DNA of 51,049 nucleotides from Flavobacteriales bacterium (GTDB taxonomy: Bacteria; Bacteroidota; Bacteroidia; CAIKAF01). The notes below the pieces were generated by a model. It worked only from the letters and a program-made list of their open reading frames with translations. It was not told the DNA's origin and searched no databases. Shown here one piece after another: positions 1-51,049 of this stretch. Position numbers and translations under genes: made by a program. The stretch covers positions 1 to 51,049 of the forward strand of contig JANWWP010000001.1 in assembly GCA_025055575.1 (NCBI GenBank), written 5' to 3'. Each line of letters opens with the position of its first letter. Within the stretch, counting starts at the first letter, position 1.

Positions 1-1
1 G

Positions 2-280
2 TGTAAAATTATTTTAAAGCGATTTTTTGACAAGCATTTAAATATTATTAATCTGCTCAACACTGAGGATGATTTCAAATCCAAGCTGATGCTGTGGGCC
101 CAGAAAAACAAAAAAAAGGTGGAATACAAAATGGCCGGCGATAGCCGATCGAGACGGTCCGGAGAATGTCTTGTGGAAATTTGGGTGGAAAGCGAATTGA
201 TGGGTAAAGGCACCGGGCGCACCCGCAAGCAGGCCGAACAGGACGCTGCCCGGGCCGCCTGCGAACAACTCCATCTATAA
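2..280 (+). CDS. rnc: Ribonuclease III, C-terminal part (partial)
   Basis: The reading frame is open from the window edge and ends at TAA 278-280, giving the last 92 residues. Residues from about 25 onward form a double-stranded-RNA-binding domain: an FKSKLMLWAQ helix, a central strand with CLVEIWV, then GKGTGRTRKQAEQDAA, which matches the basic KKxAExxAA helix of RNase III. The preceding FFDKHLNIINLL fits the end of the nuclease domain, whose catalytic residues lie outside the window. RNase III processes rRNA precursors and structured mRNAs. The next gene starts 8 to 23 bases downstream, so the two are probably co-transcribed. The family call rests on the dsRBD and the linker. Confidence 0.85.
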   Translation, partial: CKIILKRFFDKHLNIINLLNTEDDFKSKLMLWAQKNKKKVEYKMAGDSRSRRSGECLVEIWVESELMGKGTGRTRKQAEQDAARAACEQLHL

Positions 281-303
281 TATCGGCATTGGATGTTTTC
301 GAT

Positions 304-1530
304 ATGAAGCAACGACGAACCATTTTGCTCATCGTGGTAGCTTCATTAGGCTATTTTGTGGACATTTATGATTTAATATTATTCAATATCGTAAAAAAAG
401 AAAGCCTTTTATATTTAGGTATTTCCGAATCCGACTGGCGGCGCTATGATGCTTTCCTTTTTCGGTGGCAAATGGGCGGTATGCTTCTGGGAGGCATTCT
501 ATGGGGCGTTCTGGGCGACCGGCGCGGGCGCGTGGCTGTGCTGTTTGGTTCCATTTTAATGTATTCTTTGGCCAATATTGCCAACGCATATGTATGGGAT
601 ATCCCTTCCTACCAGGTCATTCGTTTTATTGCGGGGATAGGACTTGCCGGGGAACTGGGGGCAGGCATCACCCTGGTGGCCGAAACCATGCCCAAGGAAA
701 AACGCGGCTATGGCACCATGATTATTGTAAGTTTTGGCGCATTGGGCGCGGTTTTTGCCTATCTGGTAGCCGACTGGTTTGACTGGAAAGCGGCCTACTG
801 GGCCGGCGGTCTGATGGGCCTCGGACTTTTGGCTATGCGTGTGGGCGCTCACGAATCCGGGATGTTCAAAAATATGGCGGGTGAGCCGGGGGTGCGCAGG
901 GGACGGTTTCTGGATATTTTCCGCCAGCGGGCCCGGGCGCTCAAGTATCTGAAATGCATTGCGATGGGTCTTCCGGTATGGTTTGTAGTTGGGGTGCTGG
1001 TGGCGCTTTCGGAATCCTACTTCGAGCCGGTGCTTGGCGTGGAAGGGGATATTGAAGTGGCCAAAGCGGTTTTATTTTGCTATGTCGGACTGGCTGCGGG
1101 CGATTTCTTCAGCGGGTTTTTTAGCCAAATTTTCAAAAGCCGGCTGAAAGTGGTGACGGCTTTTCTGATTCTTTGCCTGGTGTGTACGGGATTATATCTT
1201 TTCTGCACGGCTGGCCGTTCGGTGAACTTTTTTTATGCCCTCTGTCTTGTCTGTGGCGCCGCCACCGGGTACTGGGCCATGTTTGTCACCATTGCGGCCG
1301 AACAGTTTGGCACCAACATCCGAAGCACGGTGGCTTCCACAGTGCCCAATTTTGTGCGGGGCGCTGTCATTCCTATCACGTTTTGTTTTGAAACCTTAGC
1401 CGGCCATCCCTCAGTGGGCGTGGTGGCGGCCTCTCTCATCGTGGGTACGGTCTGTATTGGTTTGGCCTTGGTGGCGACGCTCACGTTGCCTGAGACTTTT
1501 TCAAAGGAATTGGATTATCTGGAAACCTGA
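304..1530 (+). CDS. MFS family transporter
   Basis: A 408-residue polytopic membrane protein, close to the usual 400-450 residues of the major facilitator superfamily. ATG 304 is preferred over a TTG at 289 because the first transmembrane helix (LLIVVASLGYFVDIYDL) follows immediately. The loop after TM2 carries GVLGDRRGR, the conserved MFS motif A (GxLxDRxGRR). A second family hallmark is the acidic GELGAGITLVAETMPKEKRG stretch in TM4-5, as in sugar, sialic acid and aromatic acid transporters. The N-terminal FVDIYD resembles the metabolite:H+ symporter group. The substrate cannot be read from the sequence. It lies between rnc and a cation exporter on the same strand. Confidence 0.85.
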   Translation: MKQRRTILLIVVASLGYFVDIYDLILFNIVKKESLLYLGISESDWRRYDAFLFRWQMGGMLLGGILWGVLGDRRGRVAVLFGSILMYSLANIANAYVWDIPSYQVIRFIAGIGLAGELGAGITLVAETMPKEKRGYGTMIIVSFGALGAVFAYLVADWFDWKAAYWAGGLMGLGLLAMRVGAHESGMFKNMAGEPGVRRGRFLDIFRQRARALKYLKCIAMGLPVWFVVGVLVALSESYFEPVLGVEGDIEVAKAVLFCYVGLAAGDFFSGFFSQIFKSRLKVVTAFLILCLVCTGLYLFCTAGRSVNFFYALCLVCGAATGYWAMFVTIAAEQFGTNIRSTVASTVPNFVRGAVIPITFCFETLAGHPSVGVVAASLIVGTVCIGLALVATLTLPETFSKELDYLET

Positions 1531-1545
1531 CCCAACCGGAAATCC

Positions 1546-2565
1546 ATGAAAAAAAAGGGAGTCATCACATTTCAAAAGAGCATTTTCCTTCTTTCCGTCG
1601 TACTTTTTGCTTTGAAACTTTTGGGCTGGCTTCTCACGCAGTCCAACGCTCTATTGAGTGATGCCCTCGAATCTACGGCCAATATCGCCGCGGCGCTGTT
1701 TGGCTTTTTGAGTTTACGCACGGCCGTGAAGCCAAAAGATGAGGACCATCCTTATGGACACGGGAAAATAGAATTTGTGGCCGCCACTTTTGAAGGCACG
1801 GTGATCACCCTTTCCGGTATTATGATTTTAATCAAAGTAGTTTACAACTTTTTTGTTCCTGAATTGCCTGAAAATCTGGGAGTGGGCATGGTGATTTCCT
1901 GGTTGGCTGGCGCAGTGAATGGGGTGGCTGGTTTTTGGGCCTTACGTGTGGGTCAGAGGTCGCGTTCCGCGGTCTTAAAATCTGCCGGTTTGCATCTTCT
2001 TTCCGATGCCGTTTCCACGGCTGGTGTGGCCTTGGGCTTATCTCTGGCGGTCCTCACGCATTGGCTGATATTGGATAACTTGACGGCTCTTGTTTTTGGG
2101 CTGGTTTTGGGGGTCATGGGGGTCCGTATGGTAAGGCGTTCCATTCATGACATTATGGACCGTGCGGATCCTGAGCTTCTCCAGCGCCTGGCTCGTTTTC
2201 TGGAGGAAAACCGGAAAGCTGAATGGGTGGATATTCATAATTTACGTCTTATTAAGTACGGTTCGGACATTCATATTGATGCCCACGTTACGGTGCCTTT
2301 TTTTTACACGCTTCAGCAAGCCCATGATGTCTCTGAAGATTTAACCCGCAAGATGTCCGAGCACTTGGGCCCCAACACGGAGTCCTTTATTCATTTGGAT
2401 CCCTGTCTGCCTCCCTTGTGCCAATATTGTCAAATGACCGAATGTCATGGGCGCAGTGCCCCATTTAAAACGAAAATTAAGTGGACCCCGGCCCTCTTGC
2501 AGCGCAACGCCAAACATCATAAAGCCCCGACATCGGGTGAAATACAAGGCCTTCACGATGAATAA
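1546..2565 (+). CDS. Cation diffusion facilitator (CDF) family metal exporter
   Basis: A 339-residue inner-membrane metal/proton antiporter of the CDF family. TM2 carries SDALESTAN and TM5 carries HLLSDAVSTAG, the paired metal-site segments. The TM5 HxxxD is intact, while the TM2 pair is E...N instead of the D...D of E. coli FieF. DEDHPYGHGKIEF is the typical cytoplasmic loop. The C-terminal domain (about residues 205-300) has the ferredoxin-like dimer fold signature with DIHIDAHVTVP. An unusual Cys/His tail (CLPPLCQYCQMTECHGR, near residue 285) could bind metal. The start is 15 bases after the MFS stop, so they are probably co-transcribed. Zn, Mn or Fe specificity is not determined. Confidence 0.88.
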   Translation: MKKKGVITFQKSIFLLSVVLFALKLLGWLLTQSNALLSDALESTANIAAALFGFLSLRTAVKPKDEDHPYGHGKIEFVAATFEGTVITLSGIMILIKVVYNFFVPELPENLGVGMVISWLAGAVNGVAGFWALRVGQRSRSAVLKSAGLHLLSDAVSTAGVALGLSLAVLTHWLILDNLTALVFGLVLGVMGVRMVRRSIHDIMDRADPELLQRLARFLEENRKAEWVDIHNLRLIKYGSDIHIDAHVTVPFFYTLQQAHDVSEDLTRKMSEHLGPNTESFIHLDPCLPPLCQYCQMTECHGRSAPFKTKIKWTPALLQRNAKHHKAPTSGEIQGLHDE

Positions 2566-2592
2566 AGGGCCATTCGGGAATGTGAAAAATCC

Positions 2593-2600
2593 TATATTTG
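2593..2600 (+). promoter_or_regulatory. Bacteroidota -7 promoter element (TATATTTG) upstream of secDF
   Basis: TATATTTG is a perfect TAnnTTTG and is followed by CGCCC. It lies 50 bases upstream of the secDF ATG, in the gap after the CDF gene. No convincing -33 TTG is visible at 19-21 bases, so the call rests on the -7 element and position. Confidence 0.5.
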
Positions 2601-2650
2601 CGCCCTCTAAATAAAAAGTTATTTCGCAAATATTTGTTTTTTAGTATTTT

Positions 2651-5626
2651 ATGCAAAATAAGGGCTTTTTTCAGTTTATTACTGTCCTTCTGGCTTTAGC
2701 TTGTATATATCACCTCTCTTTCACCTTTCTCACTCGTAAAGTGGAAAGAGAAGCTGCGGAGTTTGCCCAGGGAGACCCCATTAAAGAAAGAGCGTATCTG
2801 GATTCTGTAGCCGACGAAAAAATCTGGGGTTTGTTTACCTACCGCTATGCCAAATTAAGAGAAATGAACCTGGGTTTGGACCTGAAAGGCGGGATGAATG
2901 TGACGCTGGAAGTGAGCTTGCCCGATTTGCTCCTGGCCATGGCCAATTACACGGAGAATCCCGTTTTTCACCAGGCTCTGGCAAAAGCTACGGAAGCCCA
3001 GAAAAAGACTGGTGGTGATTATATTTCATTATTTATACAGGCCCTTAAAGAAATCGATCCGAACGTGTCGCTGGCTTCGCCTTCCTTATTTGGCCATAAA
3101 GACCAGGAACGAATCAATTACAAAATGACCAATGAGGAAGTGGAGGCCATTTTGCGCCAGGAAGCTGAAACCGCCTCGGATCGCACCTATGAGGTTCTGA
3201 TGAATCGGATTGACAAGTTTGGCGTCACGCAACCTAATATTCAAAAATTGGAGGGCACCCACCGCATTTTGGTGGAACTGCCGGGCATTAAAGACCCCCA
3301 GCGGGCTGAACAACTGCTTCAGGCCACCGCCAAGTTGGAATTTTGGGAAACTTATGACATGCGCAAATTACTGGCCCCGTTAGAAAAAGTAAACGATTAC
3401 TTGGCCAAGGTCCAGTCCGGCAATAATGAGAAAATCGATACTCTGGCCCCGGCCAGCCCCGCCGATACCACGTCCCCTAAATTTTCGGATACGGGCGCAG
3501 AGTCGGGTGATACGGCCAAGTCCGAGTTGGCTGCCCGGGAGGATTTCTTAAAAAATAATCCCTTGTTCAGCATCCTCAACCTTGCCCGCTTTCGCAACAG
3601 CGAAACAGGCCAGGAAGAGTTTGTGGAAAGTCCAATTGTGGGTTATGTGCATGTGAAAGACACCGCACGTATGAACCGCTATTTACGCATGCCCGCCGTG
3701 AAAGCCCTCCTGCCCGGTGATGCGAAGCTTTTGTATGGCCATAAAGCGGAAAACGGCTACTTAACATTGTATGCGATATGGGTGCAACGGCGCGACCGAA
3801 AAGCCCCGCTTGAAGGCGATGTGATCACCGATGCCTCTTTCCGCAAAAATGAACAAGGCGCTGGGTTTATGGTGGAGATGAGCATGAATGGGGAAGGCGC
3901 AGAAAAATGGGCCAAAATCACCGAAGCCAATGTGGGGAAGGCCGTAGCCATTGTCCTGGACGATGTCGTGTATTCGGCCCCCACTGTCAATGAAAAAATC
4001 CCTAACGGACGCTCCAGTATCACAGGCAATTTCGATTATGAGGAGGCCAAAGGCCTGGCTTCCGTGTTGAAAGGGGGCAAATTGCCTGTGCCTGCCCGTG
4101 TGGTGGAGAAAGCCGTGGTGGGGCCCTCCCTGGGAGCTCAGTCCATTCGTTCGGGGCTGATATCCATGATTATAGCCTTGATAGTGGTGCTGGTGTACAT
4201 GGCATTTTATTATAACAGAGCCGGCTTCGTCGCGGATATTGCCTTGTTTTCCAATATTCTTTTCCTCACAGGGGCCTTGGCAGCCCTCAATACCACCCTC
4301 ACGCTGCCGGGTATTGCCGGTATTGTGCTCACTTTTGGTATGTCCGTGGATGCCAATGTGCTGATTTTTGAGCGAATACGTGAAGAACTGGCGGGTGGAA
4401 AAGGATTACGATTGGCCCTGAGCGATGGCTATCAGCGGGCCTACAGTTCCATTGTGGATTCTAACGTCACCACACTGCTCACGGCCATCGTGCTCATGGT
4501 GTTTGGAGCCGGGCCTGTCAAAGGCTTCGCGGTGGTTCTTTTTGTCGGCATCCTCACCTCTCTGTTTGCAGCCATTTTTGTTTCCCGTCTTGTGTTCGAA
4601 GCCTTGCTTGATAAAAAGTGGGCGATTCAGTTTTCTTCACGCCTGACGGCCAATGTTTTTAAAAATATTCACATTCGTTTTGTGGAGAATAGAAAAATCT
4701 TTTATGTAGCTTCCACAGTGTTGATCCTGGCCGGATTGGTGTCTTTTTTTACCAAAGGCTTTAATCTGGGTGTCGATCTTAAAGGGGGCCGAACTTATAC
4801 CATCACCTTTGATCAGTCTAATATTCCAACCCCTGAATTGGCCCAGGCTCTTGGGAAGCAATTCGGTGAAGAACCGGTGGTGAAGTATTTTGGTAGTACC
4901 AACAGAGTGAAAGTGATCACGGATTACAAGTTTGATGAAAGCTCTGCGGCCGTCGAGGAAGAAATTGTGAATAAATTGTATGAAGCGTCCAAAAGTTTCT
5001 ATGCCCAAGCGCCTTCTTTGGATCAATTCCGGGATGAAGATTCAGGTATTGGCATCACCAGTTCTGAAAAGGTGGGCCCCACTGTGGCCGGCGACACGAA
5101 GACAAAAAGCATTTATGCCATCCTCTTTGCCCTGATTATCATGTTCTTGTATATCATGCTGCGCTTCAGGGGCTGGCAGTTTGGGGTGGCGGCCACCGCA
5201 GCTCTCATGCACGATGTGCTCATCACCCTGGCTTTCTTTTCGCTCCTGGATGGGATTCTGCCTTTTTCCTTGGAAATTGATCAGACCATTATCGCGGCCG
5301 TTTTGACCGTAATCGGTTACTCCATCAACGACACGGTGGTGGTGTTTGACCGAATCCGGGAGTATTTTCAGGAGCACAAGCGCGGCGCCGTCAACGAACT
5401 CATCAACTCCGCTTTGAATTCCACGCTCAGCCGGACTTTTAACACCTCATTCACCACGTTGGTGGTGCTGCTGGTGATTTTTATTTTCGGAGGTCCGGCC
5501 ATCAAGGGTATGTGTTTCGCCCTGCTGGTGGGTATTGGTGTGGGCACCTACTCCAGTGTGTGCATTGCTTCGCCATTGGTGTTGGATTTGGGTGTGGAAA
5601 ACAAACAACCGGTGCCCCAGGCCTGA
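2651..5626 (+). CDS. secDF: Fused protein translocase subunit SecDF
   Basis: A 991-residue fusion of SecD and SecF, the form usual in Bacteroidota. The SecD half begins with one TM helix (residues 7-27), has the D1 motif LGLDLKGGMNVTLEV near residue 75, a large periplasmic P1 domain to about residue 480, and the TM4 motif FGMSVDANVLIFERIREEL. The SecF half starts near residue 690 with LGVDLKGGRTYTITF and ends with TM helices including IGYSINDTVVVFDRIRE. The conserved aspartates of both TM4 motifs, which are linked to proton-driven protein pulling, are present. The protein acts with SecYEG in the inner membrane. A low-complexity S/T/D-rich insert near residues 265-300 is lineage variation. tatA follows. 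Confidence 0.97.
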   Translation: MQNKGFFQFITVLLALACIYHLSFTFLTRKVEREAAEFAQGDPIKERAYLDSVADEKIWGLFTYRYAKLREMNLGLDLKGGMNVTLEVSLPDLLLAMANYTENPVFHQALAKATEAQKKTGGDYISLFIQALKEIDPNVSLASPSLFGHKDQERINYKMTNEEVEAILRQEAETASDRTYEVLMNRIDKFGVTQPNIQKLEGTHRILVELPGIKDPQRAEQLLQATAKLEFWETYDMRKLLAPLEKVNDYLAKVQSGNNEKIDTLAPASPADTTSPKFSDTGAESGDTAKSELAAREDFLKNNPLFSILNLARFRNSETGQEEFVESPIVGYVHVKDTARMNRYLRMPAVKALLPGDAKLLYGHKAENGYLTLYAIWVQRRDRKAPLEGDVITDASFRKNEQGAGFMVEMSMNGEGAEKWAKITEANVGKAVAIVLDDVVYSAPTVNEKIPNGRSSITGNFDYEEAKGLASVLKGGKLPVPARVVEKAVVGPSLGAQSIRSGLISMIIALIVVLVYMAFYYNRAGFVADIALFSNILFLTGALAALNTTLTLPGIAGIVLTFGMSVDANVLIFERIREELAGGKGLRLALSDGYQRAYSSIVDSNVTTLLTAIVLMVFGAGPVKGFAVVLFVGILTSLFAAIFVSRLVFEALLDKKWAIQFSSRLTANVFKNIHIRFVENRKIFYVASTVLILAGLVSFFTKGFNLGVDLKGGRTYTITFDQSNIPTPELAQALGKQFGEEPVVKYFGSTNRVKVITDYKFDESSAAVEEEIVNKLYEASKSFYAQAPSLDQFRDEDSGIGITSSEKVGPTVAGDTKTKSIYAILFALIIMFLYIMLRFRGWQFGVAATAALMHDVLITLAFFSLLDGILPFSLEIDQTIIAAVLTVIGYSINDTVVVFDRIREYFQEHKRGAVNELINSALNSTLSRTFNTSFTTLVVLLVIFIFGGPAIKGMCFALLVGIGVGTYSSVCIASPLVLDLGVENKQPVPQA

Positions 5627-5648
5627 AATTGGAATAGAACTTTAGGCC

Positions 5649-5656
5649 TAACTTTG
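5649..5656 (+). promoter_or_regulatory. -7 promoter element (TAACTTTG) abutting tatA
   Basis: A perfect TAnnTTTG ends 5 bases before the GTG start of tatA. Transcription would begin at about 5660, so the tatA mRNA would have almost no leader. The match could also be chance; no clear -33 was found. Confidence 0.4.
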
Positions 5657-5661
5657 CTTTC

Positions 5662-5955
5662 GTGTTCATAGGCCTGTTCAACATCAGCGAGGGGGAATTC
5701 CTCCTGGTGGCATTGGCGGCATTGCTGCTCTTCGGGAGTAAAGGTCTTCCGGATTTGCTGCGCTCTCTGGGGCGCGGCCTCCATCAGGTACGTCAGGCTT
5801 CGGATTCTGTGCGTCGCGAAATCCGGGATTCGATGTATCAAGCCGAATTGGAAATCCAGCGTCGGCGATTTGAACTGGAGAATGCATCTAAAGCCGATAC
5901 TCTGAATTCAAATCCCAAACCTGACCAAGAATCTCCCCCTTCAGATAAATCTTGA
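5662..5955 (+). CDS. tatA: Sec-independent protein translocase TatA/TatB-type subunit
   Basis: A 97-residue protein with the TatA/B layout: a short N-terminal hydrophobic helix (about residues 10-23), the hinge LFGSKGLPDLLRSLGRGL (compare the family LFGPKKLPELGRxLG), an amphipathic charged helix to about residue 70, and a polar tail rich in P, S, D and K. TatA forms the pore of the twin-arginine pathway for folded proteins. TatA and TatB cannot be separated safely by eye; the short length favours TatA. GTG 5662 is the only plausible start, because no ATG occurs before residue 50. No tatC lies in the window. It sits 35 bases after secDF. Confidence 0.88.
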   Translation: MFIGLFNISEGEFLLVALAALLLFGSKGLPDLLRSLGRGLHQVRQASDSVRREIRDSMYQAELEIQRRRFELENASKADTLNSNPKPDQESPPSDKS

Positions 5956-6003
5956 ATTTCATTTTTCTTGTGCATTGCATTAATTTAGCGACTTGAAATT
6001 TTC

Positions 6004-8025
6004 ATGATGAGGACATTTACCTATATTTTTATTTTTGGTTTTTTAGCCTCAAATACAGGCCTTCGGGCACAATGCGACAGCAAATACACCACCGATGCCG
6101 ACAAAGCCTACAGAGGCGGGTTTTATTTTCAAGCCCTTCAACTGTACGAAAAAGCTAAGGATAAAGCTAAGAAAGACAAAGCCGCCGCAGCCTGTGTCAA
6201 TTTCATGATGGCGCAATGCAACCGTAAGCTGGGCGATTACAAAAAAGCCTTTTCCCTTTATCAGAAGGCCCAAAAGATGGGTTTTGAAGACCCCAAAGCC
6301 GTATGGTTTATGGCCATTATGTATAAAAATCAGGGCATGTATGACGAAGCCATGGCCGAATTTCAGAATTACAAAAAGCTGGCCCCCAACGACGCCCGGG
6401 CCGATAAAGCCATTGAATCCTGTAAAAATGCCGCCAACTGGCGTAAAAACCCCACCTGCTATAATGTAGAGAATATCAAGGCCTTAAATTCCAGAGATAA
6501 TGATTATTCGCCGGTGTATGCCAGCCGGAAAAGCGATGTGCTGATTTTTTCCAGCAGCCGCGAGGGAGCGAAAGGAAAGGAAGACGGCGTGATGGGTCTG
6601 ATACCTGAAGATTTATTCGAAGCCAAAATTTCAAAGAAAGGCACCTGGGGCGCACCCACACCTCTCGGGGATGAAGTCAACACCAAAGAAAGTGAGGGCG
6701 CAGCGGCCATGAACAAACGTTTTAACGTCATGTACTTCACCCGTTGCAGCCAGGATAAGAAGTCCAAAGTGGGTTGCCAGATTTATGAGGTGAAAAAGCA
6801 GGGACAAAAATGGGCTGAACCCGTTAAAATCGCCTTGGCTCCGGATTCCTGCGTGGTGGGGCATCCCACCATTTCGAACGACGGCAACTACATGATCTTT
6901 TCTTCTAATATGCCGGGGGGCAAGGGTGGCATGGATTTGTGGATGGCCAAATACGATAAAAAGAAAAAAACTTTTGCCGACCCTGTGAATCTGAAAGACC
7001 TCAATACCGAATTCAATGAAACATATCCTTATCTGAGGGCCGATGATAAGCTGTATTTCTCATCGGATCGAATCGAAGGTATGGGCGGTCTGGATATTTA
7101 CAGGGCCGATTTCATCAGCGAAGGAAAATGGGACAAACCTGTCAATATGCGTTATCCCATCAACTCCGAAGGCGATGACTTTGCCATTGTTTTTGAGGGC
7201 AACGACGAAAAAGGCCTGTTCACTTCCAACCGCAAAGGGGGCCGTGGAAAAGATGATATTTACAGTTTTAATATTACGAAAGCTTCCGTGAATGTTGTGG
7301 TGACAGTCAAAGATGTGGATACCAAGAAACCCATTCAAGGTGTCAAGGTTTCCTTTGTGGCAGCCAGCGGCGAAACCAAGGATATCACCACCGATGCCTC
7401 GGGCAAAGCCAATCTTAATCCGGCTAACTATGGCGAAGACTACGAACTAAAAGCTTCCAAAGACAATTATTTCAATGCCAAAGGTGCGGCCAGCACCCGA
7501 GGTATCGACCCCCTGGTCACCTGCAAGGACACCACCATTTATGCGGAAATTTTAATGAAAACTTCCGACGTTCCGCTCAATTTTGAGGTATTGTTCTATT
7601 ATGACCAGGCCGAATTTTATCCTGAATTCAAAGACACTCTGGATAAAATAGTTCGCATCTTGAAAGAAAATCCCACGATGCGCGTAGAACTGGGCGCCCA
7701 CACCGACTCCCGCGGGCGGGATGAATACAACAAAGATCTTTCTGAACGCCGGGCCAAAAGAGTGGTAGAATACATTGTTTCCCAGGGGATCGAGGCCGAA
7801 CGCTTGAAAGCGCAAGGCTATGGGGAAAGTCAGCCGAGGGTCATGGAAATGGATCTGGGCATCCTGAAAAAAGGTCAAAAACTGGATGAGGCGTTTATCA
7901 ACAGCCTGCCCACAGAAGCCGATCGCGAGACAGCCCACAAATTGAACCGGCGTGTGACCTTGAAAAAAATTGATAATAATTATAAACCCAAAACCCCGCC
8001 ACCTCCCAAAAAAGAAGAAGAGTAG
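6004..8025 (+). CDS. PorE-like outer-membrane OmpA-family protein (TPR, PD40 propeller, carboxypeptidase regulatory-like, OmpA domains)
   Basis: A 673-residue secreted protein. A signal peptide covers residues 1-22 (cleavage near LRAQ). Then follow TPR repeats (about 25-160), a PD40/beta-propeller region (about 165-430) with repeats such as LYFSSDRIEGMGGLDIYRA and FTSNRKGGRGKDDIYSF, a carboxypeptidase regulatory-like beta domain (about 434-520, KPIQGVKVSF), and a C-terminal OmpA domain (about 525-655) with the peptidoglycan-binding core GAHTDSRGRDEYNKDLSERR. The tail is proline and lysine rich. This order matches PorE of Porphyromonas gingivalis, a T9SS component that anchors the machine to peptidoglycan. 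Bacteroidota carry many paralogues of this layout, so PorE orthology is not proven. A terminator follows directly. Confidence 0.85.
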   Translation: MMRTFTYIFIFGFLASNTGLRAQCDSKYTTDADKAYRGGFYFQALQLYEKAKDKAKKDKAAAACVNFMMAQCNRKLGDYKKAFSLYQKAQKMGFEDPKAVWFMAIMYKNQGMYDEAMAEFQNYKKLAPNDARADKAIESCKNAANWRKNPTCYNVENIKALNSRDNDYSPVYASRKSDVLIFSSSREGAKGKEDGVMGLIPEDLFEAKISKKGTWGAPTPLGDEVNTKESEGAAAMNKRFNVMYFTRCSQDKKSKVGCQIYEVKKQGQKWAEPVKIALAPDSCVVGHPTISNDGNYMIFSSNMPGGKGGMDLWMAKYDKKKKTFADPVNLKDLNTEFNETYPYLRADDKLYFSSDRIEGMGGLDIYRADFISEGKWDKPVNMRYPINSEGDDFAIVFEGNDEKGLFTSNRKGGRGKDDIYSFNITKASVNVVVTVKDVDTKKPIQGVKVSFVAASGETKDITTDASGKANLNPANYGEDYELKASKDNYFNAKGAASTRGIDPLVTCKDTTIYAEILMKTSDVPLNFEVLFYYDQAEFYPEFKDTLDKIVRILKENPTMRVELGAHTDSRGRDEYNKDLSERRAKRVVEYIVSQGIEAERLKAQGYGESQPRVMEMDLGILKKGQKLDEAFINSLPTEADRETAHKLNRRVTLKKIDNNYKPKTPPPPKKEEE

Positions 8026-8040
8026 CGATCTATACCTTGG

Positions 8041-8080
8041 AAAGCGCTTTCCCACTTCATCGGAAGGCGCTTTTTTATTT
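8041..8080 (+). terminator. Rho-independent terminator after the PorE-like gene
   Basis: A 12-bp stem pairs 8041-8052 with 8062-8073 (one G:T pair) around a 9-base loop and is followed by a T-rich tail. It separates the secretion block from purM, whose ATG lies 11 bases beyond the tail. Confidence 0.85.
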
Positions 8081-8091
8081 CAGTTTTTAAA

Positions 8092-9267
8092 ATGAATTCA
8101 GAATCTCAATACGAACGACGGGGGGTCTCATTCACCAAGGAGGAGGTACACCGTGCCTTGAAATATTCAAGACCTGGTTTATACCCGGATACCTTTTCCA
8201 AAATCTTGGCGGATCCTTGGGACGATGCGGATGTTTGGGCCTGTCTTCTTCATGCTGACACGGCAGGCACAAAACCTGTCATAGCCTATTTATACTGGAA
8301 GGAAACCGGAAGTATGGCCGGTTTTGAAAGTGTGGTTCAGGATGCCTTGGTGATGAACACCGATGATATGGCCTGCGCGGGTTGTACAGGACCTTTTGTG
8401 GTGTCGGCGACGCTGGGCCGCAACAAAAAGTGCATTCCCGGCGAGGTGGTGGAAGTTTTGATCCGTTCGGCAGAAGATTTTGCCAGCCATATGGCGGGCT
8501 GGGGCCTGGATCTTCTGATGGCCGGCGGGGAAACCGCCGATGTGGGCGACATTATTCGTACCCTGGATGTGGGTTATACTCTGATGGGGCGTTTGCGGCG
8601 CCAGGAGGTTCTGCACATCCGCATTCAACCCGGTGATGTGGTGGTGGGTTTTTCTTCGTCCGGGCAATGCCTTTGGGAAAACAGTTACAACAGCGGCATT
8701 GGCTCTAACGGGCTCACTTCCGCCCGGCACGACCTATTGAAGCATGATTACTATCATCGGTTTCCGGAAAGCCGAGCTCCAGAGATTTCTGAAGATGTGG
8801 CTTATCAGGGCACTTTCAGCCTTTCTGACAGGCCTTTCCCGGATTTACCGGATTTGGGCTCCCTGCTGCTGAGTCCCACACGCACGTACGTACCCTTGAT
8901 TCGTCAGCTTTTTAGAGAATGCGGCACGGGTCTTCATGGGCTCATACACTGCACCGGCGGGGGCCAGACCAAAGTCAATAAATTTTTGCAGGGGGTTCGG
9001 GTTATTAAAGATAATTTATTGCCCTTGCCGCCGATATTTGAATTATTGCTTCAAACAGGAAAAACACCTTTGAAAGAGATGTTTCAGGTGTTCAATATGG
9101 GACACCGACTCGAAGCCTACCTTGTCCCTGAAGTGGCAGATATTGCCCTCCATATAGCCCGTGAAATGGGCATTGAAGCGGCTGTCATCGGCTCCTGTAC
9201 AGCGTCATCTCAGCCCGGGGTCGAAATTCGGTTCCGCCAAAATGTTTTTGAATATCCGGTATGTTAA
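8092..9267 (+). CDS. purM: Phosphoribosylformylglycinamidine cyclo-ligase (AIR synthase)
   Basis: A 391-residue AIR-synthase-fold protein. PurM closes FGAM to AIR with ATP in purine synthesis. The N-terminal domain has [36 protein letters not shown] (the Mg/ATP-binding segment, N-D-D) and [11 protein letters not shown]. The C-terminal domain has [22 protein letters not shown], matching the family GLxSSGxHSNG loop, and ends with [11 protein letters not shown] (family FNxGxG/MxxxV). The variant with a GQ...[11 protein letters not shown] insertion and about 390 residues is typical of Bacteroidota. It overlaps prfA by 7 bases (9261-9267), so translation is probably coupled. The gene sits just after the terminator at 8041-8080, in AT-rich DNA. 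Confidence 0.9.
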
Positions 9268-10343
9268 GCGAAGAACGATTGCAGGAATTTGAACTGCGTT
9301 TTGAAGAATTAGAAAAAAATCTGGCCGATCCCGAAACGCTTTCGGATATCAAAAAATTTACACGTCTCAATCGGGAATATCGGCATCTGGAGCCTTTGGT
9401 GCGGGCAATTCGGAATTTAAAAAAGGCGCGGGTTTCCGAAAGTGAGGCCCGGCAATTGCTGAATCTGGAAAAAGATCCTGAGTTGCGGCAGTTGGCTCAG
9501 GAAGAGTTGGAAATTCAACAACAACAGATCAGCCGGCTGGAAGAAGAAATCCGGAATCTCATGCTGCCCCGCGACCCCGAGGATGATGCCAATGCTATTG
9601 TGGAAATTCGCGCGGGCACGGGCGGCGACGAAGCTTCTCTCTTTGCCGGAGACCTCTTCCGCATGTACACCCGCTTTTGCGAAAAAAAAGGCTGGCGTGT
9701 GTCTGTGGCCGATTTCAATGAAGGTAATACAGGGGGCTACAAAGAAATCATTTTTGAAGTGGAAGGCGAAGGCGCTTATGGGATCCTCAAATACGAAAGC
9801 GGCGTTCATAGGGTGCAGCGCGTCCCACAGACGGAGGCCCAAGGCCGCATCCATACCTCTGCAGCCTCCGTGGTGGTCTTGCCTGAAATGGAAGATGTGG
9901 ATTTGGAAATCCGAGAAAGTGATATCAAAATGGAGACAGCCCGCAGCGGTGGCGCTGGGGGTCAGAACGTCAATAAAGTGGAAACCAAAGTGATGCTTAC
10001 GCACATCCCCACGGGTATCACCGTAGTGTGCCAAACTGAGCGCACGCAACTGGGCAACCGGACGAAGGCCATGAACATGCTCCGTGCGAAATTGTATGAC
10101 ATGGAAATGTCAAAACGTCAAGCCGAAACCTCTCAGCGCCGCAAAAGCATGGTCAGCACCGGCGACCGGAGCGCTAAAATCCGCACCTACAATTGGCCTC
10201 AAAGCCGTGTCACCGACCATCGCATCAATTTCAGCTCCTATAATCTGCAAGCGGTTTTGGATGGAGAGCTGGACGAATTTATTACGCGGTTGCAAACAGT
10301 AGAAAATGCCGAAAAACTGAAAGCGGAAGCCACGGCCCCTTAA
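9261..10343 (+). CDS. prfA: Peptide chain release factor 1
   Basis: A 360-residue class-I release factor. Domain 3 carries [13 protein letters not shown], whose GGQ tripeptide drives peptidyl-tRNA hydrolysis. The anticodon-mimic region reads [19 protein letters not shown], so the codon-recognition tripeptide is PQT where E. coli has PAT and Thermus has PVT. The position and surrounding residues identify RF1, not RF2, which has SPF. RF1 reads UAA and UAG. The N-terminal coiled coil (residues 1-100) is present. Its start lies inside the end of purM. Its stop overlaps the stop of the convergent sensor kinase by 4 bases, with no terminator visible between them. Confidence 0.95.
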
Positions 10344-12091
10344 GCCAGAATATCATCCGGAAATCCAATACTCACCAGGGTACCCTCGGTTAAATGACTT
10401 TCAAATCCAAGGGTGAGCCCCAGCCTTTTGGCAATTTGAGAAGAGATGTACAGTCCCACTCCTTGGCCTTTATCTTCAGACGGATTGTCAATGACAACAG
10501 ATTTTTTTATCTTTTCCAAAATTTCAGGATGCATGCCTCCGCCTTTGTCTTCCACGCGTAAGGTTTTTTCCTCAGGATAGTACAATATGGTGATTTTTTC
10601 CCCGGAAGGACTAAATTTTATGGCATTTGAAAGAATATTTCGAAGGATGATTTTCACGAAATCTCCTGGAATGTTAATAGCGATTTTCTGAGGAATGGAG
10701 ATTTCAAAATGAATATTCTTTTCCTGAGCCTGTGGTCTCAAGCTTTTTACAACGTCTTCTGCGACTTTTATGAGAGGCGTATAGCCCGAATGCGGAATTT
10801 GGATATTGAGCTCCAAGCGGGCCCAGTTCAACAAAGAATGAAGGGTTTCTTCTGCGGCTTCGAGGCGCTCATTTAGCAAGTCCTTAAATGCGGTTTCTCC
10901 CCCCGATTCGTTCCCTTCCATGGTTTGCAGTTCCTGAAGCATGCGCAAAGAATGCAGAGGACCTCGCAAATCATGCGCCAGAGTAGTAAATATATATTTA
11001 TAAGCTTCCTGTTGTTTCAGTAATATAATATTTTGTTCGGAAATTTTTTGATTCAGGTGCCGGATACGACGGTTTCGGTCGTAAAGAATCCAGACAAATA
11101 GAACAAAAATTAAAAGTAAGCCAGAAATACTAAATAAAAGCCATCGTTGAAGATAAAGTTTTCTTTTATTATTATGATCTTGTAAAACCAAATAATCATT
11201 TTCAAATTTTAGAGCCTTTTTCTGGTAATTTGATGCCCGGGCTTCCACCTCTTTCAGCTGCTTGTAGTAGGAGAGCGTTTCCTCCGCAGTTTCTCTTTTT
11301 AAAAGACTTTCAAAAGCTTTTTTATAGTCTCCAAATTTCTGATATACTTTCCGGCTGCCTTCATATACAATCTGGTCATCCACATAGTAATCCTTCGATT
11401 CTTTAGCGAATTTCTCTGCTTTTTCCAAATAGTAATATGCTTTTTCTTTTTTATTCTGTAATGCAAAGATTTCAGATATTTTAGTGTAAATCACACCTAG
11501 TTGTGTATTTCTATTTTCTTTTCTTATTTTTTCCAAAGCCAAAGACTCGGCCTTAAAAAGAACTTTTAAAGCGCTGTCGTGGAGGCCTTTTGTCTCAAAG
11601 TATTTTGAAAGAATAGGCGCTGCAAGAACGTATCCTAAAGGATGAAAATTCACTTGAAGACTTTTTGCGGCATCTCGATATGCCTGTTCATAGTTTTCTT
11701 TCTCAAAATGTACGTTAGCCCTGAATCTAAAAACATCTGAATACAACTCCGGTGATTCTTGAATCGCATCAGAGGGATAGTGTTCAATGAGGCTGTCGTA
11801 GGTATGAAGGCTTTGGTTCAGTTCACCCAACAGGCGCAAAATTTCTGCCTGACCTATGGCGAGATCTATTTTATTGACAGATCGCAAAGGCAATGGCCGG
11901 ATAAGATTTAACAGCCACATTGCCGAATCCAATCTATTATTATAGAGATATGAAAAAAAAGTGGAATCTATCGCTCTGGCAAGAGACTTGCTATATTTTA
12001 AACCTTGAGCCTGTACAGGGAATATGATACCCGTGAACCCGTATACAAAAAACCAAACTTTTATTATCCAGGACGTCTTTGAAATATTCAT
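10340..12091 (-). CDS. TPR-containing sensor histidine kinase
   Basis: A 583-residue two-component kinase. ATG 12091 is chosen over a TTG one codon upstream. A signal peptide (about residues 1-28) leads to a periplasmic TPR-like helical sensor (30-290). A coiled coil and a TM helix follow (about 318-340, [19 protein letters not shown]). The HisKA domain has the phospho-acceptor His in [14 protein letters not shown], and the HATPase_c domain has N box [12 protein letters not shown]1 [11 protein letters not shown] and G2 GQGVGLYIS. No response regulator is adjacent, so the partner is unknown. The TPR-TM-HK layout is common in Bacteroidota. It is transcribed toward prfA. Confidence 0.92.
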
Positions 12092-12121
12092 CAAAAATTA
12101 AAATAAAAAAAGTGTCTCAAA

Positions 12122-13453
12122 TCATTCAAAAACGGCTACCAAAATGCCTCCTGTATCGGAAGGATAATTCGGAATATTCAGTTTTTTTCTGTTAAAAAAC
12201 AACGGGATGGAAGCCGGTGGATTAGAGGTTAAATAAAAATCCCGGGCCGATATAAACTGGTTCAGAAGATTAAAAGGCGGGGGTACGGAAAAATCTGAGG
12301 CTTGATCGTTGTTAGCATCAAATAAAAAGAGCGCGATGACAGTGTTGGAGGCCGGCGTAAATGACGCCGTGGAAAATTCAGTATTTTGGACCCACAGCGT
12401 GTCGCGGCCGCTGACAACGGCCTGGTTGGCCGTGAAAATGGCTAAAACTGTCTGGTTGGGGGATGCCGGCAGTCCGCCCAGCAAAAGCCCGGCCAGGGAC
12501 GTGGGCGGAGGCAGGGTTCTGAGGTACACGCAGGGATTGTCCTGACGGAATCCTTCCCGAAAATAGTGAATGGGGCGTTCGCCGGGTGCACCCATCACCT
12601 CAAATTCGTAGGGCTGACCAGCCTTGAGTTCCACAGGACCAAATCGCCCCTGCGGGTCGGCGGTCAGGCTGAAATCCGGGGTTGGACGCTTCCGGAAGCC
12701 GCTTTCCTTGATCACTTCATAAATACGTACTGAAGCTCCGTTTTTGGGCGCATTTTCACCCAAAGTCACCACACGCCCGCTCACTTTCACGGTGTGGACG
12801 TCCACACGGCCCACCAAAGGGTAATCGGGTTTGCGATAGGTGAAAAATTCGTACATCCTGATAAAGGGCTCCACGGCCGTGGCCACCTGAAGGTGATCCA
12901 GCCCCGGCAGGACCACGTTTAGGGCGCCTGTAATGGTGGAGGCGCCTGCAACCGCATCGTCCGGCGAAGAAATACACAGGGTGGGCACTTCATCTAAGGC
13001 GCCGGCCGGTGAAGCCTGACTGCTGCTTCCGATGTGCACGTAAGAAGCCACTTTGGCTGCCCGTGTCGGGTCTTCACAATACGCGTAACATAAGCTTCCT
13101 CCGGCGGAATGCCCCACCAGGTGCACTTTTGTTTTCCCGGTGAGGTTGCGCACTTGGTCCACATACTGGTCCAATAGTGTGGTATTATCGCCTCCGCCCA
13201 ATGTATTCCAATCTAACACAAAAAGGAGATGGCCGCAATAATCATTTTTTTCAAAGCGCATCACTTGTTCGGCCCAGGTATCCCCAGAGGCCAGAAAGCC
13301 ATGGACAAACAAAATGGGGTATAGGGTGTCGCATCCCAGTTGTGGCTTGGCATAAGGATTATCCAGCACAGGGGGATCCTTACGGCAACTTACCAGAATG
13401 GATGCCGTAAGCATTATTAAAATGATATGAGTATTATTCAAGAATTTTTTCAT
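12122..13453 (-). CDS. Lipoprotein alpha/beta-hydrolase (lipase-like) with C-terminal beta domain
   Basis: A 443-residue predicted lipoprotein: the signal peptide ends in the lipobox LVSC (Cys about residue 23). The hydrolase domain has the oxyanion-hole strand PILFVHGFLASGDTWAEQ and the nucleophile elbow HLVGHSAGGS. SSPDDAVAG offers a candidate Asp and GLDHLQVAT a candidate His for the triad. This resembles the bacterial triacylglycerol lipase/EstA-type fold. Residues from about 220 onward form a beta-rich region with a carboxypeptidase-regulatory-like start (VKVSGRVVTLGENAPKNGASVRIYEV) and an uncharacterised C-terminus. The ATG faces the acs ATG across only 26 bases. Exact substrate unknown. 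Confidence 0.8.
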   Translation of the reverse strand: MKKFLNNTHIILIMLTASILVSCRKDPPVLDNPYAKPQLGCDTLYPILFVHGFLASGDTWAEQVMRFEKNDYCGHLLFVLDWNTLGGGDNTTLLDQYVDQVRNLTGKTKVHLVGHSAGGSLCYAYCEDPTRAAKVASYVHIGSSSQASPAGALDEVPTLCISSPDDAVAGASTITGALNVVLPGLDHLQVATAVEPFIRMYEFFTYRKPDYPLVGRVDVHTVKVSGRVVTLGENAPKNGASVRIYEVIKESGFRKRPTPDFSLTADPQGRFGPVELKAGQPYEFEVMGAPGERPIHYFREGFRQDNPCVYLRTLPPPTSLAGLLLGGLPASPNQTVLAIFTANQAVVSGRDTLWVQNTEFSTASFTPASNTVIALFLFDANNDQASDFSVPPPFNLLNQFISARDFYLTSNPPASIPLFFNRKKLNIPNYPSDTGGILVAVFE

Positions 13454-13467
13454 TGAAAATAACCTTG

Positions 13468-13475
13468 CAAATTTG
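13468..13475. promoter_or_regulatory. Palindromic -7-like element (CAAATTTG) in the 26-bp lipase/acs gap
   Basis: CAAATTTG is its own reverse complement and matches TAnnTTTG at 7 of 8 positions on both strands. On the plus strand it ends 4 bases before the acs ATG (13480). On the minus strand it ends 14 bases before the lipase ATG (13453). One element may therefore serve both genes. It is the only candidate in this gap; no -33 was confirmed. Confidence 0.35.
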
Positions 13476-13479
13476 GGTC

Positions 13480-15384
13480 ATGATTCCTGAAATTACAACT
13501 TTTAATGATTATATTAAACAATGGGATGAGGCCTCGAGGGATCCGGCCGGTTATTTTGAAAAAATTGCACGGTCTTTTACTTGGAAGAAAAATTGGGAAA
13601 AAACCCTGGAATTTGATTTGAAGGAAGGGCACATCGCCTGGTTCAAAGGGGGCTTTTTGAACATTACCGAAAATTGCCTCGACCGGCATCTGGCCGAGCG
13701 GGGCGGACAGCCAGCCCTCATTTGGGAGCCAAATGACCCCAGGGAAAAGAATTGTGTTTTGACATACCGTCAATTATGGTCCCAAGTATGTCGGATGGCT
13801 TCTGGCCTAAAAAAACTGGGCGTGAAAAAAGGGGATAGGGTATGCATCTATCTGCCCATGATACCCGAAGCGGCCGTGGCAATGCTGGCCTGTGCCCGCT
13901 TAGGAGCTGTACATTCTGTGGTTTTTGCCGGATTTTCTCCCACGGCCTTAGCCGATCGAATCCGGGATGCGGATTGTTCGGTGCTCATCACGGCCGATGG
14001 CTTTAGCCGTGGGGATAAGTCGGTGCCGCTCAAGCGCCTGGCTGATGAAGCGCTCCAAGTGTGCCCTTCGGTGCGGCATGTGGTGGTGGTGTCCAGAAGC
14101 CAACCCTACGCGATTCAAAGCGCGCGCGAAGTGGGATGGACAGACCTTCTGGAGCGGGGGGAAGAAACTTTCCCGGCCGAACCCATGGAGGCCGAAGATC
14201 CCTTTTTTATCTTATACACATCGGGCAGCACAGGCAAGCCCAAAGGCGTGTTGCACACCTGTGGCGGATACATGGTGTGGGCTGGATTCACCTTGCGCAA
14301 TGTGTTTCAAACCAGACCGGGGGAGATTTTTTTCTGTACGGCGGATGTGGGGTGGGTCACAGGCCACACGTATGGCCTGTACGGACCTTTGTTGAATGGG
14401 CTCACCACCGTTTTCTTTGAAGGTGTGCCCACGTGGCCCCATCCTGGACGCCTTTGGGAAATTGTGGAAAAATACGGCGCGCAGGTACTGTACACCGCCC
14501 CCACCGCCATTCGGGCCTTGGAAATGCTGGGTTCCGAAATCCCAGACCGATATGCCATGCCCTCGCTGCGTGTGCTGGGCAGTGTGGGCGAGCCCATCAA
14601 TACCGACGCATGGCTTTGGTATCACCGCCATGTGGGCAAGGAACGCTGCCCCATCGTGGACACCTGGTGGCAGACTGAAACGGGCGGCATATTAATTTCC
14701 ACCTTAGCCGGCGTCACACCTTCTGTTCCGGCGTGGGCCACTTTGCCTCTGCCGGGTGTGCAGCCTGTTCTGCTCGACGAAGAGGGACGGGAAGTCCCAA
14801 ATGAGGCAGCTCATACACAAGGTTATTTGTGTCTGAAAAGCCCCTGGCCTGGCATGATGCGAAGCGTCTTTGGAAGCCACCAAAGGTTTGTGGATACCTA
14901 TCTCCGTCGTTTTCCTGGTTACTATTTCACGGGGGATGGCGCCCTACGCAATGCGCAAGGGCATTACCGCATCATCGGCCGCGTGGATGATGTGGTCAAT
15001 GTTTCAGGTCATAGAATTGGCACAGGAGAGGTGGAGGATGCCCTCAATATGCATGATCTGGTGACTGAGTCGGCTGTGGTGGGCATGCCGCACCCGGTGA
15101 AAGGCGAGGCCCTGCATGCCTTTGTCTTGTGTCCCCCAAGTCAGGATGTGTCACAGGGACTTAAAAAGGAATTGCAGGATTTGGTGGCCCAAAAGATTGG
15201 TCGTTTTGCTGTGCCTGAAAAAATATTCATTGTACCGGGGCTGCCCAAAACGCGCAGCGGCAAAATCATGCGTCGCATCCTCCGGAAAATCCTTGCCGGC
15301 GAGCGCGATCTGGGCGACACCACGTCTCTTCTGGATCCTGCCGTGGTGGAGACAATTCGTCAGACCGTTTGGGCAAACCAATAA
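13480..15384 (+). CDS. acs: Acetyl-coenzyme A synthetase
   Basis: A 634-residue AMP-forming acyl-CoA synthetase, close to the roughly 650 residues of Acs. Visible motifs are the P-loop YTSGSTGKPKGVLHT, ADVGWVTGHTYGLYGPL, WWQTETGG (A5), YFTGDGALRNAQGHYRIIGR (A7-A8), VDDVVNVSGHRIGTGEVE, and the C-terminal catalytic lysine segment KTRSGKIMRR, the site controlled by acetylation in many bacteria. It turns acetate, ATP and CoA into acetyl-CoA. ATG 13480 is preferred; a TTG at 13453 would add nine residues and run into the lipase start. The lone gene is divergent from the lipase and lies downstream of no other plus-strand gene. Confidence 0.95.
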   Translation: MIPEITTFNDYIKQWDEASRDPAGYFEKIARSFTWKKNWEKTLEFDLKEGHIAWFKGGFLNITENCLDRHLAERGGQPALIWEPNDPREKNCVLTYRQLWSQVCRMASGLKKLGVKKGDRVCIYLPMIPEAAVAMLACARLGAVHSVVFAGFSPTALADRIRDADCSVLITADGFSRGDKSVPLKRLADEALQVCPSVRHVVVVSRSQPYAIQSAREVGWTDLLERGEETFPAEPMEAEDPFFILYTSGSTGKPKGVLHTCGGYMVWAGFTLRNVFQTRPGEIFFCTADVGWVTGHTYGLYGPLLNGLTTVFFEGVPTWPHPGRLWEIVEKYGAQVLYTAPTAIRALEMLGSEIPDRYAMPSLRVLGSVGEPINTDAWLWYHRHVGKERCPIVDTWWQTETGGILISTLAGVTPSVPAWATLPLPGVQPVLLDEEGREVPNEAAHTQGYLCLKSPWPGMMRSVFGSHQRFVDTYLRRFPGYYFTGDGALRNAQGHYRIIGRVDDVVNVSGHRIGTGEVEDALNMHDLVTESAVVGMPHPVKGEALHAFVLCPPSQDVSQGLKKELQDLVAQKIGRFAVPEKIFIVPGLPKTRSGKIMRRILRKILAGERDLGDTTSLLDPAVVETIRQTVWANQ

Positions 15385-15478
15385 GGGGCTTGAATTCAAT
15401 TTATTTTTTTTGCTTTTTAATTTAAGGCAGCACAGGGGTTAACATCAAAAATCTGCAAAAGAGTTGTGCGCTAAAATT

Positions 15479-15943
15479 CTAATTCATATTCATACGGGCA
15501 ATTTCTCGTCCCAGCCAGAGGAATCCCCCGCAAATCAGGGTGAAGAAAACCACTATAGCCAGAAGGGGCATCCAAAAGCCTCGTATTCCTTTGAGCAATG
15601 CGAATTTGGGAAAGAACCTCCAATACAATGCCGTAAAAGGCCCGGACTGTTCCAGGTCAGAATAAAAGATCGTCGCCAAGGGGTGTACTTCGAACCTACC
15701 GCTTTCTGTGGTATAGTACAACCGTAAGGCATACAAAGCAGATTCCTCCGTACCTCCGGCTAATACTTGTTTTTCCATTTGAACGGGGGATTGCCGGGCT
15801 CCAAAATACAAGGCCATCACCAGGCCGATGCCGAGCAGGGCCGGCACGCCAAAGGCCAACCAGGTAAACACCAATTCGGTGGGCAAAGGCCATTCGTCGG
15901 GATCGGAGCCTTCCGCTTTTTCAAAGAATCTATGCAGTTTCAT
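15479..15943 (-). CDS. Hypothetical two-TM membrane protein
   Basis: A 154-residue protein of no family I recognise. The start is ATG 15943, which overlaps the TGA of the upstream saccharopine dehydrogenase gene (ATGA), the pattern of translational coupling. A charged N-terminus is followed by a TM helix (about residues 27-50, LVFTWLAFGVPALLGIGLVMAL), a soluble loop of about 70 residues with YALRLYYTTESGRFEVHPL, and a second TM helix (about 125-147, MPLLAIVVFFTLICGGFLWLG). The topology suggests a periplasmic or cytoplasmic loop held by two helices. The coupling implies a functional link to the dehydrogenase, but none is known to me. Confidence 0.65.
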   Translation of the reverse strand: MKLHRFFEKAEGSDPDEWPLPTELVFTWLAFGVPALLGIGLVMALYFGARQSPVQMEKQVLAGGTEESALYALRLYYTTESGRFEVHPLATIFYSDLEQSGPFTALYWRFFPKFALLKGIRGFWMPLLAIVVFFTLICGGFLWLGREIARMNMN

Positions 15944-17268
15944 TCCATAGCAGTGTCCATTTCCTGGAAGGACAGATGGTATTTTTCTGTCAATACCCGC
16001 CAAAGAGGACGGTATATTTCAGGAACCACCGGACGCAGGACGCCCCGCTGACCAATACGGTTTTCAGCCGTCAAAATGGCCGCTTCGGCCAGAGGCAGGC
16101 CCACTGTGCGGGCCATGGCGGTGTGCACGGCGTCCTGCCCTTCTTCGGAAAGCCAGGAAATATGCCTTCGACGCCGGCCTTCCACCGCATAGTCCATTTG
16201 GTGTACCAATACAATTCGATCCCTATCCTGGGGTTCCAGGCGCCATTTGTGTTCCAAAATATCCTGCAGGTAACCGGCGGCTGTGGGTTCCAGACAATAA
16301 TTTAAGGGCTCTTCGGAAAACAGATCCAGATATTCCAGGGCACTCCGTACTTCGGGATTTGGGTCACCGGCGCCTTTGAACAGATCCTCCAGATGGCGAA
16401 TTCCCAGCGCCAGGGCCAGTTCCTTACGAGGCTTTCCTTCCAACTGGGGCAAGCGCACAGAATGGTCCGTGAACCCGGCATACACCAGGGCATGCCAGGC
16501 TTGACAAAAGGGTCTCCGGCGCAAGGTGCCACGTATGAAAGTGGAGCATTCGGTGAGATCATAAAGGGCCACATACGATAGGGAGTCCCTGTTGGCATAC
16601 ATGTCAAACACTTCGCCATCCGGCAATGTCAGAGGATGACTCAGTTCAAAAAGGCGGTGGGGCGGACACAGGCGCACATGACCATTTTCCAAGTACAAGG
16701 CGCTCCCACCCTGACCGGCCAACACCACATTGCGGGGATTCCAACTCAGTTTATAGCCCCAGGGCTGGTTGTCGCTGGCGCGGGCGACGAGGCCTCCGCA
16801 GGCTGAAATAAAGCCGGTGATGCGGCCCCCTGCGGCCCGAACTTTGTCGCGCAATATCAGCGCCGAGATGTGGTCGATGCCGGGGTCCAGGCCACATTCG
16901 TTCAGAAAAATCAATCCGGCAGCCTCCGCTTCAGAATGTAATTTATCCATGGCTTCGGAAACGTAAGAAGCGGTCACAAGATGGCGGCCGGCGGCCAGAC
17001 ACTGCAGGGCCACCCCGGCATGGGCTTCCGGAGGCAGGAGGGAGACCACCACGTCATGAGTTTCTATCAGCGTTTTTCGGTATTCAGGATCAGCCCCTTC
17101 CAACACGAAGGGGCGCACCCCTTCCAATCCCTGACATCGTTCCTCCAACAGGCGTGCGTTCAGGTCGGCCACAGTGACGCGGCCTCCCAAAGGGATCACA
17201 TAAGAATTCAGCCGTTCGATCAGGAATACGGAAGATTTTCCGGCCCCCAGCACCAAAAAGGATTTCAT
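15940..17268 (-). CDS. Saccharopine dehydrogenase family protein (LYS9-like)
   Basis: A 442-residue Rossmann protein; ATG 17268 is preferred over a TTG three codons upstream. The N-terminus has the dinucleotide-binding LGAGKSSVFLIERL. Family motifs are VVSLLPPEAHAGVALQCL, TASYVSEAM, NECGLDPGIDHISA, and GGLVARASDNQPWGYKLSWNP, as in the glutamate-forming saccharopine reductase of the LYS9 type. This would take part in lysine breakdown or synthesis. No lysine-ketoglutarate reductase half or partner gene lies next to it, so the substrate is inferred from family only. It is coupled by ATGA to a small membrane protein and is divergent from rpmG. Confidence 0.82.
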   Translation of the reverse strand: MKSFLVLGAGKSSVFLIERLNSYVIPLGGRVTVADLNARLLEERCQGLEGVRPFVLEGADPEYRKTLIETHDVVVSLLPPEAHAGVALQCLAAGRHLVTASYVSEAMDKLHSEAEAAGLIFLNECGLDPGIDHISALILRDKVRAAGGRITGFISACGGLVARASDNQPWGYKLSWNPRNVVLAGQGGSALYLENGHVRLCPPHRLFELSHPLTLPDGEVFDMYANRDSLSYVALYDLTECSTFIRGTLRRRPFCQAWHALVYAGFTDHSVRLPQLEGKPRKELALALGIRHLEDLFKGAGDPNPEVRSALEYLDLFSEEPLNYCLEPTAAGYLQDILEHKWRLEPQDRDRIVLVHQMDYAVEGRRRRHISWLSEEGQDAVHTAMARTVGLPLAEAAILTAENRIGQRGVLRPVVPEIYRPLWRVLTEKYHLSFQEMDTAME

Positions 17269-17329
17269 AGGCCCCAAAGTTCGGTATCTGGTGTTTTAGA
17301 ATTTTTTGGAGACCAAACAAAATTTATGC

Positions 17330-17337
17330 TATATTTG
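17330..17337 (+). promoter_or_regulatory. -7 promoter element (TATATTTG) for rpmG
   Basis: A perfect TAnnTTTG followed by CGCCC, 14 bases before the rpmG ATG. A TTG at 17306-17308 lies 21 bases upstream and fits the -33 element. The leader would be about 11 bases. The element starts the rpmG-DUF4295-ftsY run. Confidence 0.65.
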
Positions 17338-17351
17338 CGCCCCCGAAAAAT

Positions 17352-17540
17352 ATGGCTAAAAAAAGCAAAGGCAATCGCATTCAGGTGATTCTGGAGTGCA
17401 CTGAGCAAAAAAACTCAGGCGTTCCGGGCATGTCCCGCTACATTACCACAAAAAACCGCAAAAACACCCCGGATCGTCTGGAATTGAAAAAATATAACCC
17501 TTACCTGAAGCGCGTCACTGTTCATAAAGAAATTAAATAA
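17352..17540 (+). CDS. rpmG: 50S ribosomal protein L33
   Basis: A 62-residue basic protein with the L33 core: [14 protein letters not shown], then [23 protein letters not shown] and VTVHKEIK. One cysteine remains (Cys16) and the zinc-ribbon Cys pairs are absent, so this is a non-zinc-type (C-) L33. L33 sits near the E site of the 50S subunit. In most Bacteroidota rpmB lies directly upstream, but here a divergent dehydrogenase takes that place. The DUF4295 gene follows after 11 bases. Confidence 0.95.
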
Positions 17541-17551
17541 TTTTTTCTGCC

Positions 17552-17707
17552 ATGGCCAAGAAAACTGTTGCAACACTGAAGCAGGGACAAGGAAAAGATT
17601 TTGTGCGGGTGGTGAAAATGGTTCGAAATCCGCGCGGTTCTTATTCTTTCAAAGAAGAAATTGTGCATAAGGACCACACCAAAGATTTTTTCTCCGATAA
17701 AAAATAA
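17552..17707 (+). CDS. DUF4295 family small protein
   Basis: A 51-residue protein beginning MAKKTVATLKQGQGKD and ending KDFFSDKK, with VKMVRNP and SFKEEIVHKD between. This matches DUF4295, a family of about 50 residues that lies between rpmG and ftsY throughout Bacteroidota and is probably ribosome associated (inference from context and the strongly basic N-terminus). It starts at ATG 17552, 11 bases after rpmG. The function is not established. Confidence 0.9.
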   Translation: MAKKTVATLKQGQGKDFVRVVKMVRNPRGSYSFKEEIVHKDHTKDFFSDKK

Positions 17708-17745
17708 GCAAAGGCTGCCTTCTGCTTTTTGACAAGGTCTAACGC

Positions 17746-18702
17746 ATGGGCCTTTTTTCTTTTTTAAGCCGCCGGGAAAATAAAGAATCCTTAGATACCG
17801 GACTCACCAAAACGCGCCAATCCTTTTTTGAGAAGATCCGTCACGCGGTGTTGGGGAAATCCCGCGTGGATGAGGAGGTTCTGGATCGGCTGGAGGAGGG
17901 GCTACTTCAGGCGGATGTGGGGGTGGAAACCACCTTGAAAATCATAGACCGGCTCCGGGAACGAGTGGCGCGGGACAAATTCGTGAGCGCCGCGGATTTG
18001 TCCGCCCTTTTGAAAGATGAAATCCTGCGCCTTCTTCCGGTGGCTCCGCCACCGGCCCCTGGCCCGCTCACCCAACCTTATGTGATTTTGGTGGTGGGGG
18101 TGAACGGCGTTGGAAAGACCACCACCATCGGAAAGCTTGCCTGGCTGTATGCGCAGGAAGGCAAAAAAGTGGTGTTGGGGGCTGCGGATACTTTCAGGGC
18201 CGCGGCTGTGGACCAGTTGCGAATCTGGAGCGAACGCACCGGTGCGGATCTGATTCAAAAAGGCATGGGAGCCGATCCGGCCAGTGTGGCCTTTGACACC
18301 CTCAACGCTGCGAAAGCCCGTGCCGCTGATGTGGTGATTGTCGATACAGCTGGGCGTCTGCACAATAAAAAGCATCTGATGGATGAACTGACGAAAGTGC
18401 GGAATGTCATGCGCAAAGTGATACCTGAAGCCCCGCATGAGGTATTGCTCGTCTTAGATGCCAGCACGGGGCAGAATGCCTTTGAACAGGCACGGCAATT
18501 CACGGCGGCCACCCAGGTCACCGGCCTCGTCGTAACCAAACTGGACGGCACGGCCCGGGGGGGTGTGTTGCTGGGCGTGGCCCATACCTTGAATATTCCA
18601 GTGCGCTTCATTGGGGTGGGAGAGAAACCGCAGGATCTTCAGCCTTTCGACCCTTCGGCTTTTGTGGAGGCGCTTTTCGAAGGATGGACTTTGCAGGCGT
18701 GA
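17746..18702 (+). CDS. ftsY: Signal recognition particle receptor FtsY
   Basis: A 318-residue SRP-receptor GTPase without the long acidic A domain of E. coli FtsY. The N domain (about residues 20-95) is followed by the G domain: G1 GVNGVGKTTTIGKLAWLY, ADTFRAAAVDQL, G3 DTAGRLHNKKHLM, G4 TKLDGTARGG, and the closing GVGEKPQDLQPFDP. It docks SRP-ribosome complexes at the inner membrane, next to SecYEG. It is 38 bases after the DUF4295 gene, and the rpmG-DUF4295-ftsY order is conserved in the phylum. Confidence 0.96.
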   Translation: MGLFSFLSRRENKESLDTGLTKTRQSFFEKIRHAVLGKSRVDEEVLDRLEEGLLQADVGVETTLKIIDRLRERVARDKFVSAADLSALLKDEILRLLPVAPPPAPGPLTQPYVILVVGVNGVGKTTTIGKLAWLYAQEGKKVVLGAADTFRAAAVDQLRIWSERTGADLIQKGMGADPASVAFDTLNAAKARAADVVIVDTAGRLHNKKHLMDELTKVRNVMRKVIPEAPHEVLLVLDASTGQNAFEQARQFTAATQVTGLVVTKLDGTARGGVLLGVAHTLNIPVRFIGVGEKPQDLQPFDPSAFVEALFEGWTLQA

Positions 18703-18726
18703 TGGACTATTGATTTTTTTAGTCCA
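18703..18726 (+). terminator. Possible weak terminator after ftsY
   Basis: A perfect 7-bp inverted repeat pairs 18703-18709 with 18720-18726, with a T-rich 10-base loop directly behind the ftsY stop. A T tract follows only after five bases, so termination strength is uncertain. Confidence 0.3.
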
Positions 18727-18889
18727 AGATGTTTTTTAAAAAGCCCTTTTTGAGGTCATAAGGGTATTGAAAATTTTGGTTGTGCCCGATATTCAGAAAG
18801 CTTAAACAGGCTGCCTGGTGATCCCAAAATCTAGTGAATGGCCGCGGTGCGCCTTTACCATTTTCATTTCCGGGTTTGAATAGGTGTGA

Positions 18890-18897
18890 TACCTTTG
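18890..18897 (+). promoter_or_regulatory. -7 promoter element (TACCTTTG) abutting the DUF4834 gene
   Basis: A perfect TAnnTTTG ends 4 bases before GTG 18902. An in-frame TGA at 18887-18889 limits the open frame, so the start must be at or after this element. The mRNA would be leaderless or almost so. Confidence 0.5.
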
Positions 18898-18901
18898 TGG
18901 C

Positions 18902-19111
18902 GTGGCCGGATTGCTTCGCTTTTTACTATACTTTTTTGCGATATATTTTTTGGTACGCTTTGTCCGCCAGTACATAGTCCCATTTTTCAAAAATGTGGAT
19001 GAAATCAACCGACGGCTTAAAGATCAATCCAGGCTGCGTCCAAGTGTTCGCAAGCCGGAAAAGACTGCACGTGACGAAGGGGAGTATATTGATTTTAAGG
19101 AAATTAAATAG
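18902..19111 (+). CDS. DUF4834-like small membrane protein
   Basis: A 69-residue protein with one N-terminal TM helix (about residues 4-22, LLRFLLYFFAIYFLVRFV), then a basic linker and a charged tail ending EGEYIDFKEIK. The layout and the acidic YIDFKEI end match DUF4834, small membrane proteins of Bacteroidota. Possible starts are GTG 18902 and TTG 18908; an in-frame stop at 18887 rules out earlier ones. Function unknown. It is about 200 bases downstream of ftsY with its own candidate promoter, and convergent with the acyltransferase gene. Confidence 0.75.
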   Translation: MAGLLRFLLYFFAIYFLVRFVRQYIVPFFKNVDEINRRLKDQSRLRPSVRKPEKTARDEGEYIDFKEIK

Positions 19112-19117
19112 AGCCTT

Positions 19118-19699
19118 TTAAGGCATATAACGCGCATCCAGCTTAAATTTTTCGGGATACCGTGCTTGAATTCCTGAATAAAACCGCATGATTTCCCGCA
19201 TATCTTTTTGTAAATCTCCTGTTGGATAAATGACCGGACCCGTACCGGCAATTTTTTTCCCATAATCCAGGTAGCCCAACACGATGGGCACTCCGGCGCC
19301 CAAAGCGGTGTAATAAAAGCCCGTTTTCCATTGGGCTGTTGCTTTGCGCGTGCCTTCGGGCGTCACCATCACGACCAGTTCAGGAGAGTTTTTAAGCAGT
19401 TGGGTCATGGCTTCTGTATAACTCAGCCGCTTTTGCCCTGCTTCTTTGGGACTCCGGTCAATAGGGATAGCGCCTAATGGTTTTAATATCAAATTGAATG
19501 GAAAAAACATCCATTCTTTTTTGATAGTAAATTTTACCGGTATGTTCATGACAAAAAAAGCGGCCCTGGCGAGGATAAAATCACTGTTGGCGGTGTGGGG
19601 CGCGGCAATCATGACGCATTTGGAAGGAATTTTTTGACGGTCGGAGTGCACCTTCCAACCCCAAAGCCGGAGAATCAGCCTGGAAATAAGCCGTAACAT
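19118..19699 (-). CDS. 1-acyl-glycerol-3-phosphate acyltransferase family protein
   Basis: A 193-residue PlsC-type acyltransferase. The catalytic HxxxxD motif is HTANSD (about residues 35-40). Further family blocks are FTIKKEWMFFPF, GAIPIDRSP (the substrate-binding block III) and VTPEGTRKATAQWKTGFYY (block IV, PEGTR). It is shorter than E. coli PlsC (245 residues) and has one hydrophobic N-terminal segment, fitting the compact form in many Bacteroidota. It would add an acyl chain to lysophosphatidate or a related lipid at the inner membrane; the precise acceptor is not certain. Confidence 0.85.
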   Translation of the reverse strand: MLRLISRLILRLWGWKVHSDRQKIPSKCVMIAAPHTANSDFILARAAFFVMNIPVKFTIKKEWMFFPFNLILKPLGAIPIDRSPKEAGQKRLSYTEAMTQLLKNSPELVVMVTPEGTRKATAQWKTGFYYTALGAGVPIVLGYLDYGKKIAGTGPVIYPTGDLQKDMREIMRFYSGIQARYPEKFKLDARYMP

Positions 19700-19710
19700 G
19701 AATGCCGGGA

Positions 19711-19718
19711 CAAACTTA
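19711..19718 (-). promoter_or_regulatory. -7 promoter element (TAAGTTTG) for the acyltransferase
   Basis: A perfect TAnnTTTG on the minus strand ends 11 bases before the ATG at 19699, in the 27-base gap after the adhesin-like gene. The predicted leader is about 8 bases. Confidence 0.45.
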
Positions 19719-19726
19719 CGCCAGAA

Positions 19727-22441
19727 TTACCGGGTGCCCAGCAGGGTCACGTGGCCGCGCAGTACGTATTCGCGTCCGAAAGTGTCAAGTATGTAAACCT
19801 TGTACACATAAGTGTCTTGCTTGTAGGGAAGACCATTATTCCGGCGACCGGTCCACCCCGTTTCAGGGTCCGTACTTTCAAAAATTTTCTGACCCCATCG
19901 GTCAAAAATGACCATATTAAAAGTCTGGATGTTTTTTCCGTGGACTTTAAAAACTTCATTGAGATTGTCTCCGTCCGGGGTAAAAGAATTGGGTATGTAA
20001 AAAGCCACGTCATCCTGGACGAAAATTTCCTGATAAGCGGTATCCTTACAGCCAAAGCCATTTGTCACCACAAGAACCACATCAAAATAACCGTGATCCT
20101 GAAAGACGTACTCACTGTTGGTTTGTGAAGAAATATACTCCTGCTCCACGTACCAATCCCAAGAAGTCACGTCCGAAGATGACAAATTCACCAACGTCAC
20201 TTTGGGATTGAGAAGGGAAGGATCCGAGGGCATGTACGTAAAATGGGCCAAAGGTTTGGGATGAACCACGATACTCTTCACCACAGTATCCCGGCAATTT
20301 TTACTGTTGGTGGCAATCAGCTGAATATGAAACGTATCCGATGCATGGAATACAAATGTGGGATGCGTAATATTCAGGGCGCTGTCAAGGCCTGCAAAAT
20401 TCCACCGGTATTCTGTGATTTGGCCGGAAATCGCCTGGCTGGTATTGGTAAAAGTGACTAAAGAAGGCTGACACCAATCCTGGCTGGTGGCCACAAAATC
20501 AGCCAAGGGAGGGAAGTATACGTTCAATTGGATTTGATCGCTCACCATTTTTCCGCAGCTGTCTGTGACGGTGAGGGTGAGTAGTGTGGTGTCCTGGGGG
20601 AAGGATGTGATATTCAGAGTTGTTTCCCCCGAGCTCCAAAGATATTGGTAGGGTGTTAGCCCCCCGCTCAGAGAGGGCTGGATGGAAATGGCGCCATGTG
20701 GACACCCGGTTTCCTGGTCGGGGCCGGCATCTAAAACAAGCGGTTCTACATTATACAGATAAAATATTACTGAATCCAATACAAAAGAACCGTTGCACAG
20801 GGTATCTATGGTTTTCAAAATGATGGTTTCCGTAGGTTCCCAAACGCCGTCCAACACTGGAAGAATATCCACAAAAGCCGTGGTTTGTCCTGCGGAAAAA
20901 CCGACCGAGGAAAGGGGTTGATAGTCTGTCCCGTTGGTGGCAGTACCACTGATGTACAAAGGATAGACGGCGGATTGGTTAATAAAATTTGTTCGGGTGA
21001 TTTGGGCTTTCAATGGAGTGCAGGACTCATTGCCCAGGGGTGTACCCACAATAGAGATATCAAAGCCCACCGTCGGGGGCAGAATCTTATCCACCCAGGT
21101 CATATCTGAGGCGGACGTGCCACAGACATCCGTCACCACCAGGGTGTAAGAGGTGTCGCTGTGAATGACGTTGTTTACAATCTGCGGACCCGTGAAAAGA
21201 CCGCTGTTCCAATTATATTGGTAAGGTTGGACACCTCCGCTTATGAGAGGTGTGATATTCACTGTATCGCACACAAAAAGATCGGGCCCCACCGAAACCT
21301 GGAGGGGATCCACCTGAACAAAAGTGAGGGTGATGGAGGAAGACACGGTGCCGCCGTTCGGACACACCGTATCGACGACGGAAATGGTGAGCGTGGTGTT
21401 GCCCTGGAAGGCGCCGTTGAATAAAGCTACGACGTTCACGCTGTCTGTCGTTTGTCCGGGCTGCAGCGTGATGGATGGCGGGATGCCGCTGAAGTCCACG
21501 CCATTCTGGGCTGTGCCGGACAATTGTAAATTGAAGGTTTTGGATTCGTTGAGGTTATAATTTCGAAAAAGTTTTATCCAGGCGTGGCTGCAGCCTTCAT
21601 ACATCACCGTATCAACACCCCCGATATTGACGTTGGATGACAGGAGCAGCTGAGGAGTCACAAAACTGTTGGCTTTCAGAAAAACCCAGGAGTCAAATGC
21701 AGCATCTCCGCCATCTCCGATGGCGAGCTTGATGGTGTAGGTGGCGCAGGGCACCACAAGGGCCCTTGCTTTTAGCACTGTGGTGTAGGCATCCACTGCA
21801 ATGGCCGTTCCATTACAGTTGTCCACGAAATACTGGCAGTTCATGCAGGGGCCATTAGCACAACCAAACCAATTGCCGTTGTTGACATTGTTAATGGTGA
21901 CGGGTGTGGAAGTGCCCGGGATCAAGGCCACATTGAAATCAGAATAATTTCCGCCCTGGGGATTCGGACCTGTCAGAAAAAAGCCAAACGCGTCGTTAAA
22001 CCCCGTGTTGGCGAATTCGTTGTATTCCTCTGATCCGAAGACATAATCAAAACTCAGCGTGTCGCCCTGCGGCACGAAATCAAATTGTAATACGGCGGCA
22101 TCGTTGATGGTGACGGAGGAAATGGCTTGGAGCAGGGGATGGCTGCCGGAGCCGGTGCCGTCCGAACAAAAGTTACCCACAGGCCCATTGAGAAGGGGGT
22201 TAGCGGCATTACCTGTGGAAATAATAAGGCCTGAAGAAAATCCTATGGCCGCCGAAGGGTCAGAAAAAGAGGCGAGCTGCATGGGGTTACCCTGGAAGGA
22301 AATATTACCCCCCGTCACACCCGTGCCCAGCAATACCTGATTCACGGCGTTGCTGGGTGTCACCGGGGTGGTTGAAATTTGCGCCTTGGTGACCTGAACC
22401 AGAATAATACACCCTAAATAAACCGCGGCGTAACGCTTCAT
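19727..22441 (-). CDS. Choice-of-anchor L / PKD protein with gliding-motility (T9SS type B) C-terminal domain
   Basis: A 904-residue secreted protein; ATG 22441 is preferred over a TTG six codons upstream. A signal peptide covers about residues 1-20 (cleavage after TKA). The choice-of-anchor L domain (about 25-240) holds FVFGSEEYNEFAN-type residues (DYVFGSEEYNEFANTGFND) and a Cys-rich loop. Calx-beta-like and SprB-like repeats follow (TAQNGVDF, GGVQPYQYNWNSG, GGLTPYQYLWSSG), then PKD domains (about 650-800). The C-terminus (about 815-904) is the gliding-motility-associated CHU_C type: NSFTPDGDNLNEVFKVHG, FDRWGQKIFES. Such proteins are exported by Sec and then the T9SS and act at the cell surface, often in adhesion. 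It is transcribed alone. Confidence 0.9.
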   Translation of the reverse strand: MKRYAAVYLGCIILVQVTKAQISTTPVTPSNAVNQVLLGTGVTGGNISFQGNPMQLASFSDPSAAIGFSSGLIISTGNAANPLLNGPVGNFCSDGTGSGSHPLLQAISSVTINDAAVLQFDFVPQGDTLSFDYVFGSEEYNEFANTGFNDAFGFFLTGPNPQGGNYSDFNVALIPGTSTPVTINNVNNGNWFGCANGPCMNCQYFVDNCNGTAIAVDAYTTVLKARALVVPCATYTIKLAIGDGGDAAFDSWVFLKANSFVTPQLLLSSNVNIGGVDTVMYEGCSHAWIKLFRNYNLNESKTFNLQLSGTAQNGVDFSGIPPSITLQPGQTTDSVNVVALFNGAFQGNTTLTISVVDTVCPNGGTVSSSITLTFVQVDPLQVSVGPDLFVCDTVNITPLISGGVQPYQYNWNSGLFTGPQIVNNVIHSDTSYTLVVTDVCGTSASDMTWVDKILPPTVGFDISIVGTPLGNESCTPLKAQITRTNFINQSAVYPLYISGTATNGTDYQPLSSVGFSAGQTTAFVDILPVLDGVWEPTETIILKTIDTLCNGSFVLDSVIFYLYNVEPLVLDAGPDQETGCPHGAISIQPSLSGGLTPYQYLWSSGETTLNITSFPQDTTLLTLTVTDSCGKMVSDQIQLNVYFPPLADFVATSQDWCQPSLVTFTNTSQAISGQITEYRWNFAGLDSALNITHPTFVFHASDTFHIQLIATNSKNCRDTVVKSIVVHPKPLAHFTYMPSDPSLLNPKVTLVNLSSSDVTSWDWYVEQEYISSQTNSEYVFQDHGYFDVVLVVTNGFGCKDTAYQEIFVQDDVAFYIPNSFTPDGDNLNEVFKVHGKNIQTFNMVIFDRWGQKIFESTDPETGWTGRRNNGLPYKQDTYVYKVYILDTFGREYVLRGHVTLLGTR

Positions 22442-22519
22442 TTCATTATAATATCCCAAGAAAGTGTATTTGACTTCTTTTAGATGAGCAGATTGACTAA
22501 AAGGTTGTTCAAATTTAAA

Positions 22520-25126
22520 TTATTTTTCAATTTTCCTTTTCCATTCCAGAATTTTCATAAGGGCGTCCACGGGAGCTAACGTGTTGGGATCCAAGCGTTG
22601 CAGTTCCGTGCGAATAAACTCCAGTTCCGGATCATCTAAAGAAAATAAACTGAGTTGAACGCCAGGGGAGGGCGTAGTATCTCCAGTTTTTTGAGGGAGG
22701 TGGCGGCGTTTTTTCTCGAATTCGGCCAGTAACATGCGCGCGCGGGCTGTCACATATTGAGGCATACCGGCCATTTCAGCCACATGAATCCCAAAGCTGT
22801 GCTCGCTGCCCCCAGGTTCCAGGCGGCGCAAAAAGACCACCCGATTGTCGCTTTCCAGCACCGCTACATGAAAGTTTTTAATTCGGGGCTTGAGAGCCGC
22901 CAATTCATTAAGTTCGTGGTAATGGGTCGCGAAGAGCGTACGGGGTTTGTGCTGCGGATGGTCGTGCAAATATTCTGCGATGGCCGTGGCGATGGAAATG
23001 CCATCGTAGGTGCTGGTGCCCCTGCCGATTTCGTCCAGAAGGATGAGGCTTCGGCCGGTGAGGTTATTGAGGATCCCCGCCGTTTCGGTCATTTCCACCA
23101 TGAAAGTGCTTTCGCCGCGGGCCAGATTATCCGAGGCTCCGACGCGGGTGAAAATTTTATCGCAGAGGCCCACCTTAGCGGAGGCCGCGGGCACAAAACT
23201 GCCCATCTGGGCCATCAGAACGATCAGAGCGGTTTGACGCAGCAATGCCGACTTGCCGGACATGTTGGGCCCGGTGATGATCAGGATTTGCTGGGTGTCG
23301 CAATCCAGATAAATATCGTTGGGCACATAGCGTTGGTCGTGGGGAAGACATTTTTCGATGACGGGATGGCGGCCTTCCAGAATGTGCAGCACGGTGCTTT
23401 CATCCACGATGGGTCGGGTGTAATTGTTTTCCCGGGCCACGGTGGCATGGCTCAGGGCCACATCCAACTCAGCACAGAGTTGGGCATTTAAGCTGAGGGC
23501 AGGTACGAACTGAGCCGCGTAGTTGAGCAAATCATCAAAGAGCTGCTGTTCGAGGGCCAGGATTTTTTCTTCGGCCCCCAGGATTTTTTCTTCATATTCT
23601 TTGAGTTCAGGCGTGACGTAGCGTTCCGCATTGGCCAGGGTTTGCCGGCGGATCCAATCGGGGGGTACTTTGTTTTTATGGGCATTGGTCACCTCTAAAT
23701 AATAGCCGAACACCTGGTTGAATCCCACTTTCAGGGACGGAATGCCCGTGCGGTTCGCTTCTTTTTCACGCAGTTCGAGCAGGTAGTTTTTTCCGCCTTC
23801 GGCCAGTTGCCGCAGGGCATCCAGATCGGCGTGGGCACCGGTGCGAAAAACGGGGCCTTTTCCCACAGCCTGCGGGGGATCGTCGTGGAGTTCGCGGCCT
23901 ATGCGGGCCTGCAATTCCTCCAAAGGGTTGATCATGTGGAAGCGGGCCTGCAGAAAAGGGTCGGAGGTTTGGGTTGTGAGCGCATGAATTTCGGCACAGC
24001 GTTCGAGAGCGTGCCGCAAGCTCTGGATATCTCTTGGGCTGGCACGGCGCAGAGCGATGCGGGCAGAAAGGCGTTCCAGATCTCCAATGCGGCGCAGAAT
24101 GTGGCTAAGCTGGGCGGCCTGGTCGCTGTGGCGAAGCAGGTGGTCCACGGCATCGAGGCGTTCCTGGATGGGGGCCACCCGTGTCAGGGGCGTCAGGATG
24201 TGCTTTTTGAGCAGACGGCTGCCCATGGGCGTGGCGCACCGATCGAGCACGTGCACCAGGGTGGAGCCCGGACCTGCCGTGCTCTCCAGCAATTCGAGGT
24301 TGCGCACTGTAAAGGCATCCAACCAAAGGCCATCATCACGGTCAATGCGTGCCAAGCGTGTGATGTGCCCCAGGTTGTCGTGGCGCGTTTCTTTCAAATA
24401 ATGAAGGACAGCTCCGGCAGCGCACAGGGCGTCTTCCATGTGTTCCACGCCAAAGCCTTTGAGGCTCTGGGTGCGGAAATGCTGGGTAAGAATGTCTGTG
24501 GCGTAACGGGGTTCGAAGATCCAGGTGTCCAGGCCGTAACGGGTGGTGCCGGAAGGGATGGTCTCTTCCAGGTCGGGGTCTTTTGTTTTGGGAAAAAGAA
24601 ACTCAGCCGGGGAAAATGTGCTGATGAGGGTACGGATCCAGTCGTGCGCGCCTTGGGCGACGCGAAATTCTCCGGTGGACACATCGGCCAGGGCGAGGGC
24701 CCAGACGTTCTCGCGGTGGTGGATGGCGGCCAGCCAGTTGTTGCGCTGACTATCCAGCAGAGCCTCGGTGAGCACAGTGCCAGGGGTCACCATTTCTGTG
24801 ACGTTGCGCTTGACAATGCCTTTGGCCTGCTTGGGGTCTTCCAGTTGTTCGCAGATGGCCACCCGGTAGCCGGCGCGCACCAGGCGGGGCAGGTAGGTGT
24901 CCAGGCTGTGGTAGGGAAAGCCGGCCAGATCCACATCGGCGGCGGCGCCGTTGGCGCGTTTGGTCATGACGATGCCGAGCGTTTGGGATGTGATGCGGGC
25001 ATCTTCGCCGAAAGTTTCGTAGAAGTCGCCGATGCGGAACAGCAATATGGCGTCCGGGTAGCGGGCCTTGATGTCCCGGTATTGCCGCATGAGGGGGGTA
25101 TCGTCGGCGGAGGCTGCCTTTTTCAT
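22520..25126 (-). CDS. mutS: DNA mismatch repair protein MutS
   Basis: An 868-residue MutS, full family length. The N-terminal mismatch-binding domain has the Phe-x-Glu motif in RIGDFYETFGEDA (residues about 36-38), whose Phe stacks on mispaired bases. The core and clamp domains lead to the ATPase: Walker A GPNMSGKSALLRQ, ESTFMVEMTETA, Walker B SLILLDEIGRGTSTYDG and FATHYHEL. The tail carries the helix-turn-helix dimer region and ends before the usual beta-clamp peptide, which I cannot confirm. The gene is G+C richer than its neighbours, and an unusual G+C block begins just upstream of its start. Confidence 0.97.
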   Translation of the reverse strand: MKKAASADDTPLMRQYRDIKARYPDAILLFRIGDFYETFGEDARITSQTLGIVMTKRANGAAADVDLAGFPYHSLDTYLPRLVRAGYRVAICEQLEDPKQAKGIVKRNVTEMVTPGTVLTEALLDSQRNNWLAAIHHRENVWALALADVSTGEFRVAQGAHDWIRTLISTFSPAEFLFPKTKDPDLEETIPSGTTRYGLDTWIFEPRYATDILTQHFRTQSLKGFGVEHMEDALCAAGAVLHYLKETRHDNLGHITRLARIDRDDGLWLDAFTVRNLELLESTAGPGSTLVHVLDRCATPMGSRLLKKHILTPLTRVAPIQERLDAVDHLLRHSDQAAQLSHILRRIGDLERLSARIALRRASPRDIQSLRHALERCAEIHALTTQTSDPFLQARFHMINPLEELQARIGRELHDDPPQAVGKGPVFRTGAHADLDALRQLAEGGKNYLLELREKEANRTGIPSLKVGFNQVFGYYLEVTNAHKNKVPPDWIRRQTLANAERYVTPELKEYEEKILGAEEKILALEQQLFDDLLNYAAQFVPALSLNAQLCAELDVALSHATVARENNYTRPIVDESTVLHILEGRHPVIEKCLPHDQRYVPNDIYLDCDTQQILIITGPNMSGKSALLRQTALIVLMAQMGSFVPAASAKVGLCDKIFTRVGASDNLARGESTFMVEMTETAGILNNLTGRSLILLDEIGRGTSTYDGISIATAIAEYLHDHPQHKPRTLFATHYHELNELAALKPRIKNFHVAVLESDNRVVFLRRLEPGGSEHSFGIHVAEMAGMPQYVTARARMLLAEFEKKRRHLPQKTGDTTPSPGVQLSLFSLDDPELEFIRTELQRLDPNTLAPVDALMKILEWKRKIEK

Positions 25127-25150
25127 TGGCCCGGCTAATTTAGCACGGAA

Positions 25151-25350
25151 GGAGGCTTAGGGGGGGGCGGGGGTGCGTGAGGCAGGCAGAGGGCGCCCCT
25201 CGGGCGGGGGGGGGGGGGGGGCCGGGGCGCCCGGCCGGGGGCCCCCCCCGGGGGGTGGGGGGGCCCGGCCAACGGCCGGCCCCGCACACGGGAGCGGAAG
25301 CGGACCCCGGCGCCACGCCGACCCCGCCGGCTGGCCCCAGCCGGCGGGGG
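25151..25350. other. Extreme G+C block between mutS and the DUF1015 gene
   Basis: In these 200 bases I count 24 A/T, so about 88% G+C; 25201-25260 has a single T in 60 bases. It holds an unbroken run of 16 G (25206-25221), several shorter G runs, and strong inverted repeats, among them a 10-bp stem with one mismatch (25261-25270 with 25274-25283). No coding sequence is supported: frames are open on both strands only because stops need A/T, and they read as P/G/R-rich sequence. It may be a structured regulatory RNA or DNA element, or an assembly or poly-G sequencing artefact. Confidence 0.85.
25322..25349. repeat. Perfect 13-bp inverted repeat (28-base near-palindrome)
   Basis: Arm 25322-25334 is the exact reverse complement of arm 25337-25349, with 2 bases between. 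All bases but four are G or C, so a hairpin would be very stable. It lies at the upstream edge of the G+C block, 45 bases past the DUF1015 stop. Without a T tract on either side it is not a normal terminator. Confidence 0.9.
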
Positions 25351-25394
25351 CACGCCCTTCACTCAAAATGTTATAAAGGAAATGCCTATTGGGG

Positions 25395-26594
25395 CTAAGC
25401 TGGATCGTGATACTCGTACACCGTGAGGCCGGTGAGAAATTTAGGCAGGAACCAGGTGCTTTTGGGGGGCATGGCCAAATGGGCGTCGGATACGGCCTGA
25501 AAATCTGCCATGGCTACAGGTTGCATGGTGAGGGCTGCAAGGATTTTGCCGGTGCTGCTTTCCCGTGTGAGGGTAGAGAAATCGGGTGGACCCCCGACGT
25601 AGCGCAGGCGGCGGTCGGAGCGGAAGTCGCTGATTTCGAAAATGGGCTTGAGGATCAGTTCGTTCAGTACGAAAGCTGGAACGCGGCCCATGAGTCCAAA
25701 AAGATAGACGGGGCTGTGCCGGGGTGTGAGGCTGTACCAATGGCCCGAAAGGCAAAGATTGGCATAGGCTTCTGGGTGGGGGCTCGGGTTGGGCCCTTCG
25801 ATGAAAAAATGGAGTTGGGCTTTGTTTAAAATTTCAGAGACGTCCGGAGCGCCCTGGTAGGGTATGACGAGACGGCTGAAAGCGTCCGGGCGAATGCCAC
25901 TCATGGGCACCACGGCGGCCAGAAACAAGCTTTCCGGACCCTGGTGACCGGTTTCCCGTCCGCATAGGGCGGATGCGGCACAACGGTGGTGGCCATCGGC
26001 TATGTAAAATGCAGGGCAGCCGCTGAAGTACTCCGTGAAAGAGCTCAGAGTTTGTGGATCGCTGAGGGTGTGGAGGATGTGGCGGCGGCCCAGAATATCC
26101 TGAAAATCCATCCGAGGCGGGCTGGGTGGTATCTGATTCAGAAGCCGCGTCCAGCCCTCATCATCCTGAAACAGGAGGTACACAGGTTCGGCCTGAATGC
26201 GTAAAATCTGAAGGTAGCGATACAGGAGTTTTTCCTTGTCGCGGAGGGTGTCTTCGTGTCGGCGAATAATGCTTTTGTCAAAATCAGCTGTGGAAGCGAG
26301 GCCTATGATGCCCGTGTAGGTGTGGTCCCCGGCCACTTGGGTGTAAAGAAAAAAAGCCGGTGTGGGCTGGGGCAGAAAAAGACGCTTGGCTTTAAAATCT
26401 TCCCACGCTTTCCGACTTTGGTGCCACTCGGGGCGGCTTTTGGTGGTGCCAGGTGGAAAGACCACATTGAGAAAAGCTTGCGGATGATTTTTTCGTATTT
26501 CATCCACCTGTTTCTGAGAATAGGAGCCGATGGGAAGACTGGCCTGAGCGGGGTGGGCAGGCAGCCAGGCGCGGAAAGGCAGCAGGACGGGCAT
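25395..26594 (-). CDS. DUF1015 family protein
   Basis: A 399-residue protein matching DUF1015: the N-terminus has PFRAWLPAHPAQASLPIGSYS, the middle has PAFYIADGHHRCAAS with the family hallmark DGHHR, and the C-terminal part ends in a VPAFVLNELILKPIFEI stretch. The function is not firmly established; some relatives are annotated as serine kinase-like or SerC-associated. In this phylum the gene commonly follows serC and serA, and here it starts 9 bases after serA. That conserved position supports a role in serine metabolism (inference). Its stop borders the anomalous G+C block. Confidence 0.88.
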   Translation of the reverse strand: MPVLLPFRAWLPAHPAQASLPIGSYSQKQVDEIRKNHPQAFLNVVFPPGTTKSRPEWHQSRKAWEDFKAKRLFLPQPTPAFFLYTQVAGDHTYTGIIGLASTADFDKSIIRRHEDTLRDKEKLLYRYLQILRIQAEPVYLLFQDDEGWTRLLNQIPPSPPRMDFQDILGRRHILHTLSDPQTLSSFTEYFSGCPAFYIADGHHRCAASALCGRETGHQGPESLFLAAVVPMSGIRPDAFSRLVIPYQGAPDVSEILNKAQLHFFIEGPNPSPHPEAYANLCLSGHWYSLTPRHSPVYLFGLMGRVPAFVLNELILKPIFEISDFRSDRRLRYVGGPPDFSTLTRESSTGKILAALTMQPVAMADFQAVSDAHLAMPPKSTWFLPKFLTGLTVYEYHDPA

Positions 26595-26603
26595 GGGACA
26601 ATA

Positions 26604-27572
26604 TCAGGCGGGATATACCTCCAAGACGCGCTGTGCCAGTTCTACGCCAATGCGGGCCTGGGCCTCGCGGGTGGAGCCGCCAATATGGGGGGAAACCGAA
26701 ATAAGAGGATGGCGCAACAGTTCGGGGAGAGGCGAGGGCTCGTTGTCAAAAACGTCCAGGCCGGCGCCCCCCAGGTGTCCCTGATTCAAGGCATCGAGCA
26801 GAGCCAGCTCGTCCACAAGTCCACCCCGGGAGGTATTGATGACGAAGGCTCCGGGTTTCATGCGCAGGAGCTCGGCCCTGCCAAGGACGGCCTGACCGCC
26901 TGGCTGGCGGGGTACATGCAGGCTGATGAAATCAGATTGTTGCAACACCCAATCGAGGGGTACGGTTTCAAATTCTATTCGAAACGCTTTGTCCGGTACG
27001 TGCAGAAGGTCCAGTTCCAGGACGGCAGACCTCACCAAAGGATCATGGGGCAGCACGCGCATCCCTAAACCGATGGCCATAGTGGCCAAGGTTTGCCCGA
27101 TGCGTCCAAACCCAATAATTCCTAAGGTGCGGCCTTTGAGCTCCACGCCGTCGGAATACCTTTTTTTCAAGGCATTGAATTCGGAGGGGCCTTTTTCAGG
27201 CATCTGCCGGTTGCTTTGCTGAAGACGACGGGCCAGTGTGAAAATATGTGCCAGAACCAGCTCGGCTACGGACTGGGCTGAAGCGCCAGGGGTATTAAGT
27301 ACCTGAATGTGGCGGCTTCGGGCAAATTCGGTATCAATGTTGTCCACACCGACCCCGGCGCGACCAATCACCCGAAGGGAAGGACAAGCCTCTATCAGAG
27401 GGCGACGCACCTGGGTAGCACTGCGCACCAGGAGCACATCCACACCCTGTGCGTTGATGAATTCGGACAATTCTTCCTGGGGCACTTTGGTATCCAGCAC
27501 GCGGAAACCGGCCTGTTCGAGGATGCGGCGGCCCTCTGCGTCGATGCCATCATTGGCTAGAACGGTTTTCAT
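26604..27572 (-). CDS. serA: D-3-phosphoglycerate dehydrogenase
   Basis: A 322-residue D-2-hydroxyacid dehydrogenase. The Rossmann motif is LGIIGFGRIGQTLATMA. The catalytic set is Arg in INTSRGGLVDE, Glu in VFDNEPSPLPE and His in VSPHIGGSTREAQ. It is the short form without ACT or ASB regulatory domains, so feedback inhibition by serine through an ACT domain is not expected. It oxidises 3-phosphoglycerate to 3-phosphohydroxypyruvate. The start is 5 bases after the serC stop, so the two serine-pathway genes are co-transcribed. Confidence 0.93.
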   Translation of the reverse strand: MKTVLANDGIDAEGRRILEQAGFRVLDTKVPQEELSEFINAQGVDVLLVRSATQVRRPLIEACPSLRVIGRAGVGVDNIDTEFARSRHIQVLNTPGASAQSVAELVLAHIFTLARRLQQSNRQMPEKGPSEFNALKKRYSDGVELKGRTLGIIGFGRIGQTLATMAIGLGMRVLPHDPLVRSAVLELDLLHVPDKAFRIEFETVPLDWVLQQSDFISLHVPRQPGGQAVLGRAELLRMKPGAFVINTSRGGLVDELALLDALNQGHLGGAGLDVFDNEPSPLPELLRHPLISVSPHIGGSTREAQARIGVELAQRVLEVYPA

Positions 27573-27577
27573 CCGTC

Positions 27578-28660
27578 TTATGCGTAGGATTGATTGAGGT
27601 GGTACATGATGTCGGTGAGCGCTTTAACACTTTCTAAGGGCAAAGCGTTGTACATACTGGCTCTGTAGCCGCCCACACTGCGATGACCCTTAAGTTGAGA
27701 GATGCCGGCTTCTTTCTGGAGTTGTTCGAAGGCTTCCTGGAGTTCTGGGCGGCAGAGTCTGAAAGTGGCGTTCATCCAGGAACGGTCCTCCCGCCGGGCC
27801 GTTCCTTCAAAGATGGGACAAGCGTCCAAAGCTGTGTAAAAAAGGTCTTGCTTCGCACGGTTGCGTTGTTCCATTCCGGCCAAACCGCCGTGGGTTTTGA
27901 TCCAGCGCAGAGTGAGCAAGGTTACATAGACGGCAAAAACAGGGGGCGTATTGTACATGCTGCCGTGTTGAATATGGGTCTGATAATCCAGGAGCGTGGG
28001 CAGCTTTCGACCGGATTTTCCCACGGCATCGCGGCGCACGATGACCAGCGTGACGCCGGCCGGTCCGATATTTTTCTGAGCGCCGGCATAGATGAGTGTA
28101 AATTTTGAAAAATCCACCGGTCGCGAAAAAATATCAGAACTCATATCGCACACCAGTGGCACATGCACGTCCGGATAACTGTGGTATTGCGTGCCGAAAA
28201 TCGTATTGTTGGAGGTGATATGCAGATAGTCGAGATCTTTGGGCACCTCAAAATGCTTGGGAATGTAAGAGAAGTGTGCGTCCTCAGAGGAGGCCACAAC
28301 CTGCGTTTCTCCCACGAGCCCGGCTTCTTTGTATGCCCGCAGGGCCCACTCGCCGGTGAGCACATAACCGGCTTTGCCCCCAGCGCGCAAGAGATTCAAA
28401 GGCACCTGGTAAAACTGCAGGCTGGCTCCCCCCTGCAAAAAGAGATAATCGTATTCGTTGCCCAAACCTGTGAGCTCTGCCACCAGCTGCCGGGCTTCAT
28501 CCATTACCCGTTCAAAGTTCTTGGAGCGGTGGGAAATTTCCAGTAAGGAAAGTCCCATGCCGTCGAATTCGCGGATGGATTCAGCCGCCTGTTCCAAAAC
28601 CTCGGGGGGCAAAATGGCCGGACCCGCGGAAAAATTGTGAATCTTTTTATGCGAGGACAT
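27578..28660 (-). CDS. serC: Phosphoserine aminotransferase
   Basis: A 360-residue class-V PLP aminotransferase. FSAGPAILPPEVLEQA opens the protein, ISHRSKNFERV follows, and the PLP lysine is in IYAGAQKNIGPAGVT (about residue 200). MYNTPPVFAVYVT and GYRASMYNALPLE are SerC signatures. It makes 3-phosphoserine from 3-phosphohydroxypyruvate and glutamate. It heads the serC-serA-DUF1015 operon. No clear TAnnTTTG element was seen in the 119 bases upstream. Confidence 0.96.
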   Translation of the reverse strand: MSSHKKIHNFSAGPAILPPEVLEQAAESIREFDGMGLSLLEISHRSKNFERVMDEARQLVAELTGLGNEYDYLFLQGGASLQFYQVPLNLLRAGGKAGYVLTGEWALRAYKEAGLVGETQVVASSEDAHFSYIPKHFEVPKDLDYLHITSNNTIFGTQYHSYPDVHVPLVCDMSSDIFSRPVDFSKFTLIYAGAQKNIGPAGVTLVIVRRDAVGKSGRKLPTLLDYQTHIQHGSMYNTPPVFAVYVTLLTLRWIKTHGGLAGMEQRNRAKQDLFYTALDACPIFEGTARREDRSWMNATFRLCRPELQEAFEQLQKEAGISQLKGHRSVGGYRASMYNALPLESVKALTDIMYHLNQSYA

Positions 28661-28779
28661 TATTTTTTATGGTTTAAGGAATTGAAAAAACGACACCGCG
28701 GCTTCCATAGAATGCGAGCGGCGGTGAAGGAGGCCATACGGCAAAAACCGTTGCGAAACTATAAGAAAATCCCGGCTTG

Positions 28780-29373
28780 TTATGTACTTTCCTTTCTTTT
28801 TGTCAAAGAAGATATGTGAAATCCAAGGCCTGCGGAAAACCTGAAATCCGACACATCCCTTACCAGATTATTGGCCAATCGTGCATACGTGAAACGGGGC
28901 TGAGTAAAAAAGTGAAACCAACGATTGAAATAATAGGTATAACCTAAAACTAAGGATACTGCCGGAGCAGGCGGCAGAAGCCGGGGATCTGCAGGCTCCT
29001 TTAAAAAGTCTGCAAAGCCCGTTTGAAGGCCGGATTGAAATCCAACATATATATCATGGCCCCGGTGTGTCCAATGATAGTAACCACCCAAAAACAGACC
29101 GTGCGCCTCACGGTGGATCCAGTTGGCAGAGACTGGCAATTGGACGGCATGAAAAAAAACATCTCCGGATAAGGAGATTTTTTCGTTCAAAAAATATTCG
29201 GCAAAACCATGCACGTGGGCCCTAGCGCCTCCTTGGGACAGAACGTAACCCGGTGTGAGAGTGGCCGTGGCCTTGAAACATCCTTTGGAGGGTGAAAAGT
29301 CTTGTCCTTGGAGACCTTGACAGCATGCAATAGCCAAAACCAGAAAAAGAAATGGAAATGTTATCCTCTTCAT
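28780..29373 (-). CDS. Secreted protein, probable small outer-membrane beta-barrel
   Basis: A 197-residue protein that I do not recognise. ATG 29373 overlaps the upstream TGA (ATGA) and directly precedes a signal peptide (MKRITFPFLFLVLAIACCQG, mature near QDFSP). The rest alternates polar and hydrophobic residues with aromatic girdles (YYHWTHRG, TYYFNRWFHFFTQPRFTYARL) and ends FSAGLGFHIS, typical of outer-membrane barrels of about eight strands. No family motif is certain. It is coupled to the gene at 29370-30029, which has the same build. Confidence 0.6.
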   Translation of the reverse strand: MKRITFPFLFLVLAIACCQGLQGQDFSPSKGCFKATATLTPGYVLSQGGARAHVHGFAEYFLNEKISLSGDVFFHAVQLPVSANWIHREAHGLFLGGYYHWTHRGHDIYVGFQSGLQTGFADFLKEPADPRLLPPAPAVSLVLGYTYYFNRWFHFFTQPRFTYARLANNLVRDVSDFRFSAGLGFHISSLTKRKEST

Positions 29374-30029
29374 TTTTTTCTTTTCCATAAACGGGCCACT
29401 TTGTAATTGAAGCTGAGGGTCGTAAGCCAATGCCCTTCCAGGCCGGCATGACTGTGCGTTACAAACTCCTGATGGCCATTCAGATTTTCTGGAAGAATTT
29501 CAGGGGTCAGGTGAATCATGTACTGGGTTTCTAAGGTCAGATCGTATCGTTCGCTCAGGTGCAAATGGCAGCCGGCTCCGGCCTGAACGGCAGCCCCCCA
29601 ACGATGGCGGCGATGCCCTGGATAGCCCAGGAACGTTTTTTGATTGTAATCAAAACAATGTCCGGCCAATACAAAGGGCTGCCAGCGCGAGGAAGGCCAC
29701 TGCCATTTGGAGACAGGATAAAAGATCACCGACCAACCGATATGCACATATTCACTGCGTGCAAAATCTTGATACGGAACCAAAATGTAGTCCGCGAACC
29801 ATTCCGTATTCACTCGGTTGCCCAACTGCACGCGAAACTGGCCTCCGGTACCCAATCCGGCCCCATCATGGCCAAACACGCTGAGCGTGCTGCGTCCTCC
29901 TAAAGAAAACCAACCCGCTTGTGGAGTACCAGATTCTTCCGAGCGGGTTTGAGCAAAAGGTTTTTCAAGGTTTCCTCCTAACAAGGCCCCCGCAGCGAAG
30001 AAGAAAGGGACTAAAAGATGGCGGGACAT
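29370..30029 (-). CDS. Secreted protein, probable small outer-membrane beta-barrel
   Basis: A 219-residue protein with an N-terminal signal peptide (about residues 1-27, ending KPFAQ) and a beta-strand pattern with aromatic residues (TEWFADYILVPYQ, VHIGWSVIFYPVSKWQWPS, YDLTLETQYMIHLTP). It ends in WLTTLSFNYKVARLWKRKK. I cannot name the family. It overlaps the next gene by ATGA, so the two are likely translated together and may form a pair in the outer membrane. The upstream 39 bases separate it from the SDR gene, and it may be in the same transcript. Confidence 0.6.
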   Translation of the reverse strand: MSRHLLVPFFFAAGALLGGNLEKPFAQTRSEESGTPQAGWFSLGGRSTLSVFGHDGAGLGTGGQFRVQLGNRVNTEWFADYILVPYQDFARSEYVHIGWSVIFYPVSKWQWPSSRWQPFVLAGHCFDYNQKTFLGYPGHRRHRWGAAVQAGAGCHLHLSERYDLTLETQYMIHLTPEILPENLNGHQEFVTHSHAGLEGHWLTTLSFNYKVARLWKRKK

Positions 30030-30068
30030 TGAATTATAATAAAAATGTGGATTTGGAACACCTGTTAT

Positions 30069-30791
30069 TTAAGGTGTAGTCATAGCCACCGGAATCACTT
30101 TTCCGTTAAAAAGTTGGCCGGAATAAAGGGCAAAATCGGCCACGAAGCGCCCCATTCTTTCCGCCGTCACGGGCGCTGTATAGCCTGGGAAAGCATGGCG
30201 CAGCATATCGGTGTCGGCGCTGCCCAGAGCCAAGCAATTGACATGGATCCTGCGATCGGCCAGCTCGGCGGCTAAGCATTCTGTCCAACAGGCCAATGCC
30301 GCCTTGGAAGCAGAATACAAAGCCAGCCCAGGAAATTTTACGCTGCCTTGGAATCCTCCCATGGAACCAATGTTCACAATGTGGCTGCCAGGGGCCATGC
30401 CCGGCAAAAGAAGGTATGTGAGCCGCAGGGCGCTCCAAAAATTCACTTCCCACATGGTGCGGGCGCTGGACTCCACCCATTGTCCGGGCACATTTTTATC
30501 GAGGCTGCCCGCATTGTGAATGAGGACCAAGGGGCATTCTTGGGGCCCATCGGCCGGCAGAAGCGCCTGGAAATTTTCTTCCCTATTGGAAAAATCGCAT
30601 TGAACCCATACCAACTTTTTCAAAGCCTGTTGTGTTTTTGAAAAATTTAAGCTTTGAATGTAGTCCGCCGGCCGGGTGCTGAAGGCTGTAACCCGACTTA
30701 CCTCCGGACGGCTTAGAACCTCTTCAAGGATCACGCGGCCCAGTCCGCCCCCGGCTCCCGTGAGCACGACGTGTGTGGAGGTCCTGCTCAT
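30069..30791 (-). CDS. Short-chain dehydrogenase/reductase
   Basis: A 240-residue classical SDR. The cofactor motif is TGAGGGLGR (TGxxxGxG), NAG is at residues about 93-95, and the catalytic set has Ser in IVNIGSMGG and YSASK as the Tyr-Lys pair. It starts 2 bases after the stop of the aromatic amino acid hydroxylase, so they share a transcript. The length and architecture resemble sepiapterin- or benzil-reductase-like SDRs. A role in recycling the pterin cofactor of the hydroxylase is inferred from context and not shown. Confidence 0.85.
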   Translation of the reverse strand: MSRTSTHVVLTGAGGGLGRVILEEVLSRPEVSRVTAFSTRPADYIQSLNFSKTQQALKKLVWVQCDFSNREENFQALLPADGPQECPLVLIHNAGSLDKNVPGQWVESSARTMWEVNFWSALRLTYLLLPGMAPGSHIVNIGSMGGFQGSVKFPGLALYSASKAALACWTECLAAELADRRIHVNCLALGSADTDMLRHAFPGYTAPVTAERMGRFVADFALYSGQLFNGKVIPVAMTTP

Positions 30792-30793
30792 GA

Positions 30794-32563
30794 TCAGGCT
30801 GGGATGCTTTCTGTCAGGAGTTCAGATAATTCAGGCAGCTCCTGGGCGGCAGATTGAAGTTTTTCTTGCCACAGCGCGCACACCGGGGCAAATTTTTCTA
30901 TCGGTTTCAGGATTTCGAGGATTTCCAACACAAGCAGCCAACTGTGGGCGTTGATCGCAGGCAGTGCATCCAGAATGTCCAAAAGCGACTCCGGTGGCTC
31001 AGTTCCTTCGCGCACTTTGCGCACCTGGCCATACATTTGATGGAGGCGGCGCATATCATCGGAGTATTGGATTTTGTGGGTCTTTTCCCGGGGAGGCTCA
31101 AAATGTAATGGAAAGGACCAGGGGTCCGCCACGCCAGAAAAAACGGAAATCACGCTGTGGCCTACGGCTAAATCAAAGACACCCCATTCTGGACGGAAGA
31201 GGATTTCATCACCCAGGCGCACAGCGCAATCCTCAAAGCGGAAAATAAGATTTGTCCCTTCCTGGGACCGGATATTTTCCAAAAAGCGCCCTTCCAATGA
31301 AATACCGGATTCAAAGGTGGCCTGCACCCGGTTCCCGGGTACAAAACCATTCTGATGAAAAGTATCGGAAGTCCAGTGCTCAAGACGGGTTTCAATGCCA
31401 CGGATTTTTCCCACAAGGGTGCTGAAACCGTGCACATGATAATCTGCGCCCTGGCCTGGAATTTGGGAGTTATTATAGGCCAAGGATACAGGTCCTGAAA
31501 ACCGAACGAAAGAGGGCCTGTTCCAGGCGTCTTGTTTAAAATCGTTCAAAATTCCGCTGATCTGAATACCGCTGCTCAGCACCACAGTGGCCATCGAACC
31601 GGATTCTCGGGCCTTCTGAAGGCCATATATTCCGCCACGACGCAGGGCCATGCCGTCAGCAAACTGATTGAGCACATCTTTGAGGTGATCGAAATCCGGC
31701 GTCACGAAAAGTTGAGGTTGCGGACGGGTGATATCAAAATCCACATGCATGGCGTCCAGGGTGTAAGGCAATTTTTTCACTTCGGGCCGCATGCACCACA
31801 TACTTTCTCCAATGGACGAAAGGAGCCCGGCGCCGTAAATCTGGGGATTTTCCAGGGTGCCGATCAGGCCGTATTCCACGGTCCACCAGTGTAACCTTCG
31901 GATGAGCGCCATCTCGGAAGGGGGACCCATATCGGCCGATATTTCGGCAATGCGTTGCTCTCCTGCCTGGATATCCGCCTGCGGAGTATATGGGTCTTCT
32001 TTTATTATGGAGAGGTGGCGAATGGCTTCAAAAAGTTCGAAATCCCGCCGCGAGGAAAAGGCCCTGCAGCCTATTTCCCCAAAATATCTCAGGTATTCTG
32101 CATAGTCCGCATCGGCAATGATGGGAGCATGCCCGGCCGCTTCATGAATAATATCCGGGGCGGGGGTGTATTGAATGTGTTCAATTTGTCGGATGTCGGC
32201 CGCGATCACCAGCACTTTGTAGGCCTGAAATTCCATGAAAGCCTGAGGATGGATAAAACCATCCACAGTGCAGGCAGCCCAGCCAATGCGTCCCAGAATT
32301 TCGTTCATTTCCCGGACGGATGGAATGGATTCCAGCGTGATGCCCGTCCGCTGCAAACCTTCTAAATAGGATTTGTGCGCCACCTTAGATAAATAAGCCA
32401 CATTGCGTTTCATCACAAAACGCCACACGGCATGGTCAGCCGGTGTGTAGCTGTCATAGTGCTGGGGCACCATGAAGGCTTTCAAGTGCGGAGGCAGCTG
32501 ATCCAAAACAGGGCTGGAATAGTCTAAAGGCTCCTGCGGGGCCAGAACCGTGGTAGAATTCAT
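30794..32563 (-). CDS. Aromatic amino acid hydroxylase (phenylalanine 4-monooxygenase-like) with C-terminal extension
   Basis: A 589-residue protein. Residues about 50-330 form the pterin-dependent hydroxylase core. The iron ligands are HEAAGH (two His) and the Glu in WWTVEYGLIG; the segment PDIIHEAAGHAP is the family signature. The final roughly 250 residues have no recognisable domain, and long versions of about 590 residues occur in Bacteroidota. It hydroxylates Phe (or Trp) with O2 and a tetrahydropterin. It is the first gene of an operon with the SDR. Substrate preference is not readable. Confidence 0.88.
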   Translation of the reverse strand: MNSTTVLAPQEPLDYSSPVLDQLPPHLKAFMVPQHYDSYTPADHAVWRFVMKRNVAYLSKVAHKSYLEGLQRTGITLESIPSVREMNEILGRIGWAACTVDGFIHPQAFMEFQAYKVLVIAADIRQIEHIQYTPAPDIIHEAAGHAPIIADADYAEYLRYFGEIGCRAFSSRRDFELFEAIRHLSIIKEDPYTPQADIQAGEQRIAEISADMGPPSEMALIRRLHWWTVEYGLIGTLENPQIYGAGLLSSIGESMWCMRPEVKKLPYTLDAMHVDFDITRPQPQLFVTPDFDHLKDVLNQFADGMALRRGGIYGLQKARESGSMATVVLSSGIQISGILNDFKQDAWNRPSFVRFSGPVSLAYNNSQIPGQGADYHVHGFSTLVGKIRGIETRLEHWTSDTFHQNGFVPGNRVQATFESGISLEGRFLENIRSQEGTNLIFRFEDCAVRLGDEILFRPEWGVFDLAVGHSVISVFSGVADPWSFPLHFEPPREKTHKIQYSDDMRRLHQMYGQVRKVREGTEPPESLLDILDALPAINAHSWLLVLEILEILKPIEKFAPVCALWQEKLQSAAQELPELSELLTESIPA

Positions 32564-32579
32564 AGCAGAAACTGAGGAA

Positions 32580-32587
32580 CAAATTTA
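32580..32587 (-). promoter_or_regulatory. -7 promoter element (TAAATTTG) for the hydroxylase operon
   Basis: A perfect TAnnTTTG on the minus strand ends 16 bases before the ATG at 32563. The predicted leader is about 13 bases. No clear -33 TTG was found. Confidence 0.5.
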
Positions 32588-32690
32588 ATAGCCCATTGGG
32601 GTCCTTATTTTTTTGACCCCTAAGTGCCTTTAAAAGCTTTCCAAAATCACCTGATTGGGTGAAATCTAAGGGCCCTGCTTAATTGGATGC

Positions 32691-33218
32691 TTACAAGGCG
32701 CTCAGAAGTTCCTTGGAATCCGGTTTCACGCCCGATCGAAAGCGGCGGATTAACTGTCCTTTTTCGTCGATGAGAAATTTTTCGAAATTCCATTTGATGT
32801 CGCCCGTAAAATCAGGGTTGGAAGCCGTCGTAAGCCATTTAAAGAGGGGGTCCATATCCGCGCCTTTTACGCTTACTTTCCGACTCATGTAGAATGTAAC
32901 CCCATAGTTTTTCTCACAAAATTCTTTGATTTGGTCATTGGTGCCGGGTTCCTGGGCTCCAAAGTTGTTGGCTGGGAAGCCTACGATCACCAGTTTGTCC
33001 TTACGGGCTTCATGCAATTCCTGTAAATCCGCATACTGTGGTGTGTAGCCACATCGGGAAGCGGTGTTCACAATCAAAACCTTTTTGCCCCGAAACTGGG
33101 AAAAAGGAATTGTTTTGCCGTCTAGCGTGGTGAAGCTGAAGTCGTACAAGTTCTTTTGGGCATCCATGCTAAAGGTAAAGAAGAAAGGTAAGTATAAAAA
33201 TACGTGTGAAATTTTCAT
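32691..33218 (-). CDS. Glutathione peroxidase family thiol peroxidase
   Basis: A 175-residue GPx-fold protein with an N-terminal signal-like stretch (about residues 1-19, ending SMDAQ), so it is probably periplasmic. The peroxidatic residue is Cys in NTASRCGYTPQY. Other family blocks are VGFPANNFGAQEPGTNDQI and KWNFEKFLID (Gln and Trp of the catalytic triad or tetrad). Such Cys enzymes usually use thioredoxin, not glutathione. It is divergent from a lipoprotein gene; the 83-base gap is AT rich. Confidence 0.92.
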   Translation of the reverse strand: MKISHVFLYLPFFFTFSMDAQKNLYDFSFTTLDGKTIPFSQFRGKKVLIVNTASRCGYTPQYADLQELHEARKDKLVIVGFPANNFGAQEPGTNDQIKEFCEKNYGVTFYMSRKVSVKGADMDPLFKWLTTASNPDFTGDIKWNFEKFLIDEKGQLIRRFRSGVKPDSKELLSAL

Positions 33219-33301
33219 AATTCTACAACGTTTTTTGCTTGAATTGGTTCAAAATTTCTGGCATTGTTGTTGCTATTTTTCAATATAAACTGAATTCAGC
33301 C

Positions 33302-34135
33302 ATGAAAAATACTGTTATTAGTCTGGCCGCGATAGCCATCATTGCTCTGTCTTCCTGTATTAAACCCAAACAAAAACTGGAGGGAAAAAATTTAAACGCC
33401 CTACAGGACCTGGTTTTAGGAGAAATGGCCATGAGCGATGGCAATAAACAAGCCGGCGCCACCGGTCAGAGCCTCCAGGATTCGCTGGGCAAGAGTTTCA
33501 ACGAAATGATGAGTGGTTGTGCCACCCTCACCATCACGCCGTGGGACACGGTCACCTGGCCCAAAACCGTGACCGTGGATTTTGGTTCCGCAAACTGCAT
33601 CGGAACGGACGGCAATTGGCGCCGCGGGAAAATCATTTATACTTTCAGTTACTGGTTCCGTCAACCGGGCACTGTGGTGACGGCCAACTTTGACAATTTT
33701 TTCCTGAATGATCATCAGATCACCGGCACCATCACTGTGTTGAACACAGGCCGCAATGCGCAGAACCATCTTGTGTATTCCTACGATTACCCCAACGGTC
33801 TGATTTATAAGCCCAATAACGGTGGTGTGGTGCAATGGCAAAGTCAGCGCGAATATGAATGGGCGGAGGGAGAGGCTTCCTGGCTGCCGCATGACGACGT
33901 GTGGCTCGTGCGGGGAACTGCGGATGGCGTAAGCTCGGAAAATGTGCCTTTCTCCTTTGAAACCCTTGAAGATTTAAATATTAAGTGGGGGTGCAAATGG
34001 GTGCGCTCCGGGCGCCTGAAGCTCACCATCCAGGATATTCCGGATATCATCATCAACTACGGAACGATTCCGAACTGCGATCCTTTTGCCGTGGTCACAT
34101 TCCTGGGGTCCGATTATAACATCACGCTGCTTTAA
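33302..34135 (+). CDS. Hypothetical lipoprotein
   Basis: A 277-residue protein of no family I can name. ATG 33302 is preferred, since it opens a lipoprotein signal peptide (MKNTVISLAAIAIIALSSC, lipobox LSSC). A TTG 21 codons upstream would precede the signal. The mature part is beta-rich with many Trp and Gly and strands such as CATLTITPWDTVTWPKTVTV and GRLKLTIQDIPDIIINYG. It is probably an extracytoplasmic, membrane-anchored beta-sandwich protein, divergent from the GPx gene and convergent with serS. Confidence 0.7.
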   Translation: MKNTVISLAAIAIIALSSCIKPKQKLEGKNLNALQDLVLGEMAMSDGNKQAGATGQSLQDSLGKSFNEMMSGCATLTITPWDTVTWPKTVTVDFGSANCIGTDGNWRRGKIIYTFSYWFRQPGTVVTANFDNFFLNDHQITGTITVLNTGRNAQNHLVYSYDYPNGLIYKPNNGGVVQWQSQREYEWAEGEASWLPHDDVWLVRGTADGVSSENVPFSFETLEDLNIKWGCKWVRSGRLKLTIQDIPDIIINYGTIPNCDPFAVVTFLGSDYNITLL

Positions 34136-34151
34136 AAGAAAAAAATTTTAA

Positions 34152-35426
34152 TTACAGCCGGATAGCTTCGTCCCCGAAATAAGGATGAAGGACGGAGGGC
34201 AGCCGTATCACCTCTTTTTCCTGATAGAATTCTAAAAGGGAGGCCACGATACGGGGGAGGGCCAAGGCACTTCCATTAAGAGTGTGCGGTGGCTGGGTTT
34301 TTCCGGAGGCATCTTTGAAACGCAGTTTCATGCGGATGGCTTGAAACGTTTCAAAATTGCTGGTGGAGGACACTTCAAGCCAGCGCTTTTGGGCTGTAGA
34401 ATAGGTTTCAAAATCGTAGGTCATGGCGGAGGCAAAGCCTAAGTCGCCACCGCACAAGCGCAAAATCCGATAGGGCAGACCGAGTTTTTGCAGAAGGCCA
34501 CCCACGTGGGCCAGCATTTCTTCCAAAGCCGCGTAAGAGGTCTCCGGATGTGTGATCTGAACTATTTCCACTTTGTCAAACTGGTGCAGGCGGTTTAACC
34601 CGCGCACATCTTTACCATAGCTGCCCGCTTCGCGCCGGAAGCACGGGGTGTAAGCTGTTAGTTTCAAGGGCAGATCTTCGGCTTTTAGTATCACATCCCT
34701 GTACAGATTGGTGAGCGGAACTTCTGCCGTGGGTATAAGATACAAATCATCGGCCGTCACATGATACATCTGGCCGTCTTTATCAGGCAGTTGACCTGTA
34801 CCAAAGCCGCTGTCGGCATTCACAAGATGCGGCGGCTGATATTCTGTGTATCCGGCCTGTATGGCTTCGTCCAGGAAAAAATTGATGAGCGCTCTCTGCA
34901 AGCGGGCCCCCTGCCGCATGTACACCGGAAAACCGGCGCCTGTCACTTTCACCCCGGCCTCAAAATCAATCAATTGGAATTTTCGGGCAAGGTCCCAGTG
35001 GGGCAAAAATTCGCCGGTGTCATCAGGGGGCTGGCCCCAGGAAAAAATAATTTCGTTGTCGCTGGCATCCCGCCCGGCTTTGACCTGTGGATGGGGAAGA
35101 TTTGGGGTGGTGGCCAGAAGTTCCTGAAGATGGCTTTCGGCTTCTTGAAATCTGGCTTCAGCTTCCTGAACAGCGGATTTAAGGTGGGCCACTTCGTTTT
35201 TGAGGGTCTCGGCTTCGGCTTTTTTCCCTTCTCTTAAAAGAGATCCAATGCGCTGGCTCTGCTCATTCAGCCGGGCTTTGGCCTCATCAAAGCGGTTTTG
35301 TGCTTGCCGCCTAAGTTCATCGGCTTTCAGCAGGGCGTCGATCAGGGCTTCGGCATCCGCCCTTCGGCGCAGCATGCGGTCCACAGCTTCGGCGCGGGCG
35401 CTTCTTAAATACGAAATATTGAGCAT
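34152..35426 (-). CDS. serS: Seryl-tRNA synthetase
   Basis: A 424-residue class-II synthetase. ATG 35426 is preferred over a GTG three codons upstream. The N-terminal coiled-coil arm (about residues 1-110) grips the tRNA-Ser variable arm. Motif 2 and neighbouring blocks are PTAEVPLTNLYRD and TPCFRREAGSYGKDVRGLNRLHQFDKVE; motif 3 is NGSALALPRIVASLLEFYQ. It charges tRNA-Ser and tRNA-Sec. It lies downstream of the rplU-rpmA terminator, so it probably has its own promoter. Confidence 0.96.
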   Translation of the reverse strand: MLNISYLRSARAEAVDRMLRRRADAEALIDALLKADELRRQAQNRFDEAKARLNEQSQRIGSLLREGKKAEAETLKNEVAHLKSAVQEAEARFQEAESHLQELLATTPNLPHPQVKAGRDASDNEIIFSWGQPPDDTGEFLPHWDLARKFQLIDFEAGVKVTGAGFPVYMRQGARLQRALINFFLDEAIQAGYTEYQPPHLVNADSGFGTGQLPDKDGQMYHVTADDLYLIPTAEVPLTNLYRDVILKAEDLPLKLTAYTPCFRREAGSYGKDVRGLNRLHQFDKVEIVQITHPETSYAALEEMLAHVGGLLQKLGLPYRILRLCGGDLGFASAMTYDFETYSTAQKRWLEVSSTSNFETFQAIRMKLRFKDASGKTQPPHTLNGSALALPRIVASLLEFYQEKEVIRLPSVLHPYFGDEAIRL

Positions 35427-35440
35427 AACGGCCACAAAAC

Positions 35441-35470
35441 TAAAAAGCCCACAGCGCTTGCCATGGGCTT
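35441..35470 (-). terminator. Rho-independent terminator after rpmA
   Basis: On the minus strand, the 7-bp stem AAGCCCA/TGGGCTT (35464-35470 with 35445-35451) with a 12-base loop is followed by a T-rich tail through 35441 and beyond. It ends the rplU-rpmA transcript before serS. Confidence 0.7.
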
Positions 35471-35493
35471 CTTAGTTCCACGAATATCAGGAA

Positions 35494-35754
35494 TTAGTGC
35501 TGCGCCGGAATAACCGATACGTAAGAACGGTCCTGACGTCCTTTTTTAAATTGAACTGTTCCGTCCACCAAGGCAAAGAGGGTGTGGTCTTTCCCAATCC
35601 CTACGTTAAGGCCGGGGTTGTGGCGCGTACCCCGTTGGCGCACAATGATGTTGCCCGCTTTTACAGCTTGACCACCAAATATTTTAACGCCCAGACGTTT
35701 GCTGTGGGACTCTCTTCCGTTTTTGGTACTGCCGACGCCTTTTTTATGTGCCAT
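35494..35754 (-). CDS. rpmA: 50S ribosomal protein L27
   Basis: An 86-residue protein with the L27 core: [40 protein letters not shown] and [18 protein letters not shown]. The N-terminus starts directly with MAHKKG and has no Firmicutes-type cleavable extension. L27 lies near the peptidyl-transferase centre. It follows rplU by 29 bases, the usual operon. Confidence 0.97.
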
Positions 35755-35783
35755 GACGTTTAATTTTAATTTTTAAAACTAAC

Positions 35784-36092
35784 TTATTGGATAGATTGTA
35801 TTTCGATCTGAGTAAAAAGTTGACGGTGTCCGTTCATTTTCTGATAGCCTTTGCGCCGCTTTTTCTTGAACACCAGTACTTTATCGCCTTTCACGTGGGC
35901 CAAAACCCGGGCTTTAACCGAAGCCCCTTCGACGGTGGGAGCGCCCACTTTCACCTGCTGACCATTTTCCAAAAGATAGACGTCGTTGAACTCCAATTCA
36001 GCGCCTTCTCCTGCATCCAGGCGGTGCACGAAAATCTGCTGGCCCGGTGACACCTTAAACTGTTGGCCGGCAATATTCACAATCGCGTACAT
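35784..36092 (-). CDS. rplU: 50S ribosomal protein L21
   Basis: A 102-residue protein: MYAIVNIAGQQFKVSPGQQI opens it, KVGAPTVEGASVKARVLAH lies in the middle, and KKRRKGYQKMNGHRQLFTQ is the basic L21 signature near the C-terminus. L21 binds 23S rRNA in the 50S subunit. It is the first gene of rplU-rpmA, divergent from thrS. Confidence 0.97.
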   Translation of the reverse strand: MYAIVNIAGQQFKVSPGQQIFVHRLDAGEGAELEFNDVYLLENGQQVKVGAPTVEGASVKARVLAHVKGDKVLVFKKKRRKGYQKMNGHRQLFTQIEIQSIQ

Positions 36093-36112
36093 GTTTCCAA
36101 TTTTTGGGGCTG

Positions 36113-36120
36113 CAAAGGTA
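36113..36120 (-). promoter_or_regulatory. -7 promoter element (TACCTTTG) for rplU-rpmA
   Basis: A perfect TAnnTTTG on the minus strand, followed by C-rich sequence, ends 20 bases before the rplU ATG. With the element at 36278-36285 it marks this 204-base gap as a divergent promoter region. Confidence 0.55.
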
Positions 36121-36277
36121 ATGAAAAATCTAAAATCTTTCTTGGCCGTTTTGCAATTTTTGAATGGTACCTTTTCGTTTGATTCCCTGATTCACCATGA
36201 TGTTTGTTATTATTGAGAATGTTGAGAAGCTTTAATGTTTTGGAATCGATATTTGAAAAGAACCCAAAAGATTAGCC

Positions 36278-36285
36278 TATTTTTG
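36278..36285 (+). promoter_or_regulatory. -7 promoter element (TATTTTTG) for thrS
   Basis: A perfect TAnnTTTG followed by CCCC, ending 11 bases before the thrS ATG; a TTTG at 36252-36255 lies 22 bases upstream as a possible -33. The leader would be about 8 bases, leaving no room for the attenuator or operator that controls thrS in some other bacteria. Confidence 0.55.
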
Positions 36286-36296
36286 CCCCTCTTTTT

Positions 36297-38255
36297 ATGA
36301 CGGGGGAAACGGTAACCATCACTTTGCCAGATGGGCGACAGCAGGATTACCCGGCGGGTGTAACCGGCGCCGAAATAGCCCGTGGCATTTCGGAGGGTTT
36401 GCTGCGCCGGGCCCTAGCCGTGCTGGTGGATGGAGAGATTTGGGAATTGGACCGTCCCATCCGCAAGAACGCCTTAGTGCGCATACTCACTTGGGAGGAT
36501 CCCGAAGGGAAAGCAGCGTTCTGGCATTCTTCGGCCCACATTCTTGCAGAAGCGGTTCAGGCCTTGTATCCGGAGGCCAAGTTTGGTATTGGTCCGGCGA
36601 TCGAAAACGGTTTTTACTACGATATCGATTTTGGGGATCAAGTGCTGCGGGAGGAGGACCTTCCGGCTCTTGAGGCCGAGATGCAAAAGCGCATCCAGGC
36701 CGGCAATGCTTTCCGCTTGTATTCGGTGAGCAAAGAAGAAGCCCAAAAATTTTATACGGAAAAAAACAATCCCTATAAGCTCGAATTAATAGAGGGACTG
36801 GAAGATGGCGACATCACTTTTTGCCGGCAGGGAGATTTCATCGATTTGTGCCGGGGCGGTCATATTCCGCACACAGGGCTGGTGAAAGCCATCAAGCTCA
36901 CAAATATTGCAGGCGCTTACTGGCGGGGCAATGAGAAAAACAAACAGCTCACCCGCATCTATGGCATTTCTTTTCCTCAGCAAAAACTTCTGGACGAATA
37001 CCTGCATCGGTTAGAAGAAGCCCGGCGTCGTGACCACCGACGTCTGGGCCGGGAGCTTGAATTGTTCACCTTTAGTCCTCAGGTGGGTCAGGGCTTGCCC
37101 TTATGGCTGCCCCGTGGCACCGCCCTGCGCGAAAAGCTGGAAGGTTTTATGCGAAAAGCCCAGCGCCGCCTGGGCTACCAGCCTGTGGTGACCCCCCACA
37201 TTGGGCACAAGAGCCTGTATATCACTTCCGGACACTATGAGAAATATGGGCAGGATTCCTTTCGGCCCATTCTCACGCCTGAAGAAGGCGAGGAATACTT
37301 CCTGAAGCCCATGAACTGTCCGCACCACTGCGAGATTTATAAAAGCCGCCAGCGCTCTTATCGGGAACTGCCGCTCCGTCTGGCAGAGTTCGGCACGGTG
37401 TACCGCTATGAGCAAAGCGGGGAATTGAGCGGACTTACCCGCGTGCGCGGATTCACTCAGGATGATGCCCATATTTTTTGCCGTCCGGATCAGGTGAAGC
37501 AGGAATTTGAAAGGGTTATAGACTTGGTGTTGTATGTGTTTCGGGCCCTGGATTTTTCGGATTACACGGCTCAGGTTTCCTTGCGGGATCCCGATCATAA
37601 AGAAAAATATATTGGTTCGGAAGAAAACTGGGAAAAAGCCGAACAAGCCATCATTGAAGCTGCACGGGAAAAAGGATTGGACACCGTGGTGGTGCCGGGC
37701 GAAGCCGCTTTCTATGGCCCCAAACTGGATTTTATGGTGCGGGATGCCATAGGCCGGCGTTGGCAGCTGGGCACCATTCAGGTGGATTATAATTTGCCTG
37801 AGCGGTTTGAATTGGAATATATCGGAGAAGACAACACGCGCCACCGTCCAGTGATGATTCACCGGGCCCCCTTTGGTTCTCTGGAACGTTTTGTGGCTGT
37901 GCTCACCGAACACTGCGCCGGTAATTTTCCTCTGTGGTTGGCTCCGGAACAGGTTTACGTGCTGCCTGTGAGCGACAAGTATTTAGATTACGCTTTTGAA
38001 GTCAGAGATTATTTAAAAAATTACGATATTTGCGCCCTCGTTGATGAAAGATCAGAAAAAATCGGCCGCAAAATCCGGGATGCCGAATTGCTCAAAATCC
38101 CTGTCATGCTGATTGTGGGAGAAAAAGAAATGACCCAAAAGGCCGTTTCACTCAGGCGCCATGGCTTAGGCGACCAAGGCAGCCTTCCTTTGGAAACCTG
38201 TGCACAGGTCCTGATGCAAGAAATACGAAAAGCCGAGGATTTTGACATTGGCTAA
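36297..38255 (+). CDS. thrS: Threonyl-tRNA synthetase
   Basis: A 652-residue class-II synthetase with the full domain set. The TGS domain (about residues 1-65) is followed by the editing domain with [11 protein letters not shown] (the HxxxH zinc motif) and [10 protein letters not shown]. The catalytic domain has the conserved [21 protein letters not shown] segment split around residue 340, motif 2 [21 protein letters not shown], and motif 3 [11 protein letters not shown]. The zinc ligands Cys and His of the active site are visible in MNCPHHC and HRAP. The anticodon domain follows from about 550. It heads thrS-infC-rpmI-rplT. Confidence 0.97.
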
Positions 38256-38274
38256 ACTTTTTTTGCCTATGCAT

Positions 38275-38282
38275 AATATTTG
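38275..38282 (+). promoter_or_regulatory. Possible -7 element (AATATTTG) before infC
   Basis: It matches TAnnTTTG at 7 of 8 positions and ends 9 bases before the infC ATG. It may be an internal promoter or a chance AT-rich stretch; the operon promoter at thrS is clearer. Confidence 0.25.
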
Positions 38283-38291
38283 TACAGCTTC

Positions 38292-38810
38292 ATGAAGCGG
38301 GAGCAAGAACACCGTATTAACGAAGAAATAGATGCTCCCGAAGTGCGTGTGGTGGGGGAAAATGTGACACCGGGCGTCATGTCCCTTCAGGACGCTTTGG
38401 CGAAAGCCGAAGAACTGGGGGTGGACCTCGTGGAAATTGTTCCTAATGCCACGCCACCGGTGTGCCGGTTGGTGGATTACCAAAAATTTCTGTACGACCA
38501 GAAGAAAAAGCAGAAGGAAATCCGCGCTAAAGCGGCCAAAATTTCCGTGAAAGAAATTCGCTTCGGGCCCCAAACGGACGAGCATGACTTCAATTTCAAA
38601 GTGAACCACGCCCGCAAGTTTCTGCAAGAAAATAATAAAGTGAAAGCCTATGTCTTCTTCAGAGGACGCTCTATCATGTTTAAGGAGCAGGGTGAACTTA
38701 TTTTGCTTAAATTTGCGGTCGCTTTGGAGGATGTTGGCAAAGTGGAAGTGATGCCCAGCCTTGAAGGTAGGCGGCTTTCCATGCTGTTGGCGCCCAAAAA
38801 GCACAAATAA
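38292..38810 (+). CDS. infC: Translation initiation factor IF-3
   Basis: A 172-residue two-domain factor. The N domain carries [18 protein letters not shown] and [19 protein letters not shown]; the linker is [10 protein letters not shown], and the C domain has [20 protein letters not shown] and [21 protein letters not shown] 38292 is chosen. A TTG at 38280 would add four residues. E. coli infC uses AUU as an autoregulatory start, and nothing of that kind is forced here. IF-3 monitors start-codon selection on the 30S subunit. rpmI follows after 24 bases. Confidence 0.95.
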
Positions 38811-38834
38811 GTAATCAAGAAAAGTTGCAGTGCT

Positions 38835-39035
38835 ATGCCTAAAATGAAAACCAACGCAAGTGCGAAGAAGCGTTTTAAAATCACCGGCACCGGAAAAGTA
38901 AAACGCAAACGCGCATTCCATAATCATATTTTGACCAAAAAAGAAACCCGGCGCAAAAGAAGGTTGGGCCAGTTCACACTGGTTCATAAAAGTGATATGG
39001 ACAACGTGCGTCTGATGATGCCCGGTCAACTCTAA
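38835..39035 (+). CDS. rpmI: 50S ribosomal protein L35
   Basis: A 66-residue, very basic protein: [40 protein letters not shown], and the closing [13 protein letters not shown]. This is L35 at its usual length. It sits between infC and rplT in the standard order, 20 bases before rplT. Confidence 0.97.
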
Positions 39036-39055
39036 AATTTTTAAATTCTACCAAT

Positions 39056-39400
39056 ATGCCACGCTCAGTTAACCACGTCGCTTCAAAGGCCCGCAGAAAA
39101 AAAGTGCTGAAGCTTGCCAAGGGCTCCTTCGGCCGCCGCAAGAACGTGTGGACAGTGGCCAAAAATTCCGTTGAAAAGGGGCTCACGTATGCCTACCGCG
39201 ACCGCCGCACCAAGAAGCGCAACTTTCGTGCTCTCTGGATACAGCGCATCAATGCTGCGGCCCGCCAGCACGGCATGAGCTACTCGGAATTTATGGGCAA
39301 GGTTCACGCCAAAGATGTGCGGTTGAACAGGAAAACTCTGGCCGACCTTGCCATGAACCAGCCTGAGGCTTTCGCGGCTGTTATTCAGTCCATTCGCTGA
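39056..39400 (+). CDS. rplT: 50S ribosomal protein L20
   Basis: A 114-residue protein: [19 protein letters not shown] opens it, [20 protein letters not shown] is the L20 signature, and [16 protein letters not shown] closes it. L20 helps assemble the 50S subunit. In several bacteria it also represses its own operon, but no leader of that type can be shown here. A strong terminator follows 27 bases downstream. Confidence 0.97.
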
Positions 39401-39427
39401 ACCTCTGCCAGAATTCTTTAATACATG

Positions 39428-39453
39428 AAACCCGGTGTGAACCGGGTTTTTTT
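39428..39453 (+). terminator. Rho-independent terminator after rplT
   Basis: A perfect 8-bp stem AAACCCGG/CCGGGTTT (39428-39435 with 39442-39449) with a 6-base loop and a run of T. It ends the thrS-infC-rpmI-rplT transcript. Confidence 0.9.
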
Positions 39454-39508
39454 GCTTAGCCCAAATCCCTTTTCCTTAAAAACAAGGGCAAAGCTTTTCA
39501 AAGAGAAT

Positions 39509-40747
39509 TCATTGAGCCAATTTTGTAATGCGAAATAAAGACAAAAGACTCAAGGCCACACAAGCCAAAGGAAAACTGAAAATTGCGGCCTGATGAGGAC
39601 GTTGAAAGAGAATTCCGGCTCCTATAATGATTCCCATTAAGAGCAAGCTGATGAGGATGTTGGTGGTATTATGAGATTTGAAAAAGGCCGCATCAATAAA
39701 GCTGCGGAGCCCCACAAATTGCAAGTAAAATATTCCTGCAAATTGACATATGACAACATATCTCAGGGAATTCTGGGACAGTGTTTCTGAAAACAAGCGC
39801 ACAATTTCCTTTCCTTGAAAATAAAATGCTAAGAAAGCCATTAAGCCGACAGCGCCGGCTATTCCGCTCAACAATTTGACGTAATGTAATATTTGCTGTT
39901 TTTTATTTTCTTTCATCAACATCGTCGCTTTAGGCAGCATCACGAGCCCTACCGGCGCAATAGATGTAGAAACCATGGACATGATGGAAATGCCAAAAGC
40001 CATGGCGCCGCCCTCCATAAGCCCGCCGGTGTGGATAAGTGCAAAAGGGGGTAAGGCTAGAAGAGCAGCAAGACCCAGATCCCCGGGCACTCGTTGGATA
40101 CCATACTTTAGAAGGATACTGAAATCTTGTTTAGATGGCCATTTAAAATCCCTATACTCCGATTTTGTAGAGAAAACAAAGAATCCCGCCATGCACACAA
40201 AGGCCGTGCAAGCGCCTTGAAGCTTAAACATGTGGGCTACATCGAAGGCTACAACTACGCTTAGCAAGGGAATAAGAGCGGTATTTATTAATTGCAAAAG
40301 ATTGGCGGGCCGCATCTTAAGCTGGCCACGCCAATAGCTGTACAGAGCCACATGGAGCATTTGGCCGGCCAATGCCAGGGCCATGGCGATCATCATGGAA
40401 CTATACTTCGGGTCGCCGAAAAGCAGGCGAGCTGCCGGCCCTCTAAAAATGAACATATTTAATGCTAACAAAAAACTTGAAAATAATAAAATGAGGGCTC
40501 CGGCCAGAAAAAAGCGCCGGCCGGCTTGAACTGAACCGTTGTGGAGCGCCACAAAACGCGCAATACCCACGCCCAACCCCAGAGTGCTGAAGGATAACAA
40601 AAAGGAAAAAGCCCGGCGGCCTAAGTTAAAAGCGGCAAAACCTTCAGCGCCAAACCTAATGTCGGCCATCTTAAATACAGCTATGCCCAGTGCCACTTTG
40701 GTAATTTCCGTAAAGAAGGTGAGGAGAAGATCGCTCCTGAGTCGCAT
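39509..40747 (-). CDS. Oligosaccharide flippase family (Wzx-like) membrane protein
   Basis: A 412-residue polytopic protein with about twelve predicted TM helices, the N-terminal part reading AAFNLGRRAFSFLLSFSTLGLGVG and others like polysaccharide-repeat-unit exporters of the MATE/Wzx group. Such proteins flip lipid-linked sugars across the inner membrane. No sugar-polymer genes lie beside it, so the substrate is unknown. It is the last gene of the trxA-DUF58-flippase run, 21 bases after the DUF58 gene. Confidence 0.8.
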   Translation of the reverse strand: MRLRSDLLLTFFTEITKVALGIAVFKMADIRFGAEGFAAFNLGRRAFSFLLSFSTLGLGVGIARFVALHNGSVQAGRRFFLAGALILLFSSFLLALNMFIFRGPAARLLFGDPKYSSMMIAMALALAGQMLHVALYSYWRGQLKMRPANLLQLINTALIPLLSVVVAFDVAHMFKLQGACTAFVCMAGFFVFSTKSEYRDFKWPSKQDFSILLKYGIQRVPGDLGLAALLALPPFALIHTGGLMEGGAMAFGISIMSMVSTSIAPVGLVMLPKATMLMKENKKQQILHYVKLLSGIAGAVGLMAFLAFYFQGKEIVRLFSETLSQNSLRYVVICQFAGIFYLQFVGLRSFIDAAFFKSHNTTNILISLLLMGIIIGAGILFQRPHQAAIFSFPLACVALSLLSLFRITKLAQ

Positions 40748-40768
40748 GGCACGAAGCTGAATTTGGAG

Positions 40769-41725
40769 TCAAAACATCATTTGCCGGCGCAGCATAAAAC
40801 GGTGCAGCACCTGATGCAGGCCCCCTCGGATATCAGCCGGATGAAAGTCAATACCTAATTGTGTGCATTCCACGCGCATCAGAGATTCAAATTCCTCCGT
40901 GAGAGCCTGATATTCCCGCTGTACTTCCACCGGATTCAGCCGGATTTTTTGGCCAGACTCCGCATCTTCAAATTCATAGGGCCGGTTCTCAAATTGCAAA
41001 TAAAATTCTGTGGAGGCATCCACCACGTGAAAGACAATGACCTCATGCTTGCGGAAAACAAGATGACCAAGGGCATCCAGAAGAGGGCGCAACGCCTGCT
41101 TCAGACTAAGTTCTTGCGACAGGCCGGCCATCAGATCGCTGAACAGAATCACCATACTCCGAGCCGGAATATTTTCGGCCACTTCGTGAAGATGTTGGGC
41201 CAGCGCCGTTGTCTGAAGCGCTTGAGTCGACCCAGGGTTCAGACGCTTTTCCAGCTCTGTGAACACCTGCCTCAGATGGGTCCGCGAAGACCGCGCGGGG
41301 CCATGATAACGAATTTGATCGTCCACCAGCGTGAGCCCCACCGCATCCCTTTGCTGTGCCAGTAGTTCGGCAAGGCTGGCCGCCGCTAAGGCTGAGAAAG
41401 CATATTTGGTGACGGCCAGGTCGCCTTGAAAGGGATAGTACATGGAACCCGAAATATCCAGTACCAGACGGCAGCGCAGATTGGTTTCTTCTTCAAACTT
41501 TTTTATAAAAAGTTTGTCCGTGCGGGCCAGTACTTTCCAATCCAAAAACCGGATGGGGTCGCCGGGGTTATAAGCCCGGTGTTCAGCGAATTCCACTGAA
41601 AAACCGTGATAAGGGCTTTTGTGAAGCCCCGTGATGTAACCCTCCACCACCTTGCGCGCCAGCAACTCAAGGTGGCCAAAGCGCACCAAATCTTCGGCCG
41701 TAATGAAGGCCTCCGGATGGCTCAT
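40769..41725 (-). CDS. DUF58 family protein
   Basis: A 318-residue protein of the DUF58 family. The diagnostic N-terminal block is VEFAEHRAYNPGDPIRFLDW followed by FIKKFEEETN; the vWA-like region begins LVLDISGSMYYPF, an MIDAS-type DxSxS. These proteins normally act with a MoxR AAA ATPase and membrane vWA proteins of the Bat system, but no moxR gene is present here. It lies 17 bases after trxA. Function unassigned. Confidence 0.88.
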   Translation of the reverse strand: MSHPEAFITAEDLVRFGHLELLARKVVEGYITGLHKSPYHGFSVEFAEHRAYNPGDPIRFLDWKVLARTDKLFIKKFEEETNLRCRLVLDISGSMYYPFQGDLAVTKYAFSALAAASLAELLAQQRDAVGLTLVDDQIRYHGPARSSRTHLRQVFTELEKRLNPGSTQALQTTALAQHLHEVAENIPARSMVILFSDLMAGLSQELSLKQALRPLLDALGHLVFRKHEVIVFHVVDASTEFYLQFENRPYEFEDAESGQKIRLNPVEVQREYQALTEEFESLMRVECTQLGIDFHPADIRGGLHQVLHRFMLRRQMMF

Positions 41726-41742
41726 GGAAAATGCCCGCCCGG

Positions 41743-42063
41743 TTATTTGAGAAGCGCTTCGAGCTTGGCTTTCAATACATCCTTAGAAACCAGCCCCACT
41801 TGTTTGTCGGCGACTTGGCCATTTTTGAAAAAAAGCAGGGTGGGAATACCCCGAATGCCAAATTGAACCGGGATCTGACTATTTTCGTCCACATTGAGCT
41901 TGCCAATGATGGCCCTGCCTTCGAACTCGGCGGCCAATTGATCCACCGCCGGGGCTATGGCTTTGCAGGGCCCGCACCACTCGGCCCAAAAGTCAATCAT
42001 GACGGGCTTTTCATTCTGGTTTACAATACTAGCAAAATTGCTGTCGGTAATTTCTAAGGCCAT
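41743..42063 (-). CDS. trxA: Thioredoxin
   Basis: A 106-residue thioredoxin. The active site is WAEWCGPCKAIAP, with the cis-Pro loop IRGIPTLLFFKNGQ and the buried Asp in MIDFWAEW. No signal peptide, so it is cytoplasmic. It would reduce cytoplasmic thiol proteins with thioredoxin reductase, which is outside the window. The first gene of trxA-DUF58-flippase. Confidence 0.95.
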   Translation of the reverse strand: MALEITDSNFASIVNQNEKPVMIDFWAEWCGPCKAIAPAVDQLAAEFEGRAIIGKLNVDENSQIPVQFGIRGIPTLLFFKNGQVADKQVGLVSKDVLKAKLEALLK

Positions 42064-42093
42064 AGTAAATTATTAAATATCTAAATCAAGGTG

Positions 42094-42101
42094 CAAAGAT
42101 A
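42094..42101 (-). promoter_or_regulatory. -7 promoter element (TATCTTTG) for trxA
   Basis: A perfect TAnnTTTG on the minus strand, followed by CACC, ends 30 bases before the trxA ATG. The predicted leader is about 27 bases and AT rich. Confidence 0.55.
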
Positions 42102-42183
42102 ACCGGGATCCGCATTGCTGGTTTTGAAGCCAGTCCGGTATAACTTTAAAAGCAGTCGGCACGCTTTCCCACCCACTCTTTTT

Positions 42184-43686
42184 TCAGGTTCCGGCCATGG
42201 TTTTTTTTGCTGGGGCGTATATGACATAAGCCCGGACGTCCGGGGGCAAGGTGAAGCCTTCGTCTCTCATCATACGAAGCAAGGGAGCGTACAGATTTTG
42301 ATACAGTCGGTTCAAGGGACCACAATGCCGGGTAGCCATCTCCACCACGAGTTTTTCCTGGGATACTTTAGTGATGAAAACCGGACAGCTCGTGCTGTCA
42401 GCGATGGGATGGTTTAAGCGGCTCCAGGCTGCAAAGCTCATAAAGCGCAGTGGCCTTGCATGGTTTTGGACAAAGCTGAATTTTAAGATTCCATCCTGAT
42501 ATGGACTTGGGTAATTGTTTTCTTCCTCGTACACCACGAGCGTTCCAGGTTTTAAAGGCAACTCATACAGGTTTTTCAAAAACCAGAAATTATCGGATGG
42601 CGGCAGGAGGGCTGCAATGCAAAGCGCCACGGTATTCAGCGCCACGGCCGGTCTTTTGAAAAACTTCCCTGCTTTTTTGAGGAATTGAAATTTTCCCAAT
42701 ACCTCAAAGCTGAGCGCTATCGAATAAGGTACGATGAGATACAGAGGTATCAAAAACCGGAATTCTTTATGGCCCACCAGGTGATGTCCCAGCACGAAGG
42801 GAAGACTGGTCCAAACCACCAGGTGCCGGGGATAGCGCACCACCATCACCAGATAACCCAAAAGAACCAAGGGGCCTAGAAAGAAGAACTGGCCCCATGT
42901 CAGTTTTCTTAAGTAAAAATACCAGGGTTCCACTCCAAACCCGGCCGCTTTTTTCAGGACAATATTTTGGTAAAAATAATTGTAAGGTGTCCATACCCAT
43001 GTTCCGTAAAACCAGGCATCCAACACCAGGCCGGCCAGAAGGGTAAGAACACCGCCGGCCATCAGGGCCGTCAGGTTCCGCACCCTCTTTCGGCTGAAAA
43101 TCAAAATCCAAAGGCCTAAACCCAAAAGAGCAAAAGCCATCTGATAGCGCAGATGAAAAACCAATCCCAAAAGCAGGCCTGCCATAAAGAGCCTTCCCCA
43201 GTTTTTTTTATCCGCTTCGCGCAGGGGCAAAATAGCCAGGAAAAAAAGACAGGAAGCCATATTTTCCGAAGAAAAGCGCACCGCGAGATACGGAGTCAGC
43301 CAAAGCAATAACGCCAAAAAAAGTACTGTTACACTATGCTTTCTTAAGGAAAAATCGGGAGTGAAAGCCTTCCAAACCGCCTGGGCGGTGAAAAAGAATA
43401 AGACGCCTGCAAACAGCCGGAAAAAAGCCATAACATAGAACGGATGAAACCAGCCTGCCCATTGAGTGGCGCGGATGACACCATACACTAAAGCCGGCTG
43501 AAGGGCCGGTCGCATGAAGCAACTGAACTCCCAAGGCAGGTCTTGGGATGGCGTTAGACCGGCTTTCCAGGAAGCAAGCTCAAAAATTTGAAAATATTCA
43601 TCCGGGTGATGAAATCCCTGGCTGAACCATGCGGCCGCCAAAATGGCTAAAAGCCCGGCGATTTTTATTTTTTTTTCTGGACTCAA
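42184..43686 (-). CDS. GT22 (ALG9/PIG-B-like) mannosyltransferase-type membrane protein
   Basis: A 500-residue polytopic protein with about ten TM helices. The N-terminal loop has FSQGFHHPDEYFQIFE, the HPDE...Q motif of glycosyltransferase family 22, which in eukaryotes uses dolichyl-phosphate mannose to build N-glycan precursors and GPI anchors (Alg9, PIG-B). AVRFSSENMASCLFFLA is a second typical segment. The start is TTG 43686: an in-frame TAA lies four codons upstream and there is no ATG before the motif. It would add a sugar from a polyprenyl-phosphate donor outside the cytoplasmic membrane. The acceptor is unknown. The operon link to the ABC ATPase is uncertain. Confidence 0.8.
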   Translation of the reverse strand: MSPEKKIKIAGLLAILAAAWFSQGFHHPDEYFQIFELASWKAGLTPSQDLPWEFSCFMRPALQPALVYGVIRATQWAGWFHPFYVMAFFRLFAGVLFFFTAQAVWKAFTPDFSLRKHSVTVLFLALLLWLTPYLAVRFSSENMASCLFFLAILPLREADKKNWGRLFMAGLLLGLVFHLRYQMAFALLGLGLWILIFSRKRVRNLTALMAGGVLTLLAGLVLDAWFYGTWVWTPYNYFYQNIVLKKAAGFGVEPWYFYLRKLTWGQFFFLGPLVLLGYLVMVVRYPRHLVVWTSLPFVLGHHLVGHKEFRFLIPLYLIVPYSIALSFEVLGKFQFLKKAGKFFKRPAVALNTVALCIAALLPPSDNFWFLKNLYELPLKPGTLVVYEEENNYPSPYQDGILKFSFVQNHARPLRFMSFAAWSRLNHPIADSTSCPVFITKVSQEKLVVEMATRHCGPLNRLYQNLYAPLLRMMRDEGFTLPPDVRAYVIYAPAKKTMAGT

Positions 43687-43751
43687 AACCTTTTTTTAAC
43701 TTAATACAATATGAAAAATAAGCGGCAATGTTAAAAGGAAAAACCCGATTA

Positions 43752-43786
43752 TCCTTTGAAGCAGCTCCAAGACTCCATTCAAAGGA
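43752..43786. repeat. Perfect 9-bp inverted repeat in the ABC ATPase/GT22 gap
   Basis: TCCTTTGAA at 43752-43760 is the exact reverse complement of TTCAAAGGA at 43778-43786, with 17 bases between. It lies in the 160-base AT-rich gap that separates the biosynthetic operon from the GT22 gene. It could be an operator or part of a weak terminator; there is no T tract directly after it. Confidence 0.5.
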
Positions 43787-43846
43787 AAGAGACACGATTG
43801 GAATAAATTAAACAGTAAGGCGAATACACCCTACTAAAAGAACAGC

Positions 43847-44575
43847 CTAATCCCTAGGAAGGCTTCCTGTGAGTTGAATAAATACATCTTCCAAACTTTT
43901 TCCGGCGCCAAATTTTTGATGTAAGCCGGCCGGTGAGGCGTCCTCCAGGATGCGACCATTATCCAGGATGACGATGCGTTCACACAATATTTCTGTCTCC
44001 CGCAGGTGGTGGGATGTATAAATCAATGTGCAGCCCCTTTCATGCAACTCCCGAAGATAATCATTCACCACTTTCCGGCTTTGAACGTCGATGCCCGCCG
44101 TGGGTTCGTCCAAGAAGAGAATTTCAGGATCATGCAACACAGCGGCGGCCAGGTTCAGTCTTTTTTTCATACCACCGGAATAGGTATTGACAGGCTGCCG
44201 GGCGGCCTCGGCCAATCCGAAACGATCCAACACCTGGCGGATGCGGGCGCGGGCTTCTTGAACTGATAGCTGGTAAGCCGCGCTGAAAAAATGGAGATTT
44301 TCCCAAGCATTGAGCGTGGGAAAAAGTGCCGCATCCTGAGGAACAAACCCGATAGCGTGCCGCCTTTGAACACGGATTTGGACTTCGCCCTGCAAGGGTT
44401 TTTTTAGCCCTGTCATCAATAAAATTAGAGTGGACTTTCCGGCGCCATTGGGTCCCACCAAACCCAAAAATGTGCCCCTTTTGATTTCCAGGTCAAAATC
44501 TTGAAATACAGGTTGCCTGGCCCCCGGATACCCAAATCGGACGGCCCTCAGGCGTAAGGCATAGTCTTCGGTCAT
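43847..44575 (-). CDS. ABC transporter ATP-binding protein
   Basis: A 242-residue ABC ATPase. The start is ATG 44575, which overlaps the TGA of the BtrH-like gene (ATGA); a longer frame exists but runs inside that gene. Walker A is GLVGPNGAGKSTLILLM, the signature is YSGGMKKRLN, Walker B is EILFLDEPTAG, and the H-loop is IYTSHH. This resembles ATPases of ABC-2 type exporters. No permease gene lies next to it: downstream is a 160-base gap, then a GT22 gene. It is the last gene of a five-gene operon. Confidence 0.9.
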   Translation of the reverse strand: MTEDYALRLRAVRFGYPGARQPVFQDFDLEIKRGTFLGLVGPNGAGKSTLILLMTGLKKPLQGEVQIRVQRRHAIGFVPQDAALFPTLNAWENLHFFSAAYQLSVQEARARIRQVLDRFGLAEAARQPVNTYSGGMKKRLNLAAAVLHDPEILFLDEPTAGIDVQSRKVVNDYLRELHERGCTLIYTSHHLRETEILCERIVILDNGRILEDASPAGLHQKFGAGKSLEDVFIQLTGSLPRD

Positions 44576-45633
44576 GGTTGGAGGGGCAACTTGCGCACAA
44601 AGGAGGCAATTGTTTGATAGGTCTTTTCTTCCTCCCCGGCAATATCCAGCAGCCTTTGGCTTAGAGCATGATAGGCAGCAGGGCCGTGATCCTGCCCGCG
44701 GTTTTTGCAGATGCGGGCCGCCTCCACGGCGAAATCCCGCCATAAATCACCTATGGTATTCATGCGCAGAGCCATATCCTGAAAAAAATGTGTATCCAGG
44801 TGGGTTGCAGCTTCAGACAGAAAGGCGGCGTATAGGTAGCGGAATCCGGCTCCACCGGTGCCTATTTCTTCTTGCATTCGCACGATCTGACCCAGGTTCA
44901 ACGCCGCCTGCTTTGGGGTCATACGCATGGGCCACCGGCGCAAACGAGAGGCGAGAAAGCGGATACCTTTAACGCCAAAATAGGGCAGAGGAATCCGAAG
45001 CATATCGTACATATTGCTTCGAAGGCCTTTCAAAATAGCTGTTTTTATTGGCAGCGTGGCGGGCGCTTCATCGATCCAGTACATTTTTCCTTTGGGAGCG
45101 GCCGTGCCTTTAGCGAAACGTACGCGCGCCAGTTCCTCCTCCGTCAGCTGAGTCACTTGTTGCATCACAGGGTCGCTCACATGGTACACGGGGCCTTCTT
45201 TTTTAAAAACCACGAGATTATGGGCGTTAAAGTGAAAACGATAGTGGGGCGGGAAATACGGAAGGTGAAATACGCCCACCAGACAGCCCGTGGGGATTCC
45301 TTGTTCAAGATTCCGGTCCAGAGCTTCCATGGCTTTATGAACATGGCGGAAGGAGCGGGTGTGCACAGGAATTCCGAGCCTGTGGGTAGCTCTCCTGAAG
45401 ATGGCCCCCGGGAGGGGACGAAAGGATGTGACCGGCATGCCATGAAGTCGGATGAAAGGCATGTGAGAAAAAAACAACCCTGAGCCAATCCCAAAAATTA
45501 GAGGTTCTGAAATATCCCACCCTTTGTTAAGGAGCAAGGCGGCTGTGGCGCCGTTCTCGCAATGAGCGGCCGTCACATGCCGGAAAGATGCGTTTCTGGA
45601 AGTGGAGGTAGGGGGCGGAGAAAACTCAGACAT
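44572..45633 (-). CDS. BtrH N-terminal domain protein (BtrH/DUF4872-like)
   Basis: A 353-residue protein; ATG 45633 overlaps the end of the upstream gene by 8 bases. The N-terminal half has AAHCENGATAALLLNKGWDIS, split by family position, and IFGIGSGLFFSHMPFIRLHGMP, as in BtrH_N proteins. BtrH of butirosin biosynthesis moves an acyl group from a carrier protein onto an aminoglycoside amine. Cys in HCENG and the later His/Asp (NAHNLVVF, HVSDP) fit a cysteine-protease-like acyltransferase. The C-terminal half resembles DUF4872. It is flanked by fatty-acid-type enzymes and an ABC ATPase, so an acyl-transfer step in making a lipid-like product is inferred. Confidence 0.8.
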   Translation of the reverse strand: MSEFSPPPTSTSRNASFRHVTAAHCENGATAALLLNKGWDISEPLIFGIGSGLFFSHMPFIRLHGMPVTSFRPLPGAIFRRATHRLGIPVHTRSFRHVHKAMEALDRNLEQGIPTGCLVGVFHLPYFPPHYRFHFNAHNLVVFKKEGPVYHVSDPVMQQVTQLTEEELARVRFAKGTAAPKGKMYWIDEAPATLPIKTAILKGLRSNMYDMLRIPLPYFGVKGIRFLASRLRRWPMRMTPKQAALNLGQIVRMQEEIGTGGAGFRYLYAAFLSEAATHLDTHFFQDMALRMNTIGDLWRDFAVEAARICKNRGQDHGPAAYHALSQRLLDIAGEEEKTYQTIASFVRKLPLQP

Positions 45634-46030
45634 CCGGGAGGTTATCCAGTGTATCGGGTTCAAGCATCAGAACCTTGGCATAGGCCTCTTTTTCTTTGGC
45701 CGATATGAGACTGTATCCGGCCGGTGTGCAGTGTTTTCGAACTTTTCTTTTGGGAAATCCAGTATATCGACTCAAAAGGTTTACATCCATTTGAGCGCGC
45801 ACCATATAGTAATATAAAGGGCTTTTTAGACCGGCCTGCACCTCCCTGAGCGCTTGTTCGGCTTCTGCGTGAATGCCTTCCCAGGCTTGCAGGATGACTG
45901 TGTTCTTGGCTTCCCAGCCGCTGCTGAAAACCTGGACAAATTGGCCATTCTCGTCCAACGCATAGTACACATCCTTTCGGAGCCCTGCATTCACGACATC
46001 CGGGTCTTGAGGCACCTCCTCTTTTTTCAT
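45626..46030 (-). CDS. Conserved-looking hypothetical protein in the BtrH operon
   Basis: A 134-residue soluble protein of no family I can name. It has a YYALDENGQFVQVFSSGWEA start, a helical middle (EGIHAEAEQALREVQAG), then SPLYYYMVRAQMDVNLLSRY and GFPKRKVRKHCTP, which looks like a helix-turn-helix or helical-bundle end. There is no DSL-type phosphopantetheine motif, so it is not an acyl carrier protein. It overlaps the BtrH-like gene by 8 bases and lies 33 bases after the hotdog gene; the strict operon position suggests it belongs to the same pathway. Confidence 0.7.
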   Translation of the reverse strand: MKKEEVPQDPDVVNAGLRKDVYYALDENGQFVQVFSSGWEAKNTVILQAWEGIHAEAEQALREVQAGLKSPLYYYMVRAQMDVNLLSRYTGFPKRKVRKHCTPAGYSLISAKEKEAYAKVLMLEPDTLDNLPDV

Positions 46031-46063
46031 GTCTTAATGGGCCGTGCTGAGGGCAAAAATATT

Positions 46064-46516
46064 TCAGGCTTTGGAACCCTCGGCGTGGAAAATTTTGAAT
46101 ACCGCTTCCGCCACTTTCTTTTCCAAAAAAAATATCACAGCTTCCGCCAGGGCAATCTGCCCCACCGTTTGTTTAAAAATGAATCGAGTAATCAAAGGAG
46201 ATTCCACAGGTGGAAGAACATGAAAAGAAGCCTGGTCTATGGATGCAATAAAGCCTCTCGGCGCCGGCCGGTTGAACTGGCTGGCCAGATATCCTTGGTG
46301 CAAAGCTCCAGTTTGGGCCATGTTTTCCAATAAAGCTTCTGCCGACACAAAACCCCCTTGGGCCAGGGCATGGTCAGCCGGCATGCGGTACGCGCTTAGG
46401 GCCTCCATGTCTTGCACTTCTAGCAGACTGTCCACAAAAACGAAGGGCGGGGCCTGGGGAATTAGCTTCAGGAGATCGGCCCCGTGAAGGGGTAATTTCA
46501 GAGAACGCGCAGCCAT
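46064..46516 (-). CDS. Hotdog-fold protein (FabZ/ApeI-like 3-hydroxyacyl-ACP dehydratase)
   Basis: A 150-residue protein with the hotdog pattern: LIPQAPPFVFVDSLLEV, as in FabZ (PHRxPFLLVDRV), and ADHALAQGGFVSAEALLENMAQ, where a His and a Glu 15 residues apart fit the FabZ catalytic pair. The canonical GHFPG is absent, as in the ApeI/aryl-polyene type. It could dehydrate 3-hydroxyacyl-ACP. It overlaps the KAS III-like gene by 19 bases and is thus translationally linked. Confidence 0.75.
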   Translation of the reverse strand: MAARSLKLPLHGADLLKLIPQAPPFVFVDSLLEVQDMEALSAYRMPADHALAQGGFVSAEALLENMAQTGALHQGYLASQFNRPAPRGFIASIDQASFHVLPPVESPLITRFIFKQTVGQIALAEAVIFFLEKKVAEAVFKIFHAEGSKA

Positions 46517-47649
46517 GCGTAGCCATAACTAAACCGGGCGCTTTCCGGTACCATCACCAAAATATTTTGCCCGGATTTCAGAAGATTTTTCTGCACCATT
46601 TCATTTAAAAAACAAAATATAGCCGCAGCACCAATATTCCCAGTTTCCGTAAGGTTGGTAAACCACTTTTCACGAGGCACAGGAAACCCTATCTGCCGAA
46701 GTTCCGCTTCGATTTTGTCTGCAAAAAACATGGAAGACAAGTGGGGCAAAAACCAATCCACTTGCTCAGGATTCAGGTTGTATTTTCGGATGAGTTTCTG
46801 AAGAGTTATGCCACCATAACGGACAATATTTTCGGAAAGAAGTTTGGTATTTTGCTGAATGGCAAACATGCTGTGTGCGGCATGTTGTGCCGGGCTAAAG
46901 GCTCGGTAACTGTGCAGGACGCCCTGGGCATCCCACATCCCGCCGATGAACATGCACGTGGGTAATTGCCCTGCGTAAGAAACCAATTCCATCCATTGGA
47001 TTTCTATATTCAGTCCCTCTCCTGGCTCCCGGCTAACGTACACAGCGGCTGCGCCGTCCGAAAGCATCCATCGTAAAAAATCCCGTTCAAAAGCTAAAAA
47101 GGGCTCTGCCTCCAGTTCGGCGAGTTTTTTCACTTCTTCCTCAAATTGTTCGGCCCGCAAGGCGGGTGAAAATAACTCGGAACCAGCCACTACGGCACGA
47201 TGTGCCAAGCCAGATTTAAGATGTGCATAGACATACTTGAGACATCCAAAAGAACTCAGACAGCTGCCTCCAAACGACACGGCTTCCATGGGCGGCCATC
47301 CCAGCACGCCATGTACCATGGAGGCATGGGATGGCAGAAGGTGGTCCGGCCAGGTGCTGCCGCAGGCCAGAATGTCCGGAATTTCGGAATTCTCAAGCGC
47401 ATGTTCCGGACCCTGCGGCCAGAGTCTTTTTATGGCCTCGGCCGCCAGTTCGGCATTGGAATATACAATATGCCCATCGGAACGTGTGGCATAATACCGG
47501 CGCTGAATTTTATTGTTACGCAGAACGATGGCTTTCGATTTGGAGGCTTTTCCTGCCACATATCCCAGGTGCTCTTCCATGGCTTCATTGGATATTGGGG
47601 CACCTGGCAAGAAAGAAGAATATCGGGTAATATAAACGCGTTGATGCAA
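46498..47649 (-). CDS. 3-oxoacyl-ACP synthase III (KAS III/FabH)-like protein
   Basis: A 383-residue thiolase-fold synthase. The nucleophile Cys is in SFGGSCLSSFGCLKY (about residue 130). His is in VDWFLPHLSS, where FabH has HQAN, and Asn is in TETGNIGAAAIFC, so the Cys-His-Asn triad is kept but the motif around His differs. The start is TTG 47649: an in-frame stop lies five codons upstream and no ATG occurs before VYITRYSSFLPG, the family N-terminus. It condenses an acyl donor with malonyl-ACP or a related extender. It is first in the five-gene operon and divergent from the hydrolase. Confidence 0.83.
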   Translation of the reverse strand: MHQRVYITRYSSFLPGAPISNEAMEEHLGYVAGKASKSKAIVLRNNKIQRRYYATRSDGHIVYSNAELAAEAIKRLWPQGPEHALENSEIPDILACGSTWPDHLLPSHASMVHGVLGWPPMEAVSFGGSCLSSFGCLKYVYAHLKSGLAHRAVVAGSELFSPALRAEQFEEEVKKLAELEAEPFLAFERDFLRWMLSDGAAAVYVSREPGEGLNIEIQWMELVSYAGQLPTCMFIGGMWDAQGVLHSYRAFSPAQHAAHSMFAIQQNTKLLSENIVRYGGITLQKLIRKYNLNPEQVDWFLPHLSSMFFADKIEAELRQIGFPVPREKWFTNLTETGNIGAAAIFCFLNEMVQKNLLKSGQNILVMVPESARFSYGYAWLRVL

Positions 47650-47704
47650 GGTTTGTAAAAGCTAATTTATTTCGCAGGCAATAATATTTAAAAGTAAGTT
47701 TTTC

Positions 47705-48706
47705 GTGAAGACCCCTTTTAAAATAATTCAGCGCTCTTTCGCGATATTGTCCGTTCTTCATGGTATAGGCGCATTCTTGGGAAAGGCCGAAGCGCAGCCT
47801 TCCCGTTTGTATAAAGAGCGGGAGATGATGGTCATGAGCGAGGGATGGAGGTTGTATGGAACCTTAGTTCAACCCACGCAACCCAGAGAGCCGGCCTCTG
47901 TGGTGTTGCTGATCGCGGGTTCAGGACCCACGGACCGCCAGGGCAACAGTGGGGCTACTGTGGCGCCGGCGTACCTGAAGAAAATGGCTGAAGCTCTGGC
48001 TGCGCACGGTATCGCCTCTTTGCGGTACGACAAAAGGGGTGTTGGCGCTTCGCGGGACAAGAGCCTACGGGAAGAACGTTTGCTTTTCACGCATTATGTC
48101 CAGGATGCGGCCGCTTGGATTCATCGTTTGCGTCAGATGGGCCGGTTTCGCCGCATTGTGGTGCTGGGACATAGTGAAGGTGCACTCGTAGCCACGCTGG
48201 CCTGTCAAAAAGAAAAGCCCGATGCCCTGATTCTTCTTTGCGGCGCTGGATTCCCATCCGATTCCCTCCTCAAACAACAACTTACAACCAACCCTTTCAA
48301 CCGCCCTTGGCTATCAAGGGCTTTTTCCCTTATCGATTCAATCCGTGCGGGCCAACGGCCAGGAAATATTCCGGCAGCGCTACAAAGTCTTTTCAGACCT
48401 TCTGTTCAGCCATACCTCGCCTCGTGGTTTGAGTATGACCCAGCTGCCGAGTTGGCCCGTTTGGAACTGCCCAAACTGGTAATCGGGGGTTCCACGGACA
48501 TTCAAGTGAACAAAAACAACTTTGAAAGACTATGTACGAAGGGTCAGGCCAGTGAATGTTTCCTCATCGACGGTATGAACCATGTTCTGGTGGAGGCCTC
48601 CGATGATTATGGGGCCAACTTAGCGACGTATTTTGATCCCCAACGTCCTCTCCACGGTCTTCTTGTGGAAAAAGTCCTTAACTTTATGCACCAACTTCAA
48701 CCTTAA
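47705..48706 (+). CDS. Alpha/beta hydrolase, secreted
   Basis: A 333-residue alpha/beta hydrolase with an N-terminal signal-like stretch (about residues 10-30, ending KAEAQ). The oxyanion-hole segment is LLIAGSGPTDRQGN, the nucleophile is Ser in VVLGHSEGALVA, and the candidate Asp and His are in GGSTDIQV and DGMNHVLVEA. This is the peptidase S9/BAAT-like esterase group, often annotated as a dienelactone-type hydrolase. The GTG start is the only plausible one. It faces the KAS III-like gene across 55 bases, so it may share its regulation. Substrate unknown. Confidence 0.82.
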   Translation: MKTPFKIIQRSFAILSVLHGIGAFLGKAEAQPSRLYKEREMMVMSEGWRLYGTLVQPTQPREPASVVLLIAGSGPTDRQGNSGATVAPAYLKKMAEALAAHGIASLRYDKRGVGASRDKSLREERLLFTHYVQDAAAWIHRLRQMGRFRRIVVLGHSEGALVATLACQKEKPDALILLCGAGFPSDSLLKQQLTTNPFNRPWLSRAFSLIDSIRAGQRPGNIPAALQSLFRPSVQPYLASWFEYDPAAELARLELPKLVIGGSTDIQVNKNNFERLCTKGQASECFLIDGMNHVLVEASDDYGANLATYFDPQRPLHGLLVEKVLNFMHQLQP

Positions 48707-48716
48707 ATTTTATTGC

Positions 48717-49544
48717 ATGAAAAAGAAATTTACAATTCTTGCGCTCTCTTTTTTGTCCTTTGCCTTTTGGCTGGCTTTTCGTCCTCAAGGCATAAGCCGA
48801 TCTAATGGCGCGCAGCTGACCAGCAATTATACCGGTGCCCCGGGGTTCTCCACCTGCACTCAGTGCCACTCTGGTGTTGTCAACTCTGGGCCGGGTTCGG
48901 TGGCTATCAGCACAAATATTCCTGGAAATCTCTACGTGCCTGGGCAGACGTATCAGGTGACCGTGACTTTGAATTCAGGCGGCGGAAACCAGGCCAAATA
49001 TGGTTTTATGCTGGCGCCCATGCAAGGCAGCACTTATAGGGGTATTTTACAAGCCACCGACGGCAATTGTTTTGTAGAAAGTGGGGGACGCTGGATTGTG
49101 CATACCTCGGCAGGCAATGCCGGAGGCGTGCCCACAAAAACCTTCACTTTTAACTGGACAGCGCCCACATCGGGGACCGGTGCGGTCACTTTTTACGCTG
49201 CCGGCAACTGCGCCAATGGCAACGGCGGAGATGGAGGCGACCAGATTTACACGGGATCCCTCACTGTGAATGAACAGCCTTCCGCCGGCCTCACCTCAGT
49301 GCAGGGGCCTTTCATTTCTGTGTTTCCAAACCCTGCAAGAGATTTTATTCAAGTGTCTGCGCCCGGTCATACATTGGCTTCGTATGCCGTGTACGAACTC
49401 TCCGGCCGCTGCGTGCAAAGCGGCTCTCTGCCAGCCCTTTCCGAAGCCCGATTGGAAATTTCCTCACTTAAGAATGCTGTTTACATCCTTATAGTCAAGG
49501 ATGTATGGGGACGCATCTCGGCAGAGCGTTTGGTGAAGTATTAA
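48717..49544 (+). CDS. Choice-of-anchor V-like secreted protein with CxxCH motif and T9SS type A sorting domain
   Basis: A 275-residue protein; ATG 48717 opens a signal peptide (residues 1-about 23). Residues about 35-60 hold FSTCTQCHSGVV, with an exact CxxCH heme-attachment motif. The central domain (about 60-190) matches the choice-of-anchor V/Reeler-like fold, with GFMLAPMQGSTYRG and AAGNCANGNGGDGGDQ. The last 75 residues are a T9SS type A C-terminal domain (VFPNPARDFIQVS, ending ERLVKY). Export would use Sec and T9SS. It starts 10 bases after the hydrolase, so the two are probably co-transcribed. Confidence 0.85.
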   Translation: MKKKFTILALSFLSFAFWLAFRPQGISRSNGAQLTSNYTGAPGFSTCTQCHSGVVNSGPGSVAISTNIPGNLYVPGQTYQVTVTLNSGGGNQAKYGFMLAPMQGSTYRGILQATDGNCFVESGGRWIVHTSAGNAGGVPTKTFTFNWTAPTSGTGAVTFYAAGNCANGNGGDGGDQIYTGSLTVNEQPSAGLTSVQGPFISVFPNPARDFIQVSAPGHTLASYAVYELSGRCVQSGSLPALSEARLEISSLKNAVYILIVKDVWGRISAERLVKY

Positions 49545-49557
49545 TAAAGCCCTGAAT

Positions 49558-50208
49558 CTAAGAGGTCATTTTTCGTCGGGCCATCATCAGGCCGTCTCTC
49601 AGAGGCAGCATCAGCGTTTCCAGTTGAGGATCCTCAGCGATCCTCTGCGCAAAGCGCCTCAGTCCCTGAGTTTCTTTATCCTGCACCGCCGCATTCAGCA
49701 CTTTGCCGCTCCACAGCACATTGTCTGCAAGCCATAGGCCGCCTGGATTCAGCCGGTCCCGCAGCAAGGTGTAGTAGGCCGGATAATTTTCCTTGTCTGC
49801 GTCTAAGAAAATCAGATCAAAATTTTGAACTGGCAATTTTGGAATGGTTTCAAGGGCATTCCCCAAAACCCAATGCATTCTGTCGGCATAAGGGCTTTGT
49901 GACCAGTAGCGCTTTGCAATTTCTTCAAATTCCGGGTCAGCTTCCAGGGAGAATAACTGGCCCTCAGGTGGAAGCCCCTCGGCCAGGCACAACGCAGAAT
50001 ATCCAGTGAAGGTGCCCACTTCCAGAATGGTGCGGGGCCTTAGCATGCGCGATACCCATGCCAAAAACCGGCCCTGCAAAGGGCCACTCAGCATTTGGGG
50101 ATACAATGTTTTTAAATGGGTTTCACGGTACAGCGCCTGCAGATATTCCGGCCCGGCATCGGAATGTTGAAAGCAGTATTCTTCTATATCTTCAGAAACC
50201 AGATGCAT
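49558..50208 (-). CDS. O-methyltransferase (class I SAM-dependent, COMT/catechol type)
   Basis: A 216-residue methyltransferase. SAM-binding motif I is LEVGTFTGYSALCLAEGLP, motif II is SLEADPEFEE, and the family-specific FLDADKENYPAYY provides the metal-binding Asp and Lys of caffeoyl-CoA-type enzymes. It is soluble and cytoplasmic. The methyl acceptor is not readable. It stands alone, convergent with the T9SS cargo gene (13-base gap). Confidence 0.9.
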   Translation of the reverse strand: MHLVSEDIEEYCFQHSDAGPEYLQALYRETHLKTLYPQMLSGPLQGRFLAWVSRMLRPRTILEVGTFTGYSALCLAEGLPPEGQLFSLEADPEFEEIAKRYWSQSPYADRMHWVLGNALETIPKLPVQNFDLIFLDADKENYPAYYTLLRDRLNPGGLWLADNVLWSGKVLNAAVQDKETQGLRRFAQRIAEDPQLETLMLPLRDGLMMARRKMTS

Positions 50209-50309
50209 GTTTTATTCTATTGATCGTTTTGAAATTTTATAAAATCTGAATAGAATCCCGAGTATTTTATCCAAAGATAATTTTTTGAAGGAAATATGTT
50301 CAAAAAAAA

Positions 50310-51049
50310 TTATCGGATAAGGTGCAGGGGGTAGTAGTGGGTGTGAAAATGCCCGAACACATCTTTCACTTTCACAAGAACCACATACATATCCTGCTTG
50401 CAAAGGGGACCTGAGTTAAAGGGACGGCCGTTCCATCCCTCCTCCTTTTGGGTGGTATGAAACAGACATTCGCCCCAGCGGTTCCAGATGCTGATGTCTA
50501 TTTCCTCAATCCCAACGCCCTTTACAAAAAACCATTCATTGATACCGTTGTCGTTGGGCGTGAATGCGTTGGGCACGTATAAAGCATATTCGGGAAGAAT
50601 CGTAACCCATGCAAAAGCCGTATCCACGCAGCCATAATCCGTGCCCGCCACCTGAAATACGGGGTAGCGGCCCCCGTCCATGTATTCGTGCAGAGGATTG
50701 GGTTCGTGGGAGGTGGTGCCATCCCCAAAATCATAAAAAATCCAGGAAGCGCCGGAACTGGCATCTGTGAACTGAATGTGGGCCAAAAACACGGAAACCG
50801 AATCTGGGGCAAAGGTGAAAGCTGCCTCAGGACGCGGATACACGATAATGAGATCGGGCAGTGTGACCGAAAGTGTGGCATTACAGCCGGTGGTGTCCAC
50901 CAGGTGGACGGTCACATCGTACACGCCTGCGCTGGGGTAAGTGAAGACAGGTTGCGGCGCATGGCTTGAAAGTCCGGCAAGACCCGAATACCAGGTGTAC
51001 AGCACCGGCACGTTGCTCGTGGAGGCGGTATTGGACAGTGTGACGGTCA
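50310..51049 (-). CDS. PKD-domain protein with gliding-motility-type C-terminal domain (partial)
   Basis: The C-terminal 245 residues or so of a larger secreted protein; its frame stays open to the window edge (first full codon at 51047). Two PKD-type domains occur (about 51040-50620), with FTYPSAGVYDVTVHL and DFGDGTTSHEPNPLH. The closing domain is the CHU_C/gliding-motility-associated T9SS type B signal: NAFTPNDNGINEWFFVKG, ISIWNRWGECLFHT, GPLCKQDMYVVLVKV. Its partner in the window is the 904-residue protein at 19727-22441, with the same tail. The start lies outside the window. Confidence 0.88.
   Translation of the reverse strand, partial: TVTLSNTASTSNVPVLYTWYSGLAGLSSHAPQPVFTYPSAGVYDVTVHLVDTTGCNATLSVTLPDLIIVYPRPEAAFTFAPDSVSVFLAHIQFTDASSGASWIFYDFGDGTTSHEPNPLHEYMDGGRYPVFQVAGTDYGCVDTAFAWVTILPEYALYVPNAFTPNDNGINEWFFVKGVGIEEIDISIWNRWGECLFHTTQKEEGWNGRPFNSGPLCKQDMYVVLVKVKDVFGHFHTHYYPLHLIR

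Follow-up and report, generated by a model that had tools for sequence, protein, structure and literature searches.

The window, by which we mean the whole stretch of 51,049 nucleotides that was analysed, contains five open reading frames on its minus strand between positions 43847 and 47649. From the highest coordinates downwards, they are:

46498-47649, minus strand: darB, a StlD/DarB family ketosynthase/cyclase of 383 aa with a TTG start (NCBIfam NF005293; StlD structure 5gk0)
46064-46516, minus strand: FabZ-related hotdog protein of 150 aa (weak FabZ match, 22.8 bits; family alignment)
45626-46030, minus strand: DarG family protein of 134 aa (NF053536, 127.6 bits, cut-off 70)
44572-45633, minus strand: DarH, a BtrH_N + DUF4872 acyltransferase-like protein of 353 aa (NF053550, PF14399, PF16169)
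43847-44575, minus strand: ABC transporter ATPase, DrrA/NodI-like, of 242 aa (PF00005, 115 bits)

Neighboring frames overlap by 19, 8 and 4 bases and are separated by a single gap of 33 bases, values that follow from the starts used and that agree with a preliminary description of this DNA. The 353 aa of DarH are counted from the start chosen in that description, and a longer in-frame TTG start lies at 45663; the ABC ATPase is 242 aa as called, with a longer ATG start at 44743. Profile matches bore out the labels that had been given to four of the products (KAS III-like, hotdog, BtrH-type and ABC ATPase), and the 134-residue protein, which had been placed in no known family, turned out to match NCBIfam DarG_fam. 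No ACP or permease gene is adjacent, as had already been remarked. All five genes recur in unchanged order in a sister species from the genus (L027/L025), where the overlaps are 4, 8 and 4 bases and the gap is 21 bases; the arrangement is therefore conserved and not due to chance.

On the other side of darB, only 55 bases away, there begins a divergent gene that by eye resembles an alpha/beta-hydrolase, in the stretch 47705-50208 of the window. The order of this gene and two further ones (48633-49544 on the plus strand and 49558-50208 on the minus strand) is also kept in the sister species, which raises the possibility of a divergent promoter region shared with the operon.

The product of darB scores 469.5 bits against the NCBIfam model of the StlD/DarB subfamily (cut-off 450) and matches StlD along its whole length (E = 1.4e-90), with the catalytic Cys, His and Asn common to both proteins. 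The stilbene pathway of StlD is not known to include DarG, DarH or polyene genes. DarB falls below the cut-off of the strict resorcinol_DarB model (460.2 of 550 bits), just as DarG falls below that of the strict flexirubin_DarG model (122.4 of 170 bits), and each is recovered by the broader model of its family or subfamily. For this reason we file both proteins with the broader dar family only, and the exact product may differ from those already described.

The hotdog protein is a remote relative of FabZ, and here the label of dehydratase in the preliminary description held in part: the protein does belong to the hotdog family, but of the FabZ catalytic pair of His and Glu it has only the Glu (Glu64), with Gly at the position of the catalytic His. 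In the alignment of its family Glu64 is invariant and no member has His at the catalytic position. Relatives of this protein also occur in clusters with polyene genes only, so it is probably a dehydratase partner of the polyene type and not an enzyme specific to dialkylresorcinols. We consider the chances even that it contributes to dehydration of the chain, where it might be a non-catalytic partner to a second hotdog protein.

The operon has a counterpart of known type. In Azoarcus sp. BH72 the dar cluster for arcuflavin runs darA-darB-darD-darE (BtrH-like)-darF (ABC ATPase), followed by the permease gene darI and the ACP gene darC, the whole being darABDEF...I,C,J (PMC3949708). Azoarcus and our genome have in common the order of darB, a small conserved protein, a BtrH-like protein and an ABC ATPase; DarD is likened to DarG by its position, and our ABC ATPase holds the position of DarF. 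They differ in that the Azoarcus cluster includes darA, the permease, the ACP and a KS, with no hotdog gene between darB and darD, whereas here the hotdog gene is present and DarA, the permease and the ACPs are unlinked. In Chitinophaga pinensis and Flavobacterium johnsoniae the flexirubin genes comprise DarA/DarB, a tyrosine ammonia-lyase, ketosynthases, a LolA-like gene and an acyltransferase (PMC3992019), and homologous sets are present in relatives. Expression of the Chitinophaga darB and darA genes in a heterologous host yields free dialkylresorcinol (PMC3992019), so the ring can be made without DarG, DarH or the ABC ATPase, which act elsewhere.

We investigated the distribution of these genes in 395 Bacteroidota genomes, sampled evenly. 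DarH scores over its cut-off in 31 of them, DarA in the identical 31, and DarB in those 31 plus one other genome (G291); the positives come from about 14-17 genera, so these counts are not phylogenetically independent. A tyrosine ammonia-lyase of the pigment type is present in all 31 DarH genomes and in only 2 of the 364 others (G172 and G291). The preliminary description had looked to joint conservation of the genes, with a permease and an ACP added in other genomes, and relatives show both. DarG is found in 41 of 41 DarH genomes and in none of 9 comparison genomes, and adjoins DarH in 39 of the 41; DarB is likewise found in all 41, within 8 kb in 36 of them; and the ABC ATPase is directly beside DarH in most relatives. 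The dar genes of these relatives stand together with DarA, an ABC-2 permease, ketosynthases, ACPs and a LolA-like gene.

The two exceptions are informative. Both G172 and G291 have polyene clusters (lyase, reductase, ketosynthases, ACP, acyltransferase and hotdog genes), and both are without DarA, DarG and DarH. Because polyene genes can occur without DarG and DarH, we conclude that these two proteins track the resorcinol half of the molecule or the joining step, and not the polyene alone. The DarB of G291 is a lone gene (L050:6113-7252) directly behind a TetR-type regulator; the polyene cluster of that genome is elsewhere. When DarH alone was used as the query in a protein search of genome contigs, the sister species was the sole match. 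A similar search of plasmids found remote BtrH_N proteins only, from Acinetobacter and Streptomyces (27-28% identity among the matches listed), and no DarH.

By profile searches and inspection of targeted stretches, on which the presence of each gene rests, we located other genes of a flexirubin-type pathway elsewhere in our genome (G000):

Contig C12, 42249-43079: DarA aromatase (E = 1.3e-52, full-length alignment)
Contig C13, 42764-43990: ABC-2 permease of the DarI type (322 bits), its sole location in the genome
Contig C23: pigment-type tyrosine ammonia-lyase (918.8 bits), which shares 48% identity with the lyases of intact clusters
Contig C22: ketosynthase (65% identity), ACP (62%) and LpxL-like acyltransferase
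Contig C79, at its end: LolA-like gene, ACP (57%) and ketosynthase (48%)
Contig C26: ketosynthase/chain-length-like (KS/CLF-like) gene (44%)

The pathway genes thus lie on at least six contigs besides the window and on at least seven with it, although the C22 and C79 genes are near contig ends and could be neighbors. Known flexirubin genes are less scattered: F. johnsoniae has them in a single cluster of 37 kb and C. pinensis at two loci. A single cluster is typical of flexirubin pathways but does not define them, and ours is not the only dispersed one. In the sister species the scatter is similar, and in another genome from this family DarA, DarB, DarG and DarH are spread over four contigs. 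The darA gene on C12 is solitary; we considered whether its surroundings might be the polyene cluster and rejected this, its neighbors being housekeeping genes. There is no ATPase gene among the scanned neighbors of the permease on C13, which complements the permease-less ATPase of the window and is about 30% identical to the permeases beside DarH elsewhere.

Two further genes may touch on the aromatic part of the pathway. Beside the C23 lyase is a gene for a halogenase-like flavoprotein (PF04820, L034:10258-11502) with 54% identity to one at the cluster of another genome, G036; from its sequence, it may halogenate the polyene ring. Within the window itself, an open reading frame of 589 residues (30794-32563) resembles by eye a phenylalanine/aromatic amino acid hydroxylase, which could supply tyrosine.

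Flexirubins are orange pigments that serve as chemotaxonomic markers of Bacteroidota. In our interpretation the operon is the dialkylresorcinol (dar) part of a flexirubin-type pathway, the remaining genes of which are scattered through the genome; we estimate the probability of this reading to be roughly 0.88. On the resorcinol side, DarB has its Cys-His-Asn triad, DarA is in the genome, and members of the DarG and DarH families are beside DarB; on the pigment side, the genome has the pigment-type lyase, polyene ketosynthases and ACPs. An operon of this type has been described before, and the unusual part is the dispersal of the rest of a pigment pathway that is normally found in one cluster. 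Genome mining that is based on clusters could miss such a pathway, there being no one locus at which a full cluster can be recognised. The putative product is an aryl-polyene ester of a dialkylresorcinol. In suggesting a pathway for an acyl-conjugated metabolite or lipid, the preliminary description pointed in the right direction, and the product that it had left unnamed can now be given a class, the dialkylresorcinols of flexirubin-type pigments.

The proposed pathway would begin with the condensation by DarB of two fatty-acid-type thioesters to a cyclohexanedione, which DarA, encoded on C12, would aromatise. The aryl polyene would grow separately on ACPs from coumarate derived from tyrosine. 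Once the halves are joined, the ABC ATPase and the unlinked permease, both of which are present in the genome, would rather probably move the product toward the outer membrane.

A different pathway is conceivable: the lipid made by the operon would be a resorcinol or cyclohexanedione without a polyene part, acylated by DarH from an ordinary fatty acyl-ACP and exported by the ABC system. The polyene genes are indeed unlinked to the operon in this genome, and DarA is both divergent (178 bits, compared to about 277-587 for others) and not found in the sister species, whose assembly is 94% complete. Nevertheless, every one of the 31 DarH genomes in the sample has the pigment-type lyase, and our genome retains that lyase together with a polyene ketosynthase and an ACP that are 65% and 62% identical to their counterparts, so we regard a polyene-free product as improbable. 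More distant still is a pathway to an acyl-amine metabolite. This was the chemistry suggested by the preliminary description on the analogy of butirosin, where BtrH itself acylates the amine of an aminoglycoside, but the neighbors here all belong to dialkylresorcinol and polyene families, and neither the operon nor the surroundings of the homologs examined showed genes for amine formation or aminoglycosides. We rejected a novel amine-acylating pathway as very unlikely in view of the co-occurrence with DarA, DarB and the lyase; given a dialkylresorcinol product, the acceptor is most likely a phenol hydroxyl.

Within the dar reading, the step that forms the ester is where DarH comes into question. 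DarH scores 423.2 bits against its family model (cut-off 300) and consists of a BtrH_N domain (PF14399, 150.6 bits) and a DUF4872 domain (PF16169, 173.7 bits). It keeps the catalytic residues whose loss would have spoken against the BtrH assignment: in an alignment of 11 proteins Cys25 and His138 are invariant, and Asp154 is present in all true DarH sequences. Structural comparisons were less informative. An AlphaFold model of DarH, built from two sequences, had a mean pLDDT of 53 and was set aside, and a search of the PDB with the DarH profile gave designed helical bundles as its top-scoring matches, an effect of composition, and matched the AziU3/Azi29 structures at an E-value of only about 0.01.

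BtrH of the butirosin pathway, which has a papain-like fold, is an acyl-ACP acyltransferase acting on an aminoglycoside amine (PMC10318531), and it has in common with DarH the BtrH_N domain and its Cys and His. Since BtrH takes its acyl group from an ACP, and since DarA and DarB suffice for the dialkylresorcinol, DarH could take the polyenoyl chain off its ACP and place it on a hydroxyl of the resorcinol, much as BtrH moves an acyl group to an amine. We lean slightly toward this role; donor and acceptor differ between the two enzymes, and the transfer from an ACP rests on the analogy.

Alternatively, the ester bond may be formed by another enzyme, such as the ligase-like FlxW or the acyltransferase (LpxL-like) encoded among the polyene genes, leaving DarH with hydrolysis, proofreading or carrier loading, for example. 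FlxW has been proposed as the ligase for the ester bond of flexirubin (PMC3992019). The papain-like fold of BtrH_N, with the weak match of DarH to AziU3/Azi29, is compatible with such other roles, and the name acyltransferase for DarH comes from NCBI annotation. This explanation would change only the DarH step and leaves intact the reading of the operon as a dar module. Against it, LpxL-like acyltransferases are also present in the polyene-only clusters of G172 and G291, where DarH is absent, so DarH goes with the dialkylresorcinol half or with the joining step, and not simply with the polyene. We regard a different ester-forming enzyme as less likely. The co-occurrence points to DarH, with DarG, over the FlxW ligase as responsible for the joining, an assignment that is directly testable; in the published dar and flexirubin work that we considered, we found no test of the enzyme that joins the two halves.

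A search of PDB sequences with the DarG profile gave no significant match. In an AF2 model of DarG, residues 1-50 have low confidence and residues 61-130 have block means of pLDDT 89-97. The well-modeled part (approximately residues 63-134) aligns to helix-turn-helix domains of the Cro/C1 type with VIA-align Z-scores up to 9.7 (65 residues, rmsd 2.5), and Foldseek gives such domains a probability of up to 1.00 but E-values of 0.03-0.3. Pfam HTH_26 is also detected weakly in 5 of 9 DarG members (best E = 0.0036). The C-terminal half of DarG is thus predicted to have a fold like that of Cro/C1 helix-turn-helix domains; DNA binding is not implied, because the fold matches include enzymes (HppE and HEPD). 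The chances that DarG is a regulator or scaffold built on this domain are about even. The PQD and GW motifs and His/Pro positions are invariant in the DarG alignment, which at the level of sequence suggests a conserved interaction. Putting these parts together, we tentatively propose that DarH joins the aryl polyene to the dialkylresorcinol, that DarG is a Cro/C1-fold scaffold or regulator specific to the pathway, and that the pathway works in this organism in spite of its dispersal over at least seven loci, a combination that we regard as possible and less probable than the transfer reaction of DarH taken singly.

We also observed DarB-like ketosynthases of a different architecture in four genomes (G039, G236, G333 and G307), where a haem-oxygenase-like domain (PF14518) forms part of the same protein and a DUF6999 gene comes next. 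The fusion genes are located at L046:1890-3740, L047:3419-5269, L048:640-2538 and L049:3214-5151. Judged by its domains, the conserved pair of fusion and DUF6999 gene looks like a different pathway of the cyclohexanedione/resorcinol type with a built-in oxidase.
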